A program made the position numbers and the translations under genes. Below, piece after piece: positions 1 through 40,295 of a stretch of DNA of 40,295 nt (its first letter is position 1; each line of letters starts with the position of its first letter). Location of the stretch: contig JAJDVT010000080.1 in the NCBI GenBank assembly GCA_022826005.1, positions 1-40,295 on the forward strand, read 5' to 3'. The notes beneath the pieces were generated by a model. It was given only the letters and a program-made list of their open reading frames with translations. It had not been told where the DNA came from and ran no database searches. This DNA is from Gemmatimonadota bacterium (GTDB lineage Bacteria; Gemmatimonadota; Gemmatimonadetes; Longimicrobiales; Gaopeijiaceae).

Positions 1-16
1 ACCCATTCACCCCCTA

Positions 17-889
17 CTACCCCTCGCCACCCTCCGTCCTACCCCCCCCCCCACCCCCAACCCCCCCCACCACCCCCTCTACCACCCTCCCCAGCCCCTC
101 GCCCGCCACCGCCCCCCACGCCATCACATCCTCGTGATCGACCGCCTCCAGCCCCAGCCCGGCGGCCCGGTTCGTCACGACCGAGATCGCGAGGACGCGC
201 TGGCCCCCTGCCCGCGCCACGATCGCCTCCGGCACCGTGGACATGCCCACCACGTCGGCCCCCGCCGCCCGCAGCGCCAGCACCTCGGCCGGCGTCTCGA
301 AGTTCGGCCCGCCCACCCATCCATACACTCCGCGGGTCAGCCGGATCCCCGCCCCGAGCGCAACCTCCTCGGCGAGCGCCATCAGCTCCGGGTCGTAGGG
401 GCGGCTCATGTCGGGGAAGCGCACCTCGCCTGGCACCACCGGGCCCGCCAGCGGCGCCTGGAAGCCCAGGTTGATGTGGTCGTCCACCAGCATAAGTGCT
501 CCCGGAACCAGGTCGGGGCGGATGCCGCCGCTGGCGTTGGTCAGGACGAGCGTTCCGGCCCCCAGCGCCCGTCCCACCCGCACCGGCGCGGCCACGATCT
601 CCGCGCCGAACCCCTCGTAGAAGTGGAAGCGGCCCGACTGGACCAGCACCGGCGTCCCCGCGATTCGCCCGACGAGAAGACACCCCTCGTGGCCAGCGAC
701 CGAGGTTCTCGGAAAGCCCGGCAGCTGGCTGAAGTACACGCGGACCGCACCCTCCACCCGCTCCGCCAGCCCGCCGAGCCCCGAACCCAGGACGATGTGC
801 ACCTGTGGGCGCGTTCCTCCGCGCTCCCGCACGATCCTGGCGCACTCCCCGATCGGCGGCCCGGCGGCCTCGGCCCGATCAGCCCTCAA
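17..889 (-). CDS. Purine nucleoside phosphorylase (PNP, NP-I family)
   Basis: Cytosolic enzyme that splits purine nucleosides with phosphate into the free base and (deoxy)ribose-1-phosphate, for purine salvage. The 290-residue product has the family signatures in order: GSGLGGLA near the N terminus, GRFHFYEG, NASGGI, the purine-site segment GWVGGPNFETPAEV, then VGMSTVPEAIVA and SVVTNRAAGL. The TTG start at 889 overlaps the TGA of the transporter gene upstream, so the two are translationally coupled and probably share one message. The C terminus is an odd glycine-rich tail encoded by poly-C runs (about 40-80), which could be slippage-prone. The TTG start is inferred from coupling; the family assignment is firm. 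Confidence 0.93.
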   Translation of the reverse strand: MRADRAEAAGPPIGECARIVRERGGTRPQVHIVLGSGLGGLAERVEGAVRVYFSQLPGFPRTSVAGHEGCLLVGRIAGTPVLVQSGRFHFYEGFGAEIVAAPVRVGRALGAGTLVLTNASGGIRPDLVPGALMLVDDHINLGFQAPLAGPVVPGEVRFPDMSRPYDPELMALAEEVALGAGIRLTRGVYGWVGGPNFETPAEVLALRAAGADVVGMSTVPEAIVARAGGQRVLAISVVTNRAAGLGLEAVDHEDVMAWGAVAGEGLGRVVEGVVGGVGGGGGGRTEGGEG

Positions 890-2328
890 ATCAGCACACC
901 CGCGATCGCGGCGGTCATGAAGGCGGCGATCGAGCCGCCGATCATCGCCCGCAGCCCCAACTGCGCCAGGTCACGGCGGCGGCGCGGCGCGATCCCCCCG
1001 ATCCCCCCGATCTGGATGGCGATCGAGGCGAAGTTGGCGAACCCCGACAACGCATAGGCCGCGATCGCCGCCGAGCGCTCGGAGAGCCCGTCTCCGGCCA
1101 TCACCTCGGCGAGCCCCAGGTAGGCCACGAACTCCGTCGCCACCGTTTTCAGCCCCATGAGCGACCCGACCTGAGGCGCCTCCGCCCAGGGCACGCCCAT
1201 CACCCACGCGACCGGCGCGAGCAGCCATCCCAGAATCCACTCCAGCGATATCCACTCGGCCCCGAACAGCCCCCCGACCCAGCCCAGGATCCCGTTCAGC
1301 AGCGCGATCATCGCCAGGAACGCGAGCAGCATCCCTCCCACGTTCAGCGCCAGCTTCATCCCCTCCCCCGCCCCGCGGGCCGCCGCCTCGATCACGTTCA
1401 CGTCGGGCTTCTCGATGTTCGTCTGCAGCTTGCCCGCGGTGGCCGGCGTCTCCTCCTCGGGGAGCATCAGCTTGGCCACCAGCATGGCCGCCGACGCCGA
1501 CATGACGGAGGCCGCCATCAGGTGCCCCGCGATTTCGGGGAAGACCCCCGCCAGCATCCCCACGTACGCCGCCATCACCCCGCCCGCGACGGTGGCGAAC
1601 CCCCCCGTCATCACCGTCATCAGCTCCGACCGGGTCATCCCGTCCACGAACGGCTTGACCAGGAGCGGCGCCTCGGTCTGCCCGATGAAGATGTTGCCCG
1701 CCACCGTCAGCGTCTCCGCTCCGCTCGTCCCCATCGTGCGCTGCATGACCCAGGCGATCCCGCCGACCACCTTCTGCATGACGCCCAGGTGGTAGAGCAG
1801 CGTCATCAGCGAGGCGAAGAAGATGATCGTTGGGAGGACGTTGAAGGCAACGAAGGCACCGGTCCGGGCGACTTGCTGGCCCTCGGCCACGAAGCCGCCG
1901 TTGCCTGGATCACCGATCCCGACCGGGACATTGTTCCACACCAGGTCGCCGAAGAGGAACTGCGCGCCCTCCAGCGTGTAGCCGACGACCGCGAGGACCG
2001 CATCGTTCGCCACGTCGAAGACAGCCTGTCCCGCCGGGGTGCGCAGGATGATGAGCGCGAAGACGAACTGCAGCACCAGCCCCCAGATCACCACCCGCCA
2101 CGGGATGCGCTTCCGGTTGCTGCTCAGCGCCCATGCGCATAGCGCCAGCACGCCCAGGCCGAGGAATCCGCGCAGCCGGGTGAGGATGTCTCCAGCCGAC
2201 TGGAGGACGCTTTCAGCGGCGGCGACGCCGGGGAGCGCGTCGAACGCAGCGGCGGCAGCGCCCATAACCGTGCCGGGGAGCGCCACGAGTGACGCGAGCG
2301 CCGCGGCCGGATCGATGATTGAAAGCAT
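886..2328 (-). CDS. Concentrative nucleoside transporter (NupC/CNT family)
   Basis: Inner-membrane symporter expected to import nucleosides driven by Na+ or H+. The 480-residue protein is strongly hydrophobic with many membrane segments. It shows the CNT pattern: an N-terminal transmembrane bundle (RIPWRVVIWGLVLQFVF), a central gate domain, and a C-terminal transport domain containing the typical GQTEAPLLVKPF segment and the NFASIAIQIGG region. The start at 2328 is chosen over a longer frame from 2430 because a strong Shine-Dalgarno (GAGGTGG) lies just upstream and the extra 34 residues look unlike the family. Its stop overlaps the start of the PNP gene, which supports joint nucleoside uptake and phosphorolysis. 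Cation and substrate range cannot be read from the sequence. Confidence 0.92.
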   Translation of the reverse strand: MLSIIDPAAALASLVALPGTVMGAAAAAFDALPGVAAAESVLQSAGDILTRLRGFLGLGVLALCAWALSSNRKRIPWRVVIWGLVLQFVFALIILRTPAGQAVFDVANDAVLAVVGYTLEGAQFLFGDLVWNNVPVGIGDPGNGGFVAEGQQVARTGAFVAFNVLPTIIFFASLMTLLYHLGVMQKVVGGIAWVMQRTMGTSGAETLTVAGNIFIGQTEAPLLVKPFVDGMTRSELMTVMTGGFATVAGGVMAAYVGMLAGVFPEIAGHLMAASVMSASAAMLVAKLMLPEEETPATAGKLQTNIEKPDVNVIEAAARGAGEGMKLALNVGGMLLAFLAMIALLNGILGWVGGLFGAEWISLEWILGWLLAPVAWVMGVPWAEAPQVGSLMGLKTVATEFVAYLGLAEVMAGDGLSERSAAIAAYALSGFANFASIAIQIGGIGGIAPRRRRDLAQLGLRAMIGGSIAAFMTAAIAGVLI

Positions 2329-2613
2329 GGGACCACCTCGCTGATGGAGCGTCGATGCGGTGACGGCACGACACCCGCGTCCGCCCAGGACGCCTGGCTC
2401 TCCACCGTGCCCGCTCGGGCTAGCCGACAAGCTGCTTACGATACTGCCAGCCGCCTGCGCCTGCCACCGCAGGATCCCGTTTGGCGCCCGCCCACGCCTG
2501 GCAGCGCGGGGGTCGTCTTCTCCCGTTCGCCCCTGCGCCGCGGGAACCCGGCTGCAACCGCCCGCGCCGCGGTCGCCCCGCCCACCCCCAAGGGGACAGG
2601 GCGGCCCACTCGC
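2329..2613. other. Intergenic region between propeller lipoprotein and nupC
   Basis: This 285-bp stretch is GC-rich and without a convincing gene. It should hold the promoter of the nupC-PNP pair and the 3' region of the upstream lipoprotein gene. The only clear signal is the nupC Shine-Dalgarno at its edge. Frames that cross it are antisense or out-of-frame extensions without family resemblance. Confidence 0.5.
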
Positions 2614-3852
2614 CTACCCTTCCACCCGCTCCAACGGCCAGACCTGGATGTACTCCACGTCCATTTCATCCCTCACGCGGCCCAGGATGTAGTCCTCGCC
2701 GATCTCGTAGATCAGCAGCCCCTCAGGGGTCTCGACGAAACCCAGCACCTCTCCGTCAGGATCGAAGACGCACCAGATCACGCCGGGCACCTCCTCACCC
2801 GGCGGCTCGAATTCCTCGACCCAGAGGTGGTCCAGCGCATCGGCCATCATGGATGCGAAGGCCGGAAGGTGGTCGCTGACCGGAACGGGAGCGAATCGCT
2901 CGCGTTCCCTCGCCCGGGTCTCCGGGTCCGCGATTCCGGAGACCCGCGCCTCAACATATCCATCGACATGCGTGCCGGTGGGGGTACGCATCACATGGTC
3001 GCGGCGGACAATCCGGGCCAGAGTGCCGTCCTGCGCGAACGCGCTGATCTCGTAACGAGTATTCGGGGTGACGATGCTCAACTCGCCCCAGGCTTCCCGA
3101 ATCAGCTGCCGCCCGAAGATTACGTTGTAGATGGTCAGGTTCTCTACATCGAAATGCCTTTCCATGCCCGCGTGCGTACCTAGAAAACTCTTGAGTCCCC
3201 CCAACCTGTCCCTTAGTTCGACCACCACGGTATCGGCAGCCATGCGGGCAAATCCCGGAGTGGGGCTCGTCAGAATCGACCCGTCGCGCAGCACGGCCAC
3301 AGGACGCAACGCGTCTCCCCTCAGTTCAGTCTGCTCCTGCACGGGAAACCTGCGCGCTACTTCCCCGGCCGGATCGACGACGCTCACGATCGGAGACCGC
3401 GAGTCCCACACCACGGTGGTGTCGCCGGGAAGACGAGCGATGTTCCCAATGGGGCCTCGGAACTCGTTCGGGCCCTCGCCTTCTCCCCCCCAGGTGTCCA
3501 GATGAGTCCCGGCTTCATCGAAGACCCTCAACTCGGACGCCCTCGCGTTCACCACGACGATTCGCCCATCGGACAACCTGGTGGCACCCGTCACACCGTA
3601 GAGCAGGTAAGTATCTTCACCCTCCCGCCTTCCGACCGTGACGGCCGCCTCGGGGCCGATTCGCCAACCCAGCCGCGATCCATCCGCCGGACGGGGATTC
3701 TCCACGATCAGCACATCGGTGCGGTCCTGCATCCGGGTGTCGGGCGCATCGGGCATGTCGGATGCACTGGATGAACCGACATCCTCGCAAGCGAGCAGGT
3801 GGGGGACGGCGAGAGCAATCATCGCAAGCGGCAGGATCGGTAAGGAATCCAT
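2614..3852 (-). CDS. Six-bladed beta-propeller lipoprotein, function unknown
   Basis: The 412-residue product begins with a short hydrophobic signal sequence ending in a lipobox-like LLAC, so it is probably a lipoprotein. The body has repeated strand motifs typical of six-bladed propeller (NHL/BF3342-like) proteins: VTGATRLSDGRIVVVN, LRVFDEAGTHLDTWGG followed by GEGPNEF, then IVSVVDPAGEVARRF and VFDPDGEVLGFVETPEG. The GxGPxEF turn is a hallmark of such propellers. The ATG at 3852 is preferred to a TTG at 3864 because it gives a compact signal peptide. It lies 285 bp upstream of nupC on the same strand, but nothing shows co-transcription. No function can be assigned. Confidence 0.7.
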   Translation of the reverse strand: MDSLPILPLAMIALAVPHLLACEDVGSSSASDMPDAPDTRMQDRTDVLIVENPRPADGSRLGWRIGPEAAVTVGRREGEDTYLLYGVTGATRLSDGRIVVVNARASELRVFDEAGTHLDTWGGEGEGPNEFRGPIGNIARLPGDTTVVWDSRSPIVSVVDPAGEVARRFPVQEQTELRGDALRPVAVLRDGSILTSPTPGFARMAADTVVVELRDRLGGLKSFLGTHAGMERHFDVENLTIYNVIFGRQLIREAWGELSIVTPNTRYEISAFAQDGTLARIVRRDHVMRTPTGTHVDGYVEARVSGIADPETRARERERFAPVPVSDHLPAFASMMADALDHLWVEEFEPPGEEVPGVIWCVFDPDGEVLGFVETPEGLLIYEIGEDYILGRVRDEMDVEYIQVWPLERVEG

Positions 3853-4340
3853 AGCGTTGTCCAACGTAAGTCAGGTCAGATGAAACGGCGCACCTGCACG
3901 GCGCACCCGCTGCGGTCGACACTACGATTCCTCGTACCCGACATTTCGCGCAAGGGGCGTCCAATCCGGCAGGAGAGGCGTAGGGTGAAGGAACGGTCAC
4001 CGATTCCAACATGCGGCGAGGGGTACCGTTGATGGCCCTGATGCGTGCCGCGCTGGCCTGCTTCTGTGCCGCTTTGCCCCTCCCGGCCTCAGCGCAACTG
4101 GAGCGGTGGACGCTCGAGCGCACCGTCACGATTGGCGATGCGTTCGACCCGGAGACGGGACTTACTCGGGTGGGAAGCGTGATTGTCCGGGGCGTCGGCA
4201 GACGAGTTGGTCGAATCTCCACCGAAGCCGGAGGCTGTGTTCCTGTTCGGTCCTCCGCGTCGTACGTGCCGGAGCGGACGGCTCGACGTGGCTGCTCCTC
4301 CGCACGGGCTGTAGCCGCGCGGGCAACCAGCACCGAAACC
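3853..4340. other. Divergent intergenic region with remnant coding sequence
   Basis: The space between the propeller lipoprotein and the dnaK control region. It holds the 5' fragment of a second propeller-like gene (listed separately). No RNA gene is visible. The lipoprotein promoter should lie in 3853-4000, but no good -35/-10 pair stood out. Confidence 0.4.
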
Positions 4341-4460
4341 CTGCCAAATTGGCAGTCCGCACCGCCCGCACCCCGGAAACCTGCCAAAATGGCAGACCTC
4401 GGGGGTCCGCGCCGCCAAAACCCTGCCAAAATGGCAGACCCGAACCTGCCAAAACGGCAG
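4341..4460. promoter_or_regulatory. Array of four 15-bp palindromes upstream of dnaK
   Basis: Four near-identical sites occur at 4341-4355, 4381-4395, 4423-4437 and 4446-4460: CTGCCAAATTGGCAG, CTGCCAAAATGGCAG twice, and CTGCCAAAACGGCAG. Each has the same dyad arms CTGCC/GGCAG (the last keeps CTGCC and GGCAG but changes the centre) and each is preceded by an AACC run. Start-to-start spacings are 40, 42 and 23 bp, close to whole helical turns. This is the pattern of a multi-site operator or enhancer for a dimeric regulator. It does not match CIRCE (TTAGCACTC-N9-GAGTGCTAA) or the HspR box. With the -24/-12 element downstream, the sites fall roughly 60-170 bp upstream of the predicted start, the usual place for sigma-54 activator sites. 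Confidence 0.7.
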
Positions 4461-4489
4461 CCCGGTCCCGGTCGGCACCCCCCGCACCC

Positions 4490-4505
4490 CGGCACGCCCC
4501 TTGCC
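4490..4505 (+). promoter_or_regulatory. Candidate sigma-54 (-24/-12) promoter of dnaK
   Basis: The sequence CGGCACGCCCCTTGCC matches the sigma-54 consensus TGGCACG-N4-TTGC at all but the first T. The key GG (4491-4492) and GC (4503-4504) doublets are exactly 12 bp apart, predicting a start near 4516. An alternative is a heat-shock-type promoter using CCCCTTG (4498-4503) as -35 with TACCTT (4520-4525) as -10, but that spacer is only 13-16 bp and the -10 match is poor. No other sigma-70 pair was seen before the dnaK start. Confidence 0.5.
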
Positions 4506-4622
4506 GTAGACTGAACGGTTACCTTCAAGACACACCTTCGGCGAACCGGCGGCCCCATGCGGGCCGGCTCGGACCAGCCACTCAACCCCGCCGGCGGGGA
4601 GCCGGCACCGAAAGGAACTCAA

Positions 4623-6554
<1,932 letters not shown>

Positions 6555-6564
6555 GAGACAGACG

Positions 6565-8130
6565 ATGTACGATCCACTCAGAGCAAAGACAAAGGTGGCC
6601 CTTTCGTTGGCGGCCTGCTTCCTCTTCGGACTTGCGTTGGCGTCGCAGTTCGGCTTCGTCGAGACCGCCGTCGAACTCCCGGCGGTCCAGACCGCCCCGG
6701 CGGTTGCCGAAGAGGCCGTGCGTCCGGCGCTGGACCTCAGCGAGGCGTTCGTGAACATCGCCGACGCGGTAACGCCGTCGGTGGTGCGGATCGAAGCCAC
6801 CCGGAACACAACGCGCGAGCGGGACGGCCAGGGATGGTTCCCCCGGCGCGGGCAGTCGCGGCAGGATCTGCCGGATGCCCGGCCCCGCAGCGGAAGCGGG
6901 TTCATCATCTCGGCCGACGGCTACGTGATGACCAACAACCACGTCATCGACGACGCCTCCAGGATTACGGTCATCCTGCCGGACGGACGGGACTACGGTG
7001 CCCGGGTGGCGGGCGCCGATCCGACCACGGACATCGCTGTGATCAAGATCGAGGGCGACGACTTCCCCGCGGTCTCCCTGGGATCGTCCGCCGACGTGGA
7101 AGTCGGGGAATGGGTCCTGGCGATCGGCAACCCGGGGTTCAGCCGCGCCGCTCCGGACCGGCTGGACTACACCGTCACCGCGGGAATCGTATCGGCGGTG
7201 GGCCGGTCGCTCAATCTGATCAACGAAAGCCTGTTCCAGGACCCCGACTTCGACCCGGCCTTCGCGAACTACGCGATCGAGAACTTCATCCAGACCGATG
7301 CCGTGATCAACTCGGGCAACTCGGGCGGACCGATGGTGAACCTGCGCGGGCAGGTGGTCGGGATCAACTCCGCGATGGTGACCCGCACGGGCGGCTACCA
7401 GGGGTACGGATTCGCGATCCCTATCGACCTTGCCCACGAGGTGATGAACGACCTGATCGCCTACGGCCGGGTCAGGCGAGCCCTGCTCGGCGTCAGTGTG
7501 CAGTCGGTGGCGTCCGAGGATGCGGAGGCGCTCGGCCTGCCCGAGGTGGCCGGGGCGCTGGTGCAGTCGGTTACCCCGGGCGCGCCCGCAGGCAGGGCGG
7601 GGCTGCGCCTCGGAGACGTGATCACGCAGATCGATGGGGAGGAGGTGGAAACCTCCAACGACCTGCAGCACCTCGTCGCGCTCAAGTCGCCCGGGGACCT
7701 GGTCCGGATGACGCTGTACCGGAAGACCGGCGCCGCAGAGGCGAATGCGACGCCCATGGATGTGACCGTGAAGCTGGAGGAGCAGCCCTACACGGCGCCG
7801 GTGGCCGCAACGGACAGGCCCGCGGGGCGGGGCGCCGACGAGATCGGGATCCGGGTAGGAGAGATCACGCGTGAACTCGCGATGGAACTGGGTCTGGAGA
7901 GCGCTCAGGGCGTAGTGGTCGAGGCGATCCTGGTAGGGGGGCCGGCCCACCGCAAGGGGATTCTTCCCAACTGCGTGATCACCCGGATCGACGGCAACCC
8001 GATCGCGGGCGCACGCGACTACCGGGAGGCCACGAGGGATGTGTCCGCGGGCGAGGTGGTGTCGATGATCGCCACCTGCGGGAGTGTCAGCCGCGGGCCG
8101 TCGATGTACAACATCCGGGTGCCGCGCTAG
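6565..8130 (+). CDS. DegP/HtrA-type serine protease with two PDZ domains
   Basis: Envelope quality-control protease that degrades misfolded periplasmic proteins. The 521-residue product has an N-terminal membrane anchor or signal (residues about 11-28). Its trypsin-like domain carries an intact triad: His126 (TNNHVID), Asp156 (TTDIAVIKI) and Ser253 (NSGNSGGP). Two PDZ domains follow, at about 285-390 and 415-515. The ATG at 6565 has GGAGAC just upstream and sits 10 bp after the dnaK stop, so co-transcription with dnaK is likely, pairing cytosolic and envelope stress functions. A charged, poorly conserved insert (about 80-108) before the protease core is the only oddity. Confidence 0.94.
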   Translation: MYDPLRAKTKVALSLAACFLFGLALASQFGFVETAVELPAVQTAPAVAEEAVRPALDLSEAFVNIADAVTPSVVRIEATRNTTRERDGQGWFPRRGQSRQDLPDARPRSGSGFIISADGYVMTNNHVIDDASRITVILPDGRDYGARVAGADPTTDIAVIKIEGDDFPAVSLGSSADVEVGEWVLAIGNPGFSRAAPDRLDYTVTAGIVSAVGRSLNLINESLFQDPDFDPAFANYAIENFIQTDAVINSGNSGGPMVNLRGQVVGINSAMVTRTGGYQGYGFAIPIDLAHEVMNDLIAYGRVRRALLGVSVQSVASEDAEALGLPEVAGALVQSVTPGAPAGRAGLRLGDVITQIDGEEVETSNDLQHLVALKSPGDLVRMTLYRKTGAAEANATPMDVTVKLEEQPYTAPVAATDRPAGRGADEIGIRVGEITRELAMELGLESAQGVVVEAILVGGPAHRKGILPNCVITRIDGNPIAGARDYREATRDVSAGEVVSMIATCGSVSRGPSMYNIRVPR

Positions 8131-8220
8131 GCAGCGGCGCGCCGGGCGGCCGGCAGCCGCGCGGATCCGGGCGCGGGGAACGGCAGCGCCGCTCTCGGGG
8201 TGCCGCTTTCTTTGGCCAGG

Positions 8221-8249
8221 GGGCCGGTCCTGCGAAAAGGGACCGGCCC
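8221..8249 (+). terminator. GC-rich hairpin after htrA, possible terminator
   Basis: A perfect 10-bp inverted repeat, GGGCCGGTCC (8221-8230) and GGACCGGCCC (8240-8249), encloses a 9-nt A-rich loop. It lies 90 bp after the htrA stop and before the tRNA-Leu promoter, the right place to end the dnaK-htrA message. There is no strong T run after it, so intrinsic termination may be weak or factor-assisted. Confidence 0.45.
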
Positions 8250-8302
8250 TTCGCCGTTTCCGGCTTCGGCCGTTCGCGATTCGACCCCTCTGCGCCCGGC
8301 TC

Positions 8303-8330
8303 TTGGTGGGGATGGCTCCCGCGTTACCTT
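8303..8330 (+). promoter_or_regulatory. Candidate sigma-70 promoter of tRNA-Leu/tig
   Basis: TTGGTG (8303-8308) and TACCTT (8325-8330) are separated by 16 bp, a fair match to a housekeeping promoter in a GC-rich genome. The predicted start near 8337 leaves about a 22-nt leader before the tRNA at 8359. The following genes tig and clpP have no other visible promoter, so this may drive the set. Confidence 0.4.
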
Positions 8331-8358
8331 AATGGATGACGGAATGCCCGGAGGAGGA

Positions 8359-8441
8359 GCGAAAGTGGCGGAATTGGCAGACGCGCAAGACTTAGGATCT
8401 TGTGGCCCCTGGCCGTGGGGGTTCGAGTCCCCCCTTTCGCA
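8359..8441 (+). tRNA. tRNA-Leu (anticodon TAG)
   Basis: Type II tRNA of 83 nt. The acceptor stem GCGAAAG (8359-8365) pairs with CTTTCGC (8434-8440), with discriminator A at 8441 and no encoded CCA. The anticodon arm is CAAGA-CTTAGGA-TCTTG with anticodon TAG, reading CUA and related leucine codons. There is a long variable arm and a normal T arm (GGGGGTTCGAGTCCCCC). It ends 18 bp before the tig start, so it is probably processed from a tRNA-tig-clpP transcript. Confidence 0.95.
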
Positions 8442-8459
8442 TGACGGGCGGGGAGCAGC

Positions 8460-9755
8460 GTGAAGTCCGGCGCAACCCCGCTCGATGCGTCGCGGCTCGA
8501 CGTGACGGTCACCGAAGGCGAGCGGTGCCGGCGCACCGTGAAGGTGGCCGTCCCGGCCGAGGTCGTCGACGCCGAGAGGATGGCCGTTGTGCGCAAGTAC
8601 TCGTCCAGGGTGAAGATGCGGGGATTCAGGAAGGGGAGGATTCCGATGCGGGTGGTCCTGCAGCACTACGGCCGCGCGATCGAGGAGGAGACGGTCCAGA
8701 CCTCCGTCAGGAAGGCGTGCGATGCCGCCATCGTCGCCAACGAACTGCAGCCGGTCTCCGACGTGGAGGTCAAGGATCTCCAGTTCGAAGGCGGGAAGCG
8801 CATCTCGTTCGAGGCTTCCTTCGACGTCCGCCCGGAAGTGCCGATGGGCCGGCTGGGGGGATTCAGGGTCGAGCGCCCCCGCGTGCCGGTGCCCGAAGGC
8901 GCCGCCGACGAGATCCTGAAGGGACTGCGCAGGGATCACGCGGCCTGGCGGACCGAGGAGTCGGGCAGCCCCGAGACCGGCGACTCGGTCACGGTGGAGC
9001 TGACCCGCCTGGACGGCGCGGACGGCGGTGACCGCGACGGGGACGCCAGCCGCCGGTACGAGATCGTGCTCGGCGAGGGCCAGGCCCTGCCCGACATCGA
9101 GGATGCGATTCGCACGCTGGCCCCCGGGACCGCGGGCGAATTCGATGTCGGCTTTCCCGACGACTTCGGCGACGAGGCGCGGCGCGGGCGGCGCCACCGG
9201 CTGCGGATCGAACTGGTCTCGCGACGGGTGCCCGAGCTGCCCGCGCTCGACGACGCCTTCGCCAGGTCGGTCGGCGACTTCGAGGACCTGGCCGCCCTCC
9301 GCGCCCGTGTCGACGAGGATCTGGAGAGGGAAGCCCGCGCGCGCGCCGAGTCGGAGCTGCGTGACCGGCTGCTCCGCCTGGTCGTCGAGGCGAACGACTT
9401 CGAGGTCCCCGATTCGATGGTCGAAGGCTACACGGACGCGGTGATCGGGGACGCCAACGGCGTCGATCCGGAAGAGCTCTCCGATCTGAGAAAGGAGCTC
9501 CGGCCCTCGGCGGAGATGGCGGTGAAGCGCGACCTCCTGGCCAACCGGATCGTCGACGAGCACGGGCTCCGCCCCTCGGCCGACGAGGTCGGGGCACGCG
9601 TAGATGAACTCGCCCGGAGGGCCAATCAGTCCCCGGGACGGCTGCGCGCGCGCCTGAAGAAGTCCGGCGGCCTTCGCAACATCGAGCGGACGCTGACCGA
9701 TGCCAGACTCTTCGAGTTCCTCAAGAGCCGCTCCGAAATCACCGAACCCGATTGA
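8460..9755 (+). CDS. tig: Trigger factor (ribosome-associated chaperone)
   Basis: Chaperone and peptidyl-prolyl isomerase that binds nascent chains at the ribosome exit tunnel. The 431-residue product has the N-terminal ribosome-binding domain with the signature GFRKGRIP (about residues 59-66; consensus GFRxGKxP). An FKBP-type isomerase domain (about 165-260) and the all-helical C-terminal chaperone arms follow. The GTG start at 8460 is supported by GGGGAG upstream and by the typical distance to the signature loop. It lies 18 bp after tRNA-Leu and 19 bp before clpP, the common bacterial tig-clpP-clpX-lon order. Divergence from well-known homologues is noticeable but the domain order is complete. 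Confidence 0.93.
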
Positions 9756-9774
9756 GAGAGGATTCCCCAGGACG

Positions 9775-10392
9775 ATGGCGATCTTTCCGCCCTACGTGAT
9801 CGAGCGAACCAGTCGCGGTGAACGCAGCTACGACATCTTCAGCCGGCTGCTCATGGACCGGATCGTCTTCCTGGGAAGCTCCATCGACGACAACGTGGCA
9901 AACATCATCGTTGCGCAGCTGCTCTTCCTCGACGCGGACGACCCCGACCGGGACGTCTATCTCTACATCAACTCGCCGGGCGGCAGCGTCTACGCCGGGC
10001 TGGCCATCTACGATACCATGAACCACCTGCGCGCTCCGGTCTCCACCTTCTGCGTGGGGATGGCCGCCTCGATGGGCGCGCTGCTCCTGGCCGCGGGAGA
10101 CAAGGGCAAGAGGAACGCGCTGCCCAACGCGCGGATCATGCTGCACCAGCCGTCGTCCGGGTACCAGGGGACCGCGGCCGACATCGAGATCGCCGCGAAG
10201 GAGATTCTGGGTACGCGGGAGCGCCTGAACCGGATCCTGGCCGAGACGACCGGCCAGAAGCTGAGCAAGATCAACGCGGACGTGGACCGGGACCGCTGGA
10301 TGAGCGCGGAGGAGGCGGTCGGGTACGGTCTGGTCGACCAGGTCCTGCGCAAGGGAGTCGCCCGCAACGGCGGCTCCGACCAGGAGACCTAG
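9775..10392 (+). CDS. clpP: ATP-dependent Clp protease proteolytic subunit
   Basis: Serine protease that forms the double-heptamer chamber fed by ClpX. The 205-residue product has Ser99 (GMAASMGA), His124 (MLHQPSSG) and Asp173 (DRDRW), the complete ClpP triad at normal spacing. The ATG at 9775 begins [10 protein letters not shown], the conserved N terminus; an earlier in-frame start at 9700 lies inside tig. It follows tig by 19 bp. Its TAG stop (10390-10392) directly touches the end of repeat copy A, which separates it from its partner gene clpX. Confidence 0.97.
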
Positions 10393-10641
10393 CAGCCCGT
10401 GGACAAAATCCCCCCGGCATTCGAGCGGCGATGCATCCAGGCTGGATGCTTCGCCTCACCTTTCAGAAAGGTAAAGACAACTTTACATTATGTCATGTTC
10501 AGTATACATATGACGCCTCCAGGGCTGCGCTCTGCGTTGCTCCTCAGCCCAATAGCGCTGCTATTGGCCCCTCGTCACGCCTTGCCAGCCCGGCGCCTCG
10601 CCGCTCTCGGTGCTCGCGGGGCTTTATCCACGGACTTCTAG
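10393..10641 (-). repeat. Interspersed MITE-like repeat, copy A (full length, inverted)
   Basis: About 249 bp filling the whole clpP-clpX gap. The ends form an imperfect terminal inverted repeat: CAGCCCGTGGACAAA on the left, and TTTATCCACGGACTTCTAG on the right. The interior matches copy B in reverse orientation: the segment GCCTTGCCAGCCCGGCGCC, the ATAGC/GCTAT dyad, and the ATGCATC motif near the other end. The middle (about 10470-10515) is AT-rich, unlike the surrounding sequence. CTAG occurs at both outer edges (10389-10392 and 10638-10641), a possible target duplication. No protein is encoded. Confidence 0.8.
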
Positions 10642-11916
10642 ATGTCAAGCGACAGACACCTTCGCTGCAGCTTCTGCGGAAAGTCCAAGGAGTCGGTCAA
10701 GAAGTTCATCTCCGGTCCTTCGGTCTACATCTGCAACGAGTGCATCTCGCTCTGCAACGAGATCCTCGCCGAGGAGGAGGAGCGCGAAAACCAGGAGGCG
10801 TCGGTCTCGACGCTCAAGCCGGAGGAGATCAAGTCCGTCCTCGACGAGTACGTGATTGGACAGGAGCAGGCGAAGCGCGCGCTCGCGGTGGCCGTCTACA
10901 ACCACTACAAGCGCGTCCACCAGAAGGACAGGCTGGCCGGGGTGGAGATCGACAAGGCGAACGTGCTCCTGGTCGGTCCCACCGGCGTCGGCAAGACCCT
11001 GCTCGCGCAGACGCTGGCGCGCATCCTCCAGGTGCCCTTCACGATCGCCGACGCCACGACGCTGACCGAAGCCGGCTACGTGGGCGAAGATGTCGAGAAC
11101 ATCCTGGTGCGCCTGCTGCAGGCCGCCGACTTCAACACTAACGACTGCGAGCGTGGGATCGTCTACATCGACGAGCTCGACAAGATCGCCCGCAAGTCGG
11201 AGAACCCTTCGATCACGCGGGACGTGTCGGGCGAGGGGGTGCAGCAGGCGCTCCTCAAGATCCTGGAGGGGACGGTGGCCAACGTGCCGCCGCAGGGCGG
11301 CCGCAAGCATCCCCAGCAGGAGTACATCCAGATCGACACCACCAGTATCCTCTTCATATGCGGGGGGGCGTTCGAGGGCCTCGACAAGATCGTGGAGCAC
11401 CGCCTCGGGCGGCGGCAGATCGGGTTCGGCGAGCGGACGGGTGAAGGCGGGGACGGGGATGCCCGCCCGCCCGGCACCCTGCCCGAGGCCGCCGACGGTG
11501 ACCTGATGGTGTGGCTGGAACCCGAAGACCTCCAGCGTTTCGGCCTCATCCCCGAACTGGTCGGGCGGCTGCCCGTGACGGTCCAGCTCGAGGACCTCGA
11601 CGAGGAAGCCCTCCTGCGCATCCTGCAGGAGCCCCGCAACGCGCTGGTGAGACAGTACCAGAAGATGTTCGAGATCGAAGGCGTCGGCCTGACCTTCGAT
11701 CCCGGGGCGCTGCGCGAGATCGCGGGGCAGACGCTCGAACGCGGGACCGGCGCGCGGGGCCTGCGGGCCGTGATGGAACGGGTGATGCGCGACGTGATGT
11801 TCGAGCTCCCCTCCAGGGGCGATGTGCGGGAGGTCGTGGTAACCCCCGAGTCGGTGGGCGGCAGGGTTCCCCCGCTCCTTGTCCTCAGGCCCGAGGCGCA
11901 ACGGAAAGAGGCCTGA
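10642..11916 (+). CDS. clpX: ATP-dependent Clp protease ATP-binding subunit ClpX
   Basis: AAA+ unfoldase that selects substrates and feeds them to ClpP. The 424-residue product starts with a C4 zinc-binding domain (CSFCGKS ... CNECISLC, residues about 9-34). Then come Walker A GPTGVGKT (about 113-120), Walker [11 protein letters not shown], the pore-region and sensor segments, and the C-terminal LVGRLPV and RGARGLR-type region. The ATG at 10642 lies one base after repeat copy A. Its whole leader, including any ribosome site, is therefore repeat-derived, and no clear Shine-Dalgarno is present. Gene order clpP-clpX is normal; the repeat between them is not. Confidence 0.97.
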
Positions 11917-11920
11917 CGAG

Positions 11921-12170
11921 AGTAGTCCGTGGATAATCTCCGCGTAGCACCGAGGGAGGCGAGGCGCCGGGCTGGCAAGGCGGGACGAAGGGCGCATAGC
12001 GGAGCTATTCGCCCGAGGAGCAACGCAGAGCGGTGCTTCGGGAATCCGGAAAGTAAAGTAAACGTGATAATTCGTACGGTTCTCTTGACATTCCGAGTGC
12101 GTGAGCTCCGCGGTCCAGCGCGGATGCATCGCCTCCCGAATGCAGCGGGGACTTGTTCAACGGACTGCTG
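11921..12170 (+). repeat. Interspersed MITE-like repeat, copy B (full length)
   Basis: About 250 bp filling the clpX-lon gap. The left end is AGTAGTCCGTGGATAA, and the right end TTGTTCAACGGACTGCTG is its imperfect inverse. The first third holds GGCGCCGGGCTGGCAAGGCG and an inner dyad, GGGCGCATAGC/GCTATTCGCCC. The middle (12049-12100) is AT-rich and includes TTGACA. The last third has GGATGCATCGCC and GAATGCAGCGGGG. Copy A is the same unit in the opposite orientation. It begins 4 bp after the clpX stop and ends 2 bp before the lon ATG. Confidence 0.8.
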
Positions 12171-12172
12171 AT

Positions 12173-14659
<2,487 letters not shown>

Positions 14660-14674
14660 GGCGGGCTGCAACCC

Positions 14675-15298
14675 GTGACTGGAATGATCATTCGCAGCGT
14701 CGAGTTCATCGGGTCCGTGGTGGCGCTGGACCAGCCGCCTCCCTCGGGGCTCCCACAGGTTGCCTTCGCGGGTCGGTCCAACGTCGGCAAGTCGTCTCTG
14801 ATCAACCGGCTGCTGGGGCGGCCCCGGCGGAAGATCGCGCGCGTTTCGGCACAGCCCGGGAAGACGCAGGCCCTTAATTTCTACGAAGTGAACCGCGCGT
14901 TTCTTCTGGTGGACCTTCCCGGATCGGGATACGCGAGGGCTCCCCGGGCGGTGCGGGACTCGTGGCGGAAGCTGGTCAGGGGCTACCTTGCTGGGAGCGA
15001 GCAGCTGCGTGGCGTCGTCTACCTGGTCGACTCGCGGCACCCCCCCACCGCCGGGGACCTGGAGTTCGTCGAGTACCTGGCGGAGACCGGGGCGCCGACG
15101 CTGATCGCGCTGACCAAGGTCGACAAGCTCAAGCCGGGGGAGCGGGCGGGAGGCGTCGCGCCGGCCACCCTCGAGCGCCTGGGGGTGCCGGAGGAGCAGG
15201 TCGTCTCCACCTCGGCGAAGACCGGCGAGGGCGCGGAGGAACTGCTGGACGCCATCGCGGCATTGCTGGAACTGGAGGAGGAGGCAGGCCGTGGATAA
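14675..15298 (+). CDS. engB: Ribosome biogenesis GTPase EngB/YsxC (YihA family)
   Basis: Small TRAFAC GTPase needed for large ribosomal subunit assembly. The 207-residue product has G1 GRSNVGKSS, G3 DLPGSGYA, G4 TKVDK and G5 SAKTG. The GTG at 14675 or the ATG at 14684 (MIIRSVEFIGSV, closer to family N termini) could be the start. It follows lon by 15 bp, so co-transcription is likely. The last codons (Ala-Gly-Arg-Gly-stop) are supplied by the terminal repeat of copy C, GCAGGCCGTGGATAA, so the natural C terminus may have been replaced. A minus-strand gene overlaps its last 170 bp. Confidence 0.94.
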   Translation: MTGMIIRSVEFIGSVVALDQPPPSGLPQVAFAGRSNVGKSSLINRLLGRPRRKIARVSAQPGKTQALNFYEVNRAFLLVDLPGSGYARAPRAVRDSWRKLVRGYLAGSEQLRGVVYLVDSRHPPTAGDLEFVEYLAETGAPTLIALTKVDKLKPGERAGGVAPATLERLGVPEEQVVSTSAKTGEGAEELLDAIAALLELEEEAGRG

Positions 15299-16187
15299 TC
15301 GCCGCGTCGCACCGGGGGCGGCGAGGCGCCGGGCTGGCAAGGCGCGGCATTGCCCACACGGGTCCGGAAAGCCCCTCCCTGGCCATGTTTTTCAGGTCGG
15401 GCGCCATGTTCGGGTGCACACTGCCGAGGGCCTCGTGGTCTCCTTCCGATATATCTTCGAGAATTCCCAGCAGATCGGGGTCGCGCATCACCGACGCCAG
15501 CGTGATCGCCTTGCCAATCACGTACGGGCTTTCCAACGACGCATCAAAGCGCTTGGGCGCAGGGCCACCAAGATATAGGAGCGCGACATCCTTGATGCTC
15601 GCGCGGGTCTCGGAGGCCAGGGTCCCTTCCCACCGCTCCACGGCTCTGCTCAGAGCCAATAACGAACCGGCGACATCAGCCCAGGCGGCGTCCGGGGACC
15701 GGGCCCACTCAACCACATGGGGAATCATCACCGGGCCAAACCGCATGAGCGCCTGCCGGACCCCCCCTCCGGAGCAAATCACCTGCACCAGCGCCGCGAT
15801 GGTCGCCGGATCGCGCAACGCAATGACGGCGTGCTCAAGCTCCAGAGAGAGCTCGAGGTGCCTGCCGCCGATTCCCGTGGGGGTGCAGCCGTCCAGGTGC
15901 ACCCTGGCTTCCCGGTCGAGCGCGCTGATGAGCGCCGCCGACAGTTCGGGCGTTACAACGTAGCCTGGAACAAACTTCCACCCCAACTCGTCCTCTGGAT
16001 CGAAGCCAAACGGCACCGCGCCCAGCGCGTGGGCGACCGTGTCGCGGTCATGGCTTCTGAGGGCCCGGGCGATGTCGGCCTGCGACCGCCCCGGCCCGGC
16101 CTGGCCCGCCAGGGCCGGGGCCGCGGCGAGTACCGCGATGCCCGCCCAGGTGACCGGATTGCAGATCTGTCTCGTCGCTACCTCCAA
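15129..16187 (-). CDS. Secreted HEAT-repeat-like hypothetical protein with repeat-derived tail
   Basis: I recognise no named family. The product has a signal peptide (TTG start at 16187, hydrophobic VTWAGIAVLAAAPALAGQ). A helical body of about 240 residues with repeated leucine- and alanine-rich helices follows, such as ALRDPATIAALVQVI and WADVAGSLLALSRAVE, resembling HEAT/PBS-lyase-like repeats. After about residue 270 (NMAREGLSGPVWAM) the frame runs through repeat copy C and then antisense into engB, giving a low-quality Pro/Arg-rich tail. The original stop was probably lost when the repeat arrived. The start is uncertain: TTG overlaps the stop of the upstream peptidase remnant, and an in-frame ATG at 16289 also exists. 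Confidence 0.5.
   Translation of the reverse strand: MEVATRQICNPVTWAGIAVLAAAPALAGQAGPGRSQADIARALRSHDRDTVAHALGAVPFGFDPEDELGWKFVPGYVVTPELSAALISALDREARVHLDGCTPTGIGGRHLELSLELEHAVIALRDPATIAALVQVICSGGGVRQALMRFGPVMIPHVVEWARSPDAAWADVAGSLLALSRAVERWEGTLASETRASIKDVALLYLGGPAPKRFDASLESPYVIGKAITLASVMRDPDLLGILEDISEGDHEALGSVHPNMAPDLKNMAREGLSGPVWAMPRLASPAPRRPRCDAAIIHGLPPPPVPAMPRWRPAVPPRPRRSSPRWRRPAPPAPPGARGWPARRLPPAPPA
15285..15337 (+). repeat. MITE-like repeat, copy C (left end only)
   Basis: The terminal motif GCAGGCCGTGGATAA (15285-15298) is followed by about 40 bp matching the left third of copy B, including GGCGAGGCGCCGGGCTGGCAAGGCG, and stops at about 15337. The rest of the unit is missing. The fragment provides the engB stop codon and, on the other strand, coding sequence for the tail of the HEAT-like protein. 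Confidence 0.7.
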
Positions 16188-16898
16188 GCCAGGTGGTTGT
16201 GGTTGCCTTCGGCTGCGGAATAGTTTCTGGATTCGACCGAGTTGTCCAAGCCCCAGATGTAGATCCGGTTTTTCAGCGAAACCGTCCATTCCCTCGTCTC
16301 CGTATAGAAGTCCACAGCCGGACCGTGGATGTGATGGCTCCCGAACGGATTCTCGCTTTCCGAAACGAACTCGTTCCGTACAGGGCAGCGGTAGGCGGAC
16401 GTGTACTCGAGCTCTATGTTGAAGTGCGCCTCGGTTTTGGCGATGCCGTTCGGCAGCGCAGAGCTGATGTATCCGTAGCCGTCGTGGTAGGCATGGTAGC
16501 CCGATGCACCTACGCCGATCAAGTCAGAAACCAGCCTTCGAGAACCTGGTGCATGGCCAGGTTCCCCGGATTCTGTCGTCGTTGTACTCGGCGGCCAGGC
16601 CATCTCTCGCGTCGCCGCAGTCACTCCCAGCTCCACCACCACCACCTCCAGTCTCCCACGGGTGTTCCCACGGTCCGTAGTACGTCACCGTACACCAATA
16701 TTGACCCTCGTCGTTCTCTTCGTCGTCTTCGCCAGAATCCAGCCTCTCGCAGCTGCACTGCGTAGACCCGCCATCCTGGTAAGGTTCAGGGCACCGCGCC
16801 ACGCAATCTCCCAAGGGGTCGTCGCACCAGTAGTTCTCCCGCGACTCTGCCACCTCGTCCAGTTCCTGCGGTAGGGAGCCGCGTTCGGCAATCTCCAT
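16178..16898 (-). pseudogene. Frameshifted M15-like (D-Ala-D-Ala carboxypeptidase-type) peptidase
   Basis: Two overlapping frames together make one protein. The first, from ATG 16898, has a cysteine-rich acidic region, a glycine linker and CGDARDGLAAEYND ... WPCTRFSKAG, then stops at 16524. The second frame (to 16178) continues with SDLIGVGASGYHAYHDGYG, TSAYRCPVRNEF and GSHHIHGPAVDFY. The last fits the M15 zinc-site pattern SxHxxGxAxD, and NHNH near the end may be another metal ligand region. Removing one base from the AAA run at 16528-16530 (TTT on the coding strand) joins them as FSKAGSDLIG. Upstream the frame stays open only to a TGA at about 16971, where repeat copy D begins, so the 5' end also looks cut off. 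It is a pseudogene unless the indel is a sequencing error. Confidence 0.55.
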
Positions 16899-16984
16899 TC
16901 CACCCGGACCACGTCTCAAGATGAACGACTCCGGCTTCCCAATTGACTTTAGACGACTTCTTGCTGTGATTCAGACCTCGGGTG

Positions 16985-17190
16985 CTCCGCCGGGCTGGCA
17001 AGGCGCGACGAAGGGCGCATAGCGGAGCTATTCGCCCAATGAGCAGCGCAGAGCGGCGCTCCAAGTGGCATGGACGGAAAGGAAACATGACATTGTGTAA
17101 TGTTTTCATGACAACACAGAGCCTCAGCGCCGCGACCAGCCCGGATGCATCGCCGACCGAATGCAGCGGGGACTTATTCCACGGCCTGCC
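16985..17190 (+). repeat. MITE-like repeat, copy D (left end missing)
   Basis: It starts inside the left third at CCGCCGGGCTGGCAAGGCG, keeps the GGGCGCATAGC/GCTATTCGCCC dyad, an AT-rich middle (about 17080-17120) and the right third (CCCGGATGCATCGCCG, GAATGCAGCGGGGACTTATT). It ends with the terminal repeat CCACGGCCTGCC. It has the same orientation as copy B. Its truncated left edge abuts the 5'-truncated M15-like gene. Confidence 0.75.
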
Positions 17191-17202
17191 AACAGGCCGT
17201 GG
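17179..17202. repeat. Perfect palindrome where two repeat ends meet
   Basis: CCACGGCCTG (17179-17188) and CAGGCCGTGG (17193-17202) are exact inverses around a CCAA spacer, with near-complementary TTATT/ATAAT just outside. It is formed by the right end of copy D meeting the left end of another copy (17193-17212, CAGGCCGTGGATAATCCCCG). In RNA it would fold as a 10-bp GC-rich hairpin right before the lipoprotein gene. Confidence 0.7.
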
Positions 17203-17218
17203 ATAATCCCCGGGGTTC

Positions 17219-17851
17219 ATGAGACTCGAGCGCGCCGTACACGCTTCGCTCTGCTCACTCGCGGTTACGTGGGTGGGCTGCGGGCCGCCCCCGATGCCTG
17301 CGGAGGGGGCCCGGCCGGCGCCGGGGATGCGTTCTGTCGAGGAGGTGGACCGCGAACGTTCCGGGTCCCTGCGCCAGGACCAGATATCGGTGCGCATGGC
17401 CGCCGGCGAGCTGCTGATCGAGGTGACTCCGCTGGCCGCCTGGGTCCTCGAGGCCGCGGCGCCCGACACACGCGACCGGCTGCTGCGAATCGCCGAAGCG
17501 CACGGGCCGGAGCTGGCCCGCCGCACCGGTGCCGCGGAGCCCGCGCTCTTTCTGGTGTCCTTCACCAGCCGTCAACCCGGCGCCGAGTTCCAGCCGGACG
17601 ACCTCCATCTGGTGTCGCGCGGACTGAGGGAGCGGCCCGCGGCCATCCGCGCCATCACCCCCGGATGGGGCAGCCACCGGCTCGAGCAGCAGGCCACCGC
17701 CCAGGCCGTGTACGCCTACGCGGGCGGCGTGGACCTGACCCGGGAGATGACGGTCGCCTACCAGGGCGCGGAGGATTCGTCCTGGTCGTCCAGGCTGGCC
17801 GTGATCGAGGCGGAGCGGGCGAGGATCGCAAGGCGGCGGTCCCTGGAATAG
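17219..17851 (+). CDS. Small lipoprotein, function unknown
   Basis: The 210-residue product has a short hydrophobic signal sequence with a lipobox-like cysteine (TWVGCGPP, about residue 21). A hydrophilic alpha/beta region with no family I recognise follows (ISVRMAAGELLIEVTPLAAWVL, EPALFLVSFTSRQPG). It ends in a basic helix (IEAERARIARRRS). It stands alone on the plus strand between minus-strand genes and is flanked on both sides by repeat pieces. The leader carries a repeat left end, and the final GTCCCTGGAATAG looks like a decayed copy of GTCCGTGGATAA, which supplies the stop. The ATG at 17219 has no clear ribosome site. Coding potential looks real, but the function is unknown. Confidence 0.6.
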   Translation: MRLERAVHASLCSLAVTWVGCGPPPMPAEGARPAPGMRSVEEVDRERSGSLRQDQISVRMAAGELLIEVTPLAAWVLEAAAPDTRDRLLRIAEAHGPELARRTGAAEPALFLVSFTSRQPGAEFQPDDLHLVSRGLRERPAAIRAITPGWGSHRLEQQATAQAVYAYAGGVDLTREMTVAYQGAEDSSWSSRLAVIEAERARIARRRSLE

Positions 17852-17905
17852 GCCCCGTGTCGCGCTGAGGGCGTCGAGGAGCCGGGCCGGCAAGGCGGGA
17901 CGAGC
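17839..17905 (+). repeat. MITE-like repeat, decayed left-end fragment
   Basis: The stretch from GTCCCTGGAATAG aligns with the left terminal repeat GTCCGTGGATAA. It continues through CCCCGTGTCGCGCTGAGGGCG to GAGCCGGGCCGGCAAGGCG, matching the left third of copies B and C with several changes. It lies between the lipoprotein and the sigma-54 activator gene, whose 3' end points towards it. Confidence 0.5.
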
Positions 17906-17949
17906 CGTCCGGGGCATCGGCCCGGCCGGGGCGTCAGCCGGCTGTAGCG

Positions 17950-19668
17950 TCAGTCCCCTGCTCCGCCGGGGCTCTCCTCTTCGAGGCCGTAGCGCTTCAC
18001 CTTGCGGTAGAGGGTCCGCTCCCCGATGCCGAGCAGCTCCGCGGCCTGGCGGCGGTTCCAGTCGACCGTGTCGAGGACGGTGCGGATGACCTCCCGTTCC
18101 ACGTCGTCCAGGGTCATGCCGGGCCTGTACGCGATGGGGGTCGGGGACTCTGCGGCGGCGGAGTCCTCGGCGGCGGCGGAGTCCTCGGCAGCGGCGAAAT
18201 CAACGGTGGCGGCGGGAGCCTCGGCGGACTGCGAGGTCCGGCCCCCGGCGGGCTCGGGGACGCCCGCTGGAACCGCAGCGGGATCCCCGGCAAGACCCTC
18301 GGCGGTGACGGAGGTCCGGGGCTGCTGCACGATTTCGCCGGCCGGACGGGGAACGACCCGGACGCCGCCGGTCTGTTCCTCGGACTGGAAGGCCTCGAAC
18401 TCCCGCTTCAAGTCTTCGATGTCCACCTTCATCTCCATCATCGTGCGGAAGATGAACTCGAGTTGAGGTCGGAGCGCCTGTACACTGTCGCCGCCGCCAC
18501 GCGCGGGGGCCGTCCCGGCCGGCACGAGAGCGCGCGAACGTTCGCCGGAACGGACGTCCTCGGGGATGTCCTCCGCGCGGATCTCGCGGCCGGGGGCCAG
18601 GACCACCATGCTCTCGATCAGATTGCGCAGTTCGCGCACGTTCCCCGGCCACCGGTGGCGCAGCAGGATCTCCATGGCGTCGGCCGAGATGCCGCGGAAG
18701 GGACCCCGGTCGTGCCGCTCGGCGGCCTCGCGCACGAAGGCGTCGACCAGGCGCGGGATATCGTCGCGCCTGTCGCGCAGCGGCGGCAGCGCGATGGTCA
18801 GGATGTTCAGGCGGTAGTAGAGGTCCTTGCGGAAGTCCCCGGTGAGGACGAGCTGGTCGAGCCGCTGATTCGTCGCGGCGAGGATACGCACATTCACCTG
18901 GATGAGCTTCTGTCCGCCCACCCGGTGGAATTCCTGCTGTTCGAGGATTCGGAGGAGCTTGGTCTGGGTCTGGGGGGGCATCTCGCCGATCTCGTCCAGG
19001 AAGATGGTGCCTCCGTTGGCGAGTTCGAAGAGCCCCTTGCGCGTGTCTATCGCCCCGGTGAAGGAACCCTTCTCGTGCCCGAAGAGTTCGCTTTCGAGGA
19101 GTGTCTCGGAGAGCGCCGCCACGTTGACGGGGATGAAGACGCGGTGCCGGCGGCGCGACAGCGCGTGGATCCCCCGGGCGACCAGTTCCTTGCCCGTCCC
19201 CGATTCTCCGGTGATAAGCACGGTGGCGTCGACCGGAGCGATCTGCACGATGCGCTCCAGCACTTCCACCATCGCGTCGGTCTCGCCCACGATCCCGGTT
19301 TCGCGGCGCAGCCGCCGCCGCTCGATCGCGCGCCTGCCCACGAGGACGATCTCTTCCGGGTCGGCGGGCGCGGGGAAGGTCGTGGTCACCCCGGGCGGGA
19401 CGGGTCCCGAGTCGTCGCGGCCGATCACCGCGAATACCGGCAGTCCGAGCGCGGCCGCCTCGCCGGTCTGGCGCACCGCGGCCTCGGTGCCGACGCCTCC
19501 GGTCAGGACGAGCAGGACAGGATCCTCACTTCCCGCGGGGTCCTCGCCGGAGGTGAAGAGGTCGACGCGGTAGCCGGCGTGCCGGAAGCCTTCCCTCAGC
19601 TCCCCGGCCAGCGGCAGGTTGTGCGTTGTTACGAGAACGGTCTCGCCGGTACGTGAAGTTCTGGCCAC
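17950..19668 (-). CDS. Sigma-54 activator (NtrC-like) with degenerate receiver domain
   Basis: Transcription activator expected to bind upstream sites through a Fis-type helix-turn-helix and use ATP to open sigma-54 promoters. In the 572-residue product, residues about 10-115 look like a receiver fold but lack its acidic pair (TTHN where DD is usual) and the phosphoacceptor Asp (LVLTGG). The AAA+ core has Walker A GESGTGKE (about 154-161), the sigma-54 contact loop GSFTGA (201-206, a GAFTGA variant) and Walker B TIFLDE (221-226). The C-terminal HTH ends RRQAAELLGIGERTLYRKVK. An Ala/Glu/Asp tandem repeat precedes the HTH (DNA about 18150-18200). The GTG start at 19668 lies 10 bp after the gcvT stop, so it is the last gene of that operon. 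Phosphorylation-independent control is inferred. Confidence 0.88.
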   Translation of the reverse strand: MARTSRTGETVLVTTHNLPLAGELREGFRHAGYRVDLFTSGEDPAGSEDPVLLVLTGGVGTEAAVRQTGEAAALGLPVFAVIGRDDSGPVPPGVTTTFPAPADPEEIVLVGRRAIERRRLRRETGIVGETDAMVEVLERIVQIAPVDATVLITGESGTGKELVARGIHALSRRRHRVFIPVNVAALSETLLESELFGHEKGSFTGAIDTRKGLFELANGGTIFLDEIGEMPPQTQTKLLRILEQQEFHRVGGQKLIQVNVRILAATNQRLDQLVLTGDFRKDLYYRLNILTIALPPLRDRRDDIPRLVDAFVREAAERHDRGPFRGISADAMEILLRHRWPGNVRELRNLIESMVVLAPGREIRAEDIPEDVRSGERSRALVPAGTAPARGGGDSVQALRPQLEFIFRTMMEMKVDIEDLKREFEAFQSEEQTGGVRVVPRPAGEIVQQPRTSVTAEGLAGDPAAVPAGVPEPAGGRTSQSAEAPAATVDFAAAEDSAAAEDSAAAESPTPIAYRPGMTLDDVEREVIRTVLDTVDWNRRQAAELLGIGERTLYRKVKRYGLEEESPGGAGD

Positions 19669-19678
19669 TGCGCAGTGC

Positions 19679-20788
19679 CTACCTCCGGATCGAGCCCTCG
19701 GTGTAGAACGGGGGCCGCTGCGTGACCGCCGGGATGACGCGGCCCCGGATCCGCACTCCCACTTCCGTGCCGGGACGGGCTGCCTCGGCGGGGAGATAGC
19801 CGAGCGCGATGCCCCCGCCGAGCGAGGGGCTGGCCACGCCGGAGGTGACCGTGCCGACGTCCTCGCCGGCGTGCACTATGGGGTAGCCGGGCCGGGGGAA
19901 GCCGCGCGCGGTCAGGCGGATGCCGGTGAGGCGTCGGCGGACGCCCCGGGCCTTCTCGGCCGCGAAGGCGTCGCGGCCGATGAAATCGCCGGCCTGCAGC
20001 TTGACGATCCACCCCAGGCCGGACTCCAGGGCGGTGTGTTCCTCGTCGAGATCGTTGCCGTAGAGCGCGTAGCCCATCTCCAGGCGCAGGGAATCGCGGG
20101 CGCCGAGCCCGGCCGGCTGGAGTCCGAACGGCTGTCCGGCCTTGGAGACCGCGTTCCAGACGGCCTCGGCCGCGGCTGCGGGAACGTACAGCTCGAAGCC
20201 GTCCTCGCCGGTGTAGCCGGTCCTGCTGATCACACCGCGCACGCCGCCAACGGCGCCTTCCGCGAAGCGGTAGTACCCCACCGCGCCCAGGTCTGCGTCG
20301 GTGACCGGGTCAAGGATCGCCTGGCTTGCGGGCCCTTGCAGAGCGATCAGTGCGATGTCGTCGGAGTCGTCCGACAGTTCCACGTCAAAGCGCGCGGCGT
20401 GATCGGTCACCCACCGCCAGTCCTTCGCCCGGTTGCCGGCGTTCACCACCAGCATGAAGCGGTCCGCGAAGCGGTAGACGAGCAGGTCGTCCAGGATGCG
20501 GCCCTCCCCGTTGCACAGCGCCGAGTACTGCGCCTGACCGACGGCCACGCGCGAGGCGTCGTTCACCGTCAGGTACTGTACGAGTTCGTGCGCCTGCGGC
20601 CCCCGCACGGTGAACTCCCCCATGTGGGAGACATCGAAGAGTCCGGCGGACTTGCGCACCGCCGCGTGCTCCGCCCTGATCCCGGCCGGGTACTGGATCG
20701 GCATCGCGTAGCCGGCGAAGGGCACCATCCGGGCGCCGAGCGAAGTGTGAATGTCGTAGAGCGGCGTTCTGATGGGTTGAGCGTCCAT
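19679..20788 (-). CDS. gcvT: Aminomethyltransferase, glycine cleavage T protein
   Basis: T protein of the glycine cleavage system. It transfers the aminomethyl carbon from the H protein lipoyl arm to tetrahydrofolate, releasing ammonia. The 369-residue product starts MDAQPIRTPLYDIHTSLGAR, the usual N terminus. It has FDVSHMGEF, a GcvT core with SRTGYTGEDGFE and LGARDSLRLEMGY, and a C-terminal barrel domain (VGTVTSG, SPSLGGGIALGYL). The ATG at 20788 has a GGGGA ribosome site; in-frame ATGs at 20827 and 20839 fall inside the palindromic control region. No other glycine cleavage gene is in this window. It sits 82 bp after argF and 10 bp before the sigma-54 activator gene. Confidence 0.95.
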   Translation of the reverse strand: MDAQPIRTPLYDIHTSLGARMVPFAGYAMPIQYPAGIRAEHAAVRKSAGLFDVSHMGEFTVRGPQAHELVQYLTVNDASRVAVGQAQYSALCNGEGRILDDLLVYRFADRFMLVVNAGNRAKDWRWVTDHAARFDVELSDDSDDIALIALQGPASQAILDPVTDADLGAVGYYRFAEGAVGGVRGVISRTGYTGEDGFELYVPAAAAEAVWNAVSKAGQPFGLQPAGLGARDSLRLEMGYALYGNDLDEEHTALESGLGWIVKLQAGDFIGRDAFAAEKARGVRRRLTGIRLTARGFPRPGYPIVHAGEDVGTVTSGVASPSLGGGIALGYLPAEAARPGTEVGVRIRGRVIPAVTQRPPFYTEGSIRR

Positions 20789-20821
20789 GTGGGTCCCCGG
20801 AGCCGCATGGCTCCTGTGTTC

Positions 20822-20855
20822 GTTCATATGAACGTCCATATCCGTCCATATGGAC
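20822..20855. promoter_or_regulatory. Paired 12-bp palindromes upstream of gcvT
   Basis: GTTCATATGAAC (20822-20833) and GTCCATATGGAC (20844-20855) are both perfect 12-bp palindromes with a shared CATATG core and starts 22 bp apart, two helical turns. A half-site GTCCATAT (20834) lies between them. They sit 34-67 bp upstream of the gcvT ATG in the only gap between argF and gcvT. A regulator operator is the simplest reading; its factor is unknown. A T-rich run (20856-20861) follows on the plus strand. Confidence 0.5.
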
Positions 20856-20870
20856 TTTTTTCTCGCTGGA

Positions 20871-21782
20871 TCAGGGGATCAGATCCAGTAGAATGGCCTT
20901 GATCACATGCAGGCGGTTCTCGGCTTCCCGGTATACGCGCGAGCGCTTTCCGTCGATCACGGCCGCTGTGACCTCCTCGCCCCGGTGGGCGGGGAGGCAG
21001 TGGAGAAAGATACCCGAAGGGTGGGCCCGCGCCATCAAGGCCTCGTCCACGCAGTAGCCAGCGAAGGCCGCCTCTCGGGCCGCCTGCTCGTCCTCCTGCC
21101 CCATCGAGGCCCAGACATCGGTGGTGACTACTCGCGCACCCGCGGCCGCGTCGGCGGGAGTGTCCACCATCTCCACGTCACCGGCGGCGCGCGCCCGGGC
21201 AAGGATCTGCGGGTCGGGACCGTACCCGGGCGGGCAGGCCAGCCGGAGCGCGAACCCCAGGCGGGATGCGGCGTTGAGCCAGGAGTGGGCCATGTTGTTC
21301 CCGTCGCCGATCCAGGCCACCCGCAGCCCGCTGACGTCGTCTCCGAACTCCTCGATGGCCGTGAGAAGGTCGGCCATGACCTGGCAGGGGTGCAACAGAT
21401 CGGTGAGGCCGTTGATGACCGGGACCGAAGCGTCCCGCGCAAGCTCGACCACCTCGTCATGGCCGAAGGTGCGGATCAGGATCGCGTCGACGTAGCGGCT
21501 CAGGACCCGGGCCGTGTCGCGGACGCTCTCGCCGCGCCCCATCTGGGAGTCGCGGTCCGCGATCATGAGGGCGTGCCCGCCCAGCTGGGCCATCCCCACC
21601 TCCGAGCTGACCCGCGTGCGGGTCGAGCTCTTGCGGAAGATCATCGCGAGGCAGCGGCCCTCCAGCAGACGCCCGGTGATCCTGCCCACCTTGAGGCGGC
21701 GTGCCAGATCCAGGAGGTGGAGCAGGTAGCCGCCGTCGTGTTCGGCGAGATCGATGAAGTCGCGCGCCTTGCGGGATCCCAT
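20871..21782 (-). CDS. argF: Ornithine carbamoyltransferase
   Basis: Joins ornithine and carbamoyl phosphate to make citrulline in arginine synthesis. The 303-residue product has the carbamoyl-phosphate site STRTR (53-57), HPCQ (131-134), the ornithine-side segment TDVWASMGQ, and the catalytic HCLPAHRGEEV (about 262-272). The motif after STRTR reads VSSE where VSFE is usual, a small departure; the rest is complete. The ATG at 21782 lies 14 bp after the hslU stop. Other transcarbamylases were considered, but HCLP with the TDVWxSMG loop points to the ornithine enzyme. Confidence 0.92.
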   Translation of the reverse strand: MGSRKARDFIDLAEHDGGYLLHLLDLARRLKVGRITGRLLEGRCLAMIFRKSSTRTRVSSEVGMAQLGGHALMIADRDSQMGRGESVRDTARVLSRYVDAILIRTFGHDEVVELARDASVPVINGLTDLLHPCQVMADLLTAIEEFGDDVSGLRVAWIGDGNNMAHSWLNAASRLGFALRLACPPGYGPDPQILARARAAGDVEMVDTPADAAAGARVVTTDVWASMGQEDEQAAREAAFAGYCVDEALMARAHPSGIFLHCLPAHRGEEVTAAVIDGKRSRVYREAENRLHVIKAILLDLIP

Positions 21783-21796
21783 GCCCCGTGCCCGGA

Positions 21797-23349
<1,553 letters not shown>

Positions 23350-23353
<4 letters not shown>

Positions 23354-23949
23354 GCGGGTTCCAGCTCCAGCACGGTGATTTCCCGATTCGTGAAGACACA
23401 GATGTCGGCGGCAATCTCCATGGCGCGGAGCGCGATCGTGGGCGCATCCATGTCGGTGTGCTCGTACAGCGCGTTGGCCGCCGCGAGGGCGTAGGCGCCG
23501 CCCGAACCAATGGCCACGATGGGCCTGTCGGGCTCGATCACGTTGCCGTCGCCGCCCACCAGGAAGAGGTGATTGCGATCCGCCACCGCCAGGAGGGCCT
23601 CGAGGCGGCGGAGGTAACGGTCCGTGCGCCACTCCTTGGCCAGCTCGACGCAGGCGCGCGGCAGGTTCAAGGGCCAGCGTTCCAGCTTCCCCTCGAGCTT
23701 GGAGAAGAGGGTGAAGGCGTCCGCCACCGCCCCTGCGAAGCCGGCCAGGATGTTGCCGTCGCGGAGCAGCCGCACCTTGCGCGCAGCCCCTTTCACCACC
23801 GTTTCCCCCATGGTCACCTGGCCGTCGCCGGCCATCGCCACCCGGCTGTCGCGGGCGATCGCGATGACGGTGGTGGCGCGCACGGGACTGCCCGGTTCCA
23901 GGGACGACACGGGGGATGGGCGCTCGCGGGAAGAGTTCGTTGGGGCCAT
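23350..23949 (-). CDS. hslV: ATP-dependent protease proteolytic subunit HslV (ClpQ)
   Basis: Threonine peptidase forming the proteolytic core of the HslUV complex. The 199-residue frame from the ATG at 23949 contains [19 protein letters not shown] at residues 26-44. This matches the mature HslV N terminus, so Thr26 should become the catalytic Thr1 after cleavage of an unusually long leader. A GTG at 23883 would instead give a normal 3-residue leader (MRA-TT). [11 protein letters not shown] and [11 protein letters not shown] are further family segments. It couples to hslU by ATGA. Upstream lie fragments of the interspersed repeat instead of a tight junction with xerC. Confidence 0.94.
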
Positions 23950-23964
23950 TCTGAGCGGAGAGGT

Positions 23965-24020
23965 CCAGCCCGGATGCATCACCGTTCAAATGCAGCGGGG
24001 CGTATTCCACGGACTGCTGG
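23965..24020 (+). repeat. MITE-like repeat, right-end fragment
   Basis: CCAGCCCGGATGCATCACC, then GTTCAAATGCAGCGGGGCG and GTATTCCACGGACTGCTGG match the right third and terminal repeat of copies B and D. It lies just upstream of hslV, so it forms much of the hslV leader on the other strand. Confidence 0.65.
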
Positions 24021-24084
24021 AGGCCGGTGCGGCTTGGCAGTCAACAAAGGTAGGCACGACGGGGGACGGCGGGTAGGGGAGTTC

Positions 24085-24120
24085 CGGCGAGGCGCCGGGC
24101 CGGCAAGGCGCGACAAGAGG
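24085..24120 (+). repeat. MITE-like repeat, left-third fragment
   Basis: CGGCGAGGCGCCGGGCCGG then CAAGGCGCGACAAGAGG matches the left third of the repeat without its terminal motif. With the right-end fragment 65 bp away, it repeats the right-end-then-left-end arrangement seen near 17190. It touches the end of xerC, whose stop is at 24122. Confidence 0.5.
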
Positions 24121-24121
24121 G

Positions 24122-25027
24122 CTATGCGCGCGGGTGGGTTCCCTTGTATACGCGGCGGAGGCGCTCCCGGGAGGTGTGCGCGTAGATCTGCGTCGTGCCC
24201 AGCGAGGCGTGCCCCAGGAGCTCCTTGACAGCCATGAGATCGGCGCCCGCGTCGAGGAGGTGGGTCGCGAAGGTGTGGCGCAGCGAGTGGACGGACAAGC
24301 CGGTCGCCGAGGCGCAATCATCCAGCACCTCACGGACGGTGCGCTGAATGTAGCGGCCGGAGAGGCGCCGCCCGTGCCGCCCGACGAAGAGCGCATCGCA
24401 GCCGGGCTGTGCGACCTCGGCACGGTGAGTGAGGTAGCGCCGAACGGCTCCGGCGGCGGCCGAGGTCACCGGAACGATCCGCTCCTTGCGGCCCTTGCCG
24501 AGCACGCGGACCAGACCCCGTTCCAGGTCCAGCGACCGGGTGTCGAGCGACGTGAGTTCGGAGAGGCGCAGGCCGCTCCCGTAGAGGAGTTCCAGGATGG
24601 CAAGCAGGCGGGTCGTGGTGAGATCGTCCCGGCCGGCGGCGGCGGCCTCCGCCCAGTGCAGCAGCCGCTGCATCTCTTCGCTGCGCACGTGGCCCGGGAG
24701 GGTGCGGTCGAGCCGCGGGCCGCGCACGAGGCGCGCCGGGTTCGCCGGGATCTCGCCTTCGCGGTGGAGGTGGCGGAAGAGGGCGCGGACCGCTGACAGC
24801 TTGCGCGCGACGGTGCGCGGCGCGAGACCCCGCCGGGTGGCGTGGCCGAGGAAGGCGCGGAGATCTCCCCGGGTGATGTCGCGCCAGTGGAATTCCGCGC
24901 GGCCGAGGTGGCAGCCGAGGAAGGCTTCGAGGTCGCGCAGGTCGCGCCTGTAGGCCGCGATCGTATGGGGGGACAGGTTGCGGCCGCTCTCCAGGTGGCC
25001 GAGGAAGTGCGCGACCTGGGGGGTCAT
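24122..25027 (-). CDS. xerC: Tyrosine recombinase XerC-like
   Basis: Site-specific recombinase that, with XerD, resolves chromosome dimers at dif. The 301-residue product has an N-terminal SAM-like DNA-binding domain (about 1-88). The catalytic residues are complete: Arg154 (GSGLRLSEL), Lys178 (GKGRKER), His247 and Arg250 (HSLRHTFATHLL), His273 (LLGHASLGTT) and Tyr282 (IYAH). The ATG at 25027 overlaps the trmFO TGA (ATGA). Its place between trmFO and hslV is the conserved Bacillus codV position, which supports a housekeeping XerC rather than a phage integrase. Sequence alone does not fully separate XerC from XerD. Confidence 0.92.
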   Translation of the reverse strand: MTPQVAHFLGHLESGRNLSPHTIAAYRRDLRDLEAFLGCHLGRAEFHWRDITRGDLRAFLGHATRRGLAPRTVARKLSAVRALFRHLHREGEIPANPARLVRGPRLDRTLPGHVRSEEMQRLLHWAEAAAAGRDDLTTTRLLAILELLYGSGLRLSELTSLDTRSLDLERGLVRVLGKGRKERIVPVTSAAAGAVRRYLTHRAEVAQPGCDALFVGRHGRRLSGRYIQRTVREVLDDCASATGLSVHSLRHTFATHLLDAGADLMAVKELLGHASLGTTQIYAHTSRERLRRVYKGTHPRA

Positions 25028-26355
25028 TGCCGGGCGCCCACGGCGGCGGGAACGAGATCGTGTTCGGCGATCCAGTTCCGGAAGCAGCGATCGGCACGCT
25101 CTGCCAGGGCTTCCCGGCGCAACGCCTTCTTCCTGGGCGCGCCGGGCAGCGGGTCCACCAGTCCCCAGTTGGAGTTCATGGGCTGGAAGGAGTCCGGATC
25201 CGCTTGCCGCAGGTACCGGTACAGTCCGCCCATCATGGTGACGCCCGCAGGCACCACGGGCTCCTGGCCCTTCATGACCCGGTCAAGGTTGATTCCCGCC
25301 AGAATGCCGGAGGCAGCGGATTCCGTATATCCCTCCACCCCCGTGAGTTGCCCGGCGAAGAACAGATCCTCGCGGCGGCGCGACGAACCCCAGGCGGTGA
25401 GGCAGCGGGGGAAGTTCAGGTAGGTGTTGCGGTGGATGGAGCCCCACCGGAGGAACTCCGCCTCCCCGAGCCCGGGAATCATGGAGAACACCCGCCGCTG
25501 CTCCCCGGTTCGCAGGCGGGTCTGGAAGCCGACCAGGTTCCACATCTGCCCAGCCCGGTCCTCCCGCCTGAGCTGGACGACCGCGTGGGGCCGAGAACCG
25601 GTCCGTGGATCCCGCAGGCCCACCGGCTTCATCGGCCCGAAGCGCAGGGTGTCGTGACCCCGCGCAGCCATCACCTCGATTGGCAGACACCCCTCGAAGT
25701 AGGGGACGGTGTCCCAGTCGTGTCCGTCGTATACATCGGCTCTGCGCAGGGCCGCGAGGAACGCGTCGTATTCGGCCGCGTCGAGCGGGCAGTTCAGATA
25801 GTCCGCCTCCTGCCCGTAGCGGCCGGCTGCGAAGACCAGGCGACGATCGAGCGAATCGGCATGAACGATCGGGGCGATCGCGTCATAGAAGGCCAGCCCC
25901 TCATCCCCCAACTCCGCCCTGATGGCGTCGGCCAGCGCGGCCGACGTGAGCGGCCCGGTCGACACGACCACCGGACCCTCCGGGATCGACTCCGCCTCGT
26001 CACGCGTCACCGTGATGCCGGGATGGGCCTCCACCCTTAGCGTCAGCGCATTCGCGAAGAGATGCCTGTCGACAGCCAGCGCGGAGCCGGCCGGAACCCT
26101 GCTCTCATCGGCCGCCGCAAGGAGCGCGGAGCCGAGACACCGCATCTCGCGCTTGAGTTGGCCGTGCGCGGTAGCCGGGAGCTCGCTCTTGAAGGAATTG
26201 GTGCAGACCAGTTCCCCGAGCGCGTCGGTCCGGTGCGCCTCGGTCGTCCGCACCGGACGCATTTCGATCAGCGCCACCTGGTGGCCCGAGCGCGCCAGGG
26301 CCAGCGCCGCCTCGCAGCCTGCCAGTCCACCCCCGACCACGATCGCCGCGCTCAA
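25024..26355 (-). CDS. trmFO: tRNA (uracil-54-C5) methyltransferase, folate/FAD-dependent TrmFO
   Basis: Flavoenzyme that makes 5-methyluridine at position 54 of tRNA using methylenetetrahydrofolate. The 443-residue product starts with a dinucleotide-binding motif, VVGGGLAGCEAALALA. It carries the family signatures ELVCTNSFKSE, PVGLRDPRTG, QLRREDRAGQMWNLVGFQT and the C-terminal GVEGYTESAASG. The TTG at 26355 is the start that keeps the full nucleotide-binding strand, 12 bp after the topA stop. It is placed exactly as in the topA-trmFO-xerC-hslVU order known from Bacillus. Confidence 0.95.
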   Translation of the reverse strand: MSAAIVVGGGLAGCEAALALARSGHQVALIEMRPVRTTEAHRTDALGELVCTNSFKSELPATAHGQLKREMRCLGSALLAAADESRVPAGSALAVDRHLFANALTLRVEAHPGITVTRDEAESIPEGPVVVSTGPLTSAALADAIRAELGDEGLAFYDAIAPIVHADSLDRRLVFAAGRYGQEADYLNCPLDAAEYDAFLAALRRADVYDGHDWDTVPYFEGCLPIEVMAARGHDTLRFGPMKPVGLRDPRTGSRPHAVVQLRREDRAGQMWNLVGFQTRLRTGEQRRVFSMIPGLGEAEFLRWGSIHRNTYLNFPRCLTAWGSSRRREDLFFAGQLTGVEGYTESAASGILAGINLDRVMKGQEPVVPAGVTMMGGLYRYLRQADPDSFQPMNSNWGLVDPLPGAPRKKALRREALAERADRCFRNWIAEHDLVPAAVGARQ

Positions 26356-26367
26356 ACCGCGATCCCC

Positions 26368-29031
26368 TCAGCGCCGCGCCGCGGAGGTCCTTCGCCGGCC
26401 TCCGGATCTCCGGGTCTTCTTTCGCTGGGCGGCTTCCGCCAGAAGCTCGGCCGCCTGCCCGATGGTCACGGCCGCCGGGTCCGTGCCCCTGGGGATGCTT
26501 GCGTTGGTGGTCCCATCGGTGACGTACGGCCCGTAGCGCCCTTCCAGCACCCGGACCGCCTTGCCCGAGTCGGGGTGGGCGCCCAGCTCCTTGAGTACCG
26601 CCCTGGCGGCGCGGCGTGGCCTCTTCTCCTGGGCGAGCAGGGTCAACGCCTCATCCAGCGTCACCGTGAAGACCCGGTCGGCGGACTCGATGTTGCGGTA
26701 TTCGCGGCCCCGCTGCACGTATGGGCCGTAGCGTCCCAGCCCGGCCTTCACCGGTTCGCCGCTCTCGGGATCCTTGCCGAGAGTCCGGGGGAGCGAGAGG
26801 AGGCGCAACGCATAGGCGAGGGTGACATCGGCCGGGTCCATCCCGTCGGGAAGACCGACCCAGCGGGGTTTCTCCTGCGCCCTCGAGTCTCCCAGCTGGA
26901 CGTAGGGACCATACCGGCCCTTTCTGACGAAGACCGGCCGACCGGTCGCCGGATCGTTGCCGATGGGCTCCTCACCGCCCCTGGGGGTGTTCAGAAGGCC
27001 GGTCAGCTTGTCCACGGTAAGCTCGTCAATGAGCATCTCGTCGGGGATCGTGGCCCGCACCACGGCATCCCCCTTGCCCCGCTCCGCATACACCGAGTCC
27101 CTTCCTATCCTGATTCGGATGGGCTCGCCTGTGTCCGGGTCGGTGCCGGCGGTTACGGCAGGGTAGTCAATCCCCGGAAGGGTCTCCTCGATCTGGCGGG
27201 CGAGGCCGGGCTTCCCTCGCCGTCCGTTGTAGAAGTCGCGCAGGAAGCTCTCCGATTCCACTTCCCCCCGGGCGATGTCGTCGAGCGCGTCCTCCATGCG
27301 GGCCGTGAAGCCAACGTCCACGTACTTCTCGAAGTGGGAGCGCAGGAGCTGGTTCACCGCCATCCCTGTGTAGGTCGGCACCAGATTGCCGCCGCGCTTC
27401 CGCACATAGTCGCGCTCCTGAATGGTCGAAATGGTCGGAGTGTAAGTAGAGGGGCGGCCGATGCCTTCCTCTTCCAGCTTCCGGACCAGGGAAGCCTCCG
27501 TATAGCGGGCCGGGGGCTTCGTCTCGCGGCGCTCGGGTTCGACGGAGCGCAGCAGTACGCCATGGCCGGTTCGGTCGGACGGCACAACCTGGCCGGTGCC
27601 GCGGCTTCCCTCCGCGTGGATCTCGTCCCCTTCCTCGAGCTGTGGCAGGATCTGGTCCTTTCTGGCTCCGCCGTAGGCCCTGAAGAACCCCGGGAAGCGC
27701 ACCACCGAGCCGGTCGCCTGGAAGGCATGGTCGACGCCTTCGATGCGCGCGGCGATCTCCAGGGTCGTGCGGTCGAGTCTGGCATCCGCCATCTGGGATG
27801 CGACGGTGCGGTTCCAGATGAGCCGGTAGAGGGCGAGTTCACGGCGGTCCAGATACCTGGCCATCCGGTCGGGGGTCCGGCCGACTTCCGTGGGCCGGAT
27901 CCCTTCGTGGGCCTCCTGGGCGACCCTCGACTTCGTCTTGTAGCGTCTGGGACCCTGGTAGTAGTCGGGACCAAAGGCGGCCTCGATGTGCCGGCCCGCG
28001 TCGGCCAGCGCCTTGTTGGACAGCGTCACCGAGTCGGTTCTCATGTAGGTAATGAGGCCTTCACGGTCCCCTCCGCCCAGATCCACGCCTTCGTAGAGGC
28101 GTTGCGCGATTCTCATCGTCTGCCGGGGCGACATGCCCAGCCGGCTGCTGGCCGCCTGTTGCAGGGTGGAGGTGGTGAACGGGGGCGCAGGCCGTTGCAC
28201 GCTCGACTTTCGTTCGACCGACCCGACCCGCCAGGGCACGGCCTCGACGGCGCCCTCGGCGATGCGTGTCGCGGCATCCTCGTCGAGGGACAGGGCGCGC
28301 GACGAATCGCGAATCCGTCCGGTGGCGGAGTCGAAGTCCTTGCCGGTGGCCAGCAACCGACCCCCCACACGCGTCAGCACGGCGCTGAACACTTCATCCC
28401 CGTGTGCCAGCGTCGCCCTGGCACGCCAGAACTCGGACACGCGGAAGCGCTGGCGCTCCTCCTCCCGTTCCACGATCAGCCGCAGCGCCACGCTCTGGAC
28501 GCGCCCCGCGCTCAGCTTTGTCCGCACCTTCTTCCACAGCACCGGCGAGAGGCTGTAACCGAACAGACGATCGAGAATACGGCGCGCTTCCTGTGCCCGC
28601 ACAAGTCTCTTGTCCACATTCCGCGGGTTTTGCAGGGCCGCCTGGATCGCGGGGCGGGTGATTTCGTGGAAGGCGATGCGCCGGACGGGCACCTTCGGCT
28701 TCAACACCTCCAGCAGATGCCAACTGATGGATTCGCCCTCTCGGTCTTCGTCGGTGGCGAGCACGATCTCTTCGACCCCCGCGAGCTTCGCCTTCAGTTC
28801 GCGCACATGCCTCCTGCTCTCCGCCGGCACGATATAGAAGGGCCGGAATCCCCCTTCGGTGTCGACGGCCATCCGGCCCCATGCCTTGTCCCGGATGGCG
28901 CTGGGCGTCTCGCTGGCCGTCCGCGGGAGGTCGCGGATGTGTCCGTAGGAAGCCTCGACGGTGTATTCCGGGCCGAGGAAACGTTCGATTGTCCTGGCCT
29001 TGGCGGGCGACTCCACAATCACCAGCTTCAC
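26368..29031 (-). CDS. topA: DNA topoisomerase I (type IA)
   Basis: Relaxes negative supercoils by single-strand passage. The 887-residue product starts KLVIVESPAKA (Toprim Glu7) and has DEDREGE (94-100), SAGRVQSVALRLI and the catalytic Tyr329 in EGLITYMRTDS. The C terminus has no zinc fingers. Instead it has several repeats of the GRYGPYV type, spaced through residues about 650-870, and a basic tail (RKKTRRSGGRRR). That tail style is known from other high-GC phyla. The GTG start overlaps the aroK TGA (GTGA), so translation is coupled. Confidence 0.97.
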   Translation of the reverse strand: MKLVIVESPAKARTIERFLGPEYTVEASYGHIRDLPRTASETPSAIRDKAWGRMAVDTEGGFRPFYIVPAESRRHVRELKAKLAGVEEIVLATDEDREGESISWHLLEVLKPKVPVRRIAFHEITRPAIQAALQNPRNVDKRLVRAQEARRILDRLFGYSLSPVLWKKVRTKLSAGRVQSVALRLIVEREEERQRFRVSEFWRARATLAHGDEVFSAVLTRVGGRLLATGKDFDSATGRIRDSSRALSLDEDAATRIAEGAVEAVPWRVGSVERKSSVQRPAPPFTTSTLQQAASSRLGMSPRQTMRIAQRLYEGVDLGGGDREGLITYMRTDSVTLSNKALADAGRHIEAAFGPDYYQGPRRYKTKSRVAQEAHEGIRPTEVGRTPDRMARYLDRRELALYRLIWNRTVASQMADARLDRTTLEIAARIEGVDHAFQATGSVVRFPGFFRAYGGARKDQILPQLEEGDEIHAEGSRGTGQVVPSDRTGHGVLLRSVEPERRETKPPARYTEASLVRKLEEEGIGRPSTYTPTISTIQERDYVRKRGGNLVPTYTGMAVNQLLRSHFEKYVDVGFTARMEDALDDIARGEVESESFLRDFYNGRRGKPGLARQIEETLPGIDYPAVTAGTDPDTGEPIRIRIGRDSVYAERGKGDAVVRATIPDEMLIDELTVDKLTGLLNTPRGGEEPIGNDPATGRPVFVRKGRYGPYVQLGDSRAQEKPRWVGLPDGMDPADVTLAYALRLLSLPRTLGKDPESGEPVKAGLGRYGPYVQRGREYRNIESADRVFTVTLDEALTLLAQEKRPRRAARAVLKELGAHPDSGKAVRVLEGRYGPYVTDGTTNASIPRGTDPAAVTIGQAAELLAEAAQRKKTRRSGGRRRTSAARR

Positions 29032-29621
29032 GCGGTTTCTTCCCTTTTTCCGTGTGCCCCCCGAGGGGCAAGACTCTCTAGAATGTCGCCGACCACTTGG
29101 TCCGGCGTCCTGTGCTCCGTGTCGATCCGGATATCCCCACGCTCGTAGTGTTTCCTGCGCCGAGCCAGGAGCGACTCCGCGGTTGCCAGCGGGTCGGCAA
29201 CCTCCAGCAGGGGTCTCGGGGTGACCGATCCCGCGATCCGCGCCAGCGCCGTCCCGGCACTCACGAGGAGCCAGACCGAGAGTGTTCCGCCGGCCAGCAG
29301 CTCCATGTGACCCGGCTCCGCAGGCCAGCCACCCCCGACGGCGACCACGACCCGCGTGCGCCGCAGGACCTCCCTGCCGACTTCGGATTCCAGGCGGCGG
29401 AAATCCTCGAGGCCACGCCTGCGGATGATCTCGTCCACCGGCGCTCCCGCCTGTTCGGCAGTCTCGTGGTCCAGGTCGACGAAGGTCCAGCCGAGCCGGG
29501 CCGCCAGCATCGGGCCCACCGTCGACTTTCCCGCACCCATGAACCCGATGATCACCAAGCGTTCAACCGAAACCGGCTCGGGCGATGGGCCGGCTTGCAG
29601 CTTCCGTACCGGAGTCTTCAT
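29028..29621 (-). CDS. aroK: Shikimate kinase
   Basis: Phosphorylates shikimate at the 3-hydroxyl in the chorismate pathway. The 197-residue product has a P-loop GFMGAGKST, the Asp of VDLDHE, FRRLESEV for shikimate binding, the glycine loop VAVGGGW and the lid arginine in RPLL. It carries about 18 extra residues before the first strand. The ATG at 29621 overlaps the aroC TGA (ATGA), and its own stop overlaps topA. AroC and AroK are therefore made together, two steps of one pathway. Confidence 0.9.
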   Translation of the reverse strand: MKTPVRKLQAGPSPEPVSVERLVIIGFMGAGKSTVGPMLAARLGWTFVDLDHETAEQAGAPVDEIIRRRGLEDFRRLESEVGREVLRRTRVVVAVGGGWPAEPGHMELLAGGTLSVWLLVSAGTALARIAGSVTPRPLLEVADPLATAESLLARRRKHYERGDIRIDTEHRTPDQVVGDILESLAPRGAHGKREETA

Positions 29622-30886
29622 AGGGTACCGGTACCCGGCTTTAGTTCGGTCTCATCGCGGATGCCGGTGTGTCGCTCACGAAACCCTCTCGTGGCGAGGT
29701 GTTCCACGTACGCATCCAGGTTTCGGCGCAACTCGCCGAGGGAATCACCCCCGAACTTCTCCAGGATCGCGTCGGCGGCCACGAGCGCGACCATCGCCTC
29801 GGCGACGACCGCGGCTGCCGGCACGGCGCACACGTCGCTCCGCTCCACGGTGGCCTCCCGGGAACTGCCGTCTCTGAGGTCGACGCTCGGAAGCCGCTTC
29901 CGGAGAAGTGTCGAGATCGGCTTCATCGCGCCGCGCACGACCAGCGGCGCACCCGTGGTGATCCCGCCTTCCAGCCCACCGGCGCGGTTGCCCGTGCGTC
30001 CGAACCCCCCGGCACGCCTCTCGGCCTCATTCCGGTGGATGGCGTCGTGTACCCTCGACCCCGGACGCCCCGCGTTGACGAAGGCCGGACCGATCTCCAC
30101 GCCCTTGACCGCGTGGACCGACATCACCGCCTGCGCGAGCCGTCCGTCCAGCTTGCGATCCCACGACACGTAGCTGCCGAGTCCGACCGGCAGACCCCGC
30201 ACCACCACCTCGAAGCATCCGCCTACGGTGTCCCCTTCCTTCCGCGCGGCGTCGATCGCGGCGATCATGTCCGACTCGGCCTCGCGGTCGAGCGTGCGCA
30301 GGGGCGAGGTGTCGACTGCCCTGTTCAGATCTGCGGGCATCGTGTCAGGGACCCGCGCCTCGGCGTGCCCGATCCGGGTTACGTGGCTGCCGACCGACAC
30401 CCCGAGTTCCCGCAGCAGGGCGCGGGCGACGGCGCCGCACGCGACCCGCGCGGCGGTTTCACGCGCGGAAGCCCTCTCCAGGACATCCCTGGCGTCGCGG
30501 CGGTCGTATTTCAGGACGCCCGTGAGGTCCGCATGCCCCGGCCTGGGGAGGTAGACCGGACGGAGCGCCTTGGGGTTCGCGTCGGGCTCGGGCCGGTCGT
30601 GGGCCATGGCCGTCGTCCAGTTCTTCCAGTCGCGGTTCCAGATGATCAGGGACACCGGAGAGCCCAGCGTGACGCCGAGTCGCAGGCCCGAGATGATCTC
30701 CGCCCGATCCGATTCGATCTTCATGCGGCGTCCCCTGCCATAGCCTCCCTGCCGCCGCCGCAGGTCGGGATCGATGTCCGCGGCCGGGTTCAGCGGCAAC
30801 CCGGCCGGCACCCCCTCCACGACGGCGACGAGGCCGCGTCCGTGGGATTCTCCGGCCGTGTGGAACGACAGGTGTTTGAGCGACAT
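29618..30886 (-). CDS. aroC: Chorismate synthase
   Basis: FMN-dependent enzyme that makes chorismate from EPSP, the last common step to aromatic amino acids. The 422-residue product has HTAGESHGRGL at the N terminus, RRRQGGYGRGRRM, the central RASARETAARVACGAVA, and GGLEGGITTGAPLVVR with RDGSSREATVERSDVCAVPA. All are chorismate synthase signatures. The ATG at 30886 gives the standard MSLKHLSFHT start; the frame upstream to 30943 is not family-like. It starts 75 bp after the pilQ stop, so it may be read from the pil message or from a promoter in that gap. Confidence 0.96.
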   Translation of the reverse strand: MSLKHLSFHTAGESHGRGLVAVVEGVPAGLPLNPAADIDPDLRRRQGGYGRGRRMKIESDRAEIISGLRLGVTLGSPVSLIIWNRDWKNWTTAMAHDRPEPDANPKALRPVYLPRPGHADLTGVLKYDRRDARDVLERASARETAARVACGAVARALLRELGVSVGSHVTRIGHAEARVPDTMPADLNRAVDTSPLRTLDREAESDMIAAIDAARKEGDTVGGCFEVVVRGLPVGLGSYVSWDRKLDGRLAQAVMSVHAVKGVEIGPAFVNAGRPGSRVHDAIHRNEAERRAGGFGRTGNRAGGLEGGITTGAPLVVRGAMKPISTLLRKRLPSVDLRDGSSREATVERSDVCAVPAAAVVAEAMVALVAADAILEKFGGDSLGELRRNLDAYVEHLATRGFRERHTGIRDETELKPGTGTL

Positions 30887-30961
30887 CGGTGGCTTGAGAG
30901 ATGGTGTCTGCTGGGCGGCGCACAAGTCCGCAGGGCTGTCCATAGATAGCGAAGGCCACGT

Positions 30962-32371
30962 TCACGGGGAAGTTCCACGCACGATCGTCGGCGTGACCAT
31001 GATAAGGAGATCGCGCTCTACCGAATACTTTCTGCCGGTGACAAACAGCCTGCCCACCAGGGGCAGATTCATCAGGAGGGGGATGCCCGATCTGACTTCT
31101 CCCATCTCGCTGACCGTCAATCCTCCGATCACCACTGTCTCGCCGTCCTTGAGGAGCACCTGTGACTCGGCTCTCTGCTTCCTGAAGGTGAGCCCCACAT
31201 CGGACGGTGCCAGATCCGCCGAGGACCTTTCGGCGGACAGGTCGAGAAGGATGTCGCCTCCATCGGTAATCCGTGGAGCGACTTCCAGTATCACCCCGGT
31301 TTCGATGTAGTCCACCGTTGCGACCGGAAGGCCGCCCGGGCTTCCCAATCTGCTGTCGGCCTGCACCTGTGCACCCGCGTCGAGCACGCGCACCGGGGTT
31401 TCCTCGCCAACCAGGATCCTCGCCGTGCGGTTGTCCATCACGCGAACCGACGGTTGCGCCTCCACATTGGTGAGTTCGATGGCCTCGAGAGCATCGATGA
31501 AGCCGATCAGGGTACTGCGTCCGATGACCAGCGAAGTAAGTACCGACAGCGTCGGCCCCACAATCCGGTCGCTTGCATTGCCCAGCGCCGCGATCGAGTT
31601 GCCTCCCAGCGCCACCACGTCCGTGCCTCTCGGGACCTGCTCCGCGGGAAGCGAGAGGACCCCGTCACCGTCGGTATCGGCAACACCGGGCGTGAGGAGA
31701 TTGAACTGGTTCCCCCGGGTGTCCTTCAGGTCGTAGGTGATGCCGAAGCCTTCCAGCCCCGTCCGGTTGATGAAGATGATCTTGGCCGCGATGTCCACCT
31801 GCCGGACGCGCACATCGAGCGTCTCTACCAACTCGGCGACCGCATCGAGGACCCGCGGAACGTCGGTCACGACAAGGGAATTGGTCGCGACCCCGACCGA
31901 GGTTCTCCCCCGTTCCGTCAGGAGCGCCTCTGCCAGCACCTCCAGCTCGGCAGCCTCCACGTAGCTGATTCTGAACGACTTGCTGGCCACCGGCCGCACC
32001 GCATCATTCTCGAACAACTGCCGGGCGTCCTCCACGCGGATGATTCCGTCTTCCTGTTCGTGGACGACAAGGCCGTAGGCCTCCACGAGTGTCCGTAGCG
32101 CAACGTCCCACGGCTGTCCGAGGATTTCGGCGGAGAGAAGGCCATCGACCCCCGCGCCCGCCACTATGGAGCGTCCCGAGAACTCGGCAAAGGCGAACAG
32201 GACATCCCGGATCGGAGTCTCGTAGAAGGACACCGTGATGGAATCGCCAGGCGGCTGCGGCGCGGCCGTCGCGCTGGTGGCGCGGGCCGAACCCGGCTGC
32301 AGGGCGACACCGGTGCACACTAGAGCGAGACGAAGAGTCAAAGCAAGCCGCGGCACCGTCCGGCCGGTCAT
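30962..32371 (-). CDS. pilQ: Type IV pilus secretin PilQ
   Basis: Outer-membrane secretin channel for the pilus. The 469-residue product has a signal peptide and an STN-type N0 domain (ISVSFYETPIRDVLFAFAEF style, about 45-105). One secretin N domain follows (ASKSFRISYVEAAELEVLAEAL), then the secretin core (NVEAQPSVRVMDNRTARILVGEETPV, GVILEVAPRITDGGDILLDL, VIGGLTVSE, PLVGRLF). It is short for PilQ, which often carries AMIN domains; none is visible here. The ATG at 32371 overlaps the pilP stop (ATGA), so it ends the pilMNOPQ set. Confidence 0.9.
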   Translation of the reverse strand: MTGRTVPRLALTLRLALVCTGVALQPGSARATSATAAPQPPGDSITVSFYETPIRDVLFAFAEFSGRSIVAGAGVDGLLSAEILGQPWDVALRTLVEAYGLVVHEQEDGIIRVEDARQLFENDAVRPVASKSFRISYVEAAELEVLAEALLTERGRTSVGVATNSLVVTDVPRVLDAVAELVETLDVRVRQVDIAAKIIFINRTGLEGFGITYDLKDTRGNQFNLLTPGVADTDGDGVLSLPAEQVPRGTDVVALGGNSIAALGNASDRIVGPTLSVLTSLVIGRSTLIGFIDALEAIELTNVEAQPSVRVMDNRTARILVGEETPVRVLDAGAQVQADSRLGSPGGLPVATVDYIETGVILEVAPRITDGGDILLDLSAERSSADLAPSDVGLTFRKQRAESQVLLKDGETVVIGGLTVSEMGEVRSGIPLLMNLPLVGRLFVTGRKYSVERDLLIMVTPTIVRGTSP

Positions 32372-32898
32372 CGGGAACCTCGCCGGGCCCCCGGCTGTTC
32401 CAGGAGACGCCGTTCGACCCCCTCGGAAAACACGAACTCGACGACTACATGATGCTGGTGTATCGCGAGGACCCGGATGTTTCCGATCCGGTCGTCCAGC
32501 CTCAGCCGATAGGTGCCGCCCGCCCCACCACCACCCGACCCGTCCAGGCGCCCCCCTTCGCCCAACTCTTCCCGCAGGAGCCGGATCACCACGACACTCC
32601 GCCGGGGATCGACGTGGTTGATGATGCCGAGTACCTGGGCTTCCAGGGGGACGTTCTCCTCCGGCAGCCTTGTAGTGGGCACGGGAAGGAATGGGTCCCG
32701 GCGCCCTGTGGTCACGTACGTGAAGGTATCGCGTCCCAGCACCGGCGGGCTCTCCGCAACCGGCGTCTCCGCCGAGAGGCGGTTCTCGCGGGTCGAGACA
32801 CTGTCGTCGTGCACCCGTTCCGGAGTCTGCCCCACGATGGGCCCAACCGGCGCCAGGACCGGCCATAGCAGGATCCGGGCGATCAGGATTCCTGTCAT
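32368..32898 (-). CDS. pilP: PilP-like type IV pilus assembly protein
   Basis: Periplasmic protein linking the inner-membrane PilMNO complex to the secretin. The 176-residue product has an N-terminal hydrophobic segment, then TTGRRDPFLPV, the conserved PilP GRRDPF motif. A small beta domain follows with LEAQVLGIINHVDPRRSVVVI and a glycine-rich loop. There is no lipobox cysteine, unlike many PilP lipoproteins. Placement between pilO and pilQ supports the call. It overlaps pilQ by 4 bp and follows pilO by 25 bp. Confidence 0.82.
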   Translation of the reverse strand: MTGILIARILLWPVLAPVGPIVGQTPERVHDDSVSTRENRLSAETPVAESPPVLGRDTFTYVTTGRRDPFLPVPTTRLPEENVPLEAQVLGIINHVDPRRSVVVIRLLREELGEGGRLDGSGGGGAGGTYRLRLDDRIGNIRVLAIHQHHVVVEFVFSEGVERRLLEQPGARRGSR

Positions 32899-32923
32899 TT
32901 TCGTGCTGCCTCACATTCTCTCG

Positions 32924-33517
32924 TTAGTCCGGGACTACCGCCCCGCGCTTGGTTTTCACACGAAGGCGCATTCGAAAGCTGGCCACCACCGTGACCTGTC
33001 CCTGCCCGGTGACGTCCGCGGCGGTGCTCTCTGCGGCAATGATCATGTCGTCGGTGGCGACGACGTGGTTCAGCGACCCGATGGCCGTGATAAACGCCCC
33101 GATCGCGTGGTAGCCTCCTCGAACTGCCAGTTGATAGCTCCAGGTCTCGTAGGGCTCGTGCGATGCGGGCGGCTCGGGACGGAGCATGGTCATCTCGACA
33201 CCCGCGCGGCGCTCCGCCGCCGCAATCGCCTCCATCAGCCCCGGGACCTCGTCTCCAGAGGGAATCCGGGTCTCCAGCCGCTCGATCAGCAGCTCGTAGG
33301 ATTCGAGGGCTTGATCGAGACCGGGCTTGTCCGGACCTGGACTGTCTTCACTCTCGCGGTTCCCCTCCACGAGCGCCCTAAGCCTGGCCTCCCGGCTTCT
33401 CGTATCCTCCGCCCTGGGCGCGTAGGCGTAGGTGTGTACGAGGTACACGCAGGCGAGCGCCAGGCACGCAAGCGACACTGCGCTTTTTCGCACCGAGCCC
33501 TGCGGAACCAGCTTCAT
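32924..33517 (-). CDS. pilO: PilO-like type IV pilus assembly protein
   Basis: Inner-membrane protein that pairs with PilN. The 197-residue product has one transmembrane helix (AVSLACLALACVYLVHTYAY, about 14-33), a coiled region, then a ferredoxin-like periplasmic domain (SYQLAVRGGYHAIGAFITAI). The GxYHxIxxFIxxI pattern is typical of PilO. The start overlaps the pilN stop (ATGA). Confidence 0.82.
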   Translation of the reverse strand: MKLVPQGSVRKSAVSLACLALACVYLVHTYAYAPRAEDTRSREARLRALVEGNRESEDSPGPDKPGLDQALESYELLIERLETRIPSGDEVPGLMEAIAAAERRAGVEMTMLRPEPPASHEPYETWSYQLAVRGGYHAIGAFITAIGSLNHVVATDDMIIAAESTAADVTGQGQVTVVASFRMRLRVKTKRGAVVPD

Positions 33518-34179
33518 CTCTGGGCCGCCGGCACGGTCGCCGACTCCGGGGGCCGGGGGCGCGAGTCCCGATAGCCGGCTTCGAGGACGAAGAAATAGGC
33601 GTGCGCCGGTTCGCCGGAATCGCCCGGCGGTTCCATCAGGTGCTCGGTACTCACCAAACGCACGTCGTGAATGAACGCCGAAGACTCCATGCCGTCCCAG
33701 AAGCGGGAGATGGCGAAGTTCTCAAAGGTCTTGCCTTCGACCCTGAACCGAACATCCCCGGCGACGGTGGACAGCTGCGCGATCTGGACGAGCCACGCCT
33801 CCCGCGGCAGTGCCTTCGCCACTTCGTCAAGCAGCCGGGGCCAGACATAACGGCTGGAGTCGATATGCCGGATCACGGAAACCCGCATCCGTACGGAATC
33901 AAGCCTGGCGCCCAACAGCTGCGCCTCCGCAGCCAGCATGGCCGTTCGCATTGAGTCCCGGACGGCTGTCTCCAGCGCAGCGTTCAACTCCGCCGTCCGC
34001 TCGCGTCCGGCAGCCAGGAGCCAACCGGAACAGGCCAGGGACAATACGACGACGAGGCTCGACGCCAGCACCCACGGATCCTGCACCAGGAAACGGAGGG
34101 GCTTGCGGGGCACAGGAGTCGAGGAGACGGGCCTGTTTCCCTGGGCGCTGGTCCGTGGTAGAAGGTCGATCTCGATCAT
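33514..34179 (-). CDS. pilN: PilN-like type IV pilus assembly protein
   Basis: Inner-membrane partner of PilM and PilO. The 221-residue product begins MIEIDLLPR, the PilN signature peptide (canonical INLLPWR) that docks in PilM. It has one transmembrane helix (about 43-63), a coiled coil, and a periplasmic domain with FRVEGKTFENFAISRF. The ATG at 34179 is chosen because it places this peptide at the N terminus; the longer frame to 34299 overlaps pilM. It lies 25 bp after pilM. Confidence 0.88.
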   Translation of the reverse strand: MIEIDLLPRTSAQGNRPVSSTPVPRKPLRFLVQDPWVLASSLVVVLSLACSGWLLAAGRERTAELNAALETAVRDSMRTAMLAAEAQLLGARLDSVRMRVSVIRHIDSSRYVWPRLLDEVAKALPREAWLVQIAQLSTVAGDVRFRVEGKTFENFAISRFWDGMESSAFIHDVRLVSTEHLMEPPGDSGEPAHAYFFVLEAGYRDSRPRPPESATVPAAQR

Positions 34180-34204
34180 GGTGAATGGTATGCTCCCCGT
34201 CGCG

Positions 34205-35242
34205 TCATGACGTGCGCAAAGCCAGTCCGAGGGCCAGAAGGAACAGCGGTGCCGCCTCCGACAGCAGGGCATGGCCCCGCATGCCGGTGCGCACCACAAC
34301 GTTTTCGAACGGATTCGCCGCGCGGGTCTCCGCCTTCACTTTCCGGCCGACGCTCTCCACCATCCCCGGAATGCAGGCTCCGCCTCCACACAGATAGACC
34401 CTTCCCACTCCGGTCCCGGGGTGCTGTGTACGCAGAAACGCGGCCGCTCGCTCGACGGCGGTGGCGAGGTGTTCGGCAGCCTCGTCCAGCGAGGCATCGA
34501 GCCCGTGAGAGTGACCATCGCCCCGGATCACCTCAACGGCCCTGTCCGACGAAATCCCACTCTCGCCCGTGACGGACTCTGCCAGTCCGCGCAGGCCGAA
34601 GTGATGGCCCCGGGAAAGCACCGGCACCCCCTTGTGCAGCACGTTGATGGTGGTGGCGTCGTGTCCGCAGTCGACCAGAGCAACCAGGTCCTGTGACATG
34701 CCGGGGTAGCTGTGGGTGAATGCGTTGCACAGTGCGAAGGCCGCTACATCGAGGTGCACGGCACCAATGCCGGCCTCCGCCAGCAGTGTAACCCTCTCCT
34801 CAACGCGCTCGCGCCTTGCGGCGACAAGCATCACCTCCATGTGTGGATCGTCGCGCTCCGGATCGAGGATGTGGGAGTCGAGCTGAACACCGGCGATGTC
34901 GAAGGGCAGGTGCCGTGCGGCCTCGCGACGGATGGCGGAGGCGGCCTCGGCTCCCTGCAGGCGAGGAAGCTGCAGCTTCTTCATGAAGGTGTCGTGTCCT
35001 CCGAGTGCCGTTACGACCTCCCGCGTGCCGACACCGGCCCTTTCGATGAGTCCCTTCATGGCGTCCACCACCGGCCCCGGCTCCAGGACTTCACCGTTCA
35101 CGATCGCTCCCGGCGGCATGGGTCGCATCTCCACCCTGCGCAGCTCCGGCCGGTCTCCTCCGTGGCCTATCTCGGCCAGCTTCACAAACCCGGTCCCGAT
35201 GTCGAGACCCACGCTCGTCCGGCTCCGTCCAAACAGTCCCAT
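34205..35242 (-). CDS. pilM: Actin-like type IV pilus assembly ATPase PilM
   Basis: Cytoplasmic actin-fold protein that binds the PilN N-terminal peptide. The 345-residue product has the phosphate-1 motif SVGLDIGTGFVKLAEI. It also has REAARHLPFDIAGVQLDSHI, the phosphate-2 segment ALVDCGHDATTINVL, and the adenosine motif VYLCGGGACIPGM. All are PilM landmarks in the right order. The ATG at 35242 shares a base with the stop of the minor pilin gene upstream (TAATG). Confidence 0.93.
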   Translation of the reverse strand: MGLFGRSRTSVGLDIGTGFVKLAEIGHGGDRPELRRVEMRPMPPGAIVNGEVLEPGPVVDAMKGLIERAGVGTREVVTALGGHDTFMKKLQLPRLQGAEAASAIRREAARHLPFDIAGVQLDSHILDPERDDPHMEVMLVAARRERVEERVTLLAEAGIGAVHLDVAAFALCNAFTHSYPGMSQDLVALVDCGHDATTINVLHKGVPVLSRGHHFGLRGLAESVTGESGISSDRAVEVIRGDGHSHGLDASLDEAAEHLATAVERAAAFLRTQHPGTGVGRVYLCGGGACIPGMVESVGRKVKAETRAANPFENVVVRTGMRGHALLSEAAPLFLLALGLALRTS

Positions 35243-36285
35243 TACTCCGGTCCTCCGGCAGGGGACACGGGACCCGGGGAGGCGCGGCCGGGAAGGGTAA
35301 GCGGCCGGGCCAGGGAAGCGGCGCGCCTGAGCGCCTCAGCCGCCGCGCACGCGGATCCGTCGACCTCTGCTCCGGAGGCCACCGTCAGGGTTCCTCCTGC
35401 GCGGAGCAGCCCCGCAACCCTTGACCCGCTCGCGATCATCAGATCTCCGGCTACCAGTACCAGGCCGGTCCACGATGATCCGTTGCCCATGGTCAGGTTA
35501 CCGTTGACCACCAGTACTCCCGCGCCCTCTTGAAGCAGATGCGCAGCGCCACTCCCGTACACCAGGCCCGACCAGCAGCCGGGGCACGCAGGAGCCAGCC
35601 GACCGTCTCCGGAGAGACGCGTATCAGCCAGCGCTTCCAGCATCGACGCCCCGAACCGTCCAAGTCTGACCGGACCGAAGTCCGGAGCATCGCTGCCCGC
35701 CCCCCACTCGGGCGGCTGGGGAAGAGCCCCGTGTACGAGCGGCCCCGGACGCGCGAACGATCGCGCCAGCGCTGGAGACCGGCTGCAACCCGGGACCCCG
35801 GGACGTGCCCTCAGAATCAGGTCGGTCCGCACAGCGGCGCCGGGTGCGACCACGACCGTCTCGGCCTCCAGCACGGCGCGGTGCCCCCCGGTCCGTTCCT
35901 CGGGATCCAGCCACCAAACCACTCTGGCGTGGCGCATCGCGACTCCTCCGTCCCACCACGCTTCCCCCATCAGAAGGTGAAACTCCGGAGCGATCCGAAG
36001 ATCGAGCACGCGCCGCGACCCACCGTCCTCGATCGTGTCCCGGAGAACCTCGACGGCAGGTCCCCCGACCAGGGTGACAGGTTGCCCACGCATTCCTCCG
36101 ATCGCCTCGGCGACGCTGGCCGTGGCCACCGCCTGCCCGGCCAGCACCCTTCCGGCCCTGCCGGCGGCCCTCAGCTGCCCCAGCCCTGCGGCCAGGGCTG
36201 CGGAGGCGATCCCCGCAAGGACCATCAGAGCCAGCAGCACGAGCACGAGGGCGAAACCCCCCCGATCATCCGGGACCGTCCGCAT
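35242..36285 (-). CDS. PilX-like minor pilin with C-terminal beta-helix-like domain
   Basis: The 347-residue product has a class III signal and pilin helix, RGGFALVLVLLALMVLAG, without the Glu5 found in most pilins, as in PilX and GspK-type tip pilins. A central domain of unknown type follows. The C-terminal part (about 245-310) is a run of short Gly/Val strands: GVLVVNGNLTMGNGSSW, GLVLVAGDLMIASGSRV, GLLRAGGTLTVASGAEV. These resemble a right-handed beta-helix or bactofilin-like polymer domain. The ATG at 36285 overlaps the upstream TGA (TGATG). Confidence 0.75.
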   Translation of the reverse strand: MRTVPDDRGGFALVLVLLALMVLAGIASAALAAGLGQLRAAGRAGRVLAGQAVATASVAEAIGGMRGQPVTLVGGPAVEVLRDTIEDGGSRRVLDLRIAPEFHLLMGEAWWDGGVAMRHARVVWWLDPEERTGGHRAVLEAETVVVAPGAAVRTDLILRARPGVPGCSRSPALARSFARPGPLVHGALPQPPEWGAGSDAPDFGPVRLGRFGASMLEALADTRLSGDGRLAPACPGCWSGLVYGSGAAHLLQEGAGVLVVNGNLTMGNGSSWTGLVLVAGDLMIASGSRVAGLLRAGGTLTVASGAEVDGSACAAAEALRRAASLARPLTLPGRASPGPVSPAGGPE

Positions 36286-36998
36286 CACCGCATCCCCCTG
36301 CTCGTCCAGCCAAAGGAAGGCGGCAGCGGACTGGCTCCCCGCCAGGCGACCCGGGCGGACACGCCGTTCGGCCCCGCAGGAACGAGTTCGGCCGAATCAA
36401 CCGCGATCCCCTCACCCGTCAGCGGCTGCCAGCCAGCGTTGCCCCGACGGTACCGAAATGCGCGGTTCGAGAACCGGTAGGCTCCGCGCTCGTAGTAGGT
36501 CGCAGCGATCATGTCCGGCTGGGGCGGATCAAGATGCCAGACCTCGGCCCGAAACCCAGCCAGCTCCTGACACTCGGGACTCCCGCGGCGGGACCGCCTC
36601 ACCAGCGCGGCGGGCCTCCAGACGCCATCCGGTGACAGGGCCAGGACCGAATCCTTCGCCGGATCCGGCGCCCGGTGTCCCGAAACAGCCACTGCCAGGC
36701 CCTCGACGGGCTGCGCGTAGCAACGGAAGCCCGTTCCGCGAAAGGCGCGGAGGTGCAGTTCACCGTTTTCGACGATCCAGTCCATCCCGCCGCGCCCCTG
36801 CCCGACCTCCGCGGTCAGCACATGATGGATGAGGCGCGTTTCGTCCAGGATTCTCGCACCGGTCACGATGCGCATCCCCACTACACTCTGAACCGCGGTA
36901 ACCCACCAGGCGACCTGAACCACCATCAGCAGAAGTGTCGCCGCGACGATGGCCTCCGCTAGCGCAAAGCCACCGCGCCGATACATGGAATGTCTCAT
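36285..36998 (-). CDS. PilW-like minor pilin
   Basis: The 237-residue product begins MRHSMYRRGGFALAEAIVA, a prepilin cleavage site (GG/F) with Glu5 in place and a hydrophobic helix after it (TLLLMVVQVAWWVTAV). The rest is a globular domain without recognised motifs but with PilW-like layout, including one or two cysteine pairs. It overlaps both neighbours by 3-4 bp, so it belongs to one minor-pilin set that probably primes the pilus tip. Confidence 0.75.
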   Translation of the reverse strand: MRHSMYRRGGFALAEAIVAATLLLMVVQVAWWVTAVQSVVGMRIVTGARILDETRLIHHVLTAEVGQGRGGMDWIVENGELHLRAFRGTGFRCYAQPVEGLAVAVSGHRAPDPAKDSVLALSPDGVWRPAALVRRSRRGSPECQELAGFRAEVWHLDPPQPDMIAATYYERGAYRFSNRAFRYRRGNAGWQPLTGEGIAVDSAELVPAGPNGVSARVAWRGASPLPPSFGWTSRGMR

Positions 36999-37348
36999 CC
37001 CCCACCTCCCGGATGGGGAGGCTCGGACGCCGCGACGGTGAATACGATCTGAACCGGGGCAGGCAGAGCCACATGTTCGAACCGGGCCCAGCCGGTGGCC
37101 GCCGGCGTCCGCGGGATGCTCCAGGTGAGATTGCCCGACCGCAGCTCCATGCTGCCCGACCCGTGGCCCCCTTCGGCGAGCACCGAATCCGCGAAGTTAC
37201 GGAGTAGCACATGGGCCTCGTCCAGCGCTCGCGCGTGGACGAGGCTGCGGGCGGCGGCGGCCGTCAGCGACCCAACTCCAGCCAAACCCACGCCGACGAT
37301 CGCCACCGCGACCAACAGCTCCACGAGCGAAACTCCCGCGCGACTCAT
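36995..37348 (-). CDS. PilV-like minor pilin
   Basis: The 117-residue protein has MSRAGVSLVELLVAVAIVGVG, a prepilin peptide with cleavage before V (GVSLVEL, Glu5 present). A short C-terminal domain ends in a proline/glycine tail. Overlapping ATGA junctions on both sides place it inside the minor-pilin cluster. Confidence 0.75.
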   Translation of the reverse strand: MSRAGVSLVELLVAVAIVGVGLAGVGSLTAAAARSLVHARALDEAHVLLRNFADSVLAEGGHGSGSMELRSGNLTWSIPRTPAATGWARFEHVALPAPVQIVFTVAASEPPHPGGGG

Positions 37349-37800
37349 CGCCTCACGACCCGGCCCAACGACGAAACCACCAGGGAGCGTTCCTCGCCGG
37401 CAAGAGTGAACCGGATGGTCTGGCTGGAAACCAGGCCCAGGCCCATGGGCCCGTAGCGAACCCGCGCCGTGGGGCGCCCGCGCGACAGCTGCATTGCGAC
37501 CCCGCCGTCGCCCAGGCCCGCTACAGCCACCGTGTCACCCGAGGCGGAGACGACGACTCCTCCGGGCGGACTGGCGGTAAGTTCCAACGCCGCACCTCCA
37601 TCTGCAATCGCGGTCCACCTGGCTTCGGCGAGTAGCCGGGCCGCCTCTTCCTGCGAGCGGCTGAGGTAGAACGACGTGCGGAGCCGTACCGCCGAGGCGA
37701 GCACGGGCGGAGCCAGGACCGCCAGAATGGCCAGCAGCGCGGCGATCTCGATGATGGAGTACCCCGCGCACGCGATTCCAGCCGATCTCACCTGGTGCAT
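37345..37800 (-). CDS. FimT/GspH-like pseudopilin
   Basis: The 151-residue product has a prepilin-type N terminus (CAGYSIIEIAALLAILAVLA, Glu5 present), then the GspH/FimT pattern: a long helix SRSQEEAARLLAEARWTAI followed by beta strands (VRYGPMGLGLVSSQTIRFTL). The ATG at 37800 overlaps the end of pilA by 13 bp; a GTG at 37791 would give a 4-bp GTGA overlap and a shorter leader peptide. Either start keeps the pilin motif. Confidence 0.78.
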   Translation of the reverse strand: MHQVRSAGIACAGYSIIEIAALLAILAVLAPPVLASAVRLRTSFYLSRSQEEAARLLAEARWTAIADGGAALELTASPPGGVVVSASGDTVAVAGLGDGGVAMQLSRGRPTARVRYGPMGLGLVSSQTIRFTLAGEERSLVVSSLGRVVRR

Positions 37801-38183
37801 GCGACTTGGCCCTCCGCTTCCGGCGTCGCGTCCCCGATCGTCGGCGGGGTCACCGTTCCGTAGTAGATGGCACAGCCCTCGCTATCCCCCAGGGCCTGAT
37901 GGGTCGCCACGGCCGTCCACCCGGCGCTGGTTGCCGTTGCGGTGATGCTCACCGCTTCCGACGCCACAAACCCCAGATCTGCCAGCGAGGTGCTGTACTT
38001 GTAGCTCGTGGCGTAGTAGAGCTCCTGCTGGGCCGCGAGGTTCCGTACGTCCGACTTCATCGCGGCGAAGTAGGCTTTCTCCCGCGTCGCAGAGAACTGG
38101 GGAATGGCAATCGCCGCCAGAATCCCGATGATGATCAGTACAATCAGTAGTTCGATCAGCGTAAAACCTTGTTCGTCATTCAT
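37788..38183 (-). CDS. pilA: Major type IV pilin PilA-like
   Basis: Pilus subunit processed by prepilin peptidase. The 131-residue product has the short leader MNDEQG, then the textbook helix FTLIELLIVLIIIGIL (Glu5 present) and a small C-terminal domain. One cysteine pair (SEGCAIYYG and QVACTR) could form the D-region loop. A strong GAGGAG ribosome site precedes the ATG at 38183, stronger than for its neighbours, consistent with high expression. A 207-bp leader region separates it from the glycosyltransferase gene. It is the first gene of the pil set. Confidence 0.9.
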   Translation of the reverse strand: MNDEQGFTLIELLIVLIIIGILAAIAIPQFSATREKAYFAAMKSDVRNLAAQQELYYATSYKYSTSLADLGFVASEAVSITATATSAGWTAVATHQALGDSEGCAIYYGTVTPPTIGDATPEAEGQVACTR

Positions 38184-38342
38184 TTGTCACTTCTCCTCAA
38201 AGTTGATTGTCAAGTCCCCTGGGTGGGGTGCCGCGGGATGGAGGCACTGAACGGAAGACCATCCCACCGGCGTCTTTGGAGGTAACGTCGACAAGGTGGG
38301 GGAGGCCGAGGGGCGCTGGAATAGCAGAATCGGCCTGATTTT

Positions 38343-38362
38343 CTGCCGGAGGCATCCGGCAG
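38343..38362. promoter_or_regulatory. Hairpin and weak -24/-12-like element upstream of pilA
   Basis: CTGCCGGA (38343-38350) and TCCGGCAG (38355-38362) form a perfect 8-bp dyad around GGCA. The same place on the minus strand reads TGGCCTGCCGGATGCC (38366-38351), with GG and GC doublets 12 bp apart as in sigma-54 promoters. The -24 and -12 blocks match only partly (TGGC and TGC). pilA is sigma-54-controlled in several bacteria, which makes this worth noting, but the match is weak. No T run follows, so terminator activity is doubtful. Confidence 0.25.
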
Positions 38363-38390
38363 GCCAAATGGGAGACCAGACTGGACTGGA

Positions 38391-39137
38391 CTAGACCGTG
38401 CTGTCTTCGGTTGGCCGGGAGGACTCTCCGGGCTCCCAGCGGCGTGCCCGGGGGCCGAGCAGGTTGCAGCGCACAATGAACCAGATCGCGGCGATGCCGT
38501 CCTTCCAGCCAATCTTTTTGCCCTCGGCGTAGGTTCGCCCGTCGTAGCTGACCGGCAGTTCGTACACGCGCGCACGGGCCTGCGCGAGCCGCGCGGTGAT
38601 CTCCGGTTCGATCCCGAAGCGGTCCACCGTAAGTGGCAGGGATCTCAGGAGGTCGGTGCGCACCATCTTCTGGCAGGTCTCCATGTCGGTGAGATTCAGG
38701 TCGGTCAGCACGTTGCTCAGGAGCGTCAGGAACCTGTTGCCAACCGTATGCCAGAAAAACTGCACCCGCCGCGGACCCCCGAGGAAGCGAGAACCGTACA
38801 CGGCGTCCGCCCTGCCGTCCGCTATCGGTTCGAGCAGGCGCGGGATCTCTTCCGGGTCGTATTCCAGATCCGCGTCCTGGACGACCGTCACATCCCCGGT
38901 CGCCCTGTCAAAGCCGGTGCGCAGCGCCGCCCCCTTCCCGCGGTTCCGCTCATGCATCAGGAGCCGGTCGATCAGACCCTCGTCCCTCAGCCCCGGAAGA
39001 AGCTCGCGGGTTCCGTCCGTGGAGCCGTCGTCAACCACGATCACCTCCCTGGACACCGCCACCGCAGCCACCCGGCGTAGCAGACGCTCGACCGTGTACA
39101 CCTCGTTGTAGACCGGAATCACGATCGAGACGGTCAT
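38391..39137 (-). CDS. Family 2 glycosyltransferase (DPM1-like)
   Basis: GT-A fold glycosyltransferase, probably moving a sugar from a nucleotide donor to a lipid or polymer acceptor at the membrane. The 248-residue product has VSIVIPVYNE, VIVVDDGSTDGT, the metal-binding DXD-like VVQDADLEYDPEE, and YGSRFLGG. A C-terminal part with ETCQKMVRTDLLRSL and GRTYAEGKKIGWKDG resembles dolichol-phosphate-mannose synthase-type enzymes. There is no membrane anchor. The ATG at 39137 starts right at the first strand. It lies upstream of pilA on the same strand; pilin glycosylation is possible but unsupported. Confidence 0.85.
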   Translation of the reverse strand: MTVSIVIPVYNEVYTVERLLRRVAAVAVSREVIVVDDGSTDGTRELLPGLRDEGLIDRLLMHERNRGKGAALRTGFDRATGDVTVVQDADLEYDPEEIPRLLEPIADGRADAVYGSRFLGGPRRVQFFWHTVGNRFLTLLSNVLTDLNLTDMETCQKMVRTDLLRSLPLTVDRFGIEPEITARLAQARARVYELPVSYDGRTYAEGKKIGWKDGIAAIWFIVRCNLLGPRARRWEPGESSRPTEDSTV

Positions 39138-39237
39138 CGACCGTACGGCATCCCCGGCGGACACCGGTCAGTCCCTGGGGCCCGGCGTCAGGGTGTCCAG
39201 GGCTGCAACCTGTCCGGCGCGAACCGTCCCCGGGTCC

Positions 39238-40041
39238 TCAGGATCCCGTGGGGAGCTGGAGCATCTGTCCGGCGTAGATCCGCGAACCGCGAAGGTTGTT
39301 GGCCGACTTCAGCTCGTCGACCGTCGTCCCATGGGCTCTGGCGATCCCCCATAGCGAGTCCCCCGACCGCACTCTGTAGCGGGTCGGCGCCGAGGACGCC
39401 CCTTCAGCCTCCGCAACCTCCGCCGTCTGCTGCCTGCCTGACTCCAGGGTGGCCACATAGCTGGCGTACTGGCGGGGATAGACAGCGATGTGGTAGTGCA
39501 GCGGTCTACGCTCGAGGGTGGCCTGCAAGGCCCCCCGCCTTTCCAGGGGGAGAAGGACTTCGTTTTCGAGCCAGCGTCGACAGTCCCGCCGGGTGCTCCA
39601 CCTGAGATCGACGGCCATCCCCATGGGATGCACCGAGTAGAGCTTCGAGGAATTCCGGGGCTGGTGGGAAACCGGCCGGGTGAGGCTGGTGACCACCAGC
39701 TGCTCCCCACAGGCGGCGCGGTACTGCTGCGCCAGCCGCTCCACAAAAAGCCGCACCTCGGGACGAGCATAGGGAAACGAAACCTGGTGCAACCGGTAGT
39801 CCCGGTTGCCCTTGAGTGGCACCAGGAGGCCGAGTTCCACGAACCGATTGACGTGCGAAGGGTCCCTGAGTTTGGTGAAGTCGTGCAGCCGGGCCTGTTC
39901 GTACTGCTCCTCCATGGAGGCGGTTCCGCCCCGCAGGGTCTGCGCTTCGGCTTCGCCCGGCCACACCGCGAACGCGAGCGCGAAAAGAGCGCCACCGCTC
40001 AAGACCGTCCTGCACCCAACTGTCGATGCCGCGGGAAACAT
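39238..40041 (-). CDS. Secreted DUF5715-like protein with C-terminal LysM domain
   Basis: The 267-residue product has a signal peptide (GALFALAFAVWPGEAEAQ). A middle domain (about 50-190) contains VVTSLTRPVSHQPRNSS, SVHPMGMAVDLRW and HYHIAVYP. The S-x-H-x-x-G-x-A-x-D pattern is the M15-type zinc site, so the protein may cut or bind peptidoglycan peptides. A LysM domain closes it (about 220-265: YRVRSGDSLWGIARAHGT, then AGQMLQLP), expected to hold it on the cell wall. The ATG at 40041 or a GTG at 40047 (with GGGGA 7 bp upstream) is the likely start; an ATG at 40128 would add a basic stretch ahead of the signal peptide. Confidence 0.8.
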   Translation of the reverse strand: MFPAASTVGCRTVLSGGALFALAFAVWPGEAEAQTLRGGTASMEEQYEQARLHDFTKLRDPSHVNRFVELGLLVPLKGNRDYRLHQVSFPYARPEVRLFVERLAQQYRAACGEQLVVTSLTRPVSHQPRNSSKLYSVHPMGMAVDLRWSTRRDCRRWLENEVLLPLERRGALQATLERRPLHYHIAVYPRQYASYVATLESGRQQTAEVAEAEGASSAPTRYRVRSGDSLWGIARAHGTTVDELKSANNLRGSRIYAGQMLQLPTGS

Positions 40042-40173
40042 GCGCACGGTCAATCCCCGAAGTTTCAAGGTTCGCTGCCTCCTCCGCCGGTGTGCCGGAC
40101 CGTCCCTTGGCGTCGGCTTAAGGAACATATGTGTATCCGATCGGTTGCGCTACTCCCAGTCTTGTCCAACGGC

Positions 40174-40221
40174 AAATGAGCCTGAACGCGGGGCCGGTTT
40201 CCAGCGGGAAGTGAGCCTGAA
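40174..40221 (+). mobile_element. Probable left end of an insertion sequence (partial)
   Basis: Two direct repeats, AAATGAGCCTGAA (40174-40186) and AAGTGAGCCTGAA (40209-40221), are spaced 35 bp apart just ahead of a transposase-like start. Multiple short terminal direct repeats of this kind are typical of IS ends of the IS21/integrase-core type. The element continues past the window, so its boundaries cannot be fixed. Confidence 0.4.
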
Positions 40222-40253
40222 GGCCGGGGCGAAGAGATCATTGGAGGATGATC

Positions 40254-40295
40254 GTGACACTTCGCACCGAACGGATCCGGACGCTCGACGAGATG
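40254..40295 (+). CDS. Start of a transposase (integrase-core type), cut by window end
   Basis: Only 14 codons are visible: MTLRTERIRTLDEM from a GTG at 40254, 6 bp after a GGAGG site; an ATG at 40248 is too close to that site. The peptide resembles the N terminus of integrase-core (DDE) transposases that begin with a TxRIRTLDEV-like helix, recalled from memory and not searched. Direct repeats just upstream fit an IS end. Confidence 0.4.
   Translation, partial: MTLRTERIRTLDEM

Follow-up and report, generated by a model that had tools for sequence, protein, structure and literature searches.

What controls dnaK in a bacterium of the phylum Gemmatimonadota is the question raised by the stretch of 40,295 nucleotides analysed here, which we refer to as the window. 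Heat-shock control of this gene is usually explained by σ32, HrcA or HspR. The original prediction for this DNA instead read the region upstream of dnaK as an array of palindromes with a σ54-type promoter and proposed that the lineage may run Hsp70 expression through a σ54 activator. Comparative genomics supports this proposal and widens it to the phylum: the Gemmatimonadota seem to possess a heat-shock switch of their own, in which dnaK would be turned on by σ54 together with a palindrome-binding activator.

The dnaK control region

The four 15-bp palindromes that had been predicted lie exactly where they had been placed, and their distances to the start are reproduced if transcription is taken to begin at 4516 (Table 1). 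They form a series of repeated dyad-symmetric sites between –168 and –63, as in an upstream activating sequence. With up to two mismatches allowed, the window contains no other match; 0.11 would be expected by chance, and none of 100 shuffles gave four. The position of the fourth palindrome is kept in two other loci (L032 and L033). The predicted –24/–12 element was likewise confirmed: its GG (4491–4492) and GC (4503–4504) are 12 bp apart, start to start, inside a match to the consensus YTGGCACGN4TTGCW. A block, GTTAYCTTY, is conserved at 4518–4530 and in the genus orthologs, 13 bp after the TTGC and near +3 relative to the predicted start.

Table 1. Features of the dnaK control region and the candidate activator gene in the window.
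Feature	Sequence	Position	Strand	Basis and remarks
Palindrome 1	CTGCCAAATTGGCAG	4341..4355		Putative activator site; centre 4348, about –168; motif scan, helical spacing across the genus
Palindrome 2	CTGCCAAAATGGCAG	4381..4395		Centre 4388, about –128; motif scan
Palindrome 3	CTGCCAAAATGGCAG	4423..4437		Centre 4430, about –86; motif scan
Palindrome 4	CTGCCAAAACGGCAG	4446..4460		One mismatch; centre 4453, about –63; motif scan
σ54 –24/–12 element	CGGCACGCCCCTTGCC	4490..4505	+	Sequence; conserved at dnaK in genus and phylum
Predicted transcription start		4516..4516	+	Predicted from –12 at C4504
dnaK (Hsp70), 643 aa		4623..6554	+	PF00012, E = 1.2e-269
Candidate activator, enhancer-binding protein		17950..19668	–	Domain matches, orthologs, ERTLYR helix

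In the whole genome to which the window belongs, CTGCCANNNTGGCAG occurs 21 times, compared with two occurrences of the reversed control pattern. Most of these occurrences form clusters, found upstream of dnaK, of clpB and an OPT transporter gene, and of a second lon gene; three further places are at contig edges, two of them adjoining recombinase repeats. The same genome encodes σ54 itself (rpoN; PF00309 at G000:C110). The window is also dense in proteostasis genes between 4623 and 23910, namely dnaK, a trypsin-PDZ protease, trigger factor, clpP, clpX, lon, the candidate activator and hslUV.

Searches for other heat-shock controls gave no candidate at dnaK. No CIRCE was found at its promoter, the HAIR inverted repeat had no match in the window at up to three mismatches, and a scan for σ70 promoters at dnaK returned none. 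Nothing above the TIGR02392 cut-off for σ32 (RpoH) was present in 40 genomes, and positions 3500–5000 contain no Rfam thermometer or other RNA element at gathering scores.

Conservation and helical phasing of the palindromes

To follow these elements through the phylum, we used three samples: the upstream regions of 22 dnaK genes of the genus, 21 of them with enough upstream sequence to test for both element and palindrome; 15 usable regions upstream of dnaK from the order's other genera; and 27 more from three further families (f4–f6), drawn evenly across the rest of the phylum. Nearly all dnaK upstream regions of the genus contain one to four palindromes followed by YGGCACGCNNNTTGCY, and the element of the other genera resembles TGGCATATGCGTTGCA. 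The pattern GG-N8-TTGC is found at dnaK in 21/21 regions of the genus, 14/15 of the other genera and 27/27 from other orders and classes. Together with a palindrome, which in the rest of the phylum stands directly upstream of the element, it occurs in 20/21, 14/15 and 25/27 regions, against 0.07, 0.09 and 0.14 in shuffles. The remaining, independent positions of the element match the σ54 consensus GGCAYG in most lineages. A σ54 score of 11–12 out of 12 was reached in 21/22 regions of the genus, with a chance of 0.3% per region in dinucleotide shuffles, and a score of at least 11 in 12/15 regions of the other genera (0.3–0.5% of shuffled regions). Both the palindromes and the –24/–12 element are thus kept at dnaK in close relatives, as expected from the original prediction. 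Because related genomes are not independent, these probabilities overstate the certainty; the pattern nonetheless holds in separate families. We also searched 20 genomes of three other families, in 40 stretches of up to 20 kb around dnaK, for the complete unit of palindrome and GG-N8-TTGC at fixed spacing. This gave 16 matches, one per genome, every one of them at the position of the dnaK promoter.

The distance between the palindrome core and the GG is 22–24 bp in most of f4 and f5 and 43, 53, 64 or 75 bp elsewhere, the latter values corresponding to 22 bp plus whole helical turns. Across 59 dnaK promoters, which come from related genomes and are not independent, this distance is phased at 10.5 bp (R = 0.82). 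The spacing between palindromes is phased at 10.5 bp as well (R = 0.65 for 185 pairs across the genus), with peaks at 21, 31 and 42 bp. Such phasing is expected of protein-binding sites that have to share one face of the helix, and not of chance palindromes. In several families the sole palindrome is centred near –41, nearer than a typical enhancer. In a study of a σ54 regulome, promoters within 100 nt of the closest activator site made up the largest fraction, and a few such sites were located 40–70 bp downstream (PMC4641369); the short distances seen here are therefore not disqualifying.

In several genomes, the palindromes at dnaK, hsp20, clpB and elsewhere are directly preceded by the end of a conserved sequence, of which there are two kinds. 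One belongs to tyrosine-integrase elements, whose conserved end, about 70–95 bp past the integrase stop codon, abuts CTGCCA-N3-TGGCAG at the promoters of dnaK, hsp20, clpB and transporter genes (L035, L094, L062, L052, L015/L199, L204, L004, L008); the element in L199 carries MobC/NikA and a type I restriction R subunit as well. The other end (CGCAGATCGCGCAGCCCTGATTGAACTTACGTGATTCCCTGC...) was seen in L006, L037, L043, L063, L080 and L202, twice at dnaK, and in L202 a relaxase and MobC are encoded upstream of it. The heat-shock operators seem to serve as attachment sites for these elements.

These observations bear on two other readings of the palindromes. Because a single palindrome falls near –41, we considered whether the palindromes could be operators of a repressor, or sites of a class II activator at –41.5, on a σ70 promoter whose extended –10 would consist of TTGC and the next six bases. 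At the 22-bp spacing a single palindrome does take the class II position, and f4 and f5 often show TTGCNNTAG. The –10 hexamer, however, is conserved neither in the genus, nor in the rest of the order, nor in f6, the conserved GG, which precedes TTGC by eight bases and mostly has CAYG after it, would be left without a role, and the array sites extend to –168 at a promoter for which the σ70 scan found nothing. On the conserved GG and the absence of a conserved –10 we dropped this reading as highly improbable. That integrase elements terminate beside the palindromes of dnaK, hsp20, clpB and further loci in several genomes could also mean that the palindromes serve mainly as attachment sites for tyrosine-recombinase elements, their location at heat-shock promoters reflecting an insertion preference. 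Yet the dnaK palindrome is found throughout the phylum in helical register with the promoter, even in genomes in which no element was seen there, and a purely mobile origin, to which we give hardly any credence, was dropped on this phased conservation. Since the register with the dnaK promoter is kept across the phylum, we regard the operator as a conserved target of the elements rather than as derived from them.

Probable further targets of the operator

In the genus and in other Gemmatimonadota, the palindromes recur at dnaK, at hsp20, at the second lon gene, which lies beside a gamma-glutamyltransferase-like gene, and in the divergent region between clpB and the OPT transporter gene, and this sharing points to a proteostasis regulon. 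The original prediction had named groESL, clpB and hsp20 as places where the dnaK palindromes might recur together with a –24/–12 element. Palindromes are indeed present at hsp20 and clpB, but groESL lacks them and has a CIRCE instead, located 102 bp before groES and the only one in this genome; one CIRCE each was found in 38 of 40 genomes, all 40 of which encode HrcA. As to the promoter element, hsp20 has a good –24/–12 sequence, as does dnaK, and in 11/11 loci listed for the genus a TGGCAYG-type element lies 23–24 bp from the last palindrome. At clpB, on the other hand, the palindromes lie 38 bp before the start codon with no standard –24/–12 element in between, and only a conserved TGGCCCGGATCTTTCATG was found, upstream of the palindromes. 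The lon element, TGGCAAGGATCNTGCA, is weaker, with a poor –12, and lies about 69 bp from the palindrome and out of phase. We consider it likely, though not proven, that clpB and lon belong to the regulon.

Some neighboring arrangements deserve mention. The genes for ClpB and the OPT oligopeptide transporter diverge around the palindromes in L010 (2440–2690), L089, L093 and L097, which suggests that the transporter is co-regulated. A gene for a 592-amino acid DASS-family anion transporter repeatedly adjoins palindrome arrays (L007, L099, L102), once sharing its array with hsp20. Four contigs titled Gammaproteobacteria (L140, L144, L152, L178) carry clpB-OPT loci that have the same palindromes and are 68–73% identical to those of Gemmatimonadota, and their record names may be wrong. 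In two Planctomycetota contigs (L159, L210), groEL is preceded by a good σ54 element and by two CTGCCA-N3-TGGCAG palindromes with a spacing of 43 or 40 bp, suggesting that the operator is older or was transferred.

The candidate activator and the proposed switch

The protein encoded at 17950–19668 is one of five in its genome with a strong σ54 interaction domain. By its domains it is an enhancer-binding protein of the NtrC family, with an AAA+ σ54 interaction domain (PF00158, E = 2.7e-69) that contains a GSFTGA loop of the GAFTGA type, and a Fis-type helix-turn-helix (PF02954, E = 5.9e-15) with the recognition helix ERTLYR. The N-terminal 115 residues are receiver-like and lack the phospho-acceptor Asp at the aligned position. 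Response_reg did not match this protein and gave only a weak hit below the cut-off in one ortholog (E = 0.0047); the phosphorylatable receiver of an NtrC-type response regulator is thus not found here. A single-sequence structure model of the N-terminus, with a mean pLDDT of 45, was too poor to use. Since no phosphorylation site can be recognised in the protein, it probably does not receive its signal by classical two-component phosphorylation.

Of 28 genomes from the order, 27 have an ortholog that matches from the N-terminus, and the assembly of the only exception (G014) lacks dnaK as well. The activator gene lies within about 12 kb of dnaK on one contig in at least nine genomes of three families (the genome of the window, G001, G009, G013, G017, G022, G024, G027 and G034); the distance is 58 kb in G021, and the gene is on a separate large contig in G025. 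In f4–f6, no ortholog was found within about 20 kb of dnaK, and none in the 1.23 Mb (about 42%) scanned of one f4 genome. Where the C-terminus of the ortholog is intact, ERTLYRK does not vary, and the whole recognition helix, GIGERTLYRK, is nearly invariant. A scan of 84,980 genomes identified three unrelated activator genes that directly adjoin paired CTGCCA-N3-TGGCAG sites: one in an uncultured bacterium (L185), with the site pair before dnaK, and those for PAS-like σ54 activators in Aquabacterium (L172) and Gallionella (L181), with the pair between the activator gene and a cydA-like gene. All three proteins contain ERTLYR, which is absent from six other activators compared. Helices of the ERTLYR type are not rare in Fis-type domains, and we therefore take the shared helix as support, not proof, for the assignment. 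On these grounds the 17950–19668 protein is most likely the palindrome-binding activator and the best candidate for it.

The σ54 promoter and the palindromes could also be real and be served by another enhancer-binding protein, such as an NtrX-like response regulator (C113 in the genome of the window). A protein of this kind is present in this genome (L130), and it is the sole activator found in the 42% scanned of the f4 genome, which has the dnaK palindrome; the window activator was not found in that part. Its recognition helix, PRSNLYKK, nevertheless differs from the ERTLYR of both the window activator and the three palindrome-adjoining activators, and the window activator is located near dnaK in three families, which makes the NtrX-like protein a rather unlikely choice.

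Taken together, we consider it quite probable that the palindromes are bound by a σ54 activator, likely the 17950–19668 protein, that CGGCACGCCCCTTGCC drives dnaK, and that this control is shared with hsp20, lon and probably clpB. What the sequences show are the elements themselves, conserved at dnaK throughout the phylum, the phasing, the common targets and the conserved activator gene. From these we infer that dnaK depends on σ54, that this protein binds the palindromes, and that heat or misfolded protein induces the system, heat induction being assumed from the target genes. The activator would bind the palindromes, its enhancer sites, as a phased array on one face of the DNA, and its AAA+ ATPase would open the complex of σ54 RNA polymerase at the dnaK promoter. 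In its own lineage the same operator would drive hsp20, the second lon and probably clpB, with groESL left to HrcA/CIRCE. A more far-reaching reading, which we offer tentatively and only as a whole, would be a phylum-wide σ54 heat-shock response of dnaK that in one lineage also takes in hsp20, lon and clpB, with a one-component activator sensing proteotoxic stress directly through its degenerate receiver-like domain, and with an operator that is common with some Planctomycetota groEL promoters and doubles as an insertion site of mobilizable elements. If σ54 control is true, a whole phylum would drive dnaK from an ATP-dependent promoter, a different solution to the same problem that would allow tight off-states and activator-gated bursts. 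The named operator and activator provide a clear prediction for cultured Gemmatimonadota.

σ54 is best known from nitrogen control and motility, and HsfA is an activator of the NtrC family. HrcA/CIRCE, σ32 and HspR/HAIR control the same chaperone genes under heat shock, but dnaK has neither CIRCE nor HAIR here, and no σ32 exceeded the cut-off. In Myxococcus xanthus, the two-component regulator HsfA/HsfB activates the heat-shock gene lonD (Ueki and Inouye 2002, as cited in PMC9548883). Judged by this secondary account, the two systems would have in common a heat-shock lon under an activator, lon being a likely target here too. As described, they differ in that the targets in our case are dnaK and hsp20, with a defined palindrome array, and that the candidate activator has neither a recognisable phosphorylation site nor an adjacent kinase. 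For Planctomycetota and Bacteroidota, an enrichment of σ54 promoters has been predicted at chaperone genes, with the families dnaK, groEL, hsp20, clp and lon among them (PMC12316311). That study does not mention Gemmatimonadota, in which groESL is under CIRCE and for which we propose an operator and an activator. The hrcA-grpE-dnaK operon of Chlamydia has tandem σ66 and σ54 promoters, the σ66 promoter being under HrcA, and rpoN expression falls upon heat shock (PMC8762339). As far as this account of the operon goes, it shares with our case a σ54 promoter upstream of dnaK, but describes no palindrome array and includes the additional HrcA-controlled σ66 promoter. Our literature search found no paper on σ54 heat-shock control in Gemmatimonadota, and a full-text search with the operator halves and σ54 returned nothing relevant. 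σ54 control of chaperones is thus known or predicted elsewhere, piecemeal, whereas the putative Gemmatimonadota regulon, with its phylum-wide dnaK case, its operator and its activator, appears to be new.

Follow-up and report, generated by a model that had tools for sequence, protein, structure and literature searches.

Why does engB, the gene for a YsxC/YihA GTPase, end inside a repeat that is dispersed through the genome of its host? The gene lies on the forward strand of the window, the whole 40,295-nucleotide stretch of Gemmatimonadota DNA analysed here (its genome is called G000 below), as an open reading frame running by gene call from 14675 or 14684 to 15298; its product scores 188.7 bits against TIGR03598 (YsxC). 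The last codons, at 15284-15298, read GCA GGC CGT GGA TAA and give Ala-Gly-Arg-Gly-stop. They fall within the left end of a repeat of about 245 bp, present here as a forward-strand left-end fragment at 15285-15346 (HMM match 15283-15346, E 5e-12), of which 15285-15298 encode the last engB residues and the TAA (15296-15298). The first-pass annotation had already read this ending as the terminal motif of a repeat, and had gone on to propose that the in-frame TAA lets the repeat land at gene ends at low cost, as a form of self-limiting insertion.

The ending itself is borne out by comparison with sister orthologues. Nineteen were fetched and 18 could be read to the stop (L104, cut by its contig end, was left out). 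In 17 of the 18, engB has a native end without the repeat, commonly ...ES or ...GS before TGA, and most use TGA. The remaining one, at locus L107 of genome G011, also ends in the repeat, as ...VGG-TGA, at a position different from that in G000, so engB has been hit more than once. The repeat-derived terminus is a derived state and not the product of chance. At the G011 locus (contig C12), two engB copies lie about 3 kb apart, and the copy that was read stops in the repeat end.

The repeat, its copies in the window and a larger IS with the same ends

With the engB end as query, at least 41 matches were found in G000 (40 candidates scored), and the pattern AGNCCGTGGATAA, with at most one mismatch allowed, gave 98 matches in that genome versus 6 for a reversed control pattern. 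An HMM built from 21 aligned copies and run over 906 kb of G000 (the window plus 71 stretches around matches) returned 115 non-redundant matches, 29 of them near full length, at about 245 bp (213-247). The ends are inverted copies of CAGNCCGTGGA...; the arms to which they belong are longer and imperfect, alignment columns 6-59 pairing with 203-258. The family was detected in every one of the 23 genomes of the genus; overall, 30 of the 59 genomes searched have it.

Two full-length copies lie in the window, one on the reverse strand between clpP and clpX (10393-10637, HMM E 8.4e-75; absent in genome G005) and one on the forward strand between clpX and lon (11923-12167, 2.8e-77; absent in G020 and G005). 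Neither interval wholly contains an open reading frame of 90 or more codons, and no gene was called in either. These gene names, and likewise gyrA, rplJ, tpiA, ptsI, recR and dxr, are assigned from protein sequences and gene order. The remaining pieces are fragments, all on the forward strand. Beyond the engB end, a block of about 1.6 kb (15346-16936, no strand assigned) separates two pieces of the repeat and has a 93% copy at C132:5340-6941, which follows a putative methyltransferase-like reading frame, so labelled from a motif. The block is followed by a copy without its left end and with an intact right end (16988-17188; model positions 50-254, E 3e-49) and by a solo left end, CAGGCCGTGGATAA, found as a pattern match at 17193-17206. 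A decayed left end at 17838-17904 (E 1.1e-6) overlaps the 3' end of a lipoprotein-like gene called at 17219-17851, with its stop TAG at 17849-17851; that this gene ends in a decayed copy, as had been suggested, is plausible, with weaker evidence than at engB. A right-end fragment lies at 23951-24016 (E 6.7e-12).

In the interior of the repeat, e.g. in the copy at 11923-12167 (model 115-200), four half sites of the TGTAA type, spaced by about 11 bp, form the operator-like sequence TGTAAAG-n-ACATGACAT-n-TGTAATGT-n-CTTTACA. This motif also occurs without repeat ends, with 25 such matches in 1.3 Mb, of which some count a single place on both strands and only one falls within a called gene; it stands alone at L374:11873-11967, L371:13899-13967, L366:17700-17743 and L038:7182-7278. 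These arrangements suggest that the binding site of a putative regulator may have been captured and spread by the repeat.

The nature of the repeat is indicated by what else carries its ends. Thirty PF01609 loci of the genus were fetched, and five of them, all in sister species, are flanked by the inverted ends of the repeat, 1.50-1.53 kb apart. With two further copies, this makes seven copies of an IS (in G001, G005, G007, G014, G015 and G018), of which six lie between two CTAG tetranucleotides and one between CTAA and CTAG. The transposase has the domains DUF772 (PF05598) and DDE_Tnp_1 (PF01609), and 17 of the 23 genomes of the genus contain relatives of this transposase, some as short fragments or distant matches; in G000 only transposase fragments were found (C130:21076-21390). 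Since the same ends flank this ~1.5-kb DDE transposase IS in sister species, the repeat is best read as its non-coding, non-autonomous MITE. It has three of the features by which bacterial MITEs are recognized: a length below 500 bp with terminal inverted repeats (29 near-full copies with CAGNCCGTGGA ends), no transposase of its own, and an autonomous partner with the same ends, represented by the seven IS copies.

The IS is nearest to two named families, but scores below the cut-offs of both. Its best NCBIfam match is the IS1182 model NF033551, at 196.4 bits where the cut-off is 270, and the best NCBIfam IS5 model gives 90 where the cut-off is 140. Its 4-bp target, YTAR/CTAG, is that of the IS5 family: IS5 of E. 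coli has a DDE transposase, targets Py-T-A-Pu, most often CTAG, and duplicates 4 bp, according to passages of PMC5493358, but the transposase here is only distantly similar and falls below the NCBIfam cut-off. The IS1182 family is akin to it through the best model match, and for its member IS1272, passages of PMC5678879 report a copy whose inverted repeat contains a TAA that truncates a gene; unlike the system here, IS1272 replaces stem-loops and makes no target duplication, and the transposase here stays under the curated cut-off. A close parallel to the repeat is MITEPsy1 of Pseudomonas syringae, described in passages of PMC3189936 as 100 nt long with 18-nt inverted repeats, inserting after CTAG or YTAA with a 4-nt duplication and presumably descended from ISPsy2, a larger IS. 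Both elements are small, use a CTAG-type target, with a 4-nt duplication that is probable for the repeat here, and have a larger IS as presumed source; they differ in end sequence, host and partner IS, and those passages contain no tally against stop codons.

The target and its probable duplication

At 128 MITE ends of G000 the flanking tetranucleotide has the consensus C (80), T (64) or C (36), A (69) or G (47), G (105), and no clear signal was seen at -5 to -10 outside these ends. The favoured target is CTAG or, more loosely, CYRG, and it is probably duplicated upon insertion. One case is the clpP-clpX interval, where G005 has a single ATAG (GCATAGATG) and the window has CTAG-element-CTAG-ATG. 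Both target copies are read on the forward strand: the left one (10389-10392) holds the clpP stop, TAG at 10390-10392, the repeat starts at 10393, just as the first-pass annotation had placed the clpP stop at a repeat edge, and the right one (10638-10641) lies directly 5' of the clpX ATG. At rplJ, G020 has a single GAAG versus GAAG-element-CCAG in G000. At the clpX-lon site the element is likewise absent from the empty site, but a duplication is not clear. The tetranucleotides on the two sides of a MITE copy agreed no better than shuffled pairs in G000 (exact pairs 4/30, P 0.075) or in the complete sister genome G021 (4/22, P 0.18), and therefore the 4-bp duplication rests on the IS copies and the two empty sites. 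Unmatched pairs are as expected if many copies are old.

This choice of target has a consequence for where an element can land. Among 161 sampled CTAG sites outside repeats, 31 lie within genes (721 kb), 92 in intergenic or edge sequence (169 kb), and the other 38 are stops. Because CTAG is rare in genes and contains TAG, its choice alone puts the element outside gene bodies, often at stops. The IS shows the same relation from within: wherever the frame is intact (three of three copies), translation of the transposase ends at the target's TAG, immediately outside the IS. Transposase genes of IS elements can do without a stop of their own and use one in the target; a literature search did not confirm stop borrowing by transposases as a general phenomenon.

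Repeat ends and stop codons

The tally proposed along with the first annotation, repeat position against gene 3' ends, gave a non-random outcome. In G000, 15 of 128 ends exactly abut a called stop, always a TAG or TAA in the flank, and in G021 the same holds for 12 of 94, one of these stops being TGA. From per-tetramer intergenic rates, 2.3 and 3.3 would be expected, respectively. A second class holds the gene's stop inside the repeat: 11 of 128 ends in G000 (five at -14, four at -15 and two at -3), among them those of engB, rplJ, tpiA and ptsI. In G021 this class numbers 0 of 94, though at least 28 left ends there have a stop in the relevant frame. These counts come from 71 G000 stretches chosen around pattern matches, which favours TAA ends, and from 20 G021 stretches around similarity matches, and are not a full-genome census. 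Genes were called with a home-made gene finder; an end had to match the consensus at 8 or more of 11 positions to be counted, which reduced the G000 set from 130 to 128, and about 20 of the 94 G021 ends, in tandem or abutting units with TGCC/TGGG junctions, were kept. At L171:7661-8174 and at L165 of G021, MITE-related units joined by TGCC repeat in tandem about every 171 bp. None of the papers returned by the literature searches dealt with this repeat or counted MITE positions relative to stop codons.

Could the transposase actively seek translation-termination sites or transcript ends, beyond its choice of CTAG? Repeat ends are indeed found at a larger share of NTAG stops than of intergenic NTAG sites (odds ratio 6.7, P 1.5e-5 in G000; 3.4, P 0.004 in G021). 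When CTAG alone is considered, however, the excess is small: 6/43 stops versus 8/190 intergenic sites are occupied in G000 (P 0.026), and pooled with G021 10/59 versus 27/296, an odds ratio of 2.0 that is not significant (P 0.10). The residual excess can come from selection, which would keep a stop's TAG while neutral flanks drift. Moreover, of the 279 TGA stops available in G000, none has a repeat end directly beside it. Active targeting is very unlikely on these grounds.

The proposal that the in-frame TAA of the terminal repeat is an adaptation for cheap landing at gene ends has the second class in its favour, namely the 11 of 128 ends that supply a host stop. To these can be added a sample of 20 G000 stretches (400 kb) chosen away from matches and devoid of well-matched ends, in which four ends remain, three supplying a gene stop and one adjoining a stop. 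Genes read into 17 ends; nine stop in the TAA frames, two at a TAG made by a C to T change and six deeper, and the bias to TAA frames (9/15 versus 1/3 expected, P 0.031) supports the survivorship of insertions with an in-frame stop, not a reason for landing. The larger, stop-abutting class (15/128 and 12/94), by contrast, has its stop outside the repeat. At gyrA, 22 orthologues were read, 18 with TAG and 4 with TGA, and some of the TAG orthologues, that of G005 among them, are free of the repeat: the gyrA TAG beside the repeat is native. The lack of repeat-encoded stops in G021, despite the many ends that could supply one, also argues against adaptation. We consider this explanation unlikely; what stands of it is the second class, and the notion of self-limiting insertion finds no support in a family spread through all 23 genomes of the genus.

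The place after genes could also reflect selection on a structural 3'-UTR element, a REP/ERIC-like terminator or mRNA stabiliser for which mobility is secondary. MITE copies indeed fold into a long hairpin of 57 pairs, 11 of them changed on both sides and 95.6% of cells paired, and on four of five measures no shuffle out of 500 reaches the observed value. A transposon with long inverted repeats folds in the same way, however, 5 of the 29 full-length copies face no gene 3' end, and the empty sites show mobility within the genus; selection for the post-gene place is quite unlikely. No RNA function is claimed from the compensatory pairing, which long inverted repeats and subfamilies can yield. 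The central hairpin, GGGCGAATAGC..GCTATTCGCCC (alignment columns 65-100), varies between paired versions, CCAATAGC/GCTATTGG at window 10387-10643 being one of the alternatives. An Rfam scan of the window matched nothing but a tRNA. A comparable location is known for QMITE2 of Coxiella burnetii, which lies primarily in 3' untranslated regions, as cited in passages of a MITE review (PMC10969869); the 3' placement is alike, and those passages mention neither exact abutment to stops nor a CTAG rule.

A stop-containing target and repeat-encoded C-termini

The explanation that accounts best for the shared ends, the flanks, the empty sites and the position counts is that the MITE is moved in trans by the ~1.5-kb IS and that a CTAG-like target containing a stop codon explains its placement at gene ends; we give it a probability of roughly 0.86. 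The DDE transposase would recognise the shared ends, CAG[GTC]CCGTGGA..., and insert at CTAG-like tetranucleotides, with 4 bp duplicated. As CTAG holds TAG and is strongly depleted in the genes of this G+C-rich genome, many of the available targets would be stops or intergenic sites. Since the duplication would restore the TAG, both neighbouring genes would stay intact, as with clpP and gyrA. An insertion a few codons upstream of the native stop, on the other hand, would survive mostly if the repeat end has an in-frame stop, in the version GTCCGTGGATAA or CAGxCCGTGGAATAA, and would leave the gene with a foreign tail of a few residues, as in engB, rplJ and tpiA. Mobilisation in trans and this survivorship are what we infer from the observed ends and counts.

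The end of rplJ is native in G005, G020 and more distant relatives, and comes from the repeat in G000 and G008; for tpiA, 22 orthologues were read, and that of G000 is the one case with an end supplied by the repeat. Partial copies are more frequent among the stop-supplying ends (9/11) than among the stop-abutting ones (5/15; P 0.021), and the rplJ copy of G008 has shrunk to a stub of about 45 bp that still gives the stop. Together with the three of four remaining ends and the engB hits in G000 and G011, this supports a tentative reading, to which we assign somewhat less than even odds, in which MITE ends are domesticated as C-termini: the stop-supplying end is kept, the rest of the element is lost and the tails of core proteins are rewritten. 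If so, the MITE would steadily change the last residues of EngB, ribosomal protein L10, triosephosphate isomerase and a PtsI-like protein.

The type of element is already known; what this case adds is the counting of repeat ends against stops, a set of core genes whose tails are encoded by the repeat, and a transposase that takes its stop from the target. The main reading would make this family a countable case of a transposon that spares its host without a dedicated mechanism, through a target tetranucleotide that is scarce in genes and itself contains a stop. The family also provides core genes with stop codons and short tails at the C-terminus, and the transposase gene of the partner IS borrows its own stop from the target.
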